Of a stretch of 64,000 bases of DNA, positions 1-64,000 are shown in pieces; position 1 is the stretch's first letter, and each line of letters begins with the position of its first letter. The notes below the pieces were generated by a model. The model saw nothing but the letters and a program-made list of their open reading frames with translations, had not been told where the DNA came from and did no database searches. Origin of the DNA: Thalassospira sp. GTDB lineage: Bacteria; Pseudomonadota; Alphaproteobacteria; Rhodospirillales; Thalassospiraceae. The stretch covers positions 682,001 through 746,000 of the forward strand of contig NZ_JAUYHK010000011.1 in assembly GCF_030690045.1 (NCBI RefSeq), given 5' to 3'. A program made the position numbers and the translations under genes.

Positions 1-242
1 ATGTCGTCGATGATGATAACCTCATTGCTGCAACCAATACCCTTGTCGCCCGGATTGCCGCCAAATCGGGATCAACCATCACCCTTGGCAAGGCCGCCTT
101 TTACCGGCAGGCGGAAATGCCATTGGCGGATGCCTATAATTATGCGGCGCGCGTCATGACCGACAATATGCAAACAAACGACGCCCGCGAAGGCATTGGG
201 GCCTTTGTTGAAAAACGTCACCCCGAATGGCGTCATGACTGA
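1..242 (+). CDS. Enoyl-CoA hydratase/isomerase family protein, C-terminal part
   Basis: The reading frame is already open at base 3 and ends with TGA at 240-242, so only about 79 C-terminal residues are inside the window. The sequence (start VVDDDNLIAATNT, then ITLGKAAFYRQAEMPLADAY, ending EKRHPEW) matches the tail of crotonase-fold enzymes, where the AFYRQ.E..L..AY segment and a final EKR.P.W are typical. The active-site part lies upstream of the window, so the substrate cannot be judged. It converges with the aldose epimerase gene six bases downstream. Confidence 0.75.
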   Translation, partial: VVDDDNLIAATNTLVARIAAKSGSTITLGKAAFYRQAEMPLADAYNYAARVMTDNMQTNDAREGIGAFVEKRHPEWRHD

Positions 243-248
243 CCGGAA

Positions 249-1166
249 TCACACGGCGACCAATGACGGTCTGAGGGTCATCGCGCCGCTCAGACTGTCT
301 CCTTGCTGCAAAACGCGCACATCACCATAATCTTTGAAATCAACGCGATTCTGCACATTGGGCACATGCGATACTGGTTCCAGACAAATCGCATCGCCCG
401 ATGGCGGCAGATAAACCTGCAAATTGCGCAATGTCTCATCCGCCCCGATCACCAACCGCACGCCATTTTCCGGCCAGATGATTTCGGCAATCCCCGTCCA
501 GCCATGATAATGCGCATCCAGCCCGCGCTGACGCCGGGCCAGTTTGGGGTCGGAAAAATCGCGACCCAGATCAATCACCACCGGGGCCACCGGCAATTTT
601 CCGTCATCATTGCGAAAACTGCCAAGGGCGGAAAAACAGATTTCCGCATCTTCGGTGGCATAAAACCACGGATGCAGGCCAATGCCATAGGGCATCGGAC
701 GGGCGGCCAGATGACTGACGCCAATTTCAATGCGCAAACCATCTCCCTCCGGCGTAATTTCCTGCCAGGCGACATAATCAAAACCGTTGGGCGATTCATC
801 ATACCGATGCTCCAAACGCAGCCGCGTGGCATCGCGTTTCATCACCTGCCAGTCGGCATAAAGGCCAAAGCCATGAATCGCATGCGGGTCCGGCGCGCGA
901 TTGGCCGGAACCGTAACCGTCCGGCCATCAAATTCAAACTGGCTGTGGGCCAGACGATTGGCAAACGGCACCAGCGGAAAACATCCCAAGGCAGACGGGT
1001 TACACGATAAAATCGCCTTTTTGTCAGCGGGACGCAACAACGGCACATACCCCTGCCCATCCGGGCGGTTCCAGTCAAGCCGCGTAATCGCCCCACCCCG
1101 CGGCAGCACGCCCACGCGAAAATCCCCGCACTGCCACAGGATTTCCGTGTCGGATTTTTTTTGCAT
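249..1166 (-). CDS. Aldose 1-epimerase family protein
   Basis: A 305-residue galactose-mutarotase-fold protein that would interconvert alpha and beta anomers of a free sugar in the cytoplasm. Family hallmarks are an early GG.I..L.W segment, NRL (substrate-binding Arg, about residue 90), HG.G (catalytic His, about residue 112), a GLHPWF motif (second His, about 180) and a late ICLEPVSH segment with the catalytic Glu. The length is usual for the bacterial subfamily. It diverges from the GntR regulator with only about 50-100 bp between starts, so a shared control region is likely. Its place beside a pentulose kinase suggests a pentose or pentitol substrate; that is inference. Confidence 0.85.
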   Translation of the reverse strand: MQKKSDTEILWQCGDFRVGVLPRGGAITRLDWNRPDGQGYVPLLRPADKKAILSCNPSALGCFPLVPFANRLAHSQFEFDGRTVTVPANRAPDPHAIHGFGLYADWQVMKRDATRLRLEHRYDESPNGFDYVAWQEITPEGDGLRIEIGVSHLAARPMPYGIGLHPWFYATEDAEICFSALGSFRNDDGKLPVAPVVIDLGRDFSDPKLARRQRGLDAHYHGWTGIAEIIWPENGVRLVIGADETLRNLQVYLPPSGDAICLEPVSHVPNVQNRVDFKDYGDVRVLQQGDSLSGAMTLRPSLVAV

Positions 1167-1192
1167 GGTATCGCTTCCCGGTTTACGGTTAA

Positions 1193-1205
1193 ATCGTATG
1201 ATGAC
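1193..1205. promoter_or_regulatory. Candidate GntR operator between the divergent epimerase and regulator genes
   Basis: The short divergent region contains ATCGTATGATGAC. The 8-mer TATGATGA inside it (1197-1204) recurs at 2822-2829 in front of the pentulose kinase. The shape resembles FadR-subfamily operators only loosely, so this is a weak candidate. Confidence 0.25.
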
Positions 1206-1271
1206 TTCACCATGACGACCTTTGTCCCTGTCGTGTTACCGGATCAGGCCGCCAACAAAATCAGAGCCATA

Positions 1272-2003
1272 ATGAACAACACCGCGCCCAAAAAAACGCA
1301 ACGCAAAATTTCCCTGACCGAAAAAGTCATCGCCAGCCTGCGCAGCGAGATCGAAGGCGGCAATCTGACGCCGGGGACAAAATTGCCAACCGAACCGGCC
1401 TTGACCGAAAAATTCGGCGTCAGCCGCACCGTCATCCGCGAGGCGATTGCCGCCCTCAAGGCCGATGGTCTGCTGGAACCGCGTCAGGGTGCCGGGGTGT
1501 TTGTTCTGGCCCCTAGTCCCCGTAAACTCAGCGGTTCGATCTTTGCCGTCGATTATGCGCAGATTTCCGATGTACTGGAAATTCTTGAACTGCGCATGGC
1601 GGTGGAAATCGAGGCGGCGGGCCTGGCCTGTGCCCGCAGTTCGGTGGCACAACAGGCCAAGATTTACGAAGCCTTGCAAGAAATGACCGATCAGGTCGAA
1701 AAAGGCAGTCCTGCCGAAAAGGCCGATTACGAATTTCACCGCGCCATCGCCGACGCCACCAACAATCGCCGTTATGGTGAATTTCTGGAATATCTGGGCG
1801 ACAAGACCATTCCGCGTGCGCAACTGCGCCGCAAACCGGCCGAGGCCGCCGATCAGGCCGCCTATATGGCAAAAATCCTGACCGAACATCACCGGATTTA
1901 CGATGCGATTGCCACCCGCGATTCTGAAAAAGCCCGGCAAGCGATGCGCGACCATCTCAGCCAAAGTCAGGCCCGGTATCAAAGCCTGTTGCGGCAACGC
2001 TAA
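1272..2003 (+). CDS. GntR-family (FadR subfamily) transcriptional regulator
   Basis: A 243-residue regulator with an N-terminal winged HTH (LTEKVIASLRSEI, LPTEPALTEKFGVSRTVIREA, LEPRQGAGVFV, about residues 15-80) and an all-helical FCD ligand domain (about 100-230) with the metal-binding pattern D/E, H and H (FHRAIADATNN, HHRIYDAI, MRDHL). FCD regulators usually sense organic or sugar acids and repress adjacent genes. The start at 1272 leaves about 12 residues before the HTH, as is usual. An upstream ATG at 1212 is also in frame and neither has a strong ribosome-binding site. The stop overlaps the convergent HAD gene by four bases. Likely target: the surrounding sugar genes. Confidence 0.85.
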   Translation: MNNTAPKKTQRKISLTEKVIASLRSEIEGGNLTPGTKLPTEPALTEKFGVSRTVIREAIAALKADGLLEPRQGAGVFVLAPSPRKLSGSIFAVDYAQISDVLEILELRMAVEIEAAGLACARSSVAQQAKIYEALQEMTDQVEKGSPAEKADYEFHRAIADATNNRRYGEFLEYLGDKTIPRAQLRRKPAEAADQAAYMAKILTEHHRIYDAIATRDSEKARQAMRDHLSQSQARYQSLLRQR

Positions 2004-2728
2004 AGCATGGTACCGGCAAAGGCGACGTTGATATCATCCATGGTGCGAAATACCCGCCCGGCCCCTGCTGCAATCAGCCGGTCGGTTGCCTGATCCCGGT
2101 CATCTTCATAATGCCCGCCACCGACAAATCCCCAGCAGGCTATACCGGCGGCAACCGCCGCCTGCACCCCGGCCACTGAATCCTCAATCACCAGACACTG
2201 ATCAGGTGCAAAGCCCATTTTTTCGGCGGCAAATAAAAACAGATCAGGGGCCGGTTTGCCGTTGGCCACAAAATCGGCACTGTAAACCCGGCCTTCAAAC
2301 CAATGGCCCAGACCGGTAACCTCCATCGTGACTTCCAGCCGGGCGACAGAACTGCTTGATGAAATGCAAAAAGCCGTACCACGGTCGCGCAAAGTATGCA
2401 GAACGGCATCAATCCCGTTGATTTTATGCAATTCCGTCTGATAACGCGCAAACAGCCGGTCATAGAAAACCGGTTTGAAACTGGCGCTGACATCCTGCCC
2501 GGTGGTGTCGTGAATATGGCGGATCGGGGCGGCACTGGACCGGCCGGTAAAACGGGTGGCAATGTCCTGTGCTGACAGGGGGGCACCAAAATGTCGCAAC
2601 ACATCCCCCAGCGTCGAAAGCGATATCGGTTCGCTATTGACCAGAACCCCGTCACAATCAAACAGCACCGCACCGCCGGAAAATGGCCGTAGATCGGATG
2701 AAAAATCAGCTGCCTGATCAGAAGTCAT
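2000..2728 (-). CDS. HAD-superfamily hydrolase, beta-phosphoglucomutase-like
   Basis: A 242-residue HAD subfamily IA protein. Motif I is FDCDGVLVNSE (about residues 24-34, with the nucleophile and general-acid Asp), motif II is SSSS after CI (about 120), and motif III/IV comprise GKPAPDLF and IEDSVAGVQAA (about 170-190). The DxDGVL..SE version is typical of small-sugar phosphatases and beta-phosphoglucomutases. A ribosome-binding site (AGAGAG) precedes the ATG. It diverges from the pentulose kinase, which makes sugar phosphates, so it may remove or rearrange sugar-phosphate by-products; substrate unknown. Confidence 0.82.
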   Translation of the reverse strand: MTSDQAADFSSDLRPFSGGAVLFDCDGVLVNSEPISLSTLGDVLRHFGAPLSAQDIATRFTGRSSAAPIRHIHDTTGQDVSASFKPVFYDRLFARYQTELHKINGIDAVLHTLRDRGTAFCISSSSSVARLEVTMEVTGLGHWFEGRVYSADFVANGKPAPDLFLFAAEKMGFAPDQCLVIEDSVAGVQAAVAAGIACWGFVGGGHYEDDRDQATDRLIAAGAGRVFRTMDDINVAFAGTML

Positions 2729-2810
2729 TGAACTCTCTTGTGGTATCTTTTACGCAAGGGTGGTGACACAAACCCTAGACGGGCGGCAATATCGCCGTCA
2801 ATGAAAATGA

Positions 2811-2849
2811 TCAATTGACCATATGATGATCTTTTGTTCAATTGACCAC
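2811..2849. promoter_or_regulatory. Direct repeat TCAATTGACCA, likely regulator-binding region of the pentulose kinase gene
   Basis: The 11-base word TCAATTGACCA occurs at 2811-2821 and again at 2839-2849, 28 bp apart, and each copy contains the palindrome TCAATTGA. Between them lies TATGATGA (2822-2829), shared with the GntR gene's own upstream region. The pair sits 35-70 bp before the kinase start, where a repressor or activator would act. The binding protein is not known; the GntR regulator at 1272-2003 is the obvious candidate. Confidence 0.45.
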
Positions 2850-2883
2850 CAAATCATAAAATCGGGCAGGAGACCACACGACC

Positions 2884-4473
2884 ATGACCCATCCGCAAAA
2901 CATCCTTATTGGTGTCGATGTCGGAACCGGCAGCGCACGCGCCGGGATTTTCCGCGATGATGGTACCCTCCTTGCCAGCGCCGCCTGCCCGATTGCCATG
3001 AACCGCCCGCAGGCCGATTTTGTCGAACAGGATTCAGAAAATATCTGGTCAGCGGTATGCCAGTCGATCCACGAGGCCTTGGGCAAAGCGGCAATTCGCC
3101 CCGAACAGGTCGCCGCGATTGGGTTTGACGCCACCTGCTCACTGGTCATCCGCAGCACCGATAACCGCCCCCTGCCCGTCTCCCCTGATGGATCGGCCAA
3201 TTGGGATGTCATTGTCTGGATGGATCACCGGGCCGTGCGCGAGGCCGAAGAATGCACCAAAACCGGGGAAAAGGTGCTGGATTATATCGGCGGCACCATG
3301 TCGCCGGAAATGGAAATTCCCAAACTGATGTGGCTGAAACGCCATAACCCCAAAGTCTGGGCGCAAATGGGAGCCGCCTATGATCTGGCAGATTTTCTCG
3401 CCTTTCGCGCCACCGGACGCGACAGCCGGTCCTGCTGCACCCTGACCTGCAAATGGACCCATCTTGCCCATCAGGACCAACCGTGGGATGGCGGTTTTCT
3501 GGCGCAAATCGGCCTTGATGATTTTGCTGCCAAAACCGGTATCGCCCGCCCGGCCCTGTCGGTCGGAGCTGATGCCGGGAACCTGACAGCACAGGCGGCG
3601 TCGGAACTGGGTCTGACTTCCGATTGCCGGGTCGGGACAGGTTTGATCGACGCCCATGCCGGGGCGCTGGGTACGCTGGGCGCGCACTTGCAGGGCAATC
3701 TGGATGACCGTCTGGCGATGATCGCCGGAACATCCACCTGCCACATGGCGCTGTCCGCCGAAGCACGGTTTATCAAAGGCGTCTGGGGACCGTATTTCGG
3801 GGCGATTGTTCCGGGCATGTGGCTGAACGAAGGCGGGCAATCGGCAACCGGGGCGTTGCTGGACCATATTGTCGCCCTGCATCCCTTTGCCCGCGATCTG
3901 GGCCGCGAGGCACATCGTCTGGCCGCCGAAAAACTGTTGCCGCGAATGCGCGAAACGGCCGATCTCGCCCCGCGCCTGCATGTGTTGCCCGATTTTCATG
4001 GCAACCGGTCGCCACTGGCCGATCCCGAGGCGCTGGGCGTGATCAGCGGCCTGACGCTGGATCAAAGCGAAGACAGTTTTCTGGATCTTTACTGGGCCAC
4101 CGCCTGCGCCATTGCCTATGGCACCCGCCATATCATTGATGCGCTAAATGACGCCGGATACAGCATCCGCCACATCCATCTCAGCGGCGGCCACACCGCA
4201 AGCCCGGTGCTGGTGAAACTTTATGCCGATGTCACCAACTGCGACGTTGTGATGTCTGATTGCGCCGAGCCGGTCCTGCTGGGATCGGCGATGCTGGCCG
4301 CCGCCGCCCTTCATCCCGAAAATGCCAATGGCGCACTGGAATCCGCCGCCCGCGCCATGGCGGCCCCCGAAACCGTGATAATGCCCGATCCGGCGGCGCG
4401 TGCCGACCATGACCGGCGCTATGCCATTTTCCATCGCCTGCACGCGCACCGGCAAGAAATTGACGGGATATAA
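2884..4473 (+). CDS. FGGY-family pentulose kinase (D-ribulokinase type)
   Basis: A 529-residue ATP-dependent carbohydrate kinase. The N-terminal half opens with GVDVGTGSARAGIF (phosphate-binding) and contains GFDATCSLV and WMDHRA; the C-terminal half has AGTSTCHMAL, LNEGGQSATGALLDH and the FGGY-type adenosine motif LSGGHTASPVLVKLYADV. This D.TCSLV/WMDHRA pattern is that of the pentulose-kinase branch acting on D-ribulose (ribitol pathway), not classical xylulokinase. A good ribosome-binding site (AGGAG) lies eight bases before ATG. Epimerase, phosphatase and GntR neighbours fit a pentose/pentitol cluster. Exact sugar is inference. Confidence 0.85.
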   Translation: MTHPQNILIGVDVGTGSARAGIFRDDGTLLASAACPIAMNRPQADFVEQDSENIWSAVCQSIHEALGKAAIRPEQVAAIGFDATCSLVIRSTDNRPLPVSPDGSANWDVIVWMDHRAVREAEECTKTGEKVLDYIGGTMSPEMEIPKLMWLKRHNPKVWAQMGAAYDLADFLAFRATGRDSRSCCTLTCKWTHLAHQDQPWDGGFLAQIGLDDFAAKTGIARPALSVGADAGNLTAQAASELGLTSDCRVGTGLIDAHAGALGTLGAHLQGNLDDRLAMIAGTSTCHMALSAEARFIKGVWGPYFGAIVPGMWLNEGGQSATGALLDHIVALHPFARDLGREAHRLAAEKLLPRMRETADLAPRLHVLPDFHGNRSPLADPEALGVISGLTLDQSEDSFLDLYWATACAIAYGTRHIIDALNDAGYSIRHIHLSGGHTASPVLVKLYADVTNCDVVMSDCAEPVLLGSAMLAAAALHPENANGALESAARAMAAPETVIMPDPAARADHDRRYAIFHRLHAHRQEIDGI

Positions 4474-4481
4474 CGGATCGT

Positions 4482-4514
4482 GGTCTGGCCTGTAGGCTTT
4501 ATTCAAGCCAGACC
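4482..4514. terminator. Candidate bidirectional terminator between kinase and glucan synthase genes
   Basis: GGTCTGGC (4482-4489) pairs with GCCAGACC (4507-4514), with a nested GGCTT/AAGCC pairing inside the loop. It lies where the two convergent genes end and overlaps the synthase stop codon. There is no long T-run, so efficiency is uncertain. Confidence 0.35.
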
Positions 4515-7500
4515 GACAGATGATGGATGCCACCATCCAGTGACACCCGCACCGATCCACCGGCAATTCCCATATCTGTACCGTCCAGTTCGGCACGGAT
4601 AATATCGCCGGACTGCGCAGACGGAGCCAGTACGGAAATATCATATCGGGTTGCGGCAATCTTGACCGTCACCTCAAATCCCGGCCATGTTTCAGGAATG
4701 CAGGGCACAAGCACAAGGAACGAGCCTTCACGTCGCAGTCCCAAAATCCCCTCAACCCCGGCACGATACATCCAGGCCGCAGCCCCGGTATACCATGTCC
4801 AGCCGCCGCGCCCGACATGCGGCGCCACCGAATAAACATCCGCCGCCAGCACATAGGGTTCAACCTTGTAACGCTGAACCTCGTCGGGCGTGCGGGCATG
4901 ATTGACCGGATTGAGCATGGCAAACAAAGCGGCAGCCTGATCACCTTGCCGTAATTTGGCAAAGGCAAGGATCGACCACATGGCGGCATGGCTGTATTGC
5001 CCGCCATTTTCACGCAATCCCGGCGGGTATCCCTTGATATATCCCGGGTCATGCTCTGTTTTATCAAAGGGAGGCGTAAACAATAGCGCAAGACCATCTT
5101 CCTTGCGGATCAAATGGGTCTCAAGCGATGCCATTGCCGTTGCCGCCCGCACCGGATCGGCAACTCCTGACAAAACAGCCCATGATTGCGCAATCGAATC
5201 AATCTGGCATTCAACCGCATCTTTTGATCCCAGCCACATCCCGTCATCAAATGTGGCGCGGCAATACCATTCGCCATCCCATGCATCATCGTTCAGGGCC
5301 ATCTGCAACGCCAGCAGATGAGACGACCAGCGTTCTGCCCTTTCAGGATCACGATCTTTGGCAAAGGGTATAAACAGCGTCAAAGTCCGCGCAAGGAACC
5401 ATCCCAGCCAAACGCTTTCGCCCCGCCCTCCTTCGCCAACGCGGTTCATGCCATCATTCCAGTCGCCCGACCCCATCAAAGGCAGACCATGTTCACCCGT
5501 CAGGACGATGCACTGGTCCAGAGCACGGGCGCAATGTTCAAACAGGGTTGCAGTTTCATCGGCAACATCGGGCTGGAAAAAAGCATCATGTTCATCAGGC
5601 TGCAAGGCCTGCCCTTCCAGGAACGGAACGATTTCATCAAGAATGGCGATATCGTCCAGACAGGCAATATAGGTCGCCGTCGCAAAGGCCAGCCACACCC
5701 GGTCATCGGAAATGCGGGTCCGCACCCCCTGCCCCGAATGCGGCAACCACCAATGTTGCACATCGCCGTCAACAAACTGGCGCCCTGCCGCCCGCAACAG
5801 GTGGTGGCGGGTATCTTCGGGCCTGGTAAAGGTCAACGCCATACCATCCTGAAGCTGATCCCGAAAACCATAGGCTCCACTGGCCTGATAAAAGGCGGAC
5901 CGAGCGCGAATTCGGCAGGAAATTGTCTGATACAAAAACCAGCCATTGAGCATGATGTCCATCGCCCGGTCCGGCGTTTTGACCTGAACCGCGCCCAGAA
6001 TATCATCCCATTGATCCGTCACCGCTTTCAGAACTTCATCCAGATCAATTGCGCGATAGCGGACAATTAAAGCCTGCGCCGCCGCGGCGGATTCGCATTG
6101 CCCCAGAAAACTGACAATTTCAATTGTCTCACCCGCCGCCAGTTCAACAACTGTTTGCAATGCGGCACACGGATCCATCCCCGCGCCATGTATCCCCGAC
6201 AGAACCGCCCCACCGGTTAACGCCGCCGGGGCCCCCACACTGCCATTGCGTCCAAGAAATTCAGTGCGGTTTGCCGTCCAGCCCGTTTGCTGCCCGGCCA
6301 TATCCGAAAATGCCACACGATCCGCGAAAACCGTACTCCAGGGATTGCGCGCCAGAATGGCCCCGGTAACATCGTCTTTTTCCGTGATGATGAAAGGCCC
6401 GGACGCACTGCGCAAACGCCCCAATACCCATTCCGCATAGGATGTTACCGAAATGCGGCGCGGCCGCCCGGACAGGTTGCGCAAGGTCAGACGTGAAATT
6501 TTCACCGGATCGGAAACCGGGACATATTGCAACAATTCACTGGCGATACCATGCGCCTGATATTCAAACCGGCTGTAACCACGGCCATGCCGCGCCACAT
6601 AGGTTCCGTCCCCCCGGATTGGCTGTGCGGTCGGGCTCCAAAGATCGCCACTGGTTTCATCGCGCAGATAAAACGCCTCGCCGGACGGATCGGCAACCGG
6701 ATCGTTTGACCACGGGGTCAACTGGTTTTCACGACTGCTTTCAGACCAGCTATAACCGCTGCCTTCTACCGCCACCTGAAACCCGAAACCGGCATTGGCA
6801 ATGACATTGATCCATGGGGCCGGTGTCATGGCCCCGGCTTCAAGGATTGTGACATATTCCGTGCCATCCTTGTCGAACCCGCCCAGTCCGTTGAAAAACT
6901 CAAGACCCGATGACGTTTGATCGGGCGAAATCCGCGAAGACGGCATGGGGGTTTCCAGCTTTTTCCAAAATTTGGAAACGCTGTCACTGCTGGATGGTAA
7001 CTGCCGGGCGGCCGTTTGGAGCAAGCGGGCAACATGATCGGCCATAAAACCAAGACGCGCGACCAGAACCACCCGCGCGACAGACAACAGCAAGGCCCGA
7101 GCCTCGGCACTCAGCAAATCCGCCCGCAGGACATGAACCCTGCCCCGCACAACATTTTCCCCCAAACGCGGGTGGGCCTGACTGCTGCGCACTGCCGTTT
7201 CAACTGCAATCTGCAAATCCTGAACATAGGATGAGGCACGGTCGTTGACGATAACCAGATCAACATCCAGCCCCTTCATCCGCCAGTATTCATAGGCGCG
7301 CAACAACTGGCGTACTTTGGCAATATCTTCAATATCGTCAATTCGCAGCAAAATGATCGGAAGATCGCCGGAAATCGACAATGGCCACAACATCGATTGC
7401 GGGGCCATCCCGTGGACAATCGCCCCTGAAGATGCGCGAAAACGGGGATTAGCATAAAGAACCGAGGCCGCAAGTGATTGAAAATCAGCAGCCTCTTCGG

Positions 7501-10500
7501 CTTCCACACCCAGATGACGCAACTGAACCTGCGCCTGTGTCCAGGCAAGCGTTTTGGCCCGCTCATAGGCACTGCGATCATGATGTTTGTCGATCAGGTC
7601 CAAAAGTTCGGCTTCTGTCGATGCTACAACGGTCCAGAAGGCCACACGGACAACTTTTCCCGGCGGAATGGAAACCTGGTATCTCAACGCAAACACCGGA
7701 TCCAGAACAGTACCGACCGTATTTGAAAGCGGACGCCCTTCCGTTATCACGGACGATACCGCCGCGTTGCTTTCGCGTTTCAAAAAGCGCGCCCGATCAG
7801 TTTCCATTTGGGGATTGGCAACAACAGTCCCTTCAACCACCGCAAAATGAGCCACCCAAATGCGCGGATCACCAAAAGATCGCGGGCGACGTGTTGCTGT
7901 CAATGCGCCGAATTCAGGAAGATATCCGGTCTGAACAAACATCTTGCTGAAGGCCGGGTGGGCATTGTCTGTCGATGGTGTCGTCAGAACCAGTTCGCAA
8001 TAGGATGTCAGTTCAATCACACGCGGCTTGCGCCCGCTATTGGCCAGCGACACCCGGCGGACCTCGCCGTCATCCTCGCCAGAAACCAGAACATCCATGA
8101 TCGTCGTCAGATTCCCGTCATGGCGGGTATATTCGGCGTAATCCTCGCCAAATACGATTGCGCCGCTGTCGGCATCATCGCCATATCCCTGCCCGCTTGA
8201 TGACCAGATACGACCATTATGGGTATCGCGCAGAAAAATATGTGTCCCGCAATCATCGCAGGTTGAATCTGCGTGCCACCGCGTAATGGCAATATCGCGC
8301 CACCGGCTGTATCCGGCGCCAGTCGCCGTCATCATGACAGTATAACGGTCATTCGACAGCAAATGTGTAATCGGCACATCGACGGCCTCGGCGATATCCG
8401 ACAAGGCAAAACGCCGCACCTTGGGCACGCGGGTTACTGAATCAGGGGCGACGGTATGCACCTCTTCGGCACGCGGACGGGCAATGGCGATTTCGCGCGG
8501 CATGCGTTCCTGTAACAACAATTCGCTGGCCTGAATGATGGGTTCACGGTGAAAACGGGTTCGCATCCGTGCATTTTGCAGGGCATTGGCAATGGCCACA
8601 ATCGTCATGCCCTGATGATGCGCCATGAAATTACGTACAATCGCAAAATCCTGATTTTCGGGCAATCGTGACCGGGTAAAATCCAGTGCCTCGTAAAAAC
8701 CATAACGTCCGTCCGCCCCCATGACAGACAGGCGGGCATAATTGGCATGCGCACCAACCGGGTCAACCATCGCAGCCAACCCGGTCGCATAAGGCGCAAT
8801 CACCAGATTTTCCGACAAGCCGCGTTTCAATCCCAGCCCCGGCACGCCAAAATTGGAATATTGATATGTAAATTCAAGGTCACGGGCATTGTAGGCCGAT
8901 TCCGAAATTCCCCACGGGATACCAAAAGACCGGCAATAGGATTGCTGCCGGGCAACGACCAGACGGCTGGTTTGTTCCAGAAGACTGCCGACAGGGGCGC
9001 GCATCACCAATGAGGGCATCAGATATTCAAACATCGAGCCCGACCACGAAACCAATGCCGATTCAGACCCGATCGGTGTTGCCGACCGCCCCAGCCGGAA
9101 CCAGTGGCGCGTCGTCACATCGCCTTTTGACACGGCAAAAAGACTGGCCAGACGGGCCTCGGACGCCAAAAGATCGTAACAACTGGTATCCAGACTGTTA
9201 TCCGCCAGAGAATAGCCAATCGACAAAAGCTTGCGTTCCGGGTCGATCAGAAACGCAAAATCCATCTCAAGCGCCATGTCACGCGCGATGACGGCAAGCG
9301 CCTGAAGGCGCGCCACAAGAATATCCCGGGTTTCTTCAAGACACATCTGGTCACGGCGGTATTCGACAATATTGTTCCGCACGGCCCCGACCCAAAACAG
9401 CAAATCGGCGAGTCTGTCATCGTCCGCCGAGGTCTTAATATTTTCTACTGCCCTGAATGCTTTATCCGCCAGACGGTTTAACGCGGGCAAGGAAGTCCCG
9501 ATTGTCTGAACGCTTTCAAGCTGAGTTCTGATGTCGTCAAGGATCGCACTTATTTGCGTTTCGACTTCGCTGAGCGGTGTCGCCGCGGCAAAGATCGCCT
9601 GATGAATGATTTCAAGATTATCAGACATGCCCGGTCGCAGATCGGAAATACCGATTGTTTGCGCCCATTCCTCGCATGTCGTCGCGACCACGATCAGATG
9701 TCCGGCAAGATTGCCGCTATCGACCGACGATACATAGGCCGGGGCAAGAGCCTGCAAATCCCGCGTGCCATACCAGTTAAAGAAATGACCTTTAAACCGC
9801 GGCAGTTTGTGCAGGATCGCAAACGTGATTTCAAGTCGTTCAACCGTTTCAAGCATCCCGGCCCAGCCAAAATCACGGGCGGCGATGGTCGATAACAGAT
9901 ACAGGCCGATATTGGTCGGCGACGTTCGGTGCGCCACAACCGGATTTGGCGTTTCCTGAAAATTATCCGGCGGCAACATATTGTCTTCCGGCGTGACAAA
10001 GGTTTCAAAAAAACGCCATGTCCGTCGCGCAACAAGCCGCAAATCCCGCGCCACATCATCGCGCAGGACGTGATCTGTCGCCTTGCCGGGCGAACGACTG
10101 ACCCATAGGGCAATTGCCGGTGCCGATAACCAAAGCAAGGCAAAAGGCAGAACAACCGGCCATGATGATGGCGTGATTGCCAGTACCCCCGACGCAAGGA
10201 CAAGGGTAATAACGATCCCCCCGCCCATCCGGGAAAGGAACCCGGCCATATCCAGACGCGGACTTGCTGTCGATTGTGCCGCCGTCGTCCATTCAAGCAA
10301 ATGGCGGTGCGTTACAAACATCCGGATCAGGGTTCGGACAATGGCATCGCCCATACGCCATGTCTGGTCGGCCAAAAAGGCCACTTGCATTGCCGTTTGC
10401 AAACAGGAAAGTTTCAGGTCCCCCACCGAACCGGCAATATGGCTGCGCAAAAGAATGCCGCGATGACGCGGCAACACCGAAAACCATACCGGCAGGAATG

Positions 10501-13069
10501 CCGGAAAGGCAATCAATGCCACAATCATACCTGTGCCGATAAGGGCCGGTACCAGCGGCAACAACCAGCACAGCGCCAATGCGACAATCGTAAACGGCGC
10601 CACCAATGATCGGCGCAGATTATCAAGCATTTTCCAGCGCCCGATCAGGGGAACGGCGCGCGGTCCGGTTACCGACCCAAACAACCAGGGCAAAAGCTGC
10701 CAATCGCCACGGGTCCAGCGATGTTGACGTTTGGCGGCAACATCATGGCGGGACGGAAAATCCTCCACCACTTCGACATCCGATGCCAGTCCGGCACGGG
10801 CAAATATCCCCTCAAACAAATCATGGCTTAACATGATATTTTCAGGAACCCGCCCGGCCAGCGCCTTTTCAAACGCATCCACATCATAAATACCCTTGCC
10901 GGTATATGACCCTTCGCCAAACAGATCCTGATAAACATCCGAAACAGCCGCCGCATAAGGGTCCATGCCACAAGCGCCGGCAAAAATCTTTTGATAGGCG
11001 GACCCTTCGCCGCGAATGGGCAAGGCCGGTGTAACGCGAGGCTGTAATATCGCATAACCTTTGGTAACCCGGAGTCCGGCATCGTCGAATACCGGCTGGT
11101 TCAGCGGATGGGCCATTTTACCAATCAGACGTATGGCCGCATCCCTTGGCAGGCGTGTATCGGCATCAAGAGTAATGACATAGCGAACATGTTCGGGTGC
11201 CTCTGGCACATGTTCATCGACCGTTATGAAAGACGTATCCGTCGCCCCCCGCAGCAACCGGTTAAATTCGTGTAACTTGCCGCGCTTGCGTTCCCACCCC
11301 ATCCATTTTTGTTCACCCGCATTATAAAGGCGGCGGCGATGCAGCAACCTGAACCGCAAACCACAGGGCCCCGGTCCGTGTTCCCGGTTCAACCGGTCCA
11401 TTTCAGCAATTGCAATCGTCAGCAACCGGGCATCATCTTCGACCACTTCCTGATCGGCATCCAGTCCGTCTGACAGCAAGACAAAAGACAAATCCCCGCC
11501 AGCACCCGATAAATGATGCACCTCAAGGCGTTCAATCTGCTCCAGAAGATCAGCCTCATGGGTCAGGAGCGTCGGCACGACAATCACCGTTCGCATGGAG
11601 GACGGAACCCCGTCTGCCAGTTCAAGCCCCGGCAACGCGCTCGCCCCGAAACTCCAGGTTATAGCGCGATTGACCAGGGCCGTCGCCATCTCGGTCGCAG
11701 GCAGGAAAGCGAAAACAGCAAACAGAACCAGCCATCCTGAACCAATCCCGGCAAACCAGACGGCATTCATCATCAGGACCAGCAAGATCAGGGAAACCAG
11801 CAAAAGACTTCCCACATATCCACCGATACCCAGCCGGACATTAAACCGGCTGACCCAAAGCCGGGGCGTCTGCCGGAAGCCGATCAATTGCTCAAAAGCG
11901 CGGCGTCCATCCCCAATCAAATGATAGCCCGGGTCGCCAACCCGCCGACGGATGGTATCATCTGCCTCTCCTGTGGCCTCGGCACGGGCAATATGCGCGG
12001 AATTCAATGCCTGATCGGCAACATCAAGTTCGGAACAAGGGGAACGACGGGCCAATTGTTCAATGGCGCTGCGATACAGATTGCGGGTCGGGAAATCCAT
12101 TGCGGCGAAACCGCTGGCGGCGGACAAACGCGCATCAACCAGGCTGACACTTTCAAACAGGTCCGCCCACTCAATATCGGAAATCAGACGCATACTGGTG
12201 ATAATATTGCGCACGGTCACATTGGATGCGCCCTGTCGCTGCTGGGCGTGGCGCACCACGTCATTGATCGAGGTTCCCTGCGCCGCCAATTGGTCTTCAA
12301 GCCATTTCAGCGCCGGCGTGATATCCGGATCCTGATCACGCAGCCTTTTGGCAAGCTGGGCGGCGAAAATTTCAGACAAAAGACCTGCGGGGCGATCCGC
12401 AATATAGGTTTCAAGCGCCGACCAGGCACATCCCGCAACGAAAAGTTTGCTGGCAAGGGCATCCGCTTCCAGGCGCTCTTTCATCCCCATCGTGATCTGG
12501 TCGGTCAGGCGACGCAAATTTTCAACAAGGACAATACGCAACGTAATCGCCACCGCCCACAATTCACCAATCGTCAGGGGTTGAACCCGTTGATAGGCAT
12601 TAAGAAACCGACGCAGGATTTCAGAATCAAAATGACTGTCGGAATGTGCGACAAACGCCCAGACAAGGCCAAACACCCTTGGATATCCGGCAAAGGGTCC
12701 CGTGGCCAGTTTTGGCAACTGACGATAATATCCGGCAGGCAAATCATCCCGGATTTCACGAATTTGTTCTTCGACAAGGTGATAATTGTCCAGAAGCCAT
12801 TCCGCCGCCGGCACCACACCCCGGCCACCTTCCAGTTCGTGCGCTGTCGCCCGATAGGCCGCAAGCAACACCGCCGCATTTTCATCCAGTCTTGAATGCA
12901 GCGAGCGCACATTCGGCGGTGATCCGGTGACAGGCTGCGACACCGCAAGCGTTTCAGCGTGCTGCTCCAGCCGTTCGGCGCTAAAAAGCTCTTCCCGAAC
13001 GACGGCCTTATCATCCCACAAGGATGAAGCGTAAAAAGGATCAAAAAGACGACGCAAGAAAACGTTCAT
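4499..13069 (-). CDS. ndvB: Cyclic beta-1,2-glucan synthase (NdvB/ChvB type)
   Basis: A 2,856-residue inner-membrane enzyme that polymerises UDP-glucose into beta-1,2-glucan and cyclises it; the product acts in the periplasm in osmoadaptation and surface interactions. Order of parts: N-terminal region; membrane segments around residues 400-470 (GGYVGSLLLVSLILLVLMMN); a GT84 glycosyltransferase core with ITLDADTRLP and QHRWTRGDWQLLPWL (about 650-800) followed by more membrane helices; a glycoamylase-like central part (YQYSNFGVPGLGLKRG); two carbohydrate-binding/GH94-N modules; and a C-terminal GH94 phosphorylase-like domain with the GSGDWNDGMN acid motif. The length matches ChvB/Cgs proteins (about 2,830-2,870). 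The start at 13069 is chosen over a longer in-frame ATG because GGAAAG lies just upstream. Confidence 0.93.
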   Translation of the reverse strand: MNVFLRRLFDPFYASSLWDDKAVVREELFSAERLEQHAETLAVSQPVTGSPPNVRSLHSRLDENAAVLLAAYRATAHELEGGRGVVPAAEWLLDNYHLVEEQIREIRDDLPAGYYRQLPKLATGPFAGYPRVFGLVWAFVAHSDSHFDSEILRRFLNAYQRVQPLTIGELWAVAITLRIVLVENLRRLTDQITMGMKERLEADALASKLFVAGCAWSALETYIADRPAGLLSEIFAAQLAKRLRDQDPDITPALKWLEDQLAAQGTSINDVVRHAQQRQGASNVTVRNIITSMRLISDIEWADLFESVSLVDARLSAASGFAAMDFPTRNLYRSAIEQLARRSPCSELDVADQALNSAHIARAEATGEADDTIRRRVGDPGYHLIGDGRRAFEQLIGFRQTPRLWVSRFNVRLGIGGYVGSLLLVSLILLVLMMNAVWFAGIGSGWLVLFAVFAFLPATEMATALVNRAITWSFGASALPGLELADGVPSSMRTVIVVPTLLTHEADLLEQIERLEVHHLSGAGGDLSFVLLSDGLDADQEVVEDDARLLTIAIAEMDRLNREHGPGPCGLRFRLLHRRRLYNAGEQKWMGWERKRGKLHEFNRLLRGATDTSFITVDEHVPEAPEHVRYVITLDADTRLPRDAAIRLIGKMAHPLNQPVFDDAGLRVTKGYAILQPRVTPALPIRGEGSAYQKIFAGACGMDPYAAAVSDVYQDLFGEGSYTGKGIYDVDAFEKALAGRVPENIMLSHDLFEGIFARAGLASDVEVVEDFPSRHDVAAKRQHRWTRGDWQLLPWLFGSVTGPRAVPLIGRWKMLDNLRRSLVAPFTIVALALCWLLPLVPALIGTGMIVALIAFPAFLPVWFSVLPRHRGILLRSHIAGSVGDLKLSCLQTAMQVAFLADQTWRMGDAIVRTLIRMFVTHRHLLEWTTAAQSTASPRLDMAGFLSRMGGGIVITLVLASGVLAITPSSWPVVLPFALLWLSAPAIALWVSRSPGKATDHVLRDDVARDLRLVARRTWRFFETFVTPEDNMLPPDNFQETPNPVVAHRTSPTNIGLYLLSTIAARDFGWAGMLETVERLEITFAILHKLPRFKGHFFNWYGTRDLQALAPAYVSSVDSGNLAGHLIVVATTCEEWAQTIGISDLRPGMSDNLEIIHQAIFAAATPLSEVETQISAILDDIRTQLESVQTIGTSLPALNRLADKAFRAVENIKTSADDDRLADLLFWVGAVRNNIVEYRRDQMCLEETRDILVARLQALAVIARDMALEMDFAFLIDPERKLLSIGYSLADNSLDTSCYDLLASEARLASLFAVSKGDVTTRHWFRLGRSATPIGSESALVSWSGSMFEYLMPSLVMRAPVGSLLEQTSRLVVARQQSYCRSFGIPWGISESAYNARDLEFTYQYSNFGVPGLGLKRGLSENLVIAPYATGLAAMVDPVGAHANYARLSVMGADGRYGFYEALDFTRSRLPENQDFAIVRNFMAHHQGMTIVAIANALQNARMRTRFHREPIIQASELLLQERMPREIAIARPRAEEVHTVAPDSVTRVPKVRRFALSDIAEAVDVPITHLLSNDRYTVMMTATGAGYSRWRDIAITRWHADSTCDDCGTHIFLRDTHNGRIWSSSGQGYGDDADSGAIVFGEDYAEYTRHDGNLTTIMDVLVSGEDDGEVRRVSLANSGRKPRVIELTSYCELVLTTPSTDNAHPAFSKMFVQTGYLPEFGALTATRRPRSFGDPRIWVAHFAVVEGTVVANPQMETDRARFLKRESNAAVSSVITEGRPLSNTVGTVLDPVFALRYQVSIPPGKVVRVAFWTVVASTEAELLDLIDKHHDRSAYERAKTLAWTQAQVQLRHLGVEAEEAADFQSLAASVLYANPRFRASSGAIVHGMAPQSMLWPLSISGDLPIILLRIDDIEDIAKVRQLLRAYEYWRMKGLDVDLVIVNDRASSYVQDLQIAVETAVRSSQAHPRLGENVVRGRVHVLRADLLSAEARALLLSVARVVLVARLGFMADHVARLLQTAARQLPSSSDSVSKFWKKLETPMPSSRISPDQTSSGLEFFNGLGGFDKDGTEYVTILEAGAMTPAPWINVIANAGFGFQVAVEGSGYSWSESSRENQLTPWSNDPVADPSGEAFYLRDETSGDLWSPTAQPIRGDGTYVARHGRGYSRFEYQAHGIASELLQYVPVSDPVKISRLTLRNLSGRPRRISVTSYAEWVLGRLRSASGPFIITEKDDVTGAILARNPWSTVFADRVAFSDMAGQQTGWTANRTEFLGRNGSVGAPAALTGGAVLSGIHGAGMDPCAALQTVVELAAGETIEIVSFLGQCESAAAAQALIVRYRAIDLDEVLKAVTDQWDDILGAVQVKTPDRAMDIMLNGWFLYQTISCRIRARSAFYQASGAYGFRDQLQDGMALTFTRPEDTRHHLLRAAGRQFVDGDVQHWWLPHSGQGVRTRISDDRVWLAFATATYIACLDDIAILDEIVPFLEGQALQPDEHDAFFQPDVADETATLFEHCARALDQCIVLTGEHGLPLMGSGDWNDGMNRVGEGGRGESVWLGWFLARTLTLFIPFAKDRDPERAERWSSHLLALQMALNDDAWDGEWYCRATFDDGMWLGSKDAVECQIDSIAQSWAVLSGVADPVRAATAMASLETHLIRKEDGLALLFTPPFDKTEHDPGYIKGYPPGLRENGGQYSHAAMWSILAFAKLRQGDQAAALFAMLNPVNHARTPDEVQRYKVEPYVLAADVYSVAPHVGRGGWTWYTGAAAWMYRAGVEGILGLRREGSFLVLVPCIPETWPGFEVTVKIAATRYDISVLAPSAQSGDIIRAELDGTDMGIAGGSVRVSLDGGIHHLSVWLE

Positions 13070-13340
13070 GGGTGACTTTCCGGTTGGCGATGACGGTCTG
13101 CAAGCCCGTCGGGTTGCCGCCGTATGCATGGAAAGCAATTTGACCAGAAAAGCTGAAATACCATATCGCACGGAGATGCCGGTCAGGTCAGGACCGGCCC
13201 CGTCGGGGTACATTCAAGGATATTTAAGGTACAAATAAGATGTCTTGCCTCTGCCTTTGCTACACAAGGCAGAGGAACAAAACATGGTGCCGAACCGGCT
13301 GACCCTTCAACAGATCAGAGGGGCACAATCATCCGGTGGA
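13070..13340. other. Intergenic region with a 10-bp stem-loop upstream of the glucan synthase
   Basis: No gene was seen in these 271 bases. CCTCTGCCTT (13248-13257) and AAGGCAGAGG (13266-13275) form a perfect 10-bp stem with an 8-base loop. Neither strand has a T-run after it, so it may be a weak terminator of the small membrane-protein gene upstream, an mRNA leader structure of the synthase, or a protein-binding site. The glucan synthase promoter must lie in this region but no clear -35/-10 pair was found. Confidence 0.5.
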
Positions 13341-13529
13341 TCAGCCGATCCGAACGTTATTTAAAGAACCCAGCACCCCGAAGGCGCTCAGAAGCCACAG
13401 CACGACCGCAATGACAACAACGACATTAAGGATGCTTTTGATCTTGCGATCCATCGGGATGTAAGTGTTGATAAGCCAAAGCAGCACACCAACGACAATG
13501 AGGGAAATAATCAGGTTCATAAGAGGCAT
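13341..13529 (-). CDS. Small two-helix membrane protein, Thivi_2564-like family
   Basis: A 62-residue protein with two predicted transmembrane helices (about residues 4-24, LIISLIVVGVLLWLINTYIP, and 33-52, NVVVVIAVVLWLLSAFGVL) separated by a positively charged MDRKIKS turn. This layout is that of the Thivi_2564 small membrane protein family, whose function is not known. GGAAGG precedes the ATG with good spacing. It lies between a glucan synthase and a cold-shock gene, which hints at an envelope or stress role; that is only context. Confidence 0.75.
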   Translation of the reverse strand: MPLMNLIISLIVVGVLLWLINTYIPMDRKIKSILNVVVVIAVVLWLLSAFGVLGSLNNVRIG

Positions 13530-13645
13530 ATCGATTTTCCTTCCGAATCATAGCTTCCCGTCCATACTGTAACAACGGAATTGTCACCGGCAGGCTGACA
13601 GGAAAAAAGCCCTGAATCTCACGCACGGAAATCAGAAAGCACGTC

Positions 13646-13783
13646 TTATTTCTTCTTTTTGGTCGCAGTATTGGTCGAATTGGCCGAAATACCCTTCAGT
13701 ACAGATTCCGGAACAGCGACAGGTTCCTTCACCTTTTTGGGTTTCTTGGCTTCCTTGTTACTGCGCATTTGTCCTTTGGCCAT
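13646..13783 (-). CDS. Small lysine-rich conserved protein
   Basis: A 45-residue basic protein beginning MAKGQMRSNKEAKKPKK and ending in a KKKK tail. Similar very short MAKGQxRSNKExKKPKK proteins are widespread in Proteobacteria and have no established function. The start is secure: a perfect AGGAGG lies six bases upstream, whereas the longer frame to 13843 has none and would run into the cold-shock terminator. The high Lys content suggests nucleic-acid or membrane contact, but nothing more can be said. Confidence 0.72.
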   Translation of the reverse strand: MAKGQMRSNKEAKKPKKVKEPVAVPESVLKGISANSTNTATKKKK

Positions 13784-13821
13784 GATGGCCTCCTGTGCAA
13801 GCCAATCATAAAACAACCGGC

Positions 13822-13860
13822 TAAATAAAAGGTCCCGCAACATCTATGACGTGCGGGACC
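13822..13860 (-). terminator. Rho-independent terminator of the cold-shock gene
   Basis: On the minus strand a 9-bp perfect stem (13852-13860 pairing with 13831-13839, sequence GGTCCCGCA) with a 12-base loop is followed by TTTTATTT. It lies about 100 bases after the cold-shock stop and just before the next ribosome-binding site. Confidence 0.8.
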
Positions 13861-13956
13861 CAAAAATGTGTTGGCGCTCGTACGACAAAACAACAAATCA
13901 TCATTGCATTCAAAGTACGGAGCAGGACCGCTGTTCAAACGGTCTCAGCCGGAATA

Positions 13957-14169
13957 TCAGTCCAGGGACTTCAGATTGTCAGCCGACATTTTACCGCTTT
14001 TGCGGTCAGCGACAAGTTCGAAGCCAATCTTCTGACCTTCGCGCAGATCGCCAAGACCAGAACGCTCGACGGCGCTGATATGAACAAATGCATCACTGCC
14101 GCCGTCATCGGGCTCAATGAAACCAAAGCCCTTCTGGGCATTAAACCATTTTACAGTTCCGGTGCTCAT
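13957..14169 (-). CDS. cspA: Cold-shock domain protein (CspA family)
   Basis: A 70-residue single cold-shock domain: [16 protein letters not shown] carries RNP1 (KGFGFI) and DAFVHIS carries RNP2, followed by [11 protein letters not shown]. Such proteins bind single-stranded RNA and act as RNA chaperones. The ATG at 14169 is chosen because the domain begins immediately (MSTGTVKWF) and GAAAG lies upstream; an extra 22-residue N-terminal extension in the open frame has no support. A strong terminator follows. Paralogues are normally numerous, so the exact cspA-H assignment is open. Confidence 0.9.
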
Positions 14170-14465
14170 GGAACAATCTTTCACAAATATAAGTATTTTG
14201 CTCGCCCGCGTTGCCGCAGACCGTCGAAATCGCATTTTCAGGTGTCAAGAATATCAGCCCGCAGATCATGTGACTGTGCGGGACCAAGTCATCAGTCCGT
14301 CCATCGACCTGCTATGTATGATCCTAAAATCGGATAAACACAAGCAGTATTTGATGTTTATTTTCAAATACCCGTATAAATATTAAAAAAATAATCTCCG
14401 ATCTGAAATAAAAAATACGAACCGAAGATATTTTATATTCACATTCCAAACATCTTTGAATTATT
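14170..14465. promoter_or_regulatory. AT-rich untranslated and promoter region upstream of the cold-shock gene
   Basis: No gene was seen. Bases 14335-14465 are far richer in A+T than the surroundings. Cold-shock genes typically have long structured 5' leaders, so much of this is probably leader and promoter of the cold-shock gene, plus the 3' end of the hydrolase transcript. No convincing hexamers or hairpin could be fixed by eye. Confidence 0.4.
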
Positions 14466-15161
14466 TCAGGATAAATGCTTTTTGAAAAACGCCGCCGTGC
14501 GATCATTGGCGATTTTGGCATCTCCGGCGTGATAATGCGCCCCACCAACCCGCGCAAAGGCATGCTGCCGCCCCGAATAGGAATGAATTTCGACCTGCTT
14601 GTGCCCCGACAGGGCGGTGACAATTTTTTCCTGTGCTGCGGCCGGGATATATTCATCCTCGCCCGCCAAATGCATCAGCAAGGGCCGTGTGATGGTCCCG
14701 GCATCGTTCAGATACTGGTCCGTCCCGCCGCCATAATAAGACACGAAGGCGTCGCCATCGGTGCGCGCAGCCGACAAAAAGGTCAAAAGCCCGCCCAGAC
14801 AAAATCCGACAACCCCGGCCTTGCCGGTGGTCCCCGCCATCGCATGGCTCGCGGTCAGGGTCGCGCCAATATCGGCCACCCCGGCATTGACATCAAAACC
14901 CTGATAAAACCCAAAGGCCCTGTCCCATTCTTCCTGTGTCTGATCGGTCAGTTGTACGCCCGGTTCCTGCCGCCAGAACAAATCCGGGCACACCGCAACA
15001 TAACCTTGCGCGGCATAATCATCGGCAATCGCGCGCATCACGTCATTGACGCCAAAAATTTCCTGAATAACGACAATCACCGGGGCCGGTTGCACGGCGG
15101 GTCTGGCGACATAGGCCCAAAAGGTGCCGTCTGCGGTCTCGATGGCAAGGGTATCAGACAT
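14466..15161 (-). CDS. Dienelactone hydrolase family protein
   Basis: A 231-residue alpha/beta hydrolase. The Cys-type nucleophile elbow GFCLGG (about residue 118) with Asp in GEDEYIP (about 168) and His in GRQHAF (about 200) gives the Cys-Asp-His triad of dienelactone hydrolases. Its ribosome-binding site is near perfect (AAGGAGG). It is the last gene of the minus-strand aromatic catabolism locus, 86 bp after the YjgF-family gene, so it may hydrolyse a lactone, thioester or ring-derived intermediate of the aminobenzoyl-CoA route. The substrate is inferred from context only. Confidence 0.82.
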   Translation of the reverse strand: MSDTLAIETADGTFWAYVARPAVQPAPVIVVIQEIFGVNDVMRAIADDYAAQGYVAVCPDLFWRQEPGVQLTDQTQEEWDRAFGFYQGFDVNAGVADIGATLTASHAMAGTTGKAGVVGFCLGGLLTFLSAARTDGDAFVSYYGGGTDQYLNDAGTITRPLLMHLAGEDEYIPAAAQEKIVTALSGHKQVEIHSYSGRQHAFARVGGAHYHAGDAKIANDRTAAFFKKHLS

Positions 15162-15246
15162 GATTTCCTCCTTGAGGGGGTAAGCCGGATTTTCGTTAAT
15201 CCTGCATTATACTCCCAAACCGTCCGAAAATATGACCGATGGGGAA

Positions 15247-15660
15247 TTATGCCGGGTCGTTGTGGAACGGTGAAATGGCTGCGGTGGCCTCAATTTCGAT
15301 CAGCGCGGCATCTTCCAGAAGGGCGCTGACCACCACCATTGTCATCGCCGGATAATGTTTACCCATAACCTTACGATAGGCTGCTCCGACTTCTTTCTGA
15401 CGGGCGACATATTCCTTTTTATCCACAACATACCAGGTCAGGCGCACAATATCAGTGGCTTTGCCGCCTGCGGCCTCAACCACATCTACGATATTGCGCA
15501 GGGCCTGTTCCATCTGGCCAATGAAATCGGTGGTTTCAAACACCTGATCACGGGTCCAGCCAATCTGCCCGCCAATATAAAGCCGCGCACCATCGGCCAG
15601 AATGCCGTTTGAATAACCCTTGGGATCTTTCCAGCCATCCGGCTGTATTACCTTGTGCAT
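15247..15660 (-). CDS. YjgF/RidA-superfamily protein lacking the usual active-site arginine
   Basis: A 137-residue YjgF/YER057c fold protein (YSNGILADGARLYIGGQIG, QMEQALRNI, VVEAAGG, LIEIEATAAI). These form trimers; true RidA enzymes hydrolyse reactive enamines and imines using an Arg in the P-A-R-S/T segment. Here that segment reads YPAMTMVVVSAL, with Met in place of Arg, so the protein belongs to a Rid subgroup without the classical deaminase residue. It sits between a thioesterase and a hydrolase in the aminobenzoyl-CoA locus, where an enamine or 2-amino-enoyl intermediate must lose ammonia, so a dedicated deaminase role remains plausible but unproven. Confidence 0.85.
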   Translation of the reverse strand: MHKVIQPDGWKDPKGYSNGILADGARLYIGGQIGWTRDQVFETTDFIGQMEQALRNIVDVVEAAGGKATDIVRLTWYVVDKKEYVARQKEVGAAYRKVMGKHYPAMTMVVVSALLEDAALIEIEATAAISPFHNDPA

Positions 15661-15672
15661 AACATCTACCAG

Positions 15673-16077
15673 TCAGTTGATTTCATCAGATATTTTTTGA
15701 CGCAGCTCATCCGGCCACGGTTCGGATTTTCCGGCCCCGCGTTTGGTGAAAACCAATGTCGATGTCATCGACAACCGTTTTTCGTCACCGCAAAACGCCT
15801 CGATCATCAGATCAAGGCTGGACCGGCCCAACCGGGTCGCCACCAGCCGGAAATCAAGCATGTCACCCAACATGCTGGGCGCGGTAAAACTGATTTGCAG
15901 GGCGGCTGTTGGCACCGCCACCCCCAGCTTGCCATGCATGATCTCGAACCCGAAATCCAGCCGCTCGGAAAACCATTCTTCGACCGTCGCATTGATCATT
16001 TCAAAATAACGCGGATAAAAAACAATCCCCGCCGGGTCGCAATGCTGAAACAGGACTTTTTGCCGATATACAAACAT
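15673..16077 (-). CDS. Acyl-CoA thioesterase, 4-hydroxybenzoyl-CoA thioesterase type
   Basis: A 134-residue hotdog-fold protein. HCDPAGIVFYPRYFEM (about residues 13-28) holds the catalytic Asp of the 4-HBT family and the helix-start PRYF. The rest (EEWFSERLDFGF, then TAALQISFTAPSMLGD) follows the family. It likely releases CoA from an aromatic or ring-derived acyl-CoA in the cytoplasm. Twelve bases separate it from the YjgF-family gene downstream and nine from livF upstream, so it is in the same transcript. In aerobic aryl-CoA pathways such a thioesterase is usually a rescue enzyme for dead-end thioesters. Confidence 0.87.
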   Translation of the reverse strand: MFVYRQKVLFQHCDPAGIVFYPRYFEMINATVEEWFSERLDFGFEIMHGKLGVAVPTAALQISFTAPSMLGDMLDFRLVATRLGRSSLDLMIEAFCGDEKRLSMTSTLVFTKRGAGKSEPWPDELRQKISDEIN

Positions 16078-16086
16078 CTCCTGCCC

Positions 16087-16776
16087 TCACAATCCCAGAT
16101 AACGGCTGGTGATTTCCGGTGTCAGATCGGCGACATTTCCAGCCCACGGTGTGATGCCCTTTTCGACAATCACACACCGGTCCGCGACCGTCGTCAGTTC
16201 TTTTAGCGATTTATCGACCACAAGGATCGACAGCCCCGCCTGTTTTAACTGCGATATCGCCGTCCAGATTTCCTGACGCACCACCGGGGCCAGTCCCTCG
16301 GTTGCTTCATCAAGGATCAAAAGCCGCGGATTGGTCATTAAGGCACGCCCGATCGCCAGCATTTGCTGTTCCCCGCCCGACAGGGTCAGGGCTTTTTGAT
16401 CGCGGCGTTCGGCAAGACGGGGAAACAATTCCGATATCCGGGCAAAATCCCACGCCCCGTCACGGGCGGCGGCAATCAGGTTTTCAAACACCGTCAGATT
16501 GGCAAAACACCGCCGCCCTTCCGGCACCAGACCAATGCCCAGCCGGGCCGCCTTGTGCGATGGCAGTTTCGCCAGATCCTGCCCGTCAAAAACCACATTG
16601 CCGTCGCGATGTGACATCATTCGACAGATTGTCTTGATCGTGGTGGTCTTGCCCATGCCATTGCGGCCCATCAGGGCCACGGCCTCACCCTCGCGGACCT
16701 GCAAATCCACCCCAAACAATGCCTGTGACGATCCGTAAAAGGCGGTAATGCCTGAAACATCCAGCAAGGATTTCAT
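16087..16776 (-). CDS. livF: LIV-type ABC transporter ATP-binding protein LivF
   Basis: A 229-residue ABC ATPase: Walker A GRNGMGKTT (about residues 38-46), Q-loop, signature LSGGEQQMLAIGRAL (about 133-147), Walker B LLILDEATEGL and D-loop. The H-loop His is replaced (VVDKSLKEL, where VEQ/VDK is typical of LivF). LivF pairs with LivG to drive import by LivH/LivM. The start ATGA overlaps the livG stop. Together with livGHMK it is embedded in the tryptophan/anthranilate locus, so the cargo is more likely an aromatic amino acid, kynurenine or anthranilate than leucine; that is inference. Confidence 0.9.
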   Translation of the reverse strand: MKSLLDVSGITAFYGSSQALFGVDLQVREGEAVALMGRNGMGKTTTIKTICRMMSHRDGNVVFDGQDLAKLPSHKAARLGIGLVPEGRRCFANLTVFENLIAAARDGAWDFARISELFPRLAERRDQKALTLSGGEQQMLAIGRALMTNPRLLILDEATEGLAPVVRQEIWTAISQLKQAGLSILVVDKSLKELTTVADRCVIVEKGITPWAGNVADLTPEITSRYLGL

Positions 16777-17525
16777 GCCGCGTCCTCCCCCAGATAGGCG
16801 CGTCGGACCTCGGCATTGTTGCGAATGTCATCGACCGTACCGGTGGCAATGATCTTGCCATAGACCAGCACCGAAATCCGGTCGGCCAGGGCAAATACCG
16901 CATCCATGTCATGCTCGACCAGCAAGACCGGGGCCTGATGGCGCAGGGCATCCAGGAACACGGTCAGACGTTTCGATCCTTCCGGCCCCATGCCCGCCAT
17001 CGGTTCATCCAACAAAAATGCCTTGGGTTGCAAGGACAGCGCCACCGCCATTTCCAACTGTCGGCGTTCGCCATGCGAAATATCGGCTGCCCGCATATGG
17101 GCACGATCCGCCAGCCCGACCCTTTCAAGCTGCGCCATCGCCGGGTCGATCAGGGATTTATCCTTTAAAACCGGGCGAAAAAACCGGAAAATTTTGCCGC
17201 TGACCGCCTGTTGCGCCAACAGGACATTTTGCAAAACTGAAAATTCCGGCATCAACGAGGATACCTGAAATGTCCGCGCCAGCCCCATTCGTGCCCGCGC
17301 CACGGCATCCAGTCCGCCGATATTTTGTCCGGCAAAATGGATTTCGCCGGAATCCGGGGTCAGTTCCCCGGCGATCTGTTTGATCAGGGTGGATTTCCCC
17401 GCCCCGTTCGGCCCGATCAGGGCGTGAATTTCGCCGGGTTTCAAATCCAGCGTCACCTGATCGCTGGCCAAAAGCGCGCCGAACTGTTTGGTGACATTCG
17501 ATAAGGACAAAATGGCATCAGGCAT
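16773..17525 (-). CDS. livG: LIV-type ABC transporter ATP-binding protein LivG
   Basis: About 250 residues with Walker A GPNGAGKST, signature DISHGERRQLEMAVAL (the LivG-typical version of LSGGQ), Walker B AFLLDEPMAGMGPE and H-loop VEHDMDAVF. The start at 17525 (MPDAILS) overlaps the livM stop by eight bases; an upstream in-frame start would add nine residues inside livM and is less likely. The C-terminus ends with the ...AYLGEDAA type tail common in LivG. Confidence 0.9.
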   Translation of the reverse strand: MPDAILSLSNVTKQFGALLASDQVTLDLKPGEIHALIGPNGAGKSTLIKQIAGELTPDSGEIHFAGQNIGGLDAVARARMGLARTFQVSSLMPEFSVLQNVLLAQQAVSGKIFRFFRPVLKDKSLIDPAMAQLERVGLADRAHMRAADISHGERRQLEMAVALSLQPKAFLLDEPMAGMGPEGSKRLTVFLDALRHQAPVLLVEHDMDAVFALADRISVLVYGKIIATGTVDDIRNNAEVRRAYLGEDAA

Positions 17526-18504
17526 GTTTGCGTTCCCCCGCCAAAAGGCCAATCAGGCCACCGCGCGCAAACAGCACGACCAGCAACAACAAAACGCCCA
17601 GCGGCAATTGCCAGTAATCAAACGCCCCGCCCAGAAGATGTTCCAGCAGGATATAAAGCCCCGCCCCGGCCACTGGCCCGAACAGACGCCCAACCCCACC
17701 CAGAATGACAAACACCATGATTTCACCCGACATGTGCCACGACAGCATCGACGGGCTGACAAACCGGTTCAGATCGGCATAAAGCGCCCCGGCAAGCCCG
17801 GTGATCATTGCCGATATCACAAAGGCGGTCAGTTTGATGCGAAACGGGGCAATGCCGACACTTTTCATCCGCTGATCATTTTGACGTGCACCGTGCAGCG
17901 CCAAACCGAACCGCGACCGGACCAGTACCGCCGAAAACCACAGGGCCAAAGCCAGCAACACCGCACAAATGGCAAAGAAACTGATCGGATCGAGCGTATT
18001 AAGCCCCGGAAACCCGTTGCGAACATAAATCGACAGGCCATCCTCGCCGCCATAGGCAGGCCAGGAAATGGCGAAATAATAAATCATCTGTGCAAAAGCC
18101 AGCGTGATCATGATGAAATAAACCCCGCTGGTGCGCAGCGTGATCGCCCCGATCACCAATGCCGCCAATGCCGATGCAATCAGCGCAACCGCCCAGATCA
18201 CAATCATCTGGGTGGAACCGGAAATTTCAAACGGCCATGTCGCTATCGGTTGATAATTCAGGGCATGACTGGCCAAAATCCCGGCAGCATAACCACCGAT
18301 CCCGAAAAAGGCGGCATGGCCAAACGACACCAGCCCGCCATATCCCAGCGCGATGTTAAGCCCCACTCCGGCCAGCGCCAGAATCGCCACCTTGGTCACA
18401 AGGGTAATGATAAAAATTTCGCCCATCGCCTGGGCCACCAGTGGAATGGCGATCAACAGGGCCGCCAGAACACTATTGATGATGGTTTCGCGGTTCATGA
18501 TCAT
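17518..18504 (-). CDS. livM: LIV-type ABC transporter permease LivM
   Basis: A 328-residue inner-membrane permease with about 9-10 hydrophobic helices. LivM hallmarks include LNIALGYGGLVSFGHAAFFGIGGY (written here only in part: GLVSFGHAAFFGIGGYAA, about residues 50-70), TLRTSGVYFIMITLAFAQM, and a cytoplasmic loop GARQNDQRMKSVGI with the EAA-like coupling motif. It forms the channel with LivH. One base separates it from livH. Confidence 0.9.
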   Translation of the reverse strand: MIMNRETIINSVLAALLIAIPLVAQAMGEIFIITLVTKVAILALAGVGLNIALGYGGLVSFGHAAFFGIGGYAAGILASHALNYQPIATWPFEISGSTQMIVIWAVALIASALAALVIGAITLRTSGVYFIMITLAFAQMIYYFAISWPAYGGEDGLSIYVRNGFPGLNTLDPISFFAICAVLLALALWFSAVLVRSRFGLALHGARQNDQRMKSVGIAPFRIKLTAFVISAMITGLAGALYADLNRFVSPSMLSWHMSGEIMVFVILGGVGRLFGPVAGAGLYILLEHLLGGAFDYWQLPLGVLLLLVVLFARGGLIGLLAGERKHA

Positions 18505-18505
18505 C

Positions 18506-19441
18506 TTATGCTTTTGCCCCGAACAAACCGCTTGGCCGCAGGAACAGAACCAGCGCCATCAGAATATAAATCAGCATCGACGCCAGCGCCGACCCAATGG
18601 AGGTCGCACTGGAAGCATCGGTAACGGTGGACAAGGCCAGAGGCAGCAAAAACCGCCCCATCGTATCTGTAAACCCAACCAGAATGGACCCGATCAGTGC
18701 CCCCTTGATCGACCCGATACCGCCAATCACAATCACGACAAAGGCCAAAATCAGAACCGGTTCCCCCATGCCGACCTGCACCGATTGCGTCGTGCCGACA
18801 AAGGCCCCTGCCAGACCGGCCAAGGCCGCACCCAAGGCAAAAACAACGGTGTAAAGCCGGTCAATATTGATGCCAAGGGCGGCAATCATTTCGCGATCCG
18901 CCTCGCCCGCCCGGATGCGCGTGCCCAGCCGCGTCTTGCCAATCAGCAAAAATAGCCCGGCGGCAACCAGCAGGCCCGCCGCAATAATCGCCAGACGAAA
19001 AATCGGATATTGCGCCCCGCCCGGCAGGATCACGGTCCCCGCCAACAGGTCCGGCACATTTAAAAACAACGGAAAGGACCCGAATATCCAGCGCGTGCCT
19101 TCCGAAAAAATCAAAATAAGGGCAAATGTCGCCAGAACCTGATCCAGATGGTCGCGCCGATACAGCCTGCGAATCACCAGTATTTCGACCAGAACACCGG
19201 CAAGGGCAGCGGCCATCAGACTGGCCACCAGTCCCAGCCAGAACGATCCGGTCCATGCGGCAACAACGGCACAGGCAAAGGCCCCGACCATATAAAGCGA
19301 CCCATGCGCCAGATTGATCAGACCCATCACGCCAAAAACCAGCGTCAGACCCGATGCCATCAGGAACAGCATGACCCCCGACTGAAAGCCGTTCAACATC
19401 TGTTCCAGAAATAAAGAAAACATATCGGCAAACTCCGTCAC
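18506..19441 (-). CDS. livH: LIV-type ABC transporter permease LivH
   Basis: A 311-residue permease with about eight membrane segments; LivH hallmarks are SGLTLVFGVMGLINLAHG (about residues 31-48), the loop RAGEADREMIAALGIN (coupling helix) and GGIGSIKGALIGS near the end. It follows livK after a 47-base gap that holds a stem-loop, and reads almost directly into livM. Confidence 0.9.
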   Translation of the reverse strand: MTEFADMFSLFLEQMLNGFQSGVMLFLMASGLTLVFGVMGLINLAHGSLYMVGAFACAVVAAWTGSFWLGLVASLMAAALAGVLVEILVIRRLYRRDHLDQVLATFALILIFSEGTRWIFGSFPLFLNVPDLLAGTVILPGGAQYPIFRLAIIAAGLLVAAGLFLLIGKTRLGTRIRAGEADREMIAALGINIDRLYTVVFALGAALAGLAGAFVGTTQSVQVGMGEPVLILAFVVIVIGGIGSIKGALIGSILVGFTDTMGRFLLPLALSTVTDASSATSIGSALASMLIYILMALVLFLRPSGLFGAKA

Positions 19442-19446
19442 AAGAT

Positions 19447-19471
19447 GGCGGGCACCGCAACGATGCCCGCC
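19447..19471 (-). other. Intercistronic stem-loop between livK and livH
   Basis: GGCGGGCA (19447-19454) and TGCCCGCC (19464-19471) form a perfect 8-bp stem with a 9-base loop, right after the binding-protein stop. No T-run follows on the minus strand, so it more likely protects the upstream mRNA than terminates. Confidence 0.55.
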
Positions 19472-19488
19472 GACTTGTCAGACTGTTC

Positions 19489-20634
19489 TCACATCGTGCA
19501 TTCCGATGCATAGGCATCAACGTGATCGGCAATGGCCATGCCGACGATCTTGTTGGTCAGAACATCACCTTCCTTGACCACTTCACGAACATAGATGTCC
19601 TGAATCGGGTGATGGTTCGCACCAAAGATGAATTTGCCCCGGACCGAATTGAAATCCGCCGCCCGCAGTGCCTCGCGGAACGCATCCTGATCCTTTACAT
19701 CGGCCTTTTCCATCGCCGACAGCAACAGGTTTGCCGTGTCAAAACCATAGGAGGCATAAATCGAGGGCAAACGACCATATTCCGCCTGGAAGGTTTCGAC
19801 AAAGGCCTTGTTGGTGGCATTGTCGATATCTTTTGACCAGTTGGACGTATTTTTGATGCCAAGGGCGGCATCACCAATCGCACCCAAAATTCCCTGATCC
19901 AGCGAGAATGCGGGGCCAATCAACGGAATATCCACACCCGACTGGGCATATTGCTTCATGAACGCAATGCCCATGCCGCCGGGCAGGAAAAAGAAGACGC
20001 TATCGGCACCCGAAGCCCGAATTTGCGCAATTTCGGCCGCATAATCGGTCTGGCCCAGCTTGGTATAAACTTCGCCGGAAATATCGCCATAATAGAACCG
20101 CTTGAACCCGGCGATGGAATCCGTACCGGCTGGATAATTCGGGGCCATCACAAAAGTTTTGCTGTAACCCTGACTGCTGGCATATCCGCCTGCTGCTTCG
20201 TGCAAATTATCGTTCTGATAGGACACGCTGAAATAATTCTTGTTGCACCCCTTGCCCGCAAGCTGCGACGGGGCCGCATTGACCGACAGATAAAATTTAT
20301 CCTGCGCAATCGCCGACGGCACAACCGCCATCGCCAGATTTGACCAGATGATGCCGGTCAGGATATCGACCTTTTCGCTCTGGATCATTTTATCGGCCAA
20401 CTGAACCGCGATATCGGGTTTTTGCTGATCGTCTTCGATCACAACTTCCAGATCGCTGTTGCCTGCCTGTTTGACCGCCAGCATGAAGCCGTCGCGAGCA
20501 TCAATGCCCAATCCGGCCCCGCCGCCCGACAATGTGGTAATCATCCCGACCTTCACAGGTTCTGCCTGTGCGACCGTTGCGGTCATCAATGCGGCGATTG
20601 CAACTGCTGCAACCGTTGCCTTGTTACCCTTCAT
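19489..20634 (-). CDS. ABC transporter periplasmic substrate-binding protein (LivK/branched-chain type)
   Basis: A 381-residue type-I periplasmic binding protein. A Sec signal (Lys-rich start, AAVAIAALMTATVAQA, cleavage before EPVKVG at about residue 25) is followed by the VGMITTLSGGGAGLGIDARDGFMLAV ligand-binding start typical of Peripla_BP_6 proteins, then two lobes. GGAGG precedes the ATG. It is the first liv gene on this strand, 211 bp after kynA, so it may have its own promoter. Given the locus, kynurenine, tryptophan, anthranilate or a related aromatic acid is the likely ligand, not tested by sequence. Confidence 0.88.
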   Translation of the reverse strand: MKGNKATVAAVAIAALMTATVAQAEPVKVGMITTLSGGGAGLGIDARDGFMLAVKQAGNSDLEVVIEDDQQKPDIAVQLADKMIQSEKVDILTGIIWSNLAMAVVPSAIAQDKFYLSVNAAPSQLAGKGCNKNYFSVSYQNDNLHEAAGGYASSQGYSKTFVMAPNYPAGTDSIAGFKRFYYGDISGEVYTKLGQTDYAAEIAQIRASGADSVFFFLPGGMGIAFMKQYAQSGVDIPLIGPAFSLDQGILGAIGDAALGIKNTSNWSKDIDNATNKAFVETFQAEYGRLPSIYASYGFDTANLLLSAMEKADVKDQDAFREALRAADFNSVRGKFIFGANHHPIQDIYVREVVKEGDVLTNKIVGMAIADHVDAYASECTM

Positions 20635-20845
20635 TCAAGCCTCCACCATACGTGTTGTCATAAGTTACCGCTTCCCTGAACCCGATGTCTTTTCTGGAGG
20701 GTTTCACCCCCTCATTTTTGGCATTCGGGCATCTTGCGCGCATCTTTCAGATCATCCTGACCGATGCGGTCTTTCGGTGACAATTTGTGTCTACCGATTG
20801 TTCTAACAGCTTTTTATCGAACTGCACCAGATCATCCGCACGTCA

Positions 20846-21688
20846 TCACAACGTTGTCCGGACCCGCCACAATTCGGGGAAAAGTTCCACTTCCAGCATC
20901 CGTTTCAGATAAGACACACCGCCCGTCCCCCCGGTTCCTCGTTTAAAGCCGATCACCCGTTCGACCGTGGTGACATGGTTAAAACGCCACCGCCGGAAAT
21001 AATCTTCGAAATCCACCAACTTTTCGGCCAGTTCATATAATGGCCAATAGCATTTCGGATCGCTGTAAACCACATGCCATGCCTTGATCACGTCATCGGA
21101 CGGCGTATGGGTTTGTGCCACATCCCGGTCCAGAATATCGCGTGGGATGGCAATGCCGTTGCGCTCCAGCAGGCGCAGGGCTTCGTCATACAAGCTGGGT
21201 ACCGCCAGTTCAGCCTGCAAGATGGCGAAAATGTCGGCGCGATGGGCATGGGGGCGCAACATTGCGGCATTGCGATTGCCGACCATGAATTCAATCTGGC
21301 GATATTGCCAGGACTGAAACCCCGAAGACGGCCCCAACGCATCGCGAAAACTTGTGTAATCGCTGGGCGTCATGGTGCGCAATACGTCCCACGCACTGTT
21401 AAGCTGTTCAAAAATCCGCGATACCCGCGACAGCATTTTAAAGGCGGGCGGCAAATCATCATTGCGGATGGCATCCCGCGCCGCTGTAATTTCGCGGATC
21501 GCAAGACGCATCCAGAGTTCCGATGTCTGATGCTGAATGATAAACAGCATTTCATCATGGGCGTCGCTTAAGGGTTTTTGCGCCCCCAGAATGGCATCCA
21601 GCGATAAATAATCGCCATAGGACATCGCCCCGGCGAAATCCATTTTCGCGCCTTCACCCGACGGATCATAAGGTTTGTTACCGCTCAT
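20846..21688 (-). CDS. kynA: Tryptophan 2,3-dioxygenase
   Basis: A 280-residue haem enzyme that opens the indole ring of L-tryptophan to N-formylkynurenine. Family marks: [13 protein letters not shown] near the start, [19 protein letters not shown] (about residues 45-63, active-site His and substrate contacts), [16 protein letters not shown], and [25 protein letters not shown] near the end, written here in pieces: [14 protein letters not shown] (haem-ligand His region) and [10 protein letters not shown] (substrate loop). The start at 21688 overlaps the kynU stop (ATGA); a longer frame begins inside kynU and is unlikely. Length is typical for bacterial enzymes. Confidence 0.95.
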
Positions 21689-22878
21689 GTTACCGCCTGT
21701 CTTTTTTGAAACCGGGCGCAATCCCACGTCCGTTGTGCCATCACATCGGCCAGAATGCCAATCGCCGCAGTCACATCATCCTGATCGATATAAAGCGGGG
21801 TAAAGCCGAACCGGATAATATCGGGTGCCCGGAAATCGCCAATCAACCCGCGGTCAATCAGGGCCTGCATCACGGCATATCCCTGATCAAACCGGAACGA
21901 CACCTGCGATCCGCGCTGTGCGGCATCGCGCGGGCTGGCAAGGGTCAGCATCGGGCAACGTGCCTCGACCCCGGCAATAAATTGTTCGCAAAGATCAACC
22001 GAACGGGCGCGGATATCGGTCATTGTCACGCCGTCCCACGCCTCAAGCGCGGTTTCAAGCACGCTCATCTGAATGACCGGCGGCGTTCCCACCCGCATAC
22101 GCGAAATGTCAGGGGCCGGAACATAATCGGGGTCAAAAGCAAAGGGTGCCGCATGCCCCAGCCAGCCCGACAAGGCCGGGCGGACATGTTGCACATGATC
22201 GGGTCGCACATAAATGAAGGCTGGTGAGCCCGGCCCGCCATTCAGGTATTTATAGGTGCATCCCACCGCAAAATCGGCCTTGCAGCCTGACAGATCAACC
22301 GGCACCGCCCCGGCGGAATGCGCCAGATCCCAGATCACCAGTGCCCCAGCATCATGGGCCTTTTGCGTGATGCGCTGCATGTCATGCATCCGCCCGGTGC
22401 GGTAATCAACATGGGTCAGCATCAAAACCGCCAGATCCTCATCAATCAGGCCTTCGACCTGTTCCGGGGATGGTGTTTTCAGGACATGCCCGCGTCCAAG
22501 GCTTTTGATCAGGCCGTCCGCCATATAAAGATCAGTCGGGAAATTGCCGCTATCGGACATTACAACCTTGCGATCCGGGCGCAGTTCAAGCGCACTTGCC
22601 AGTGCCTGATACACCTTGATCGACAGGGTATCGCCCATCACCACCGTTCCGGGGACCGCCCCGATCAGACGCGCAATTTTGTCGCCCACCCGTGCGGGTT
22701 GTTCCATCCATTTCGCCTCGTTCCAGCCGCAGATCAACATATCGCCCCATTCATCGGAAATTACCGACGCCGCCCGTGCCGCTGCCTTTTTCGGCAACGG
22801 GCCCAGCGAATTGCCATCAAGGTAAATGATCCCTTCTGGCAGGTGAAAAAGCGATTTGGTGGCGGCAAAATCGATCAT
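21685..22878 (-). CDS. kynU: Kynureninase
   Basis: A 397-residue PLP-dependent hydrolase that cleaves L-kynurenine to anthranilate and alanine. It opens [11 protein letters not shown], has the PLP-lysine segment [11 protein letters not shown] (about residues 225-235), [14 protein letters not shown] with the PLP-ring Asp, and R in RVGTPPV and FGFTPLY near the end. The ATG at 22878 shares one base with the stop of the CoA ligase gene (TGATG), and an in-frame TTG one codon earlier is ignored. It couples the kynurenine steps to the aminobenzoyl-CoA steps in a single transcript. Confidence 0.95.
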
Positions 22879-24500
22879 CAAGACGCATCCTGTTTCAGAC
22901 GGAACCGTTGGATTTTCCCCGTCGGAGTTTTGGGCAATTCATCAATGAAGACAATGGATCGCGGATATTTATAAGGGGCAATCGTCGCCTTGACAAAATC
23001 CTGCAAAATCTTCGCCATTTCCGGCGATGCCGATGCCGTTCCGGCCAGAACGACATAGGCCCGCACCACATTCCCGCGTTCTGCATCGGCGGCGGCAACC
23101 ACCGCGCATTCGCTGACATCGGGATGGGACAGCAACACCGCCTCGACCTCTGGCCCGGCAATGTTATAGCCCGACGACACAATCATATCGTCATTGCGGG
23201 CGGCAAAATGGAAATAACCATCCTCATCCTGACGAAACGCATCGCCGGTAATGTTCCAGCCATCACAGACATATTTGCGTTGCCGCGTATCGGCCAGATA
23301 CCGGCACCCGGTCGGTCCGCGTACCGCCAGACGCCCCACAGTGCCGCGTGGCACCTCGTTCATCTTGTCATCAACGACTTTGGCCTCATATCCCGCTACC
23401 GGCTTGCCCGTACAGGCCGGATGGGAATCGCCAAATCGGTTGGAAATGAAAATATGCAGCAATTCCGTTGCCCCGATCCCGTCCAGCATCGGTTTGCCGG
23501 TTTTTTCCATCCAGGCCTGATAGACCGGGGCAGGCAATGTTTCGCCCGCCGACACGGCGGCACGCAGGGATGACAAATCCGCCCCGTCTTCCATCGCCGC
23601 CAGCATCGCCCGATAGGCGGTCGGTGCGGTAAAACACACCGTCGCCTTATATTTTTCAATGATTGCCACCATATTGGGCGGCGACGCCGTTTCCAGCAAG
23701 GTCGCGGTTGCCCCGAACCGCAACGGAAAGACCGCCAGACCGCCAAGGCCAAAGGTAAAGGCCAGCGGTGGTGATCCGACAAAAACATCATCCGGGATCA
23801 CTTGCAGGACTTCTTTGGCGTATCCGTCGGCAATGATCAAAAGATCACGGTGGAAATGCATGGTTGCCTTGGGTTCGCCCGTTGTGCCCGATGTAAAACC
23901 CAGCAACGCTACATCATCGCGCCCGGTTTTCACCGCCTCGAACATCACCGGTTTGGTCAGGGCGGCGCGGTCCAGTTCGGCATCATGATTGGCGGTGCCG
24001 TCAAACCCGATCACGGTTTTCAGATGCTGGCTGCTTTTGGCGCACAGAACCATTTCATCCATCAGCCGCGTATCGCACAGGGCAAATTTGATTTCGGCCT
24101 TATCGACGATTTTCGACAATTCGCCCGCTCGCAACATCGGCATGGTATTGACCACCACCGCCCCGGCCTTGGTCGCCGCCAACCAGCATGCCACCATCGC
24201 CGGATTATTGGCAGACCGGATCAAGACCCGGTTGCCCGGCCTGACGCCATAATCGGCGATCAGGGCATGGGCAATGCGGTTGGTCCAGTCGGCCAATTCT
24301 TTATAGGTGCGTTGCCGCCCGTTGCCGATCAGGGCGGTATGATCGCCAAACCCGCGTTCCACCATGCGGTCTGTCAGTTCAACCCCGACATTGAGATAAT
24401 CCGGATAATCAAATCCGTCGGTGCGCAATTCCGGCCATTCATCGAAAGGCGGTAAATTATCGCGGGTAAAGGTATCGATATGTGCGGTCGGTCCAAGCAT
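22878..24500 (-). CDS. abmG: 2-aminobenzoate (anthranilate)-CoA ligase
   Basis: A 540-residue ANL-superfamily enzyme. The P-loop LLGFTSGTTGEPKATMH (about residues 195-211), the adenylate motif GATELLH, the hinge region GWNITGD...GYFHFAARNDDMI and the C-terminal catalytic Lys in KTPTGKIQRF are all present. It belongs to the benzoate-CoA-ligase-like branch. Placed between kynureninase and the beta-oxidation genes, with the aminobenzoyl-CoA monooxygenase/reductase in the same operon, anthranilate is the expected substrate. The symbol follows the Azoarcus evansii abm naming from memory. The 5' gap to the dehydrogenase gene is 23 bp. Confidence 0.87.
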   Translation of the reverse strand: MLGPTAHIDTFTRDNLPPFDEWPELRTDGFDYPDYLNVGVELTDRMVERGFGDHTALIGNGRQRTYKELADWTNRIAHALIADYGVRPGNRVLIRSANNPAMVACWLAATKAGAVVVNTMPMLRAGELSKIVDKAEIKFALCDTRLMDEMVLCAKSSQHLKTVIGFDGTANHDAELDRAALTKPVMFEAVKTGRDDVALLGFTSGTTGEPKATMHFHRDLLIIADGYAKEVLQVIPDDVFVGSPPLAFTFGLGGLAVFPLRFGATATLLETASPPNMVAIIEKYKATVCFTAPTAYRAMLAAMEDGADLSSLRAAVSAGETLPAPVYQAWMEKTGKPMLDGIGATELLHIFISNRFGDSHPACTGKPVAGYEAKVVDDKMNEVPRGTVGRLAVRGPTGCRYLADTRQRKYVCDGWNITGDAFRQDEDGYFHFAARNDDMIVSSGYNIAGPEVEAVLLSHPDVSECAVVAAADAERGNVVRAYVVLAGTASASPEMAKILQDFVKATIAPYKYPRSIVFIDELPKTPTGKIQRFRLKQDAS

Positions 24501-24523
24501 GGTAAAGTCCCTGATACAGCATG

Positions 24524-25681
24524 TTATTTTTGTGCCAGCGTTTGCCGTGCAATGATTGTTTTCTGGACGTCCGACGCGCCTTCATAAATACGAAGGGCAC
24601 GTATCTCCCGATACAGCGATTCAACGATATGTCCACTTCGGACCCCGTCGCCGCCATGAATTTGTACCGCCTTGTCAATGACGGTTTGGGCATGATCGGT
24701 TGCAAAAAGTTTCGCCATCGCCGCCTCGCGACTGACCCGCGCAGCACCACTGTCTTTCAACCATGCGGCACGATAAACCAGAAGGGCGGATGCATCGACA
24801 TCCAGCGCCATATCGGCGACATGCCCCTGCACCATCTGCAAATCAAACAAAGGGGCACCAAATAACTGGCGTTCCTGCACACGATTTAGGGTTTCGTCCA
24901 GCGCCCGACGCGCAAACCCCAATGCCGCCGCCGCCACAGTCGCGCGAAACACATCCAGCACCGACATGGCGATTTTAAACCCCTCGCCCGATGCGCCGAT
25001 CATCGCATGTGCCGGAATCCGGCAATTTTCAAATTTCAACCGCGCCAACGGATGCGGGGCGATGGTTTCAATGCGTTCAGCAATGGTAAAACCGGCAATA
25101 CCGGCAGGCACGATAAAGGCCGAAAGCCCCCTGGCACCCGGTGCATCGCCGGTGCGGGCAAACAGCACATAAAACCCGGCAATGCCGCCATTGGAAATCC
25201 AGGTTTTTTCACCGTCGAGAATATAATCATCGCCATCACGCCGCGCCGTCAGGGCAATATTGGCAACATCCGATCCCGATTGCGGTTCGGTCAGCGCAAA
25301 GGCGGCCAAAGCCGATCCATTCCGAATCTGCGGCAACCATTCTGTGCGCTGGGCCGGGTTGCCAAACAGCGAAATCGCCCCGCTGCCCAGCCCCTGCATG
25401 GCAAAGGCAAAATCGGCCAGACCATCATGGCGCGCCAGTGTTTCGCGAATCAGGCACAGGCTGCGCACATCAAGCCGGGCATCCGGCCTTGCCGGATCAA
25501 TCGCCGCATGGACAAGCCACCCGCCCGCGGCCAGCATCCTCACCAGCGCCCGGCAAGCCTCATCGACATTATGATGATCAATGCCATGCAGATGCGCGGT
25601 CGCCCAGACATCAAGTTTTTGCGCCAGATCGCGGTGACGATCCTCGAAAAACGGCCAGTCCAGAAAGGTTTTATCCGCCAT
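24524..25681 (-). CDS. Acyl-CoA dehydrogenase family protein
   Basis: A 385-residue flavoprotein. FAD/substrate motifs [13 protein letters not shown] (about residues 128-140) and TWISNGG are present, with the C-terminal [16 protein letters not shown] containing the Glu that serves as catalytic base in short-chain members. The start at 25681 shares one base with the hydratase stop (TGATG). It would oxidise the ring-derived CoA thioester after reduction/hydroxylation. Electrons would pass to ETF, which is not encoded here. Confidence 0.88.
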
Positions 25682-26493
25682 CAATTGCCCTCGAATACCG
25701 GCTTTTCCTTGATCACAAACGCCTCATAGGCGCGGCGGAAATCCTGGGTCTGCATACAAATCGCCTGTGCCTGTGCCTCGGCCTCAATTGCCTGTTCGAT
25801 ACCCATGCTCCATTCCTGCGCCAGCATGGTTTTGGTCATCATATGGCCAAATCCGGGACCCGATGCGATGCGATTCGCCAGCATCAGCGCCTCGTCATGC
25901 AGCGCATCGGCATCGACGATTTTGTTATAGAATCCCCATTTGTCGCCTTCGTCCGCCGTCATGGTCCGGCCGGTATACAGCAATTCTGCTGCTCGCCCCT
26001 GCCCGATGATGCGCGGCAAAATGGCGCAGGCCCCCATGTCACAGGCAGCAAGCCCGACACGGGTAAACAAAAACGCGGTTTTTGCCCCCGGTGTGGCAAT
26101 GCGCAAATCCGATGCCATCGCCAAAATCGCCCCCGCCCCGACGCACACACCGTCAATCGCCGCAATCACCGGCTTGCCACAGCCAATCATCGCCTTGACC
26201 AGATCACCGGTCATGCGGGTAAAGGCCAACAGACCTTTCATATCCTTGCCGATCAGCGGGCCAATAATATCATGCACATCGCCGCCCGAACAAAAATTGC
26301 CACCGGTCGGCTCGAACACCACCGCCTTGACATCATCGGCATAAACCAGATCACGAAACGTATCGCGCAATTCGGCATAGCTTTCAAAGGTCAGCGGATT
26401 TTTGCGTTCCGGACGGTTCAGCGAAATCACTGCAATCGCCCCATCCATCCGCCAGTTAAAGGTCTTTGGTTTCAGACCGGCCATCTCAGTCAT
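25681..26493 (-). CDS. Enoyl-CoA hydratase/isomerase family protein with non-canonical active site
   Basis: A 270-residue crotonase-fold protein. The oxyanion-hole segments [10 protein letters not shown] and [18 protein letters not shown] are intact. Where ordinary hydratases have a catalytic Glu followed by GLIPGAGG, this protein reads [19 protein letters not shown], so that Glu is Arg and an Asp appears at the place occupied by the catalytic Asp of 4-chlorobenzoyl-CoA dehalogenase. A hydrolytic or ring-opening job on the amino-oxo-cyclohexene-carbonyl-CoA is therefore possible. The ATG at 26493 has AGAGG upstream and overlaps the marR stop by eight bases; a start at 26520 is also open. Confidence 0.85.
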
Positions 26494-26983
26494 GGGGAAC
26501 CTCTTTGTGTCGGACGACATCGCGTAAAATATGAATCAGGATATCGGCATCACTGGCGCTCAGATCGCCAAACAAATCACTGACCCATCCTTCATGGACC
26601 TGCGCACATTCGGTAAAATGTGCACGGCCGTCGGCGGTCAGTTTGACAATTGATGCCCGGCGGTCATTTTCAACCGGCACCCGCACCACCATGCCATCGG
26701 CCACAAGCCGGTCCACAATGCCGGTGACATTGCCGTTCGAGACCATCAGGGCACTGGAAAGTTCGCTCATGCGCATGCCGTCTTCGCACCGGTCAAGGGC
26801 GGCGAGCACGTCAAACCGCGGCAGGGTCGATCCGAAATCGACCCGCATTTTTTCGCGCAAGGCCGCCTCGGTCTGGCGCGAAACCTTTAAAATCTGCAAC
26901 CATGCCCTAAGGCGGGTCTTGGGAAGGTCAACCGACCCCACCGATGATTTTTTCGATGCGAGTGCGCCGGACGATACGGTCAT
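26486..26983 (-). CDS. MarR-family transcriptional regulator
   Basis: A 165-residue winged-helix regulator: dimerising helices at both ends and a DNA-binding core [36 protein letters not shown] followed by the wing [16 protein letters not shown] (about residues 55-120). MarR proteins in aryl-CoA degradation operons usually respond to the CoA thioester. Its start overlaps the SDR stop (ATGA), so it is made from the operon it probably controls; a candidate operator lies at 30108-30140. Confidence 0.9.
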
Positions 26984-27741
26984 ATCTCGCCCCCCGAAAC
27001 CGAAATCGCCTGCCCGGTAACCGACCCGGCATTTTCAGCGCACAGCCACATCACCGTATCGGCAATTTCGGCAGGTTGGATAAACCGGCCCTGCGGATTG
27101 GCGGCGCTCAGGCTGGCACGGGCGGCGTCATGACTCATGCCGGTTTTCGCTACGATATTCTCGATGGATTGTGCCAGCATCGGGGTTTCGGTAAAACCGG
27201 GGCATATGGCATTGACTGTCACCGGCGTTTTCGCCAGTTCCACCGCCATCGCCCGCACCAGCCCAACCACGCCATGCTTGGCCGCGCAATAGGCCGCAAC
27301 ATAGGGATATCCCTTTAACCCGGCGGTCGAGGCAATGGCAATCAACCGGCCCGGCGCGGTGCGATCCATCGCGGCCAATCCTTCGCGAAACGTCAAAAAC
27401 GCCCCGGTCAGATTAACCGCCAGCGTATCGTGCCACAAATCAAGACCGGTTTTTGCCACCGGCGCACTTTGCGCCATGCCGGCATTGGCAATCACCAGAT
27501 CAATTCCGCTCAGCAATTTTCGGGCGGCGGCAAACATCGCAACCATCGAATTTTCATCACTGACATCGGCCTGCAAGGGCGCAATATTGGGGTGCAGGCT
27601 GGCGGTTTCCTGCAACGGTTCCATCCGGCGTCCGGTGATCACTACCTGCACCCCGGCCGCGGCCAGTTTTTGCGCAATCACCGCACCAACGCCCGATCCA
27701 CCGCCCGTCACCACCGCCCGTCTGATTGCCAGTTTTGTCAT
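26980..27741 (-). CDS. Short-chain dehydrogenase/reductase
   Basis: A 253-residue classical SDR: nucleotide-binding TGGGSGVG (about residues 12-19), NAG (about 88), catalytic Ser in IASTAG and YxxxK in YCAAK (about 152-156), then ICPGFTETPM. It fits a 3-hydroxyacyl-CoA dehydrogenase step in the aminobenzoyl-CoA route. One base separates it from the monooxygenase/reductase gene upstream. Confidence 0.88.
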   Translation of the reverse strand: MTKLAIRRAVVTGGGSGVGAVIAQKLAAAGVQVVITGRRMEPLQETASLHPNIAPLQADVSDENSMVAMFAAARKLLSGIDLVIANAGMAQSAPVAKTGLDLWHDTLAVNLTGAFLTFREGLAAMDRTAPGRLIAIASTAGLKGYPYVAAYCAAKHGVVGLVRAMAVELAKTPVTVNAICPGFTETPMLAQSIENIVAKTGMSHDAARASLSAANPQGRFIQPAEIADTVMWLCAENAGSVTGQAISVSGGEI

Positions 27742-27742
27742 A

Positions 27743-30037
27743 TCACACCTTGCCCGTCATGGTGTCGGGCCGATCCGCCAGCCGCCACATCTGATCGCGC
27801 CCGGCATAATAGGGGGCAGGCCAGTTTTCCGCACGGTCGCCCAGCGATGATGCGGCATGTAATGTCCAATACGGATTGGCAAGGTGGGGCCGTGCCAGAC
27901 ACACCAGGTCGGCCCGGCCTGCCATCAGGATCGAATTGACGTGATCGGGTTCATAAATATTGCCCACCGCCATCGTGGCGATTCCGGCCTCGTTGCGAAT
28001 ACGGTCGGAAAATGGCGTCTGGAACATCCGGCCATAAACAGGCCGGGCGGCCTTTGTCGTCTGCCCTGCCGACACATCGCAAATATCAACATGTGCGGCC
28101 TTCAACATCCGGGCGATATCAACGGCTTCTTCGGGTGTGACCCCGTCATCGCCCACCCAGTCATTGGCGGAAATCCGTACCGACAAGGGTTTGTGCGCCG
28201 GCCAGATTTCCCGTACGGCCCGGATCACTTCCAGCGGATACCGCATCCGGTTTTCAAGCGACCCGCCATATTCATCCCGGCGGGCATTACTGACCGGGCT
28301 GATAAAGGATGACAGCAAATATCCATGTGCGGCATGAATTTCGATCATGTCAAATCCGGCACGGTCCGCCATTGCCGCCGATGCCACAAACTGATCGCGC
28401 ACATGGTCCATATCATCGCGGGTCATTGCCTTGGGCGTCTGGTTCTTATCGGACCACGGAATATCCGATGCCGATATCAGCGGCCAGTTGCCATCTTGCA
28501 GCGGCGCATCCATTTCTTCCCATCCCAGCTGGGTCGATCCCTTCCGCCCGGAATGGCCGATCTGGGCGCAGATTTTGGCATCCGTTTCGCCATGAACAAA
28601 ATCGACAATGCGTTTCCATGCGGCCTCATGCGCCGGTTCATAAAACCCCGGACAGCCCGGCGTAATGCGCCCGGTGTCGGACACACAGGTCATTTCAGTA
28701 TAAACCAGCCCCGCCCCGCCCTTGGCCCGTTCGGCATAATGCACCAGATGCCAGTCGGTCGGGCAACCATCCACCGCCTTGTATTGCGCCATTGGCGATA
28801 CCACGATGCGGTTTTTAAGCGACATGTCGCGCAACCGGTATGGTGCAAACATCGGATGACGCACCGGGGCATCCTTGGCGACACCGGCCTGCGTCTGAAA
28901 CCATTTTTCGGCCGATTGCAGCCACACGGCATCGCGCACCCGCAAATTTTCGTGACTGATCCGTTGCGACCGGGTCAACAGGGAATAATTGAACTGCACC
29001 GGGTCCAGATCGAAATAACGGCCAATTTCCTCGAACCATTCCATCGAATTGCGCGCCGCCGATTGCAGGCGCAGCACTTCCAGTCGGCGTTCATCCTCGT
29101 ATTTGGCAAAAGCATTGGGCATATCGGATTCCGAATGCAGGTAACTTGCCAGCGCAATCGCACTTTCAAGGGCCAGTTTGGTGCCCGATCCAATGGAAAA
29201 ATGCGCGGTCGCCGCCGCATCGCCCATCAAAACAATATTCTCATGCGACCAGCGTTTGCACAAAACCCGCGGGAAACTCAGCCACGCCGAACCGCGAATA
29301 TGGTTGGCATTGCTCATCAGGGCATGACCGCCCAGATGGTCCCTGAAAATCGCCTCGCAGGTGGCAATCGACTGTTCCTTGGTCATCTCGCCAAAGCCGT
29401 AGGCGGCCCAGGTTTCCTCGCTGCATTCGACAATGAACGTCGCAGTATCATCATCAAACTGATAGGCATGCGCCCAGACCCAGCCCTTGTCGGTTTCCTC
29501 GAAAATAAAGGAAAAGGCATCGTCGAATTTCTGGTGGGTGCCCAGCCAGACAAACTTGCATTTGCGGGTATCGATATCGGGCTGGAACTGATCGGAAAAT
29601 TCGGTGCGTGTGCGGGAATTCAACCCGTCACTGGCGACGACAAGGTCATATCGGCCCGCAAGATCGGCGGCACTTCCGACCATCGTTTCAAATTGCAATT
29701 CAACGCCCAGTTCACGTGCCCGTTCCTGCAACAGCAGCAACAAACGTTGTCGGCCAATGCCGCAAAATCCGTGCCCGGTCGAAACGGTTTTGGTATCGCG
29801 ATAATGAACCGCGACATCATCCCAATAGGAAAAATGCGCCCGGATGGCTTCCGCGCTTTTGGCGTCATTCCGCGCCAGATTATTCAGGGTTTCATCCGAC
29901 AAAACCACGCCCCAGCCGAATGTATCATCGGGCTTGTTGCGTTCGATCACGACAATTTCATGCGACGGATCACGCAATTTCATCGAAATCGCGAAATAAA
30001 GCCCCGCAGGACCGCCACCCAGACACGCTATTCTCAC
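27743..30037 (-). CDS. abmA: 2-aminobenzoyl-CoA monooxygenase/reductase (two-domain flavoprotein)
   Basis: A 764-residue natural fusion. Residues 1-380 are an FAD aromatic hydroxylase ([10 protein letters not shown] near the start, [20 protein letters not shown] around 290); residues about 395-764 are an Old Yellow Enzyme-type FMN/NADH oxidoreductase ([50 protein letters not shown]). This architecture is that of 2-aminobenzoyl-CoA monooxygenase/reductase, which hydroxylates and then hydrogenates the ring without classical dioxygenation; databases also label it salicylyl-CoA 5-hydroxylase/oxidoreductase. The start is GTG with AAGGGAA upstream. It is the first gene of the long minus-strand operon. 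Confidence 0.9.
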
Positions 30038-30107
30038 CTGATTTTCCCTTCTTGATGCATTTTGCTGTTTTGGGAAACTGACTGGAACGGTACGCCTGTG
30101 ATTTATT

Positions 30108-30140
30108 TATTTCAAGCATAAAATATTTGAGTTTGAAATA
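30108..30140. promoter_or_regulatory. Candidate MarR operator in the divergent aminobenzoyl-CoA control region
   Basis: TATTTCAAGC (30108-30117) and GTTTGAAATA (30131-30140) form an inverted repeat with one mismatch across a 13-base AT-rich spacer. It is the only clear dyad in the 171-bp region between the monooxygenase/reductase operon and the divergent formamidase operon. TTCAA...TTGAA dyads are usual for MarR proteins. Confidence 0.5.
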
Positions 30141-30208
30141 TCCGCATCTTCCCCTAGAATTGCCAGATCAGGAAGGCACAAAACCCCATAAAACCGGAAG
30201 GCACGGAC

Positions 30209-31045
30209 ATGATCACGGATTGGGATGATGCATACAGCAACGGCAATTATATTCCCGGCGCAGAAAATTTCCCCGGCATGTGGGCCAAACTGGCATCGGC
30301 CTTCCGCGATGAAATGACGGCATTAAACCGCGCGGAACTTGATATTGCCTATGGCAAGGCCAACCGCGAAAAATACGACCTGTTCCTGCCCGAAGGCACA
30401 CCAAAGGGCACTGTCGTATTCGTGCATGGCGGCTATTGGAAGGCGTTTGACAAATCGATATGGTCGCATCTGGCGCGAGGTGCCGTGGCACGCGGCTGGG
30501 CCGTTTGTATGCCAAGCTACACTTTGGCCCCCGACGCCCGCCTGTCGGAAATCACCCGGCAAATCGGGGCGGCGATTGACCATGTTGCCAACCGCATTTC
30601 TGGCCCCATTCACCTGACCGGCCATTCGGCGGGCGGCCATCTGGTCAGCCGAATGAATTGCGCGACCTCGCCCCTGTCACCGGCAACGCAGGTGCGCACC
30701 AAAAACACCGTTTCGATCAGCGGCCTGCACGATCTGCGCCCGCTTTTGAAAACCGCAATGAATGACGTCCTGAAACTCGACGAAGACGAAGCAATCGCTG
30801 AAAGTGCTGCACTGACCCGCCCGCATCTGCCATGCTCGATTACCTGCTGGGTGGGGGCGGATGAAAGACCGGAATTTGTTCGCCAGAATGATCTTCTGGC
30901 CAATATCTGGACCGGGCTTGGGGCCGCGACCCGCTCGGTAGAAGCCCCCGACAAACACCATTTCGACGTGATCGCCGATCTGGCCGATCCGGATTCTGAT
31001 CTGGTTGCCTGTCTGCTCCATCCCATTGCCCTAGAGGATGCATAA
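30209..31045 (+). CDS. Arylformamidase (kynurenine formamidase), alpha/beta-hydrolase type
   Basis: A 278-residue alpha/beta hydrolase with the oxyanion motif HGGYW (about residues 74-78), nucleophile elbow GHSAGGH (about 137-143) and C-terminal His in DKHHFD (about 253). HGGxW plus GxSAGxH is the signature of the eukaryote-like kynurenine formamidases rather than the metal-dependent KynB type. It would convert N-formylkynurenine to kynurenine, filling the step between kynA and kynU. GGAAGG precedes the ATG; its TAA shares one base with the next ATG. Confidence 0.85.
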   Translation: MITDWDDAYSNGNYIPGAENFPGMWAKLASAFRDEMTALNRAELDIAYGKANREKYDLFLPEGTPKGTVVFVHGGYWKAFDKSIWSHLARGAVARGWAVCMPSYTLAPDARLSEITRQIGAAIDHVANRISGPIHLTGHSAGGHLVSRMNCATSPLSPATQVRTKNTVSISGLHDLRPLLKTAMNDVLKLDEDEAIAESAALTRPHLPCSITCWVGADERPEFVRQNDLLANIWTGLGAATRSVEAPDKHHFDVIADLADPDSDLVACLLHPIALEDA

Positions 31046-33006
31046 TGTCACCGGTCAGCACCCTCATTGAAAACGACATCGCGATCATCACGATTGATCA
31101 TCCGCCGATCAATGCCACCAACTATGCGGTCCGGCGCGGGATTTGGGATGCGATTGATCAGATCGAACGCGATGACGCGCTCAGGGCCACGATCCTGATC
31201 TGTGCCGGATCGACCTTTATCGCCGGGGCCGATGTTACCGAATTTGGCAAACCGCCGATGGACCCGATCCTGCCCGATCTGATCGTCAAACTGGAACAAT
31301 CGACCAAGCCGCTGATTGCCGCCATTCACGGCAATGCGCTTGGTGCCGGGCTTGAAGTCGCCTTGGGATGCCATTACCGCATCGCCACCGTCACGGCCAA
31401 ACTGGGCCTGCCCGAAGTCAATCTGGGCCTGATCCCCGGTGCCGGTGGCACAGTGCGATTGCCTCGCCTGATCGCGGTTGAAAACACCATCGCAATGATC
31501 ACCGGCGGCAAACCCGTCAATGCGGTAACCGCCCATGATTTCGGCCTGATCGATGCTATCACCGATGGGGATTTGCGGGCTGCGGCCCTCGCACTGGCAG
31601 AACGGATCAAAAACGAACCCTGCCCGACCGCCCTGATTGACCGCGCCCCGGTCAATGCCCCGGCAATGGATGTCTGGGATGCCATCATTGCCGGGATCGG
31701 CAAAAAGGCCCGTGGGCAGGATGCCCCGGTGATTGCCGCCCAAACCATCCGGGCCGCTGTCACCAAGAATGCCAAAACCGCCCTTGGCCTTGAACGGGAA
31801 AATTTCGTTCGCCTTCGCGACAGCCGCCAGTCAAAGGCGCTGCGCCATATTTTCTTTGCCGAACGATCCGTTGCCAAGCTACCCGAACTGGCCGGAGTTG
31901 GTCCCCGCCCGGTTCGCGAAATCGGCGTGATTGGCGGCGGTATCATGGGGGCGGGCATTGCCACCGCCGCCCTTCTGGCCGGTTATGCCGTGGTGATGAT
32001 CGAACGGGATGCCGATGCCTGTGAGCGCGGCGTTGGCAATGTTCGCCATCATCTCGACGGGTCGCTCAAACGCGGCATCATCGATCAGCCCCGCCACGAT
32101 CAGCTTCTGGGCGATCTGGTCAGCAGCACGGATTACGCCGCCCTTGCCGATTGCGATCTGGTGATCGAAGCAGTGTTTGAAGACATGGGCGTCAAGCATG
32201 ACGTGTTTGCCAGACTGTCCGCCCACTGCAAATCCGATGCGGTTCTGGCGTCCAACACCTCCTATCTCGACATCAATGCGATTGCCGAACGGTGCGCCCA
32301 TCCCGACCGGGTGATCGGCCTGCATTTCTTCTCCCCGGCTCATGTGATGAAATTACTTGAGGTTGTCCGCACCCGCTCGGCCAGCCCCGTAACCCTGGCA
32401 ACCGCCTTTGCCTTTGCCCGCCGCCTGGGCAAAATTGCGGTCCCTTGCGGGGTCTGTGATGGCTTCATCGGCAATCGGATCATGTCGGCCTATCGCAAAC
32501 ACTGCGAATTCATGCTGGAAGACGGCGCAATGCCCCACGAAATTGATGCCGCAATGGTTGATTTCGGCTTTCCAATGGGCCTGTTTGCCATGCAGGACAT
32601 GGCCGGGCTTGAAATTTCATGGGCCACCCGCAAACGACAGGCCCTCACCCGCGACCCTGCCGCCCGTTATGTCGCCATTGGCGATATCCTGTGCGAAATG
32701 GGCCGTTTTGGCCGTAAAACCGGGGCGGGTTGGTATCATTATTCCGATACATCGTCCAAAGGCGAAACCGACCCAATGGTCGAAAATATCATCATTGCGG
32801 AATCCACCCGCAAGGGCATCACCCGCCAATCCTTTGATGCCGATACCATCATGGCCCGCATCCTTGCCGCCATACAGGATGAAGGCGACAGAATTCTGGC
32901 CGAAGGCATCGCCGCAACACCCGAAGCAATTGATGTGGTGATGGTCAATGGCTATGGCTTTCCGCGCTGGCGCGGCGGGCCGATGTTTATGCGCGCATCA
33001 CCCTAA
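31045..33006 (+). CDS. Bifunctional enoyl-CoA hydratase / 3-hydroxyacyl-CoA dehydrogenase, C-terminally short
   Basis: A 653-residue FadJ/FadB-like fusion. Residues 1-190 are a crotonase domain with intact catalytic Glu positions (GAGLEVALG and LPEVNLGLIPGAGG); about 290-470 an NAD domain (GVIGGGIMGAG, SNTSYLDI); then the dehydrogenase helices with catalytic His in GLHFFSPA. It would run the later beta-oxidation-type steps of the aminobenzoyl-CoA pathway. The family normally continues 40-50 residues past YGFPRWRGGPMF; here the frame ends RASP and stops four bases into the convergent dehydratase gene, so the tail has probably been lost in a rearrangement. Confidence 0.88.
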   Translation: MSPVSTLIENDIAIITIDHPPINATNYAVRRGIWDAIDQIERDDALRATILICAGSTFIAGADVTEFGKPPMDPILPDLIVKLEQSTKPLIAAIHGNALGAGLEVALGCHYRIATVTAKLGLPEVNLGLIPGAGGTVRLPRLIAVENTIAMITGGKPVNAVTAHDFGLIDAITDGDLRAAALALAERIKNEPCPTALIDRAPVNAPAMDVWDAIIAGIGKKARGQDAPVIAAQTIRAAVTKNAKTALGLERENFVRLRDSRQSKALRHIFFAERSVAKLPELAGVGPRPVREIGVIGGGIMGAGIATAALLAGYAVVMIERDADACERGVGNVRHHLDGSLKRGIIDQPRHDQLLGDLVSSTDYAALADCDLVIEAVFEDMGVKHDVFARLSAHCKSDAVLASNTSYLDINAIAERCAHPDRVIGLHFFSPAHVMKLLEVVRTRSASPVTLATAFAFARRLGKIAVPCGVCDGFIGNRIMSAYRKHCEFMLEDGAMPHEIDAAMVDFGFPMGLFAMQDMAGLEISWATRKRQALTRDPAARYVAIGDILCEMGRFGRKTGAGWYHYSDTSSKGETDPMVENIIIAESTRKGITRQSFDADTIMARILAAIQDEGDRILAEGIAATPEAIDVVMVNGYGFPRWRGGPMFMRASP

Positions 33007-35174
33007 TCATTGCGCCACGGACGCACCGCCCGCTGATCGACGATATCGGGCACAACGCCGTGCGATGCGTCGGAAATATGGGCCATGACACTGCCTGCGG
33101 CGATGTCGAACTGGCGTTCGACCATGCGTTTTTTGCGCAGCGCGTAAATCTGGTCACGCCCGGCAAGGGATCGGGGATCAATGGCAATATCCTGCCCGCG
33201 GGCAAAGGCATCGTGATCCAGCAAATCCAGTTTCAAAGCGGTCAGGTTCAGATGCAAAATATCGCCATCCTGCAAATAGCCAATCCCGCCCCCGGCAAAG
33301 GCTTCGGGTACGGTATGGCCGATGCAGGCCCCCTTCGTAACCCCGGAGTAACGCCCGTCGGTCATCAGGATGCTGGATGATTCCAGAATGCGGTGATGGC
33401 GCAGATTTTGTGACGGCGCAAACATTTCCGGCATGCCATAGGCTTCCGGCCCCTGCCCGCCGATCACAAAGGCAAAGGACAAAAATCCCTGCTCCAGCAA
33501 TGATTTCGTATCGGCCAGATCAACATCCCCCCCGCCATTGCGCCGAACCACGGCGGCAATCAGGCCGGCATCGACACCGCCGGTATGCACCAGCCGGTCC
33601 ACCAGATCGGGCGAGGCAAAATCGGCGTTGCAGACATGTTCATTTTCATAATAACGCACAATGAACACATGATCGTCGAAATGGCTGATTTGCCGGTCGC
33701 TCATACCTGATGTCTTGACCGCCGAACTGTCAAAAAAACTGCCGCGCAAAACATCCACCCCGGATCGTTTGCGCACCGGTGTCGCCCGGATCACCGATTG
33801 ATCGCCCAATGACAGATCAATCGGATTATCAAGCATCGCAATGCGTTGTCGCCATGTCTTGCCGGTCACGGTGCGAGCATCCAGATCCATCGCCACGCCA
33901 AGATCATCCAGAATGCGATAAATGCTTTCCATCCCGCGATTTTTACCTTCGGCAAATTGCTGTGCCAGAACAAAGGTATCGCGGTTTTCAGTCAGACTGT
34001 GCGCAAAGATTTCCGGTACCGGGGTTTCGGTACGAACCTGTTCATAATCTTCAAGCGTCACATCAAATCCGGCATACCGCATCATCGCAGGCAGATGCAG
34101 CAACATATTGCTGCTGGACCCGGTGGCGTTATGGATGCGCACGAAATTGGCGAAATTGGCTTTCAACAGGTTGCAAATCGAATATTCCGGTTTGTTCATC
34201 ACACCAAACAGGGCATCAACCCCGGCGGCCACCGCATCAAACGGCGGCACATCAGTCAGAAGCTCCAGTTCCGGCGGCGTTAGACCAAAGGCCGCCAACA
34301 TGGTGCGCGATGAATTACCCGTGCCGTTAAAGGCGCAAATCCCGCCCTTTGAATCACAGGTCGCCGCTGCCAGTTCATCCAGAACCCGCCGTTCGGTCGC
34401 ATTATCAATAATGCCCAGCAACCGGGCGCGTTCCAGTTGCCCGGCAAAGGCCTCGTCGCTGGTGCATTGCAGGATATAACGCATGTTTTCGGTGATATCG
34501 CCGCCCAGATCATCATGCCCGGCAGCCGCCGCATCGCGGGCGATTTTTTCCAGACTGCGCCGGGTATTTTCCGGAATATCGCCACCTTTCAGAACATGCG
34601 ACGGGGCAAACACCGCCCAGACCGGGGCCTGATCGCCACGATGCCGCCGCGCATATTCTGCCGAGGCCAACCCCGCCACCACCGCCGCCGGGGATTTGTC
34701 GCACCCGGCAATGACATAGGCGGCGTGATAGCTGTGCCCCTCAAAGGTGATATTGACCGCCGCCGCCGTATGGTTGCGCGACGCCAAAGAATAGCTTTGC
34801 CCGATGTTGTTTTGCGCCGTGCCATCGCAAATCACCGGCACATGAAACAAAAACGGTACCCCGCCCTGTTCCCAGATGCGAAGGGCCGCCATCAATGCCT
34901 GTGGCCGGTCCAGTAAATGGGCAGGATGATCGGGCGCACCGGCAATGATCGCCACGCGGGGCCGGTTTTCCACCAGCCGCCCGACCACTTCACGAATGGC
35001 CGGCACGGTGAAATCGCGGTTCTTTTGCACCACCGGATTTTCCAGACAGGCATCGCGCAACAACCGCACCACGGTAATCGGCTGATTGGCAAGCCCCTGA
35101 ATGCAATCACGGAACGGATTGGCGGTTTCATCAATCGAAAAAGGTTCCAGCAGCGGGCGCAAGGCGGTCATCAT
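33003..35174 (-). CDS. IlvD/Edd-family sugar-acid dehydratase, long form
   Basis: A 723-residue Fe-S dehydratase, clearly longer than IlvD, Edd or XylD (about 570-610) and longer than the YjhG/YagF xylonate dehydratases (about 650). Family marks are VPVICDGTAQNNIG, VIAGCDKSPAAVVAG and GGICAFNGTGNSSRTM, which carry the three likely cluster cysteines, and ILMTDGRYSGVTKGACIGHTVPEA near the end, quoted here only in part (DGRYSGVTKG). With the SDR, the FAH-family protein and a xylose-type transporter around it, it should dehydrate a pentonate (xylonate or arabinonate) to 2-keto-3-deoxypentonate. Confidence 0.82.
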   Translation of the reverse strand: MMTALRPLLEPFSIDETANPFRDCIQGLANQPITVVRLLRDACLENPVVQKNRDFTVPAIREVVGRLVENRPRVAIIAGAPDHPAHLLDRPQALMAALRIWEQGGVPFLFHVPVICDGTAQNNIGQSYSLASRNHTAAAVNITFEGHSYHAAYVIAGCDKSPAAVVAGLASAEYARRHRGDQAPVWAVFAPSHVLKGGDIPENTRRSLEKIARDAAAAGHDDLGGDITENMRYILQCTSDEAFAGQLERARLLGIIDNATERRVLDELAAATCDSKGGICAFNGTGNSSRTMLAAFGLTPPELELLTDVPPFDAVAAGVDALFGVMNKPEYSICNLLKANFANFVRIHNATGSSSNMLLHLPAMMRYAGFDVTLEDYEQVRTETPVPEIFAHSLTENRDTFVLAQQFAEGKNRGMESIYRILDDLGVAMDLDARTVTGKTWRQRIAMLDNPIDLSLGDQSVIRATPVRKRSGVDVLRGSFFDSSAVKTSGMSDRQISHFDDHVFIVRYYENEHVCNADFASPDLVDRLVHTGGVDAGLIAAVVRRNGGGDVDLADTKSLLEQGFLSFAFVIGGQGPEAYGMPEMFAPSQNLRHHRILESSSILMTDGRYSGVTKGACIGHTVPEAFAGGGIGYLQDGDILHLNLTALKLDLLDHDAFARGQDIAIDPRSLAGRDQIYALRKKRMVERQFDIAAGSVMAHISDASHGVVPDIVDQRAVRPWRND

Positions 35175-35237
35175 CGGGAAAAATCCATTATGATCAGAGA
35201 CGATACGGTCAGTCAGGAGACGTTGCGTAACAGAATG

Positions 35238-35999
35238 TCACACCAGCCCGCCATCGACGATAAAACTTTGGGCCGAACAGGCCGCCGAGACACCGGACGC
35301 CAGAAACAACACCATTTGCGCCACATCCTCGCCAACCAGCCGCCGTTTCAGGCATTGCTGTTCCTGAATGCGGGCCTCGTCTTCCGGTGTGATCCATAAT
35401 TGCAATTGCCGTTCAGTCATCACACAGCCGGGAATGACGGTATTGACCCGGATGCCATGCATCCCCCATTCCCGTGCCAGCGCCCGGGTCATGCCGATCA
35501 CCCCGGCCTTGGCGGTTTCATAGGCAACCAGATCAGGCAATCCCATCATGAAACTGACCGAACTGAAATTGATGATACTGCCGCCACCCTTTTTCATCAT
35601 GCCGCGACACACCGCCTGCGCACAGAAAAACTGATGCGACAAATTGACATCCAGCCGATCATGCCAATAGGCTGGGCCGGTGGAGATTGCCGTATGGCGA
35701 TCATCGCTGGCGGCATTATTGACCATCACGTCAATTGCGCCGATCTTCTCGGCCATGGCCGTCACCGCATCGGGAATCCGGTCCTGCTGGCGCAAATCCA
35801 GCGATGCATAATGGGGCCGGTTGCCCGTTACCTCTGCCAGACGGTCACACAGGGCCGCTGCCGCTTCGTCGGCAATATCGAAAAATCCAACCTTTGCCCC
35901 TTGCTGGCAAAAAGCCTCGACAATCGAAGCCCCGATTCCCGACGCGCCGCCGGTGATCAAAACCGATTGTTTTGCAATGTCGTGATAGGTCGCTGTCAT
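35238..35999 (-). CDS. Short-chain dehydrogenase, probable sugar 1-dehydrogenase
   Basis: A 253-residue classical SDR: TGGASGIGASI (about residues 16-26), NNAAS (about 91), Ser in INFSSVSF and YETAK (about 157-161), then VIPGCVMTERQ. By position with the dehydratase and the FAH-family dehydratase it should oxidise an aldopentose to the lactone, like Caulobacter XylB. It is divergent from the sugar ABC operon and upstream of the dehydratase gene in the same direction (63-bp gap). Confidence 0.8.
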   Translation of the reverse strand: MTATYHDIAKQSVLITGGASGIGASIVEAFCQQGAKVGFFDIADEAAAALCDRLAEVTGNRPHYASLDLRQQDRIPDAVTAMAEKIGAIDVMVNNAASDDRHTAISTGPAYWHDRLDVNLSHQFFCAQAVCRGMMKKGGGSIINFSSVSFMMGLPDLVAYETAKAGVIGMTRALAREWGMHGIRVNTVIPGCVMTERQLQLWITPEDEARIQEQQCLKRRLVGEDVAQMVLFLASGVSAACSAQSFIVDGGLV

Positions 36000-36160
36000 C
36001 GCCGTTTCCTGTCCCGGTTTTTTCCGGCATTTTTAATTATGAAACAAAACTAAATTCATGCCGGAAACCACAAAATCCCTGTCCGATCTCAGAAAATAGC
36101 CGAAAATCGGCATTAATATTCCAAAAAATACGGAATTTTTGTTCATTTTCTAAAAAATAT

Positions 36161-36215
36161 TTGACAGGCCTTCTCGAAGGCGTCAACATTTTTTCGACAA
36201 TAAAAATAAATGTCG
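36161..36215 (+). promoter_or_regulatory. Promoter and operator region of the pentose ABC operon
   Basis: A perfect -35 TTGACA (36161-36166) is followed 18 bases on by the weak -10 AACATT (36185-36190). A dyad GCCTTC-TC-GAAGGC (36168-36181) sits inside the spacer, and CGACA/TGTCG (36195-36199 and 36211-36215) flanks the likely start point. These are natural sites for repression by the ROK regulator encoded at the end of the operon. Confidence 0.5.
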
Positions 36216-36248
36216 CACTGCAAGACACATCCATCAGGGAAGAAACAG

Positions 36249-37280
36249 ATGAAAAAAATCCTTTATACCGCCGCCATTGTCGGCGGCGTCATCGCTGCTA
36301 CTCCGGCACTTGCCGATGAACTTGTGATTGGCGTCAGCTGGTCAAACTTTCAGGAAGAACGCTGGAAAACCGACGAAGCCGCCATGCTGGCCGCCCTTGA
36401 AAAAGCCGGGGCGACCTATATCAGCGCCGATGCCCAAAGTTCACCCAGCAAACAGCTTTCCGATATTGAAAGCCTGATCACACGCGGCGCAGATGCGCTG
36501 ATCGTGCTGGCTCAGGATTCATCATCGATTGGTGCCGCCATCACCCAGGCAATCAATGAAGGTATTCCGGTGGTCGGTTACGACCGACTGATCGAAGACC
36601 CCAGCGCCTATTATATTACCTTCGACAACAAGGAAGTCGGCCGCCTGCAAGCCCAGGCTGTTTTTGAACAACAGCCGAATGGCAATTACATCTTTATCAA
36701 GGGTGCCCCGACCGACCCCAATGCCAATATCCTGCATGAAGGACAGCTTGAAGTCCTGCAAGCCGCGATTGACAGCGGCGCCATCAAAGTCGTTGGCGAG
36801 GCCTATACCGAAAGCTGGCAACCTGCCATCGCCCAGCGCAACACCGAACAGTTCCTGACCGCCGCCGACAACAAGGTCGATGCGGTCGTGGCGTCGAATG
36901 ACGGCACCGCAGGCGGTGTGGTTGCCGCCCTGTCGGCGCAGGGTATGCAGGGCATCCCGGTTTCCGGGCAGGATGGCGATCATGCCGCCCTGAACCGTGT
37001 CGCCCTTGGCACCCAGACGGTTTCGGTCTGGAAAGACGCCCGCGTTCTGGGGCAACGCGCCGCAGAAATCGCTGTTGAACTGGCGGGTGGCAAGGCTCTT
37101 GCCGATGTCAGTGGCACCACGGAATGGAACAGCCCGAACGGGGTTGCCATGCAGTCCTATTTCCTTGAACCGGTCGCTATCACCCGTGACAAGCTTGATC
37201 TGGTGATTGATGCTGGTTGGGTCACCAAGGACGTGGTGTGCAAGGGGGTTCCGGCCGGTCAGGTTGCTGCGTGCGACTGA
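36249..37280 (+). CDS. xylF: D-xylose-type ABC transporter substrate-binding protein
   Basis: A 343-residue periplasmic binding protein with a Sec signal ([21 protein letters not shown], cut before DELVIGVSW) and the XylF pattern: [51 protein letters not shown], and [11 protein letters not shown] in pieces. The start at 36249 has GGAAG upstream; the longer frame to 36210 would put 13 residues before the signal peptide. D-xylose or a close pentose is the likely ligand. Confidence 0.9.
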
Positions 37281-37322
37281 TCGCCCACCGGATTTGATCC
37301 CTTCCAATATGTAAAACCGGGG

Positions 37323-37345
37323 CCGGTCGCACCCGTGCGAACCGG
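37323..37345 (+). other. Intercistronic stem-loop between xylF and xylH
   Basis: CCGGTCGCA (37323-37331) pairs with TGCGAACCGG (37336-37345) with one bulged A and a 4-base loop. No T-run follows; position directly after the binding-protein gene suggests mRNA stabilisation or partial attenuation. Confidence 0.5.
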
Positions 37346-37370
37346 TCCCGTCGTCTGACAGGCAAACCAA

Positions 37371-38636
37371 ATGTACCGACTATTGTCCAAAATGGAAGTC
37401 GACCGGCGGTTGGTGGGACTGGCAATTGTCCTGCTGATCATCTGGGTCGGTTTCGATCTGGCGTCCGGTGGCCGCTTCATTACACCACGCAATCTTTTTA
37501 ACCTGTCGGTCCAGACCGCCTCGGTCGCCGTGATGGCATGTGGCATGGTGCTGATCATTGTCACCCGTCATATTGATCTGTCGGTTGGCGCGATGCTGGG
37601 CGTGCTTGCCATGATCATGGGCGTAGTGCAGGCCGATCTGTTGCCGCAATATCTGGGCTACAACCATCCGGCCACATGGGCTTTGACCTTGCTGGTCGGC
37701 CTGATCATCGGGGCGGCAATTGGCGGCATTCAGGGGGCAGCGGTTGGCTATCTGGGCGTTCCGGCCTTTATTGTCACGCTGGGCGGGTTACTGGTCTGGC
37801 GCGGATCGGCATGGTGGGTTACACAGGGCCGCACCGTGGCACCGCTCGATGCCAATTTCATGCTGCTGGGTGGGGGTATTGACGGCACGATTGGCGCCAG
37901 TTGGAGCTGGATCGTCGCCCTTGTTGCCATTATCGGCATCATTTATGCCACCATCATCGAACGTCGCCGTCGCCTGTCATTCAAATTTCCGGTCAAACCG
38001 TTATGGGCCGAATATACCAATGCCCTGATCAAGGGCGGTATTGTTCTGGCGATTATCATAACCCTGAATGCCTATTACCTGCCGACCCGTGCGGCCGAGG
38101 CAATCCTTGCCGAACGCGGCCTGCCGGTCACGCCGGAAAACCTGCAAATTTCACATGGTTTGCCGATCCCGCTTTTGATCGTCATTCTGGTGGCCATCGC
38201 CCTGATCGTCGTCAGCCGCCGCACACGGTTTGGCCGTTATGTCTTTGCAATGGGCGGCAACCCACAGGCCGCCGCCCTTGCCGGAATTGATACCAAACGC
38301 ATGACGGTTGCGGTTTTTGCCCTGATGGGCGTTTTATGCGCGATCAGTGCGGCGATTTCATCAGCCCGCCTGCAATCGGCAGGCAATGATCTGGGCACAC
38401 TTGATGAATTGCGCGTCATTGCCGCCGTGGTGATTGGCGGCACCTCGCTGGCCGGTGGCGTCGGCAGCATTTATGGTGCGCTGATTGGTGCGCTGGTGAT
38501 GCAAAGCCTGCAAAGCGGCATGGCGCTTTTGGGGGTCGATACGTCGCTGCAAAGCATCGTTATCGGCCTTGTTCTCGTGCTTGCCGTGTTCAGCGACCAG
38601 TATCTTAACCGTCGCCATAGCGATCCAACCACGTAA
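37371..38636 (+). CDS. xylH: Sugar ABC transporter permease (XylH type)
   Basis: A 421-residue permease of the ribose/xylose (BPD_transp_2) family with about ten or more hydrophobic segments. Marks: DLSVGAMLGVLAM (about residues 64-76), GFxVTLGG-type AFIVTLGGLLVWRG, a long periplasmic-loop insertion (about 180-250) typical of XylH, and FAMGGNPQAAALAGID (coupling loop, about 295-310). The extra length over RbsC (about 320) supports the XylH branch. Confidence 0.88.
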   Translation: MYRLLSKMEVDRRLVGLAIVLLIIWVGFDLASGGRFITPRNLFNLSVQTASVAVMACGMVLIIVTRHIDLSVGAMLGVLAMIMGVVQADLLPQYLGYNHPATWALTLLVGLIIGAAIGGIQGAAVGYLGVPAFIVTLGGLLVWRGSAWWVTQGRTVAPLDANFMLLGGGIDGTIGASWSWIVALVAIIGIIYATIIERRRRLSFKFPVKPLWAEYTNALIKGGIVLAIIITLNAYYLPTRAAEAILAERGLPVTPENLQISHGLPIPLLIVILVAIALIVVSRRTRFGRYVFAMGGNPQAAALAGIDTKRMTVAVFALMGVLCAISAAISSARLQSAGNDLGTLDELRVIAAVVIGGTSLAGGVGSIYGALIGALVMQSLQSGMALLGVDTSLQSIVIGLVLVLAVFSDQYLNRRHSDPTT

Positions 38637-38647
38637 GGAGCACGGAC

Positions 38648-39487
38648 ATGACCACAGATATCCGGCCATTGGTGGAAATGCGCGACATCCATATCAGTTT
38701 TGGCGGCGTCAAGGCGGTTGATGGTGTTTCCATCGATCTTTACCCCGGCGAAGTGGTGGGTGTTCTGGGCCATAACGGGGCGGGCAAATCCACCCTGATC
38801 AAAATCCTGTCCGGGGCCTATGTCGCCGATAGCGGCACCGTGATTGTCGATGGCAAGGAAGCCCGCATTGAAAATGCCCGCGATGCCCGCGACCACAATA
38901 TCGAAACGATTTATCAGAATCTGGCGCTGGCCGATAATCTGGACGCCGCCCAAAACCTGTTTCTGGGCCGCGAGATTACCGACCGTTTCGGGTTTCTCAA
39001 CGATGCCGCAATGGAACACAAGGCCCGCGAGGTTCTGCACCGCCTCAACCCGAATTTTCAAAAATTCGCATCGCCGGTATCGGCCTTGTCGGGCGGACAA
39101 CGGCAATCGGTCGCCATTGCGCGTGCCCTGTTATTCGAGGCCCGCGTTCTGATCATGGATGAACCCTGTGCCGCCCTTGGCGTCCATGAAACCCGAATGG
39201 TCGGCGATCTGATTGCCCAGTTAAAACAGGACGGACTTGGCATTTTGTTGATCAGCCATGATTTACATGATGTATTTGATTTATCTGACCGTTTGCATGT
39301 GATGAAGAACGGCAAGCTGGTCGGATCGGTACGCACAGAAGACGTCACCCATGACGATGTTCTGGGCATGATCATTCTGGGAAAAATGCCGCAACATCTT
39401 TTGCATCTGGCTGGCCCTGGCGCCACCAATATTCACGGGGCGACACTTCGCCCGCAGGATACCGAAACAACAGGACCGACATTATGA
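38648..39487 (+). CDS. Sugar ABC transporter ATP-binding protein, single-domain
   Basis: A 279-residue ABC ATPase: Walker A GHNGAGKST, signature LSGGQRQSVAIARAL, Walker B LIMDEPCAALG, H-loop ISHDLHDVF. E. coli-type XylG has two such domains (about 510 residues); this protein has one and resembles FrcA of the rhizobial fructose transporter, so two copies must assemble. GGAG lies before the ATG. Its stop overlaps the next start (ATGA). Confidence 0.88.
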   Translation: MTTDIRPLVEMRDIHISFGGVKAVDGVSIDLYPGEVVGVLGHNGAGKSTLIKILSGAYVADSGTVIVDGKEARIENARDARDHNIETIYQNLALADNLDAAQNLFLGREITDRFGFLNDAAMEHKAREVLHRLNPNFQKFASPVSALSGGQRQSVAIARALLFEARVLIMDEPCAALGVHETRMVGDLIAQLKQDGLGILLISHDLHDVFDLSDRLHVMKNGKLVGSVRTEDVTHDDVLGMIILGKMPQHLLHLAGPGATNIHGATLRPQDTETTGPTL

Positions 39488-40662
39488 CCGCGATGACACT
39501 GACACCACACGATATCCTGCCCCATGATGCGCAGGATGCCCTGCTGATCGGGCGCATCTGGGACCCGCGTGTTTCGGGACCAACGCCCGTTCTGGTCGAT
39601 GGTGGCAATCTGCGCGATATCAGCAGCCTCGCCCCGACGGTCAGTCAGCTTCTGGAACGATCCGACCTTGTTGCCGATCTGGCAAACCCCAAGGATTTCC
39701 CCCTGGTTGGTAACCTTGCCGATGCGGTAAAAAACAGCCAGCCCGATGCCGATGACAGCAAATTGCATCTGCTCGCCCCCAATGATTTGCAGGCCGTCAA
39801 GGCCAGCGGCGTCACCTTTGTCGCCAGTCTTCTGGAACGGGTGATCGAGGAACAGGCCCGTGGCGATTCCTCAAAGGCCGATGTCATTCGCGCCGGGATC
39901 ACCGATATTATCGGCGATGATTTGTCGCAAATTGTGCCCGGTTCGGACAAGGCTGCCGAGATTAAAAAAATCCTGCTGGAAAAAGGCGCATGGTCGCAAT
40001 ATCTCGAAGTCGGGATCGGCCCGGATGCCGAAATTTTCACCAAGGCCCCGGTGATGTCATCGGTCGGACATGGCGCAAATGTCGGCCTGCATCCGGTGTC
40101 GCACTGGAACAATCCCGAACCCGAAGTCGTTCTGGCCGTGACCTCGACAGGACGTATCGTTGGCGCAACCCTTGGCAATGATGTCAATCTGCGCGATGTC
40201 GAAGGACGATCTGCCCTGTTGCTGGGCAAGGCCAAGGACAATAACGGCTCGTGCGCCATCGGGCCGTTTATCCGCCTGTTTGACGGTGCCTTCACCTTGG
40301 CCGATGCCAAATCCGCCGATATCGGCCTGACAATTGACGGCCCCGAAGGATTCCATCTCGAAGCCGTCAGTTCCATGAGCAAAATCAGCCGCAGCCCCGA
40401 AAGTCTGGTTGCCCAGGCCGCCGGAAAACATCATCAATATCCCGATGGGTTCATGCTGTTTTTAGGCACCATGTTTGCCCCGGTTGCCGATCGGGGTGCC
40501 GATGGTCGCGGCTTCACACACCAGGTCGGCGATATCGTCACCATATCGACACCCAAAATGGGCGCACTGGTCAACCGGGTGGACCGGTCCGATGTGATTG
40601 CACCCTGGCAGTTTGGCATTACCGCCCTGATCACCAATCTGGCGGCGCGCGGCCTTCTTTAG
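39484..40662 (+). CDS. xylX: FAH-family 2-keto-3-deoxypentonate dehydratase (XylX-like)
   Basis: A 392-residue fumarylacetoacetate-hydrolase-fold protein. The metal-binding acids are visible in NPEPEVVLAV (Glu pair) and GNDVNLRDVE (Asp), and the substrate Lys in GKAKDNNGSCAIGP. In the Weimberg pathway this family member (Caulobacter XylX and arabinose equivalents) dehydrates 2-keto-3-deoxypentonate to 2-oxoglutarate semialdehyde. Overlap with the transporter ATPase gene makes the link to pentose use direct. The next enzyme, an aldehyde dehydrogenase, is not in this window. Confidence 0.8.
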   Translation: MTAMTLTPHDILPHDAQDALLIGRIWDPRVSGPTPVLVDGGNLRDISSLAPTVSQLLERSDLVADLANPKDFPLVGNLADAVKNSQPDADDSKLHLLAPNDLQAVKASGVTFVASLLERVIEEQARGDSSKADVIRAGITDIIGDDLSQIVPGSDKAAEIKKILLEKGAWSQYLEVGIGPDAEIFTKAPVMSSVGHGANVGLHPVSHWNNPEPEVVLAVTSTGRIVGATLGNDVNLRDVEGRSALLLGKAKDNNGSCAIGPFIRLFDGAFTLADAKSADIGLTIDGPEGFHLEAVSSMSKISRSPESLVAQAAGKHHQYPDGFMLFLGTMFAPVADRGADGRGFTHQVGDIVTISTPKMGALVNRVDRSDVIAPWQFGITALITNLAARGLL

Positions 40663-40724
40663 GCCCGCGTCCCTTCTTTCCCCTTCCCCTGATCCCGCCT
40701 AACCACAGGACAACATCCCGCCCC

Positions 40725-41969
40725 ATGATCCGGTCATCCGAAACCGATATTCTCCGTCAACCATCGCAGGTCGCAATTTTACGCTATCTTCGCGTCCGGG
40801 GACCGGCGGCGCGGATCGATATCGGGGCGGCCACCGGTCTCAGCCCGGCCAGCGTCACCGCGCTGACCGCCGACCTGATTGCACAGGGGCTGGTGCGTGA
40901 AATCCAGTCATCCCCCATTCCCAATGGTGCGGGCACCGTTGCAAATGCCGCCCGGGGCAGACCGAAAATCCTGCTGGATCTTGTGCCTTCTGCGGTTGCG
41001 ATGATCGGGGTAAAACTGACGATCAACCACATCGAAATCGTCCTTGGCAATTTCAAGGGCGAAATTGATGTTTCCCGCCAACATGTCACCAATACCCTTG
41101 ATCTCGACAGCGATGCACTGGTCGAAACCCTGTGTCACCTGATTGACCGTTTCCTTGCCGATCACAAGGATCAGCTGTCGGTGCGGCCATCGGGCATTGG
41201 CATTGCGGTTCAGGGTATTGCCGATGCCAATAGCGGCAACATCATGTGGTCGCCCGCCCTGCGGCACCGCCACATTCCAATCACCGCCCCCTTGATGCAG
41301 CGTTATGGCTGTATCGTGGAAATGTCGAATGACGCCAATTGCATCGCCACCGCCATCACCCAGAACGATCAGTGGCACGGCGCTGGCGATTTTGCCGTTA
41401 TCATGCTGGGATACGGGGTGGGCATGGGTATGGTGTTGAACGGTTCGGTTTATAACGGGCCGTTTGGCGCGGCGGCCGAATTTGGCCACACCAAATATCA
41501 GCCCGACGGCCCGATATGCAATTGCGGACGCCGCGGTTGTCTGGAAGCCTATATCGGCGATTATGCCCTGCTGCGCGATGCCGCCGGGCTGATCGACCTG
41601 CCCCCGGCCGCCAACAGCCTGCACCCCTCCGAAGAACAGATGATGGAACTGGTACATCTGGCCCGCAATGGCCGCGAAGACATCGCCGATCTGTTCCGTC
41701 ATGCGGGCAAGGTTCTGGGATATGGCATTGCCAATCTGATCGCCCTGATCGGGCCGGAACGCATATTGATCACCGGGTCGGGTGCGCGCGCCTATGATTT
41801 GATGGAACCCGACATGCGGCGCGGCCTGCGCGAGGCACTGGTGGCGGAATTGCGCGATGGCCCCGAAATCCTGCACCTGCCCTGGGATCAGGATCTGGCA
41901 TTATTGGGGGCCATCGGCCAATCCCTGTTGCGTTACGACGAACGGATGTTTTCCGTCAGCACGGCCTGA
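40725..41969 (+). CDS. ROK-family transcriptional regulator (XylR/NagC type)
   Basis: A 414-residue regulator with an N-terminal winged HTH (ILRYLRVRGPAARIDIGAATGLSPASVTAL cited in part: RIDIGAATGLSPASVT, about residues 28-43) and a ROK sugar-binding domain (GIGIAVQGIAD, MSNDANCIA, YGVGMGMVLNG). The zinc motif is CNCGRRGCLEAY (about residues 264-275), preceded by the metal-binding HTKYQPDGPI. Such proteins repress sugar operons and release DNA on sugar binding; it should control the adjacent pentose genes. Its last 37 bases overlap the convergent peptidase gene. Confidence 0.88.
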   Translation: MIRSSETDILRQPSQVAILRYLRVRGPAARIDIGAATGLSPASVTALTADLIAQGLVREIQSSPIPNGAGTVANAARGRPKILLDLVPSAVAMIGVKLTINHIEIVLGNFKGEIDVSRQHVTNTLDLDSDALVETLCHLIDRFLADHKDQLSVRPSGIGIAVQGIADANSGNIMWSPALRHRHIPITAPLMQRYGCIVEMSNDANCIATAITQNDQWHGAGDFAVIMLGYGVGMGMVLNGSVYNGPFGAAAEFGHTKYQPDGPICNCGRRGCLEAYIGDYALLRDAAGLIDLPPAANSLHPSEEQMMELVHLARNGREDIADLFRHAGKVLGYGIANLIALIGPERILITGSGARAYDLMEPDMRRGLREALVAELRDGPEILHLPWDQDLALLGAIGQSLLRYDERMFSVSTA

Positions 41970-43687
41970 AAGGCCTCATACGCCGACAGAACCGTTGCCA
42001 TCTGTGCCGTATGTCCGGCGACAAACGCCTCGCCATAAACTGTTTCATCCGGATATTCGGTAATCAGCGTCAGCGGCACCTGATGCCGGTCATCAACCGA
42101 AACCAGACATGGGAAACCGTTGATGATGCGAAAACCGGTTTCACCGGCATGGATTTCATAAAGATCAATCTGCGCCCGGTTAAACGCGACCAGCCCCGGC
42201 ACCGCCACAAGGTTTCTGGTCACGTGGTCGATGAAATTTTCGGCGCGTTCGCTCCATCCCGCATGATGGCGCATGATCAGGAAAAATCCCTTTGGCAAGG
42301 TCCACATACCAAAACCACGCGGCACATACCCCGACAGGGGCCGGATCCATTCATGCGCCGGATACCCGTGTAAATTGACATGCAACTGTGCGCCGCTCAG
42401 ACGTTCGGCCTGAACCCGGATTTCCTTTTCATACAACCGGTCCCCCGTGCGATATTCCAGATCATCGCCCAGCGCGGTATAACGCGCCGCATGGTGCATA
42501 TGCGCCGGATTATCGGCACATAACCGTTGATGCACGGCATATCCATCGGGGTTTTCCAGCGGCGAAATTGTAAAATGCGCACCGGGCCGTGCGGCCAGAA
42601 TTCTGGCCGCACGCAAGGCCCCGACAATGCCACTGGTTTCATTGGGATGCTGCCCGCCACTGATCATGACGGCGGCATCACGTCCCCGATGATATCGCGC
42701 CCGCAAAGGCCGCCCGGCATAAGACCGCGTTTCAAACGTTTCGCCGTCAATCGCCGCCAGTTCATCGCGGATTTGATCGGCTGATAACGGGGCCTGTGCG
42801 TCCTCAAGATTTTGGACTGCTCCGCTACGTTCGGCAACGGCATAAGGCCGCGTTTCAATCATCAGTGTCGGCGCACCATCGCCGTGAATGATTTCCGGGA
42901 TAATTTGCCCAGGTTGCAACCCCCGGTCGCCCAAGGGCCGACCCGATTTTTTCTGAAACAATTCCAGCAGGGAAAAATAGAAATCCTCATGCAGGGCTTC
43001 ATGCAGGCTGATTGCTTCAAACCCGTATCCACAATTGCGATCCGTACCCGGTAATGTCACCCGGATATTCAATTCCTCAAAATAAGGTTCGCGATGGCCC
43101 CAGTCATGACCGGCAATCGCCTGAATGCCGGTTGCAAACAGCGCCTCGTAATCGGTTTCTATCCGTTCATCGCGCAGAATGGTCCCATTCGCATCCGTAA
43201 TCCTGATCCAGCCGGTCGGCGACACACAGCTTTCGCCCACCGCATCCAGATGATGACGATTAGGGGCGAAAACAGAATAATTTGCCCGATGACCATCCGC
43301 CCGTGTCAGGGTCACATCATAGACAAAATCATCCCGTTTGGCCGTCACAAACCGTATTTTCGCATCACCGACAAGCGCCGCCAGCGGATAGGTTTCCAGC
43401 AAAAAACGGTTGCCCGCACAGCCGGTATATTCGGGACAGGCAACAACAATTTCCGAAAATCCGTCCAGCCCGGCATCTTCCAGAAAGAAATGCAAAAGCG
43501 GCTTGTAAGCACTGCGAATACGGGCCTGAACGCCAAAGGTGGCAAGGCTTTGTTCGGCAGAACGGCGGCTGGGTTCGTCTTCAAACAACCATGCCTCGAT
43601 GGTTTTTCCGCGATGGGTCTCTGCCCCGAAATCCGCGACAAGACGATCCAGTGTGCGGTCAAACCCGCCCTGATAAATGATGGTCAT
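41933..43687 (-). CDS. M14-family zinc carboxypeptidase-like protein
   Basis: A 584-residue cytoplasmic protein (no signal peptide). The C-terminal half holds the M14 zinc pattern: GGQHPNETSG (His and Glu ligands, about residues 343-352), then HVNLHGYPAHEW (third His, about 440), with a candidate catalytic Glu in YEIHAGETG. The N-terminal about 300 residues have no motif I recognise and may bind peptide. It starts inside the stop of the peptide-permease gene upstream (ATGA), so imported peptides are the likely substrates. The 3' end runs 37 bp antisense into the ROK gene. Confidence 0.75.
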   Translation of the reverse strand: MTIIYQGGFDRTLDRLVADFGAETHRGKTIEAWLFEDEPSRRSAEQSLATFGVQARIRSAYKPLLHFFLEDAGLDGFSEIVVACPEYTGCAGNRFLLETYPLAALVGDAKIRFVTAKRDDFVYDVTLTRADGHRANYSVFAPNRHHLDAVGESCVSPTGWIRITDANGTILRDERIETDYEALFATGIQAIAGHDWGHREPYFEELNIRVTLPGTDRNCGYGFEAISLHEALHEDFYFSLLELFQKKSGRPLGDRGLQPGQIIPEIIHGDGAPTLMIETRPYAVAERSGAVQNLEDAQAPLSADQIRDELAAIDGETFETRSYAGRPLRARYHRGRDAAVMISGGQHPNETSGIVGALRAARILAARPGAHFTISPLENPDGYAVHQRLCADNPAHMHHAARYTALGDDLEYRTGDRLYEKEIRVQAERLSGAQLHVNLHGYPAHEWIRPLSGYVPRGFGMWTLPKGFFLIMRHHAGWSERAENFIDHVTRNLVAVPGLVAFNRAQIDLYEIHAGETGFRIINGFPCLVSVDDRHQVPLTLITEYPDETVYGEAFVAGHTAQMATVLSAYEAFQAVLTENIRSS

Positions 43688-44538
43688 TTCGATGTTCTGC
43701 CTGTCGGATCAAGACTGTCGCGCAGCCAGTCCCCCAAAAGATTCAGGCCCAGCACGGTCAAAAGAATGGCAAGCCCGGGAAAGACACTGACCCACCACGC
43801 ATTCTGAAGATAGGTTCGGCCATCGGCCAGCATACCGCCCCAACTGGGGATCAGCGGATCAACACCCAACCCCAGAAACGTCAGGCTGCTTTCCAGCAAG
43901 ATATTGGTAGCGACATTCAACGTCATCAGCACAATCACCGGCCCGATCAGATTGGGCAGCAAATGCCGAAATAAAATGCTGCGATCCTTAACGCCAATCG
44001 CACGGGCCGACAGAATAAATTCCCGATCCCGCAACGACAGAACCAGACCACGCACCAGCCTTGCATATTGCACCCATTGCGACACAATCAGCAAAATGAT
44101 CATATTGGTCAGGCCGCCACCAACAATGGCGATAAAGGTGATCGCCAGAAGAATGAACGGCATGGCAAGCTGCACATCGGCAAAGCGCATGACGATCATG
44201 TCCCAGAACCCGCGGTAATACCCGGAAATCAGGCCCATGATCACGCCGACAACGACCGCCCCGGCAACCGAAACAAACCCGACCTGAAGCGAAATTTTGC
44301 CGCCGCCAATCACCCGCGCCAACACATCTCGGCCCAGCGGATCGGTGCCAAACGGATGGCTCCAATCGGCAAAGGGTGGCAGCAGGCGCGCCATCAGATT
44401 GATTTTAAAGGCGCTGTCGGGAAAAATGAAATCGGAAAACAAAACGGCCAGACACATACCGCCGGTCAGGATCGTACCCAGCACGAATTCCAGACCTTTG
44501 AACTGTGCAAACCGCGATGATGAAACAGGGGATGACAT
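43684..44538 (-). CDS. dppC: Peptide ABC transporter permease DppC type
   Basis: A 284-residue inner-membrane permease: HPFGTDPLGRDVLARVI (about residues 65-81) and the coupling-loop EAA motif ILSARAIGVKDRSILFRHLLPN (given partly: ARAIGVKDRS) are hallmarks of DppC/OppC. The start at 44538 (MSSPVSSS) is four bases after the dppB stop with GGAG upstream; the open frame continues 23 residues further into dppB without support. Confidence 0.88.
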   Translation of the reverse strand: MSSPVSSSRFAQFKGLEFVLGTILTGGMCLAVLFSDFIFPDSAFKINLMARLLPPFADWSHPFGTDPLGRDVLARVIGGGKISLQVGFVSVAGAVVVGVIMGLISGYYRGFWDMIVMRFADVQLAMPFILLAITFIAIVGGGLTNMIILLIVSQWVQYARLVRGLVLSLRDREFILSARAIGVKDRSILFRHLLPNLIGPVIVLMTLNVATNILLESSLTFLGLGVDPLIPSWGGMLADGRTYLQNAWWVSVFPGLAILLTVLGLNLLGDWLRDSLDPTGRTSK

Positions 44539-44542
44539 CGGC

Positions 44543-45466
44543 CTACTCCGTCCGGACGCGCGGATCGATAAAGCCATAGGCAATATCGACCAGAAGATTG
44601 ACAGCAACGATCAACAGCGACAGAACGGTAATCACCGCCTGCAACACCGGATAATCACGGGCCCCGACGGCGTCAAAAGCCAGCGTGCCCAGTCCCGGCC
44701 AGTTAAACACCCGTTCCACTACCACAATCCCGCCCAACAGCGCGCCAAATTGCAAACCGAAATAGGTAATCAGCGGAATGGCACAATTGCGCAGGGCATG
44801 TTTGTACAGCACGACATTTTCGCTAAGCCCCTTGGCGCGGGCCACCATGATGTATTGCGATTGCAGGGTTTCAAGCATCGACGTCCGGACAAGCCGCACA
44901 TTGGTCGCCGTCAGGATGATTCCCATGGTCAGGGCAGGCATGATGAAACTCATCGCGCCGTCCATGCCGCTGGGCGGCAACCATTGCAGGGTGATCGAAA
45001 ACAACAGAACCATCATGATCGCCAGCCAGAAATTCGGAAAGGATAAGCCGACCAGCGACAGGATGCGGATCATCTGATCTGGCCATTTCCCACGCGATAC
45101 TGCCGCCTGAATGCCCAGCGGGATCGACACCGCAATCGACACCACCAAAGATGCCAGGGCCAACAACAGGGTGGCAGGCAAGGCCGCGCCGACCAGTTTG
45201 ACAACCGGGGTGCCCCCCAAAAAACTGCGCCCGAAATCAAGGGTAACCAGCCCCGTCAGAAATCCCCAATACTGAGCAAAAAAGGACTGGTTCAGGCCCA
45301 ACGCCTCGCGGATGCGCACCAGATCGGCCTCGGTCACGCTGCCTGACCCTTGCGTCAACATCAACGCCGGATCCCCGGTCAGGCGGATGGCAAAGGCCAC
45401 AATCAGCGTCACCGCCAGAATGACAAATACCGCTTGTGCGAAACGTTTGATAAGAAAACCGACCAA
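44543..45466 (-). CDS. dppB: Peptide ABC transporter permease DppB type
   Basis: About 307 residues, starting with a hydrophobic helix (FLIKRFAQAVFVILAVTLIV) as in all DppB proteins. It has DPALMLTQGS, the loop VARAKGLSENVVLYKHALRN (EAA motif) and GTLAFDAVGARDYP. I chose a TTG start at 45466 because AAGGACGGGG precedes it; an in-frame GTG at 45505 lies inside the 3' arm of a stable stem-loop and would add 13 atypical residues. Confidence 0.85.
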   Translation of the reverse strand: MVGFLIKRFAQAVFVILAVTLIVAFAIRLTGDPALMLTQGSGSVTEADLVRIREALGLNQSFFAQYWGFLTGLVTLDFGRSFLGGTPVVKLVGAALPATLLLALASLVVSIAVSIPLGIQAAVSRGKWPDQMIRILSLVGLSFPNFWLAIMMVLLFSITLQWLPPSGMDGAMSFIMPALTMGIILTATNVRLVRTSMLETLQSQYIMVARAKGLSENVVLYKHALRNCAIPLITYFGLQFGALLGGIVVVERVFNWPGLGTLAFDAVGARDYPVLQAVITVLSLLIVAVNLLVDIAYGFIDPRVRTE

Positions 45467-45491
45467 GGGCCCCGTCCTTATTGTAAGGATA

Positions 45492-45520
45492 AATGCCGCC
45501 CGCACCAGACGGGCGGCATT
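45492..45520 (-). other. Intercistronic stem-loop between dppA and dppB
   Basis: AATGCCGCCCG (45492-45502) and CGGGCGGCATT (45510-45520) make a perfect 11-bp stem with a 7-base loop just after the dppA stop. The following minus-strand bases are TATCCTTAC, not a T-run, so partial termination or 3'-end protection of dppA mRNA is likelier than full termination. Confidence 0.65.
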
Positions 45521-45529
45521 CCTGTTGTG

Positions 45530-47062
45530 TTAGTCAACGCTGACATTGGTCAGTCGCAAACGGCTGTCCGGCACACCTTCAAAATTCTTGACGCGCTTGT
45601 TCACGCCAAAAATGGCGTTCAGGTTATAAAGCGGCATTTCCAAAGCCCGATCTGCCGTATAATGCGCAATGGATTTCAGGATTTCCTCGCGTTTGGCCTG
45701 ATCAGTGATGGCGCGCTGAGATTCCAGCAACGCATCAAGTTCCGCGTCGCTGTCATACGGGTTCCATTTTTCGCCGCTGTGATACATCGAATACGCCGTA
45801 TTGTCGTAATCCAGCGTCCAGCCGCCCCATGATTGCTGGAACATCTCGCCGGTTTTGCCGGTCGGAATGATGTCGTTCAACAACACATTGGTTTCATAGG
45901 GCTGGATCGTCGCATTAAGACCGATAACCTGAAGATAGCTGGCGACAGCCTGTACCACTTCGTTAAAGGTCGCGTCATTGCCGCGAATATCAATTTGCAG
46001 GCTTGCACCCGGTGCGACCCCGGCTTCGGCCAAAAGGGCCATCGCCTGTTCCGGATCATAGGGCAGCGGCACCATGTCCGGGTCATTACCAAACGACAAT
46101 TCACCCTGGAAACTGGCAATCGGCGATGCCTGTCCACCCAAAATCGACTGAATGATCATCTCGCGGTCCACACCCAGAATCAGTGCCTTGCGCACCTTCT
46201 CATCGGCTGTAATGCCGTTGGCGGTGTTGAAACGCAGGGCGACAACCGTCGGGCTGGCGACACTGACCACAGCAAGTTTGTCATCGGCTTCGATGGTCGG
46301 AATCATGCCAATCGGAATGGTCGGCGGAATCACGATATCAACCCGGCCCGCCTGCAATTCGGCAACGGCGGTAGCCGGTTCGGTGATAAACCGGTATTCA
46401 AGGTTCGACAATTTGGGTGCACCGCCCCAATGATCGGCAAAGGCTTCAAGCTTGATGCCGATTTTCGGTTCGTAGGACACAAATTTGAACGGCCCTGTGC
46501 CGACCGGATTGACGTTGAAATAATCGTCGCCCTGTTCGGTGATGTATTTCGGCGGCACGATCATCGCCCCGTACCCCGCCAATTTGGTCAGCAAAACCGG
46601 ATCGGGCGCAGTCAGGTTAAAATCAACCGTCAGATCGTCGATCACATCAACCGAACTGATCGCGATATAGTTTGACCGTTGCGGGCCTTTGGCGCCTTCT
46701 TCGCCCAACAGGCGGTCAAAGGTGAATTTCACGGCATCGGCATTAAACGGTTCGCCATTGTGAAAAGTGACATTTTCGCGCAGATGAAACCGGATTTTTT
46801 TGCCGTCTTCGGAAACATCCCACGACGTCGCCAGCCCCGGCACCAGTTTGGCATCCGGCCCGCGATAGGTCAGGCCATCATAAATATTGGTCGAAACAGA
46901 TGCCCAGTTGACCAGAAACGTGTCAATCGGGTCCCAACTGCCGGGGTCTTGCGGCGACGAAACAATCAGTGTTCCTTCAGCCTGTGCCGGGGCAGTTGCA
47001 AAAACGCCCCCCGTCAGGGCAAGCGCCAGCAGCGCTGCCTGTAATCCCTTTTTCTTCACCAT
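45530..47062 (-). CDS. dppA: Peptide ABC transporter substrate-binding protein (SBP family 5)
   Basis: A 510-residue periplasmic protein. A signal peptide (KKKGLQAALLALALTGG to AQA, about 28 residues) precedes the family-5 pattern: DPGSWDPIDTF, PGLATSWDVSEDGKKIRFHLRENVTFHNGEPF (the second part only: FHLRENVTFHNGEPF, about residues 90-105), and VGTGPFKF. It delivers di- or oligopeptides or related compounds to DppBC. It has only a weak ribosome-binding site (GGAGA before ATG). Confidence 0.88.
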   Translation of the reverse strand: MVKKKGLQAALLALALTGGVFATAPAQAEGTLIVSSPQDPGSWDPIDTFLVNWASVSTNIYDGLTYRGPDAKLVPGLATSWDVSEDGKKIRFHLRENVTFHNGEPFNADAVKFTFDRLLGEEGAKGPQRSNYIAISSVDVIDDLTVDFNLTAPDPVLLTKLAGYGAMIVPPKYITEQGDDYFNVNPVGTGPFKFVSYEPKIGIKLEAFADHWGGAPKLSNLEYRFITEPATAVAELQAGRVDIVIPPTIPIGMIPTIEADDKLAVVSVASPTVVALRFNTANGITADEKVRKALILGVDREMIIQSILGGQASPIASFQGELSFGNDPDMVPLPYDPEQAMALLAEAGVAPGASLQIDIRGNDATFNEVVQAVASYLQVIGLNATIQPYETNVLLNDIIPTGKTGEMFQQSWGGWTLDYDNTAYSMYHSGEKWNPYDSDAELDALLESQRAITDQAKREEILKSIAHYTADRALEMPLYNLNAIFGVNKRVKNFEGVPDSRLRLTNVSVD

Positions 47063-47101
47063 GCCATTCTCTCCTGTTGCGAAAACCCGAATTTCAGACG
47101 A

Positions 47102-48928
47102 TCAGACGGCCACGAAATGACCGGGGGCGATTTCCCTGTGAACAAGGAGATCGGGCTCATCCCCGACCCGCCGGACAGGGCTTGGAATTTCCCCTTCCAG
47201 CAAAACACGATTATGGGCGCGGCGCGGATCGGCAACCGGAACGGCGGCCAGCAAGCGCTGCGTATAGGGGTGGGACGGCGTTTCAAAAACCTGACGGCGG
47301 GTACCCAGTTCCGCCATCTGGCCCAGATACAGAACCGCAACCCGGTGGCTCATCTTTTCGACAACCGCCATGTCATGGCTGATGAAAAGATAGGAAAGTC
47401 CGCGTTCTTCCTGCAATTCCATAAACAGATTGATGATTTGCGCCTGGATCGACACATCAAGGGCCGACAAGGCCTCGTCGGCAATAATCAGTTCCGGATC
47501 GGATGCCAGCGCCCGTGCAATGCAAATGCGTTGGCGCTGGCCGCCCGAAAATTCATGCGGATACCGGCCGGCGCAACTGATTGGCAACCCCACCCGTTCC
47601 AGCAGGGCATCCACCCGCTTGCCGATCTGTTTTTCATCCATGATCAAATGATGGGTGCGGATCGGCTCGGCAATCGAAAATCCGATTTTCTGGCGCGGAT
47701 CAAGGGATGCAAACGGATCCTGAAAAATATACTGGATTTTCTGGCGCAGTTTCTGGCGTTCACCCTTGTTCATCGCGGCAAGGGAACGATCCCTGAAAAA
47801 AACATCGCCACTGGTCGCATCCTGCAATTGCTGGATCGTGCGGCCAATCGTCGATTTGCCGGATCCGGATTCCCCGACAAGAGCAAGGGTTTCACCGGGA
47901 TAAATATCAAAACTGACCTTTTCAACAGCATGTACCCGATGGGTCACACCGCCAAAAAATCCCTTTTTGATATCAAATCGCGTCACCAGATCGCGGACCG
48001 ACAGGATCGGTTTTTTGTCATATTGCACGGTGTTTTGCACATGTTCGGTACCCATGCATTTCGGGATATTGCCCTCCATGACAATGACCGGAAACCGTTT
48101 GGGAAAATCTTCACCCGCCATACTGCCCAGCCGGGGCACAGCCCCCAGCAAGGTCTGGGTATAGGGATGGGACGGATGGGCGAAAATATCGGCAACCGGG
48201 CCTTCTTCAACCTTCTTGCCCTTCCACATCACCACAACATCATCGGCGACTTCGGCAACAACCCCCATATCATGGGTGATAAACACCACCGCCATACCCA
48301 GTTCTTTTTGCAAATCCTGAATAATCCCCAGAATTTGCGCCTGAATGGTCACATCAAGGGCGGTTGTCGGTTCATCGGCAATCAACAGCCGGGGGCCACA
48401 GGCCAGCGACATCGCAATCATCACCCGCTGGCGCATGCCGCCGGACAATTGATGGGGATAACGATGCAAAAGGTCTTTGGCATCGGGCAGGCGTACCATA
48501 TCCAAAAGCCGTTTGGCCTCGGCCATTGCCGACGTTTTCGCCATGCCTTCATGCAGGATCAGGGTTTCGGTGATCTGGTCGCCAATCGTAAAAACCGGAT
48601 TAAGCGACGTCATCGGTTCCTGAAAGATCATGGCAATTTCCTTGCCACGAATGGCTCGCATCTCCTTTTGCGTCAGCGACAATAAATCAACCGTTCCCCG
48701 GTTCCCGGCAAACATGATTTTACCGCTGGCATAGCTGCCCCCCATCATGTCGGCAAGACGCATCACCGACAACGATGTCACCGATTTTCCGGAACCCGAT
48801 TCCCCGACAATCGCCAAAGTCCGACCAGCCGCAACAGAAAAACCCAGATTTTCGACAACACGCGACGACCCGAATTCAACAGAAAGATTATCGACACTCA
48901 AAAGCGGAGAAGATGCAGCTTCGGTCAC
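47102..48928 (-). CDS. Fused peptide ABC transporter ATPase (DppD-DppF in one chain)
   Basis: A 608-residue protein with two complete ABC domains. NBD1: Walker [10 protein letters not shown], signature [16 protein letters not shown], Walker [14 protein letters not shown]-loop [11 protein letters not shown]2: Walker [10 protein letters not shown], signature [16 protein letters not shown], Walker [14 protein letters not shown]-loop ISHDMAVV. Each ends with the oligopeptide-transporter C-terminal motif HPYTQ. The GTG at 48928 has GAGG eight bases before it and is preferred to the ATG at 48955. Both ATP sites look competent. It is the first gene of the minus-strand peptide operon. Confidence 0.9.
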
Positions 48929-49332
48929 GCAAATATCCTCGTAAAATGTCGGCATTCGATGAAAAAGTAAGGGGCGCGATCAGGGATGCGTTTCAGGAAA
49001 CAATGACACACGGCGCAGCCTGAATCCGGCATGTGCCCCCGGCTTCATGCCTGCGGTTGCAACGCATTCGTGTCGCCCGGATGACCTGATGCCCGTCATA
49101 TCCCGCCTCATCCTGATCTGATTTTGTAGACTGTATATTGTTTATGATTCGATATCAGCATTTATTCGACATTTCGTCAACAAATCGATGATCAGGGCAA
49201 ATTGACATACCGCATGGCATCCACATTCCACTCCGTGGTTAAATCCCCGGCATGGGACCGCAGGACGACGTCGCACAGGTCGCTGGCGAAATGATCGCCC
49301 CAAACCCGGAACCCTATATAAGGAGATTCTTG
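48929..49332. promoter_or_regulatory. Divergent intergenic region, peptide operon and alcohol dehydrogenase
   Basis: About 400 bases with no supported gene. It must hold both promoters. Bases 49125-49190 are AT-rich (TGTAGACTGTATATTG and following) and are the most promoter-like part, but no confident -35/-10 pair or dyad was found. Confidence 0.35.
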
Positions 49333-50409
49333 ATGGCCATGATGAAAGCAGCGATTTTTGTCGAACCCGGACGCATCGTGCTGGATGACAAACCGATCCC
49401 CGATGTCGGGCCGATGGATGCTCTGATCCGCATTACCACCACCACCATTTGCGGCACCGATGTGCATATCCTCAAAGGCGAATATCCGGTTGCCAAGGGT
49501 CTGACCATCGGTCATGAACCCGTCGGGATCATTGAAAAACTGGGGTCCGGTGTTGAAGGATACCACGAAGGTCAGCGCGTGATTGCCGGTGCAATCACGC
49601 CCAGCGGCCATAGTTACGCCTGCCTGTGTGGCTGCCATTCACAGGATGGGGCCGGAACAAAACACGGTTTCAAGGCAATGGGCGGCTGGCGGTTTGGCAA
49701 TACCATTGACGGTTGTCAGGCCGAATATGTTCTGGTGCCCGACGCCATGACGAATTTAAGCCCGGTGCCCGATGGTTTAAGCGACGAACAGGTTCTGATG
49801 TGCCCCGACATCATGTCCACCGGCTTTTCCGGGGCCGAAAGCGGCAAGGTACGAATTGGCGATACCGTGGTTGTCTTTGCATTGGGCCCGATTGGCCTGT
49901 GCGCTGTTGCCGGGGCCAAACTGATGGGGGCGACTACCATCATAGGTGTTGATACCGTGCCTGAACGCATGGCAATTGCCAAAAAAATGGGGGCGGATCA
50001 TGTGATTGATTTCAAAAAATCCGACCCGGTCGAGGAAATCATGCGCCTGACGGATGGCCGGGGTGTCGATGTCGCTATCGAGGCCCTTGGCACCCAGGCC
50101 ACCTTTGAAGCAGGCCTGAATGCCCTGCGTCCGGGTGGCACCCTGTCCAGTCTGGGGGTTTATTCCGGCGATTTGCGCATTCCGCTGGGCGCGTTTGCCG
50201 CCGGTCTGGGCGATCATAAAATCATCACCACCCTGTGCCCCGGCGGCAAGGAACGCATGCGTCGCCTGATTGATGTTGTCGCGTCGAACCGCGTCGATCT
50301 GCGCCCGATGGTCACCCATCGCTTTACCCTTGATCAGATCGAAGACGCCTATGATCTGTTTTCCCATCAACGTGATGGTGTTTTAAAGGTCGCGATTACT
50401 CCGGCATAA
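49333..50409 (+). CDS. Zinc-dependent secondary alcohol dehydrogenase family protein
   Basis: A 358-residue MDR-superfamily enzyme. Catalytic-zinc ligands are Cys in ICGTDVH, His and Glu in GHEPVG, and Asp in CPDIMSTGFSGAE; Asp instead of a second Cys is the mark of the tetrameric NADP-linked secondary alcohol dehydrogenases (Clostridium/Thermoanaerobacter type). The coenzyme motif is FALGPIGLCAVAGA. A structural-zinc Cys cluster is absent, though CLCGCHSQDG occurs nearby. AAGGAG lies before the ATG at 49333. It stands alone between divergent and terminated units. Physiological substrate unknown. Confidence 0.88.
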   Translation: MAMMKAAIFVEPGRIVLDDKPIPDVGPMDALIRITTTTICGTDVHILKGEYPVAKGLTIGHEPVGIIEKLGSGVEGYHEGQRVIAGAITPSGHSYACLCGCHSQDGAGTKHGFKAMGGWRFGNTIDGCQAEYVLVPDAMTNLSPVPDGLSDEQVLMCPDIMSTGFSGAESGKVRIGDTVVVFALGPIGLCAVAGAKLMGATTIIGVDTVPERMAIAKKMGADHVIDFKKSDPVEEIMRLTDGRGVDVAIEALGTQATFEAGLNALRPGGTLSSLGVYSGDLRIPLGAFAAGLGDHKIITTLCPGGKERMRRLIDVVASNRVDLRPMVTHRFTLDQIEDAYDLFSHQRDGVLKVAITPA

Positions 50410-50428
50410 TGACACAGGATAACATTGT

Positions 50429-50457
50429 AAATATCCCCGCCAGACGAGGGGATATTT
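50429..50457 (+). terminator. Terminator of the alcohol dehydrogenase gene
   Basis: AAATATCCCC (50429-50438) and GGGGATATTT (50448-50457) form a perfect 10-bp stem with a 9-base loop, 20 bases after the stop. The 3' end of the stem (ATATTTAT) supplies a weak U-rich tract. Confidence 0.65.
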
Positions 50458-50539
50458 ATATCCGGCTGGCACTATGACCCTTAATCTGCCATATTATGCA
50501 GGCTTTATCGGGTTTGGATCCCTCAGAACAACATATGCC

Positions 50540-50920
50540 ATGACCGACATATTTCATCTGTTTTGCAAACATTGCCTGCGCGCCTTGTCGGATCGGCGCG
50601 GGCTGTCGATTTGCCTGATGTTGGCCCTTGTTTTATCGGGCATGTCGCATTTTGCTCCACCCTTGGGGCAAACAACCTCTGCCACCCACCACGCCACAAT
50701 GTCCCATCATCAACATCACACCTCATCCCCGGATAACAGCACCGCCGATCCCCTCGCGGTCAATCATCACGGACATGGTATTTGCGGCCTGTGCGTGCCG
50801 GTCATGCCCCTGATCACCGCACAGATCGGCATCATAAATCCGACATGGCGGCATCCGGGCAATCATATCGCCCGCGCCTTTACACCATCCCTGCCGCAAC
50901 AGCCTCCGCAAACCGTGTAA
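50540..50920 (+). CDS. Small His-rich exported protein upstream of a multicopper oxidase
   Basis: A 126-residue protein with a positively charged N-terminus (RALSDRRGLSICL) and one hydrophobic segment (LMLALVLSGMSHFAP) that can act as a signal or anchor. A His-rich stretch follows (THHATMSHHQHHT and NHHGHG) and then CGLCVPVMP. This resembles the DUF2946-like proteins found with copper genes and suggests metal binding in the periplasm. The start at 50540 gives a conventional signal; 50474 is also open. It is transcribed with the oxidase gene, 76 bp upstream. Confidence 0.65.
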   Translation: MTDIFHLFCKHCLRALSDRRGLSICLMLALVLSGMSHFAPPLGQTTSATHHATMSHHQHHTSSPDNSTADPLAVNHHGHGICGLCVPVMPLITAQIGIINPTWRHPGNHIARAFTPSLPQQPPQTV

Positions 50921-50996
50921 CGCCATTTGACAGCAACCCCGGACAAGGTGCTGCACCGCGTCCGGTATGTTTTTGATCGTTACACAGGATAATCTC

Positions 50997-52469
50997 ATGA
51001 CCATGATCACCCGTCGGCAAATGCTTGCCGGACTGGCCGGTATCGGCGCGACCGCCTTTGCCACCCCCGCCTTTGTGCGCAGCGCCCATGCGGCGATGAC
51101 CCATGCCGATCTTGCACCCCTTCGGATCACGACCCGGCAGATCGAGGTCAAAGGCCGGGCCGCCACGGTTTATGGCCTGCTGACCCCCAATGGTGTTTCG
51201 GGCCTGACCCTGAACCGCGAAGACGGTTTTGCCCTGCGCCTTGAAAACGCCATTGCCGATCCCAGCCTGATCCACTGGCACGGATTGACCCCGCCATGGC
51301 GGGATGATGGCGTGCCGGATATCTCGCAACCCCTGCTTGCCCCCGGCGCGTCTTATGATTACCGCTTTGCCCTGCGGCGTGCAGGCACCCACTGGATGCA
51401 TTCCCATCATGGTTTGCAGGAACAACAATTGATGGCCGCCCCGTTGATTATTCACGATGCCAAAGACCGCAAGACCGACATGCAGGAAGTCGTGGTCATG
51501 CTGCATGATTTTTCCTTTGCCGACCCGATGGAATTGCTGGAAAAGCTGCGCGGCGGCTCCGGTCATGGTGCGATGAGGCATGGCGCGGGTCATGGGGCCG
51601 GCCATAATATGGGCGGTATGGCCGGTGCCATGAACACCATGCCCGGCAACATGATGATGGATTTGAACGACATCGATCATAACGCCTATCTTGCCAATGA
51701 CCGTACTCTGGATGATCCTGAAATCATTGCCACCGAACGCGGCGGCATGGTGCGGCTGCGGGTCATCAATGGCGGTGCATCGACCAGCTTCACCCTTGAT
51801 CTGGGCCGCGTCACTGGCACCCTTGTGGCGGTGGATGGCAATCCGGTTGCACCGCTGACCGGGTCGCAATTTCCCATCGCGATTGCCCAGCGCCTTGATA
51901 TCGTTTTGCGCATGCCCGACGATGGCGATGCCGTGCCTGTTCTGGCCCTGCGCGAAGGCGCACGCGAACGCACCGGCATCATTCTGCAACCTGCCGGGGT
52001 CAATGTGCGCAAAATCGATCCGGCCGGCGCAACAGATGGCCCGGTTGTCGGCCTTGATCTTGAAACCCGCCTGCGCAGCATTGAAACACTGGCCGACCGC
52101 CCGGCGGATCGTCACATCACGGTTGATCTGACCGGCACGATGGCGGGTTATGTCTGGGGCATGGCGATTGACGGGGTTGAAAATATCCCGGTTCGGGTGC
52201 GGGCGCAGGACCGGGTCGAAATCACGTTCCGAAATCCGTCGATGATGTCCCATCCCATGCATCTGCATGGTCATCATTTTCAGGTTGCCGCCATCAATGA
52301 CGTCCGCATAAAGGGGGCCATGCGCGATACAGTGATGGTGCCGCCCGGACAAACCGTCACCATCGCCTTTGATGCCGACAATCCCGGAAAATGGGCGTTT
52401 CATTGCCATCATATGTATCATATGGCGACCGGCATGATGACAACGCTGGATTATGACGGTATCGCCTGA
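50997..52469 (+). CDS. copA: Multicopper oxidase (CopA-like), Tat-exported
   Basis: A 490-residue oxidase. A Tat signal (TRRQMLAGLAGIG...AHA, about 30 residues) precedes three cupredoxin domains. The copper ligands are HWHG (about residue 87), HSHH (about 130), HPMHLHGHHF (about 415) and HCHHMYHMATGM (about 470) with the type-1 Met. A Met/His-rich insertion (GHGAMRHGAGHGAGHNMGG, about 185-203) resembles the copper-binding inserts of CopA/CueO. It probably oxidises Cu(I) in the periplasm for copper tolerance. It is shorter than plasmid CopA (about 600). The ATG at 50997 follows AGGATA. Confidence 0.88.
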   Translation: MTMITRRQMLAGLAGIGATAFATPAFVRSAHAAMTHADLAPLRITTRQIEVKGRAATVYGLLTPNGVSGLTLNREDGFALRLENAIADPSLIHWHGLTPPWRDDGVPDISQPLLAPGASYDYRFALRRAGTHWMHSHHGLQEQQLMAAPLIIHDAKDRKTDMQEVVVMLHDFSFADPMELLEKLRGGSGHGAMRHGAGHGAGHNMGGMAGAMNTMPGNMMMDLNDIDHNAYLANDRTLDDPEIIATERGGMVRLRVINGGASTSFTLDLGRVTGTLVAVDGNPVAPLTGSQFPIAIAQRLDIVLRMPDDGDAVPVLALREGARERTGIILQPAGVNVRKIDPAGATDGPVVGLDLETRLRSIETLADRPADRHITVDLTGTMAGYVWGMAIDGVENIPVRVRAQDRVEITFRNPSMMSHPMHLHGHHFQVAAINDVRIKGAMRDTVMVPPGQTVTIAFDADNPGKWAFHCHHMYHMATGMMTTLDYDGIA

Positions 52470-52519
52470 CCACGATCCCGGCGCGGATGATTATCCGCGC
52501 CGGGCCATAATGCATAAAT

Positions 52520-52557
52520 TTTAATCACCAAAAATGAACAAGATTAAAATTTAATCA
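52520..52557. repeat. Paired TTTAATCA boxes upstream of the nrtA sigma-54 promoter
   Basis: TTTAATCA occurs at 52520-52527 and 52550-52557, 30 bp apart, in an AT-rich block that also contains the perfect dyad GATTAAAATTTAATC (52542-52556). The second box ends 99 bases before the -24 element, the usual enhancer distance for sigma-54 promoters. The same pair occurs before nirB. Confidence 0.55.
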
Positions 52558-52655
52558 TTATTTTCTGTGCGGCGCACATATAATAACCGCATCAAAATCA
52601 GGGATTTTGGCAGACCTACCTGAAATCACATCATAATTTATCTATTCCCGGCTTC

Positions 52656-52670
52656 TGGCACATTGTTTGC
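52656..52670 (+). promoter_or_regulatory. Sigma-54 promoter of the nitrate ABC operon
   Basis: TGGCAC (52656-52661), five bases, TTGC (52667-52670) followed by A: a perfect -24/-12 element. The start of transcription would be near 52682, two bases before the first leader hairpin. Confidence 0.85.
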
Positions 52671-52683
52671 AGTTGCTCAGTCA

Positions 52684-52735
52684 GGTTCCATGATTGTTTC
52701 TGGAACCCCGAAATACCGCACCCAATGATGGGTGC
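52684..52735 (+). promoter_or_regulatory. ANTAR-target leader RNA of nrtA (two hexaloop hairpins)
   Basis: Hairpin P1: GGTTCCA (52684-52690) with TGGAACC (52701-52707), inner G-U closing pair, hexaloop ATTGTT (52693-52698). Hairpin P2: GCACCC (52718-52723) with GGGTGC (52730-52735), hexaloop AATGAT (52724-52729). Both loops have A at position 1 and G at position 4, the known recognition pattern for ANTAR antiterminators; the linker is ten bases. NasT (61169-61756) is the expected ligand. Confidence 0.82.
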
Positions 52736-52742
52736 CTCAGGC

Positions 52743-52807
52743 AAAGCCGCCGAATGAACACATCCCCTGTTGCACCAGGGCGATAATGTTCGTTCGGCGG
52801 CTTTTTT
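52743..52807 (+). terminator. Leader terminator of the nitrate ABC operon
   Basis: An 18-base arm (52743-52760) pairs with 52787-52804 with a single G-U wobble; core AGCCGCCGAA/TTCGGCGGCT. A T-run (52802-52807) follows. A small CCCTG/CAGGG stem lies in the loop. The terminator lies 44 bases before nrtA, so NasT-mediated antitermination would be needed to express the operon. Confidence 0.88.
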
Positions 52808-52850
52808 ATTTGGGCAAGGCCCGTCGGGCTTTAAAAATGGGTACACAAAG

Positions 52851-54251
52851 ATGCGTTCATTAAAATTTACCCGCCGCACTCTGTTAGGCGCAGCCGCCTC
52901 TGTTCTGCTGATGACGACAGGTCTTTTCCCCGCCCATGCCGATATGCTGGATGTGGAAAAGGACGAATTGAAATTTGGTTTCATCAAGCTGACCGACATG
53001 GCCCCGCTGGCGATTGCCTACGAAAAAGGTTTTTTCGAGGATGAAGGCCTGTTTGTCACCCTTGAACCGCAGGCCAACTGGAAGGTCTTGCTGGATCGTG
53101 TGATCACCGGCGAACTGGACGGCGCGCATATGCTGTCCGGGCAACCGATTGCCGCGACCATCGGTTTTGGCACCCCCGCCCACATCGTCACCCCCTTCAC
53201 GATGGATTTGAATGGCAACGCCATTACCGTTTCCAACGATGTCTGGGCGATGATGAAACCCCACATTCCGACGGACGCCGATGGCAAATCGGTCCATCCG
53301 GTCAAATCCGATACCCTCAAACCGGTGATTGATCAATTCAGGGCCGAAGGCAAGCCGTTCAATATGGGCATGGTGTTCCCGGTTTCGACCCACAATTACG
53401 AACTGCGTTACTGGCTGGCGGCGGGTAATATTCACCCTGGCTATTATTCGCCGACCGACATTTCCGGCCAGATCAAGGCCGACGCCCTGCTTTCCGTCAC
53501 CCCGCCACCGCAAATGCCCTCCACCCTTGAGGCAGGTACCATTCACGGTTACAGCGTAGGCGAACCCTGGAACCAGCAGGCCGTTTTCAAGGGCATTGGC
53601 GTCCCGGTCGTCACCGATTACGACATTTTCAAAAACCGGTCGGAAAAGGTATTTGGCATTACCGCCGACTTTGCCAAACAAAATCCCAACACCACGCTGG
53701 CCCTGACCAAGGCCCTGATCCGTGCCGCCCAATGGCTGGATGAAGGCGACAATGCCAACCGGATGGAAGCCGTCGAAATCCTGTCACGACCCGAATATGT
53801 CGGGGCGGACAAGGAAGTCATCGCCAATTCGATGACCGGCACCTTTGAATATGAAAAGGGCGACAAACGCGACGTTCCCGATTTCAACGTGTTTTACCGT
53901 CACTTTGCCACCTATCCCTATTATTCCGATGCCGTCTGGTATCTGACGCAAATGCGCCGCTGGGGCCAGATTGCCGAACACAAGGATGATGCATGGTACG
54001 CAGAAGCCGCAAAATCGGTCTATCTGCCCGATATTTATCTTGAGGCCGCCAAAATGCTGGTCGAGGAAGGCCACGTTGCCGAGGCCGACTTTCCGTGGGG
54101 CAGCGACGGTTATCGCCCGACAACCCCGGCAACGGACGTCATTGATGGCATTCCGTTCGATGGCAAACAGCCGAACGCCTATATCGATTCCCTGCCGATT
54201 GGCCTGAAATCCGGCCAGATCATCGACGGCAACGAGGTTGCAGGCAGTTAG
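52851..54251 (+). CDS. nrtA: Nitrate ABC transporter substrate-binding protein NrtA
   Basis: A 466-residue periplasmic protein with a Tat-type signal ([17 protein letters not shown] to PAHA, about 31 residues). The NrtA/CmpA pattern follows: [28 protein letters not shown] (in part: [19 protein letters not shown]), [30 protein letters not shown] and [10 protein letters not shown]. The start at 52851 follows the leader terminator; only weak pairing (CAAAG) is seen for a ribosome-binding site. First gene of nrtA-nrtB-nrtCD. Confidence 0.93.
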
Positions 54252-54263
54252 GCCACGCAAGCC

Positions 54264-54290
54264 GGGCCGGTCTTTCGCCATGACCGGCCC
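54264..54290 (+). other. Intercistronic stem-loop between nrtA and nrtB
   Basis: GGGCCGGTC (54264-54272) and GACCGGCCC (54282-54290) form a perfect 9-bp stem with a 9-base loop, 12 bases after the nrtA stop. No T-run follows. Confidence 0.6.
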
Positions 54291-54342
54291 TGCCCCGGCA
54301 CACCGCCAGATATTTCCCGAAAGAATTCCAAGGATCTGCAAG

Positions 54343-55422
54343 ATGGCCCATGCAACAGATGCCCATTCCACCCCGGCAGTCGCCCCGCGCCGCGAAAAAA
54401 TCTTCACGGCGATCAACAAGGCCAGCGGCTGGCTTGACGCGTTGGGGTTTTCCTGGCTGACACCCCTTTTGAAAATGATCGCGGGCGACAGTCCGCGTGA
54501 ACAGCTTCATGAACTTAAACGGGTTCTGGTTATTCCCTTGCTGGGGATTGGTCTGTTTCTGGTGGCGTGGGGCGTTCTGGCCCCCAAGGTTGAAACATCA
54601 CTGGGCGCCATCCCCGGCCCGGCGCAGGTCTGGGAACAGGCGGTGAATTTGTGGGATGATCATGTGCGCGAACGCGAAAAAGCCGCCGATTTTTATGATC
54701 GTCAGGACGAACGCAACGCCAAACTGATCGCCAGCGGCGATGCCGACAAAATCAAAATGCGGACCTATACCGGCAAGCCGACCTATATCGATCAAATCAT
54801 CACATCGCTGTTTACCGTCGGGCTGGGGTTTGCGATTGCGACACTGGTGGCCGTGCCGCTGGGCATTGCTTCGGGCCTGTCGAAAACCTTCAATGGTGCG
54901 ATCAACCCGCTGATCCAGATTTTCAAACCGGTATCACCCTTGGCGTGGCTGCCGATTGTCACGATGATTGTCTCGGCCCTGTATGTCGATACCAGCGATC
55001 TTTTTCCAAAATCGCTGGTAATTTCGGCCGTCACGGTGATGTTGTGTTCGATGTGGCCGACCTTGATCAATACTGCGGTTGGCGTCGCCTCTATCGACAA
55101 GGATTTGATGAATGTCGGCAAGGTCTTGCAATTGCCGACCCGCAAAACCATCACCAAACTGGTCCTGCCATCGGCCTTGCCGCTGATTTTTACCGGGTTG
55201 CGCCTGTCGCTGGGCGTGGGCTGGATGGTTTTGATTGCCGCTGAAATGCTGGCGCAAAATCCCGGTCTTGGCAAATTTGTCTGGGATGAATTTCAAAACG
55301 GATCGTCGCAATCGCTGGCCAAAATCATGGTTGCGGTTCTGACGATTGGCATTGTCGGCTTCATGCTGGACCGGGTGATGTATGCGCTGCAACGCGCCTT
55401 CACCTTCTCGGCCAACCGATAG
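54343..55422 (+). CDS. nrtB: Nitrate ABC transporter permease NrtB
   Basis: A 359-residue permease with about six membrane segments. It has a long cytoplasmic N-terminus, one helix at about residues 62-85, a soluble insert ([18 protein letters not shown]) and then the BPD_transp_1 domain with the coupling motif [22 protein letters not shown] and [20 protein letters not shown]. The start at 54343 follows AAGGA. It ends 11 bases before the ATPase gene. Confidence 0.92.
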
Positions 55423-55433
55423 GGGCAGGAATA

Positions 55434-57218
55434 ATGGCATTTCTTGAAATTTCCGGCCTGTCAAAACATTATGGCGACGGCGTACGGCGCACCGATGTCC
55501 TGTCCGATATCAATCTGAAAGTCGAGGAAGGCGAATTCATCGCCATTGTCGGTTTTTCCGGATCAGGCAAAACCACCCTGATTTCCGCCCTTGCCGGGCT
55601 GATTGCCCCCGACCGGGGCGGCGTCATCTTCAAGGGCAAGGAAATCAGCGGCCCCGGCCCGGAACGCGGCGTGGTGTTTCAATCCTATTCGCTGATGCCC
55701 TGGCTGTCGGTTTTCGGCAATGTGTCATTGGCCATCGATAGTGTTTTCAAGGCCAAACCGAAATCCGAACGCGCCGCGATTGCCGAAAAATACATCAATA
55801 TGGTCGGGCTGTCACATGCCCGCGACCGCAAACCTGCCGAACTTTCGGGTGGGATGCGCCAACGGGTGGCGGTCGCCCGTGCCCTTGCGATGCAACCCGA
55901 AGTCCTGCTGATGGATGAGCCATTATCCGCCCTTGATGCCCTGACCCGCGCCAAATTGCAGGATGAATTTGCCGCCATTTGCGGGCAGGAGAAAAAGACC
56001 ATCATCCTGATCACCAATGATGTGGACGAGGCCATCCTGCTGGCAGATCGCATTATTCCGCTCAAACCCGGCCCCAATGCCACACTGGGCCCAGAATTCA
56101 GGGTGACATTGCCCCGCCCGCGGGATCGGGCCGATATGAATAGCGACCCCGAATTCATCCGCCTGCGTGCCGCCGTGACCGATTATCTGATGACCATCGG
56201 TGCCGAACGCGGGGCGGAAACCGACCGAGACATCATCCTGCCCGATATTGTGCCGATCACTAAAAAAACCGGCTCTACTACCACCATCGGCAATGCACCG
56301 CCTGCGGCAATCCTTGCCGCCGGGGCATCGCACAAGGATGCCGGTTTTCTGGAATTCAAAAATCTCAGCAAGGTTTACCCGACCCCCAAGGGACCGCTGA
56401 CCGTGGTGGACGGGTTCGATCTTTCCATGAACAAAGGCGAATTCATCACCCTGATCGGTCATTCCGGCTGCGGCAAATCAACTGTTTTGTCGATGGTGTC
56501 GGGCCTGAACAATATCAGCGACGGCGCGATCATCCTTGATGGCACTACCATCACCAAAGCCGGGCCGGACAAGGCCGTGGTATTTCAGGCCCCGTCATTG
56601 CTGCCGTGGTTGACGGCCTATGACAATGTGGCACTGGGGGTCGATCAGGTTTATCCGCACGCCACCCGGCAGGAACGCAAGGATGTCGTCGAATATTACC
56701 TGTCGCGGGTCGGGTTGGCGGATTCCATGCACAAACAGGCCGCCGATCTGTCGAACGGCATGAAACAGCGGGTTGGCATTGCCCGCGCCTTTGCCCTGTC
56801 GCCAAAATTGCTGCTGCTCGACGAACCGTTTGGCATGCTGGATTCCCTGACACGCTGGGAATTGCAGGATGTGTTGATGGATGTCTGGAAACGCACCCGG
56901 GTCACCGCGATTTGCGTCACCCATGATGTGGACGAGGCAATCCTGCTGGCCGACCGGGTGGTGATGATGTCGAATGGCCCCAATGCCCGCATCGGCAATA
57001 TCATGGAGGTCGATCTGCCCCGGCCCCGGTCGCGCAAGGCGTTACTGGATCATCCCGATTATTACGCTTACCGCGAAGAACTTCTGGAATTCCTCGAAGC
57101 CTATGAAGGCGGGGCGCATCCCGATGAACATCTGTTGCAAAGCATCAAACAAAAACGCGCATCACGCATGCAGCGACAGGAAACCGCCCCGCCGCGCCTG
57201 ATGGCGGTCGCCGAATAA
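55434..57218 (+). CDS. Nitrate ABC transporter ATPase, two NBDs fused (NrtC-NrtD equivalent)
   Basis: A 594-residue fusion. NBD1 (about 1-270): Walker [10 protein letters not shown], signature [15 protein letters not shown], Walker [13 protein letters not shown]-loop ITNDVDEA (Asn for His). NBD2 (about 300-594): Walker [10 protein letters not shown], signature [15 protein letters not shown], Walker [13 protein letters not shown]-loop VTHDVDEA. In cyanobacteria NrtC and NrtD are separate and NrtC carries a regulatory NrtA-like domain; here that domain is absent. The two composite ATP sites are unequal (see findings). Confidence 0.92.
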
Positions 57219-57234
57219 AATACACATTACCCCG

Positions 57235-57268
57235 CATAAGCCGGTCCTTCTGACCGGCTTATGCTTTG
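57235..57268 (+). terminator. Terminator of the nitrate ABC operon
   Basis: GCATAAGCCGGTC (57235-57247) and GACCGGCTTATGC (57253-57265) form a perfect 13-bp stem with a 5-base loop, followed by TTTGG. Confidence 0.8.
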
Positions 57269-57398
57269 GTCGAATTTATCATCAGACAATTGACAAAATG
57301 AACGTCGTTTAGTAAGGATCATTAACACCATTTTCAGTGGATAATTATCCCCAACCCATATTCCGCCTGTATATCTTAGGGACCGGTAACCGCATAGA

Positions 57399-59147
57399 AT
57401 GTCCAAAACCCGCTCGTCTTCGCCGCGCAAACCGGTCTGGCCCCTTTTTGTGCCCAAACTGGTCACCACTTTCCGCGAAGGCTATGGCCTGACGGCCTTG
57501 CGTCATGACATTTTTGCCGGGCTGACGGTGGCGATTGTCGCCCTTCCTTTGGCGATGGCGCTGGCAATTGCCAGCGGCACCACACCCGACAAGGGCCTGA
57601 TCACCGCAATTATTGCCGGTTTCCTGATTTCCGCCTTGGGCGGCAGCCGCTTTCAAATCGGCGGGCCGACCGGGGCCTTTGTTGTCGTGGTGTTTAACAT
57701 CATCACCCAATATGGCTATGACGGCCTGATCATCGCCACCCTGATGGCGGGATTCATGTTGCTGATTGCCGGGTTTGCCCGGCTGGGCACCTGGATCAAA
57801 TACATCCCCGAACCGGTGGTGACCGGTTTTACATCGGGCATCGCCGTCATCATTTTCACCAGCCAGATCAAGGATATGTTCGGGTTGAGCATGGCCGAAC
57901 TGCCCGCCGAATTCATCGCAAAAATCACCGCCCTGTGGCAGGCCCGCGATACGGTCGATATCGTCAATCTGACCGTCGCCCTTTTGGCCCTTGGCGTGAT
58001 TGTTTTCCTGCGTCGCAAGGCCCCGAAATGGCCCAGTTTCCTGATTGCGGTTGGCGGGGCATCGCTGGCCGTCGCCCTGATGAATTTGCCGATTGATACC
58101 ATCGGGTCACGCTTTGGCGGCATTTCGGCCAGTCTGGCACTACCAGATTTGCCGGTGATCACACTGGCCCGCCTGACCGAACTGATGCCCAGCGCCTTTA
58201 CCATTGCCTTTCTGGCCGGGGTTGAAAGCCTGTTATCGGCAATGGTCGCCGATGGCATGACCGGGCGTCGCCACCGTTCCAATTGCGAACTGGTGGCCCA
58301 AGGGGTTGCCAATATTGCATCGGGCCTGTTTGGCGGCCTGCCTGCCACCGGGGCCATTGCGCGCACCGCCACCAATATCCGCGCCGGAGCAAGGTCGCCG
58401 GTCGCCGGGATGCTGCATGCGGTTTTCCTGCTGGCTTTCATGCTGGTTCTGGCCCCGCTGGCCAATTATGTGCCGCTGGCCGCCCTTGCCGCCGTTCTGA
58501 TGGTCGTCGCCTGGAATATGAGCGAAATCGACCGTTTCAAACGCCTGCTAAGCGGCCCCTTGGGCGACCGGGTTGTCCTGATCCTGACATTCGGCCTGAC
58601 GGTAATGGTGGATTTGACGGTGGCAATCCAGACCGGGGTGGTTCTGGCCGCCGTTCTGTTCATGCACCGCATGTCTGAAAGTGTCACCATTACCCAATCT
58701 GGCACCCATAACGGCAATGGCCTGATTTCGCAGGATCAACCCGATCAGATGGCAACCCCGGCCGCCCCGGTCAGCCAGCGTAACCACGAATCCGACATCG
58801 CCCGTTATCGTGACAGCCTGCCTGACAATGTTGAAATATACCGCTTGAATGGCCCGCTGTTTTTTGGTGTCGCCAACCGCCTGACCGATGTGATCGACAG
58901 CATCGCCGGATATCCGCGCGACTTTATCCTGTGCATGGATGATGTGCCGATGATTGACGCCACCGGCGCATCGCGGATCGAACATTTCATCGCCACCTGT
59001 CAGAAACACGGCACCCGCCTGTTCCTTAGCGGCCTGCGCGACCGGCCCCGCCGGGTACTGGAAGACATGGATATCCTGACCCATCCGCAATTGTTATGTG
59101 TACCCGATATCGATGCCGCCCTGGCCGAAATCGCCAAAACCGCGTAA
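57399..59147 (+). CDS. SulP-family anion transporter with STAS domain
   Basis: A 582-residue inner-membrane transporter. About 11-13 hydrophobic segments begin at DIFAGLTVAIVALPLAMALAIASG (in part, DIFAGLTVAIVALPLA, about residue 37) with the SulP signature RFQIGGPTGAFVVVV. GxSR-type GLPATGAIARTATNI lies at about 310, and a C-terminal STAS domain at about 470-575 (PLFFGVANRL, LCMDDVPMIDATGASRIEHF). Family members move sulfate, bicarbonate or other anions. Its position between nrt genes and nasST might mean nitrate, nitrite or bicarbonate, but the family does not decide it. Own promoter likely, as a terminator precedes it. Confidence 0.9.
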   Translation: MSKTRSSSPRKPVWPLFVPKLVTTFREGYGLTALRHDIFAGLTVAIVALPLAMALAIASGTTPDKGLITAIIAGFLISALGGSRFQIGGPTGAFVVVVFNIITQYGYDGLIIATLMAGFMLLIAGFARLGTWIKYIPEPVVTGFTSGIAVIIFTSQIKDMFGLSMAELPAEFIAKITALWQARDTVDIVNLTVALLALGVIVFLRRKAPKWPSFLIAVGGASLAVALMNLPIDTIGSRFGGISASLALPDLPVITLARLTELMPSAFTIAFLAGVESLLSAMVADGMTGRRHRSNCELVAQGVANIASGLFGGLPATGAIARTATNIRAGARSPVAGMLHAVFLLAFMLVLAPLANYVPLAALAAVLMVVAWNMSEIDRFKRLLSGPLGDRVVLILTFGLTVMVDLTVAIQTGVVLAAVLFMHRMSESVTITQSGTHNGNGLISQDQPDQMATPAAPVSQRNHESDIARYRDSLPDNVEIYRLNGPLFFGVANRLTDVIDSIAGYPRDFILCMDDVPMIDATGASRIEHFIATCQKHGTRLFLSGLRDRPRRVLEDMDILTHPQLLCVPDIDAALAEIAKTA

Positions 59148-59249
59148 TTTTGGCAATTGGTCCCATGATCTGATGCAAACTGGCCCTTCGCCGGGCGATC
59201 CAATCCGGCGATAAGCACCTGTGTTGAAATTCCATTTTCAGGGGGCCTG

Positions 59250-59960
59250 ATGACGATCCGCACAAATCCTTATGACCAGCCGATTGGCCTTGCCGTTCCC
59301 GATTGGCAGGGTTGCAACATGCCGCCCCGCATCGCCATGACCGGGCGTCATTGCATTGTCGAACCCATTGACGCTGAAAAACATGCGCGGCAATTGTTTG
59401 ATGCTAATCTCGCCGCCCTTGATGATCGTCGGTTCACCTATCTCAGCACCGATGCCTTTGACGATTTCACCACCTATCGCACATGGCTGGTCGGAATGGC
59501 CGCCCAAAATGACCCGATGTTGCATGCGATTCTGGATCGGGCCAGCAACACCGCCCTTGGCGTCGCGGCCTTTATGCGCATTGATGCCCCGATGGGCGTG
59601 GTCGAAGTTGGCCATATCAATTATGCGCCCGCCCTCGCCCAAACCATCGCCGGGACCGAGGCGATGTATCTGATGATGAAACGTGCCTTTGATGAATTGG
59701 GCTATCGCCGCTATGAATGGAAATGCGACAGCCTGAACGAACCGTCCCGTGCCGCCGCCGCCCGTTACGGGTTTCGGTTTGAAGGCATTTTTCGCAATGC
59801 GCTGGTCTATAAAGGCCGTAACCGCGATACCGCGTGGTTTTCCATCATTGATACTGAATGGCCCGGCATCAAACAGGCTTTTGAAACCTGGTTGTCGCCC
59901 GACAATTTCGATGAAAACGGCCAGCAACGCCAAAGCCTTGCCGCCTTGCGCACTGTCTGA
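59250..59960 (+). CDS. GNAT-family N-acetyltransferase (RimJ/RimL-like)
   Basis: A 236-residue acetyltransferase. The C-terminal half contains the GNAT core: VEVGHINYAPALAQTIAGTEAMYLMM (beta 4 and the acetyl-CoA helix region, cited partly), RRYEWKCDSLNEPSRAAAARYGFRFEGIFR (cited partly as NEPSRAAAARYGFRFEG), typical of RimJ/RimL proteins. An N-terminal segment of about 30 residues precedes the domain. Substrate unknown. It converges with nasS 21 bp downstream. Confidence 0.85.
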   Translation: MTIRTNPYDQPIGLAVPDWQGCNMPPRIAMTGRHCIVEPIDAEKHARQLFDANLAALDDRRFTYLSTDAFDDFTTYRTWLVGMAAQNDPMLHAILDRASNTALGVAAFMRIDAPMGVVEVGHINYAPALAQTIAGTEAMYLMMKRAFDELGYRRYEWKCDSLNEPSRAAAARYGFRFEGIFRNALVYKGRNRDTAWFSIIDTEWPGIKQAFETWLSPDNFDENGQQRQSLAALRTV

Positions 59961-59981
59961 TGTCTCCTCTCCCGGATGGGA

Positions 59982-61166
59982 TCAGTCGATCACATCCGGG
60001 GTGAAAATGCTGTTATCCAAAAACCCGTCCGGTCCGACCAACGCCCGGTCCGGCGCATCTCGCAATCCCTCAATCCGCCAGTCTTCTCGCGGCAGGGCAA
60101 CATCCATGCCCGCCACCGCCGTCCGGTACAGATCGGGGCGATAAACCCGTTTGACCATTTCCGCCATATTGATATCCAGCGGCGCCTGTCCCCAACGCTG
60201 CATTTGCGATCCAACCCATTGCCCCTGCGACAACCACGGGAAAGTGGCGGTATAGCGATAAAAAACATGGCGGTCCGGCACATCAATCACCTCGCCGCCC
60301 GGTCGCAAGACCGGCTGTCCGCCCAGTGACGCCTTTAAAATATCAAACGACGCCCCGACATGCCCCTCATCGGCCAACAATTGCGCCAGTTCCGTGCGGT
60401 TTTCCGCCTGATCAGCCCATTCAGCGGCCCGCACCAACGCCCGCACCAGCGACGATACCGTATCGGGGTTCGATATTGCCCAGTCTTCGCGCACACCCAA
60501 AACCTTTTCCGGGCTGCGCGGCCAGATATCGTCTTTCAGGGCGACAATCACCCCGTCGCCATGAAATACAGCACGCAAATTCCACGGTTCACCGACGCAA
60601 TACCCGTCCACCCAGCCATTGCGCAGACTGTCAAACATCCGGGGAGGGGCAATCACCCCGATATTGATATCCTGATCCGGGTCAATCCCGGCCGCCGCCA
60701 GCCAGTATCGCAATTCGTAATTATGGCTGGAAAACGGAAACACCGTTGCAAAGGACATCACCGGGCGTCCGTGCGCCCGGTCATCCTCGATCACTTTTTT
60801 CAACGCCCGTGCGCTTAAACCGCGCGGTCCCTGCATGATCTGCGGGGCAAGTTCCAGCATGCGCTGATACAGGCGGGTGGACACGGTAATCGCATTCCCC
60901 CCCCGACCCAGCGCCATCGGCACCACCAGATTTTGCGCCGGCATCCCGCCCAGACCGATCCGCGCCGCCAGCGGAATCCCCGCCAGCATGTGCGCTGCAT
61001 CAAAAACGCCATAGGATAATTTGTCGCGGATCGCCGCCCATGACATTTCCCGGATCAGATGCAGATCAATATTTTCCGCAACATCAAACCCCTGCGCGTG
61101 GGCCACCACCGGCAGGGCACAATCAACCAGCGGCACAAAACCAAGACGGACAATTTTGCGTGTCAT
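59982..61166 (-). CDS. nasS: Cytoplasmic nitrate sensor NasS
   Basis: A 394-residue NrtA/CmpA-like protein. It lacks any signal peptide (begins MTRKIVRLGFVPLVDCA) but keeps the nitrate-binding pattern of Nrt[35 protein letters not shown] and GYCVGEPWNL. In known systems NasS sequesters NasT without nitrate and releases it when nitrate binds. It is two bases downstream of nasT, so the two are made together. Confidence 0.92.
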   Translation of the reverse strand: MTRKIVRLGFVPLVDCALPVVAHAQGFDVAENIDLHLIREMSWAAIRDKLSYGVFDAAHMLAGIPLAARIGLGGMPAQNLVVPMALGRGGNAITVSTRLYQRMLELAPQIMQGPRGLSARALKKVIEDDRAHGRPVMSFATVFPFSSHNYELRYWLAAAGIDPDQDINIGVIAPPRMFDSLRNGWVDGYCVGEPWNLRAVFHGDGVIVALKDDIWPRSPEKVLGVREDWAISNPDTVSSLVRALVRAAEWADQAENRTELAQLLADEGHVGASFDILKASLGGQPVLRPGGEVIDVPDRHVFYRYTATFPWLSQGQWVGSQMQRWGQAPLDINMAEMVKRVYRPDLYRTAVAGMDVALPREDWRIEGLRDAPDRALVGPDGFLDNSIFTPDVID

Positions 61167-61168
61167 GC

Positions 61169-61756
61169 TTAGAACTCCAACTGAAAAGCCGTGATCACGC
61201 TTTGCGCGATATCGTAAATTTTGCGGTTATGCTTCATGGCGTTCTTGCGCAAAAGCGCATAGGCCTCCTCCTCGCTCAGACCTTTTTGCTGCATCAGGAT
61301 ACCCTTGGCCCGCTCGATCAGCTTGCGTTCGCCCAGTTTGGCCTGTGCCTCGTCGCGTTCGCGGCGCAACTGGTCAAAGGCATTGAAACGGGAAATCGCC
61401 ATTTCGACAATCGGACGAATACGATCCTGCCGCAAACCATCCACGACATAGGCACTGACCCCGGCCTCCACCGATGCCGTGATCATCGAACTGTCGCTTT
61501 GCCCGACGAACATGGCAATCGGGCGTTTGATGGCACGCGACACCTGAAACATCTGTTCCAGCGTGTCGCGGTCCGGGTTTTCAAGGTCAATAATGATTAC
61601 ATCCGGGGCAAGGGCTTGCACCCGTTCCACCAGATTATACGATGTGCCGATCCGGCTGACCCTTGTATAGCCACCTTCGGCAAGGCCGCGTTCGACAATG
61701 GCCGCGCGGTCGGTATCCTCGTCGATTACCAGAATGCTGAATTCTTCAAGTTTCAT
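61169..61756 (-). CDS. nasT: ANTAR-domain transcription antiterminator NasT
   Basis: A 195-residue protein with an N-terminal receiver-like domain (LVIDEDTDRA at about 9-18; VIIIDLENPDRDT with the usual Asp at about 57) and a C-terminal ANTAR domain (KLIERAKGILMQQKGLSEEEAYALLRKNAM in part: AKGILMQQKGLSEEEAYALL, about 145-165, then IYDIAQSVI). ANTAR proteins bind paired hexaloop hairpins in leader RNA and prevent termination. Three such leaders lie in this window. AGGA precedes the ATG. Confidence 0.93.
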   Translation of the reverse strand: MKLEEFSILVIDEDTDRAAIVERGLAEGGYTRVSRIGTSYNLVERVQALAPDVIIIDLENPDRDTLEQMFQVSRAIKRPIAMFVGQSDSSMITASVEAGVSAYVVDGLRQDRIRPIVEMAISRFNAFDQLRRERDEAQAKLGERKLIERAKGILMQQKGLSEEEAYALLRKNAMKHNRKIYDIAQSVITAFQLEF

Positions 61757-61874
61757 TCAATCCTGCCACGATCCCTGATCATGATCTTTCTCTCTCTTTG
61801 TTATTATCCCGCTTTTATCAGCGGTATGGCGGCGCATGATACAGGGGCGATATGCCCTGCCGGATCAGTCAATT

Positions 61875-63230
61875 TCATTCTGCGGCAATCGGGCTGGCAT
61901 ATCCATGCCGGTCCCGTTCGGCCTGTTCAAACCGCGCCTTTTCCGCCGCAATGGTTTCGGGCGAAAACCGCACGACAAGGGCAGCAAAGGAACACAACAC
62001 CACCGCCCCGCCCAGATACATCAGGCCTTGCTGATAGCTGAGGCTTTCGGATGCAAACAAAAACCCGGCGGCCACCGCCCCGGCATTGCCGCCGGCTCCG
62101 ACAATCCCGGCAACCGCCCCCAATGCCTTGCGATTGACAAACGGCACAATGCCAAAGGTGGCCCCTTCGGACATCTGCACAAACAGCGAAAACACAATCA
62201 TCATCACTACCGCAATCAGCAGGGCGTCCATTTGTGAAAACGCGATCAGCGCGATGCCTTCGACAAACATCGCAAAAAACAGGAACCGTACCCGGCCCGA
62301 CAATCCGCTTTTGGCGGCAAAGCGGTCGGAAAACACCCCGCCCAGAGTCCGGGCGAAAATATTCATCAATCCGAACAACCCGGCAATCAGCCCTGCGGTT
62401 TGCAGGCTTAACTCAAACCGGTCAAAGAAATAAATCGCCGCGATATTGTTGATCGTCAGTTCCACCCCGAAACAGGCACCATACACCACAAACAGCGCCC
62501 AGACCCGGACATCGCGCATCGCCGCCAACATACCCTTGCGCGCCCCGGCATGGTCGTCTTCGGGTTTAAGGGCACCGCCTTTGCGCATGTCGCCAAAATT
62601 GCCATCCGGGCAATCGGTGGTGAATTTCCAGTACAATACCGCCATCGCCAGCATCATAACGCCCGGCACAATCATCGCCAGACGCCACCCCATGGCCTCT
62701 GTCACGCCAAATCCAAGAATCACGGCCAGAATGGCGGGCATCGCCATTTGCGTAACCCCGCCGCCCAGATTCCCCCAACCCGCCGTCGTGGCATTGGCCG
62801 TTCCGACCACATTGGGCGCAAACATCATCGAGGCATGATATTGCGTAATCACAAAAGACGCGCCAATCGCCCCAATCGCCAGACGGGCCAGCAAAAATGT
62901 TTCGTAACTGTCGGCAAGGCCGATCAGCATCACCGGCAAGGACCCAAAAACCAGCAAACCGGTATAGGTCTTGCGCGGGCCGATCCGGTCACATAACGGA
63001 CCGATCAAAAGCCGCACCAGAACGGTAATCGCCACCGAGGCAATAATGGTATTGCCGATATCGGCTTTGCTCAGGCCCAGATCCGCCCGCACCAGCGGCA
63101 TCAATGGCGCAATGCCAAACCATCCAAAAAAACACAGGAAAAATGCCATCCATGTCAGATGAAACGTCCGCATCTGAACCGTTTTCAGATTGAATAACGT
63201 GATGCGCGGTGCCTTGTTTCTGATTTCCAT
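61875..63230 (-). CDS. narK: NarK/NasA-type nitrate/nitrite MFS transporter
   Basis: A 451-residue major-facilitator protein with about 12 hydrophobic segments. NNP-family marks are FHLTWMAFFLCFFGWFGIAPLMPLVR (in part: WMAFFLCFFGWFGIAPLMP), the MFS loop GPLCDRIGPRK, nitrate signature GNLGGGVTQM (about residue 155) and the second GxGGN-type GAGGNAGAVAAGF (about 385). It would import nitrate or exchange nitrite, parallel to the ABC system. The ATG at 63230 is preceded by AAGGG at long spacing; a start at MRTFHL 19 codons later is possible. Confidence 0.9.
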   Translation of the reverse strand: MEIRNKAPRITLFNLKTVQMRTFHLTWMAFFLCFFGWFGIAPLMPLVRADLGLSKADIGNTIIASVAITVLVRLLIGPLCDRIGPRKTYTGLLVFGSLPVMLIGLADSYETFLLARLAIGAIGASFVITQYHASMMFAPNVVGTANATTAGWGNLGGGVTQMAMPAILAVILGFGVTEAMGWRLAMIVPGVMMLAMAVLYWKFTTDCPDGNFGDMRKGGALKPEDDHAGARKGMLAAMRDVRVWALFVVYGACFGVELTINNIAAIYFFDRFELSLQTAGLIAGLFGLMNIFARTLGGVFSDRFAAKSGLSGRVRFLFFAMFVEGIALIAFSQMDALLIAVVMMIVFSLFVQMSEGATFGIVPFVNRKALGAVAGIVGAGGNAGAVAAGFLFASESLSYQQGLMYLGGAVVLCSFAALVVRFSPETIAAEKARFEQAERDRHGYASPIAAE

Positions 63231-63251
63231 ACCAATGAAGCCCTTCGTTTG

Positions 63252-63274
63252 GGTCGCCTGACGGGGTGGCGACC
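63252..63274 (-). other. Stem-loop just upstream of narK
   Basis: GGTCGCC (63252-63258) and GGCGACC (63268-63274) form a perfect 7-bp stem with a 9-base loop about 20 bases before the narK start. No T-run follows on the minus strand. It could affect translation or be part of the leader switch. Confidence 0.4.
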
Positions 63275-63379
63275 GACGTTTGTGTCATGGGCCACGCGCT
63301 TCATCTTGAAAATCCGCTGGCGGCCTGCGAAACCCGACCCATGCGCACCGCAAAGGCGCACAAAATTCCGGATATCTGG

Positions 63380-63427
63380 TCGCCCGCCATTGGACGAAGA
63401 ACTGTGATTTCCCCGGCACTGGGGAAA
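63380..63427 (-). promoter_or_regulatory. Candidate ANTAR-target leader RNA of narK
   Basis: On the minus strand, hairpin P1 has 7-bp arms (63421-63427 with 63408-63414) and hexaloop AGTGCC; P2, ten bases later, has a 5-bp stem with one A-C mismatch (63392-63397 with 63380-63385) and hexaloop AATGGC. Both loops again have A1 and G4. No convincing U-tailed terminator was found between P2 and narK, so this is weaker than the other two. Confidence 0.5.
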
Positions 63428-63463
63428 TACCGCAAACATTGCGGCGATCACGCCATCAGATTT

Positions 63464-63478
63464 GCAAACGCCACGCCA
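63464..63478 (-). promoter_or_regulatory. Candidate sigma-54 promoter of narK
   Basis: On the minus strand TGGCGT (63478-63473), five bases, TTGC (63467-63464) followed by A. The -12 is perfect, the -24 has two mismatches to TGGCAC. The predicted start (near 63452) lies 25 bases before the candidate leader hairpins. Confidence 0.45.
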
Positions 63479-63583
63479 GTTTTGCCGCAGTGCAGAATTA
63501 TCTGTTCAGCCCGCTGTTTTGCCTGATGAATCTGCCAGACTTCCCGGCAAATGTCCGATCTGCCATCCCACATCACCCCGCAT

Positions 63584-63633
63584 TATGTTTATTTTTTAAT
63601 CATCACGCGCACCGTATGTTTGTTTTTTAATCA
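63584..63633. repeat. 19-bp direct repeat with TTTAATCA boxes in the narK-nirB control region
   Basis: TATGTTTRTTTTTTAATCA occurs at 63584-63602 and 63615-63633 (R is A, then G), period 31 bp. The second copy ends 96 bases before the nirB -24 element and the first starts about 117 bases beyond the candidate narK -24, so it could serve both genes. Confidence 0.6.
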
Positions 63634-63728
63634 CATCATAATTCGCCCAAAATCTGTGCAGTGCCAATTGGGGCGAAATTCTTTTCTATTCCAGCCGATT
63701 ACAGTTTTTTGCCAACCCATACCGGTTC

Positions 63729-63743
63729 TGGCACGCATCTTGT
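63729..63743 (+). promoter_or_regulatory. Sigma-54 promoter of nirB
   Basis: TGGCAC (63729-63734), five bases, TTGT (63740-63743) followed by A; one mismatch to the -24/-12 consensus. Transcription would start near 63755. Confidence 0.78.
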
Positions 63744-63779
63744 ATAGAAGGGGGCAGCGCAGACACAGATGTTTGCTGC

Positions 63780-63841
63780 GCCGGTCGAAGACCGGCTTAC
63801 ATACTGAATCCAATGTCGGGTTCACCGGATAATGACGTCCG
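63780..63841 (+). promoter_or_regulatory. ANTAR-target leader RNA of nirB
   Basis: An upstream stem GCCGGTC/GACCGGC (63780-63796) is followed by P1: GAATCC (63806-63811) with GGGTTC (63818-63823), hexaloop AATGTC; and P2: CGGAT (63826-63830) with GTCCG (63837-63841), hexaloop AATGAC. Both loops have A1 and G4. The 3' strand of P2 is also the start of the terminator arm, so the two folds exclude each other, as an antitermination switch requires. Confidence 0.82.
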
Positions 63842-63885
63842 TTGCAAGATCAGCTTTATCGCAGATCGGCATCGGGCGTTTTTTT
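63836..63885 (+). terminator. Leader terminator of nirB
   Basis: Arm 63836-63851 (CGTCCGTTGCAAGATC) pairs with 63864-63878 (GATCGGCATCGGGCG) with two internal mismatches/bulges; a run of seven T (63879-63885) follows. It ends 39 bases before nirB. Confidence 0.75.
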
Positions 63886-63924
63886 ATTGCAAATTCGCTT
63901 CCCGCGACATGGAGCCAGAGACAG

Positions 63925-64000
63925 ATGAATCACGTCCCTGCACCCGCCAGTATTACCGGAACCGCCCGCCCCCGCCTTGTCGTGATCGGCAATGGCATGG
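63925..64000 (+). CDS. nirB: Nitrite reductase (NADH) large subunit NirB, N-terminal fragment
   Basis: Only 25 codons are inside the window. After a short variable start (MNHVPAPASITGTARP) comes RLVVIGNGMA, the FAD-binding start of NirB-type NAD(P)H-nitrite reductases (VVIGNGMAG). GGAG lies upstream. The setting (nitrate transporters, NasT/NasS, sigma-54 leader) supports assimilatory nitrite reductase. Confidence 0.82.
   Translation, partial: MNHVPAPASITGTARPRLVVIGNGM

Follow-up and report, generated by a model that had tools for sequence, protein, structure and literature searches.

The DNA upstream of nirB in this Thalassospira genome very probably serves the nirB-nirD-nasA operon as a leader for NasT-dependent transcription antitermination. 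It encodes two hairpins with A1/G4 hexaloops, P1 and P2, of which the second overlaps an intrinsic terminator, and a third A1/G4 hexaloop, H0, upstream of both. The anatomy, the conservation, the co-occurrence with NasT and the exclusive folds are computed here; NasT binding and the nitrate response would follow from published relatives. The antitermination mechanism itself is already published (PMC3369931, PMC8934654), and H0 is the new part. We lean slightly towards the view that Rhodospirillales-type NasT leaders are three-hexaloop devices, in which H0 is a genuine ANTAR site and serves to load NasT onto the nascent RNA before the P1/P2 decision.

Genomic setting

The window, the whole stretch of 64 kb that was analysed, belongs to a genome of 4.23 Mb (23 contigs, 97 percent complete) whose NasT has its nearest named relatives in Thalassospira, of the order Rhodospirillales in the NCBI taxonomy. 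The gene names nrt, narK, nirD and nasA were assigned from families and from reading of the sequences.

52851-57218, plus strand: nrtA, nrtB and a double ABC protein
59982..61166, minus strand: nasS, encoding an NMT1_2-family protein; adjoins nasT
61169..61756, minus strand: nasT, encoding receiver-like and ANTAR domains; the sole ANTAR match in the genome
61875-63230, minus strand: narK (MFS transporter), divergent from nirB
63925..64000, plus strand: start of nirB, an open frame whose full length of 863 aa runs beyond the window

Past the window end, the 863-residue nirB frame is followed by nirD- and nasA-like frames. The nasS product is the presumed nitrate/nitrite sensor of NasT, by analogy with Paracoccus (PMC3795266). 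A Pfam PF03861 search of the whole genome found one ANTAR domain, that of NasT. Since the only ANTAR protein of the genome is NasT and is encoded close by, the reading of the nirB upstream region as an ANTAR leader is supported.

Anatomy of the nirB leader

The leader consists of a promoter-like element, four hairpins and a terminator.

63729..63744, plus strand: sigma54-like promoter element TGGCACGCATCTTGTA, GG-N10-GT, read from sequence
63759..63776 (loop 63765-63770), plus strand: H0 hairpin gcagac-ACAGAT-gtttgc, the third, 5'-most A1/G4 hexaloop
63780..63796, plus strand: spacer hairpin S, gccggtc-GAA-gaccggc, between H0 and P1, without an ANTAR-type loop
63805..63824 (hexaloop 63812-63817), plus strand: P1 hairpin tgaatcc-AATGTC-gggttca, A1/G4, C:G closing pair, 7 bp
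63826..63841 (hexaloop 63831-63836), plus strand: P2 hairpin cggat-AATGAC-gtccg, A1/G4, U.G closing pair, 5 bp
63834..63885, plus strand: intrinsic terminator with 5' arm GACGTCCG (63834-63841), 3' arm CGGGCGTT (63873-63880) and T7 (63879-63885)

The sigma54 promoter consensus has GG and GC at a spacing of 10 nt, with TTGC as the -12 element. In TGGCACGCATCTTGTA, the -12 C is replaced by T, giving TTGT. The pattern TGGCAYG-N4-TTG[TA]A is present in 22/22 Thalassospira nirB loci (L033-L054, own included), and the 23rd, L055, is masked at the promoter site. Thus spaced, the element ends with GT in our nirB leader and with G[TA] in the other nirB leaders, and the nrtA and narK leaders of the same genome carry GG-N10-GC. 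Repeats of the TTTTTTAATCA type are found 5' of the nirB promoter at approximately 63585-63640 and are partly conserved in ten aligned Thalassospira sequences. Similar blocks occur at 52515-52575, upstream of the nrtA leader of this genome. The repeats are perhaps an activator site. Simple patterns detected no classic NtrC site upstream in the own sequence.

P1 and P2 both have the hairpin features that define an ANTAR two-hexaloop leader, namely hexanucleotide loops, stems of at least 3 bp and A1/G4. The distance between them, from A1 to A1, is 19 nt. The loops of P1 and H0 close on C:G and that of P2 on U.G in 23/23 loci; C:G is the closing pair favored by NasR in SELEX (PMC7496416). The U.G pair of P2 counts, like the TTGT of the -12 element, among the points against the NasT-leader reading. 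The spacer S has variable CGG..CCG counterparts in many congeners. The first-pass annotation had placed a TGGCAC-N5-TTGT element, P1 with AATGTC, P2 with AATGAC and a terminator with seven T at 63729-63885, and all of these elements are present. It had also described GTCCG as common to P2 and the terminator arm. This sharing is real and larger than claimed, as the 8-bp 5' arm of the terminator covers not only the 3' arm of P2 but also P2 loop positions 4-6. G4 is therefore buried once the terminator forms.

No Rfam 15 family matched in the window, nor up to an E value of 1 in 63700-63950. A simple promoter/terminator scan gave no terminator in the window because the stretch between the arms exceeds the loop limit of 8 in that scan. 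When both strands of the 64 kb were scanned for two A1/G4 hexaloops with a P2/terminator overlap, exactly two sites were found, the nirB and nrtA leaders. The same scan gave zero sites when 1.5 Mb of NasT loci were shuffled once in 2-base blocks. A P1-P2 core model, searched against the genome (best 150 of 2774 candidates), matched strongly only these two leaders, with E values of 9e-9 and 2e-8 and the next at 0.036; the values are rough, since both own leader sequences are included in the model.

Predicted folding and the proposed antitermination switch

The nirB leader folds better than its dinucleotide shuffles (z -3.2; 1/200 as good). With the RNA start placed near 63755 as the probable position, the free fold consists of H0, S, P1 and the terminator at -55.3 kcal/mol, and the fold with P1 and P2 imposed reaches -45.5 kcal/mol. 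The pair probability of P2 depends on the 3' end of the RNA: it is 0.95-0.97 for ends at 63841-63870, 0.56 at 63875 and zero at 63878. Since P2 pairing is lost to the terminator by 63878, termination is the predicted default. The stability of P2 for the earlier ends leaves approximately 35 nt of elongation during which it would be open to capture by a protein. The anatomy and the predicted folds in both states thus uphold the earlier claim that P2 and the terminator are mutually exclusive.

The proposed sequence of events is as follows. A sigma54-type promoter, probably responding to nitrogen limitation, would make the leader RNA. As the RNA emerges, H0, S and P1 would fold, followed by P2. 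Without nitrate or nitrite, NasS would hold NasT; when the RNA end passes approximately 63875, the loop and 3' arm of P2 would be drawn into the terminator, and transcription would stop at the U-tract. In the presence of nitrate or nitrite, NasT would be freed, bind the A1/G4 hexaloops and stabilize P2, keeping the terminator from forming. H0 may capture NasT early and hand it on to P1/P2, whose capture would have to happen while roughly 35 nt are transcribed.

The NasT protein of this genome can be aligned to EutV (6wsh/6ww6), to NasR (4akk) and to an antiterminator from a mycobacterium (1s8n). R142, K143, Y164, R168 and M172 of EutV are kept in NasT, K147 is replaced by R, and N173, R175 and R177 are replaced by K, N and K, in a numbering from which the EutV chain appears to be offset by two relative to the paper. 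In the receiver domain, the acceptor Asp is kept, and the lysine of the EutV YLVKPL motif is replaced by D, as expected if NasS, and not a kinase, controls NasT. In Paracoccus, nitrate or nitrite splits the NasS-NasT complex, and the RNA bound by NasT is the nasA leader (PMC3795266).

Conservation in Thalassospira

Orthologues of nirB were found in 23/29 Thalassospira genomes, own included; the search gave 25 matches, of which two weak paralogue matches (L056, L057) were left out. P1 and P2 both keep their A1/G4 hexaloops in 23/23 of these loci. The first-pass annotation had named relatives that keep the genes and lose the A1/G4 pair as evidence against its reading, and no such relative was seen in the genus. 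NasT is found in the 23 nirB-bearing genomes and is missing from the six without nirB (five of them fully scored, and G042 judged on the best 10 of 31 candidates). Strong motif matches (E below 1e-6) are likewise confined to the 23 genomes with nirB and NasT, with the best 150 of 1906-3496 candidates considered per genome and several of these sequences being in the model. Together with the anatomy, the folds and the sole ANTAR protein, the 23/23 conservation bears out an ANTAR leader before nirB.

An attenuator that works without NasT, by leader-peptide coupling or as a metabolite riboswitch, would also explain a stable leader followed by a terminator, and in this species a frame of 12 codons starts at 63769. 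However, the start codon of this frame is absent from the other aligned Thalassospira leaders, and leader-peptide attenuation was rejected for this reason. The lack of an Rfam match and the tracking of NasT by the motif also argue against such an attenuator, which we consider highly improbable.

NasT-type leaders beyond the genus

The strict two-hexaloop motif occurs in 49/80 named NasT loci (44 without doubtful matches), and 31/80 have none. L093, L101, L105, L139, L126 at 5508 and L129 were dropped as doubtful before the cores were listed, and alignment A2 comprises 36 of the 47 distinct cores. To lessen circularity, leaders were also anchored on P2 and the terminator, with the letters of P1 left free. 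The P1 loop is then A1/G4 in 82/95 distinct leaders (26/26 from Thalassospira and 56/69 others); six have G1/G4, and seven have other letters. With all letters allowed in the 80 loci, 42/84 matches had A1/G4 in both loops. Another 25 paired A1/G4 with G1/A4, and these are taken for register shifts of the same leaders.

The stems had been offered as evidence of function because they differ between the two leaders of one genome under fixed loop positions. Two leaders are weak evidence by themselves, and within the genus the P1 and P2 stems are invariant, with no covariation above shuffles in 15 sequences. Across genera, covariation is seen: the stem score is 0.433, against a shuffled mean of 0.204 and at most 0.084 when slid, and double changes occupy 52 cells versus 18 when shuffled. 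Cruder measures are less clear, as 74/500 shuffles reached the observed both-side pair changes and 37/500 the further pair types. Outside Thalassospira, the two outermost pairs of P2 mostly fail to form.

Hexaloop hairpins are short and common, and some could stand by chance in front of an ordinary terminator. Yet one shuffle of the 80 loci gave no motif match, all 23 Thalassospira loci keep the loops, and the E value is about 2e-8 in a 4.2-Mb genome (rough, as the model includes this sequence). A chance origin is scarcely credible.

Variants of the arrangement were also observed. The nas loci L086, L099 and L138 each have two dual-hexaloop leaders approximately 3.5 kb apart. P1 loops with G at position 1 (GAGGCT, GCAGAT) are found in L159, L160 and L205, so NasT-type leaders do not strictly require A1. 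Leaders of the order from L221, L223, f10 and f21 did not resolve into the motif.

A third hexaloop upstream of P1

H0, which the first-pass annotation did not mention, has A1 and G4 fixed in 23/23 Thalassospira nirB loci, own included, with loop positions 2, 3, 5 and 6 varying. The loops are ACAGAT, AAGGTC, AGTGTC, AAAGCT, AGAGCC and AGCGAC. The stem is unbroken in 22/23 loci, and L052 has one mismatch with A1/G4 kept. Of the cells in the stem alignment, 98.9 percent are paired; one double change occurs, and within-genus covariation overall is not above shuffles. In the predicted fold of this species, the H0 stem has a pair probability of 0.99, and A1 and U6 of the loop also pair, leaving a tetraloop. 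Several other leaders have an upstream hexaloop that can likewise close by pairing of positions 1 and 6.

To score the recurrence of H0, the region from promoter to P1 was searched for its most stable hexaloop hairpin, with unconstrained letters, and the outcome was compared with dinucleotide shuffles. A1/G4 was obtained in 20/21 distinct Thalassospira nirB leaders, the 21st being L052. Seventeen of 20 other Rhodospirillales-type leaders gave a purine at position 1 and G4 (11 A1 and 6 G1; 0.80 expected). This group consists of 15 leaders of the order of the window (14/15) and five from four named loci, L074-L077, placed with them by judgement (3/5); L075 is titled Hyphomicrobiales and L077 Pseudokordiimonas, and the Kiloniellaceae locus L127, without A1/G4, was left among the 46 leaders below. 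L230 and L260 (f27, doubtful P1) were left out, and counting them as misses gives 17/22; L191 and L205 duplicate L076 and L160 and were removed. In L162, the hairpin scored (GGAGAC) is the spacer, and the miss of L074 also fell on the spacer. Both have an A1/G4 hairpin further upstream, and the count corrected by H0 identity would be 18/20. Among the 46 other, mainly rhizobial, leaders, A1/G4 was found in 5/46 (0.29 expected) and G1/G4 in none.

The H0-bearing leaders outside Thalassospira are nirB or nrtA leaders with unrelated stems. H0 lies 47-52 nt from P1 in the Thalassospira nirB leaders and in some other nirB leaders with a spacer hairpin between, and approximately 25-35 nt from P1 in the remaining leaders. 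Folding out of S would bring these distances into line. The three-hexaloop reading accordingly takes H0 at approximately 25-35 nt before P1, or at approximately 50 nt with an intervening spacer hairpin. In 22 further loci, of which 20 have a promoter-like site, 46 hexaloops were found, 28 with A1/G4 and four with G1/G4. Three of the 13 f27 loci (L235, L246, L250) have three A1/G4 hexaloops, and two f21 leaders lack this type. A different layout is seen in the f17 nrtA leaders L209 and L211, where two A1/G4 hexaloops are approximately 40 nt apart with an unrelated hairpin without such a loop between them.

H0 could be a 5' structural hairpin serving stability, spacing or 5' end protection, its loop letters kept by descent, with P1-P2 acting as the only NasT antiterminator. 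P1-P2 alone is enough for NasR binding (PMC7496416), an A1/G4 hairpin 5' of P1 is lacking in 41/46 of the mainly rhizobial leaders, and in this species the loop of H0 can shrink to a tetraloop. However, descent and structure do not readily account for positions 1 and 4 being fixed with 2, 3, 5 and 6 changing in 23 loci, nor for the return of purine-1/G4 in 17/20 other leaders on unrelated stems, before both nirB and nrtA. We find this structural role rather doubtful. Most likely, H0 is a third NasT hexaloop that would catch NasT early and hand it to P1/P2. In the EutV-RNA structure, G4 makes a base contact and A1 makes none; the G1 variants of H0 fit this structure for that reason (PMC8934654). 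No leader with three ANTAR hexaloops was found in the literature accessible to search or in passages of PMC7496416 and PMC8164766.

The nrtA and narK leaders

Two further leaders of this genome share parts of the design.

52656..52807, plus strand: nrtA leader, the first of the two, with promoter TGGCACATTGTTTGCA (52656-52671)
52718-52735, plus strand: its P1 hairpin gcaccc-AATGAT-gggtgc
52740-52751, plus strand: its P2 hairpin ggc-AAAGCC-gcc
52743-52760 and 52787-52804, plus strand: arms of its terminator, with T6 at 52802-52807
63386..63478, minus strand: narK leader with TGGCGTGGCGTTTGCA (63463-63478) and hexaloops AGTGCC (63415-63420) and AATGGC (63386-63391)

The P1-P2 spacing of the nrtA leader is also 19 nt. 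A clean H0 is present in 0/3 Thalassospira nrtA leaders, own included. In the own nrtA leader, positions 52680-52705 include the hairpin ggttcca-TGATTGTTTC-tggaacc; ATTGTT lies within its 10-nt loop, at the distance expected for H0. This hairpin may be a decayed H0; it is missing from the two other Thalassospira nrtA leaders (L059, L060).

The narK leader, like H0, is new relative to the first-pass annotation. Its site is the third-best match of the P1-P2 model in the own genome (best 150 of 2774), and 10/29 Thalassospira genomes, the own one among them, have matches at this site with E values of 0.009-0.07. In 22 aligned sequences (the window and 21 others), the leader has a TGGC-N7-TTGCA promoter and a hexaloop hairpin TCGTCC-AAYGGC-GGRCGA. 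A second hexaloop lies 28-29 nt upstream, on a stem that is short in many; 21 sequences have A1/G4 in it, and L039 has G1/G4. No U-tract was found downstream in the sequences viewed, and most predicted folds (12 sequences) contain a long imperfect hairpin downstream. The narK pair may act by a route other than that of a terminator-type leader.

Comparison with known systems

EutV binds hexaloops of this kind and keeps the terminator from forming (PMC3369931, PMC8934654). The eutP, eutG, eutS and eutA leaders of Enterococcus faecalis resemble the nirB leader in having two A1/G4 hexaloop hairpins, the second within an intrinsic terminator, and a receiver-ANTAR protein (PMC3369931, PMC8934654). 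The A1-to-A1 distance is 24 nt in eutP (A29/A53 in its numbering) versus 19 nt here. Unlike the EutV leaders, the nirB leader has an upstream H0 and a sigma54-like promoter, and NasT is expected to answer to NasS and not to a kinase. The Klebsiella oxytoca NasR/nasF leader also serves a nitrate assimilation operon and has the two-hairpin motif with terminator overlap (PMC3369931, PMC7496416). NasR itself, unlike NasT, senses nitrate by its NIT domain, and the accessible parts of these papers mention no third hexaloop for the nasF leader.

The Paracoccus denitrificans system shares the NasS-NasT pair, the nas operon and a hairpin leader, which NasT binds in vitro (PMC3795266, PMC5424462). The nasA leader is described with two hairpins, HI and HII, as opposed to H0, P1 and P2 here, in a comparison of unaligned sequences (PMC5424462). 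HI is needed for expression and growth on nitrate, and a chromosomal mutant of hairpin I lost growth on nitrate (PMC5424462). A change in HII left nitrate activity relatively unaffected and doubled ammonium activity (PMC5424462). In Bradyrhizobium diazoefficiens, NasT-interaction hairpins are described in several operons (nosR, nirA and narK), and narK is higher in a nasT mutant; the likeness to our leaders is one of description, not of sequence (PMC6759348).

The manner in which two hexaloops serve one ANTAR dimer is still under discussion. The EutV-RNA structure suggests that the loops are bound singly, and its authors propose successive binding (PMC8934654). Three-hexaloop leaders, set beside the mainly rhizobial two-hexaloop leaders, could readily be used to test models of recruitment and hand-over. 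If the three-hexaloop reading is true, the two-hexaloop rule covers only part of the family, and natural three-hexaloop leaders would widen the pattern used for predicting ANTAR regulons. In Thalassospira, nirB, probably narK, and nrtA in the three genomes that have it would be placed under one nitrate-responsive RNA-binding protein.
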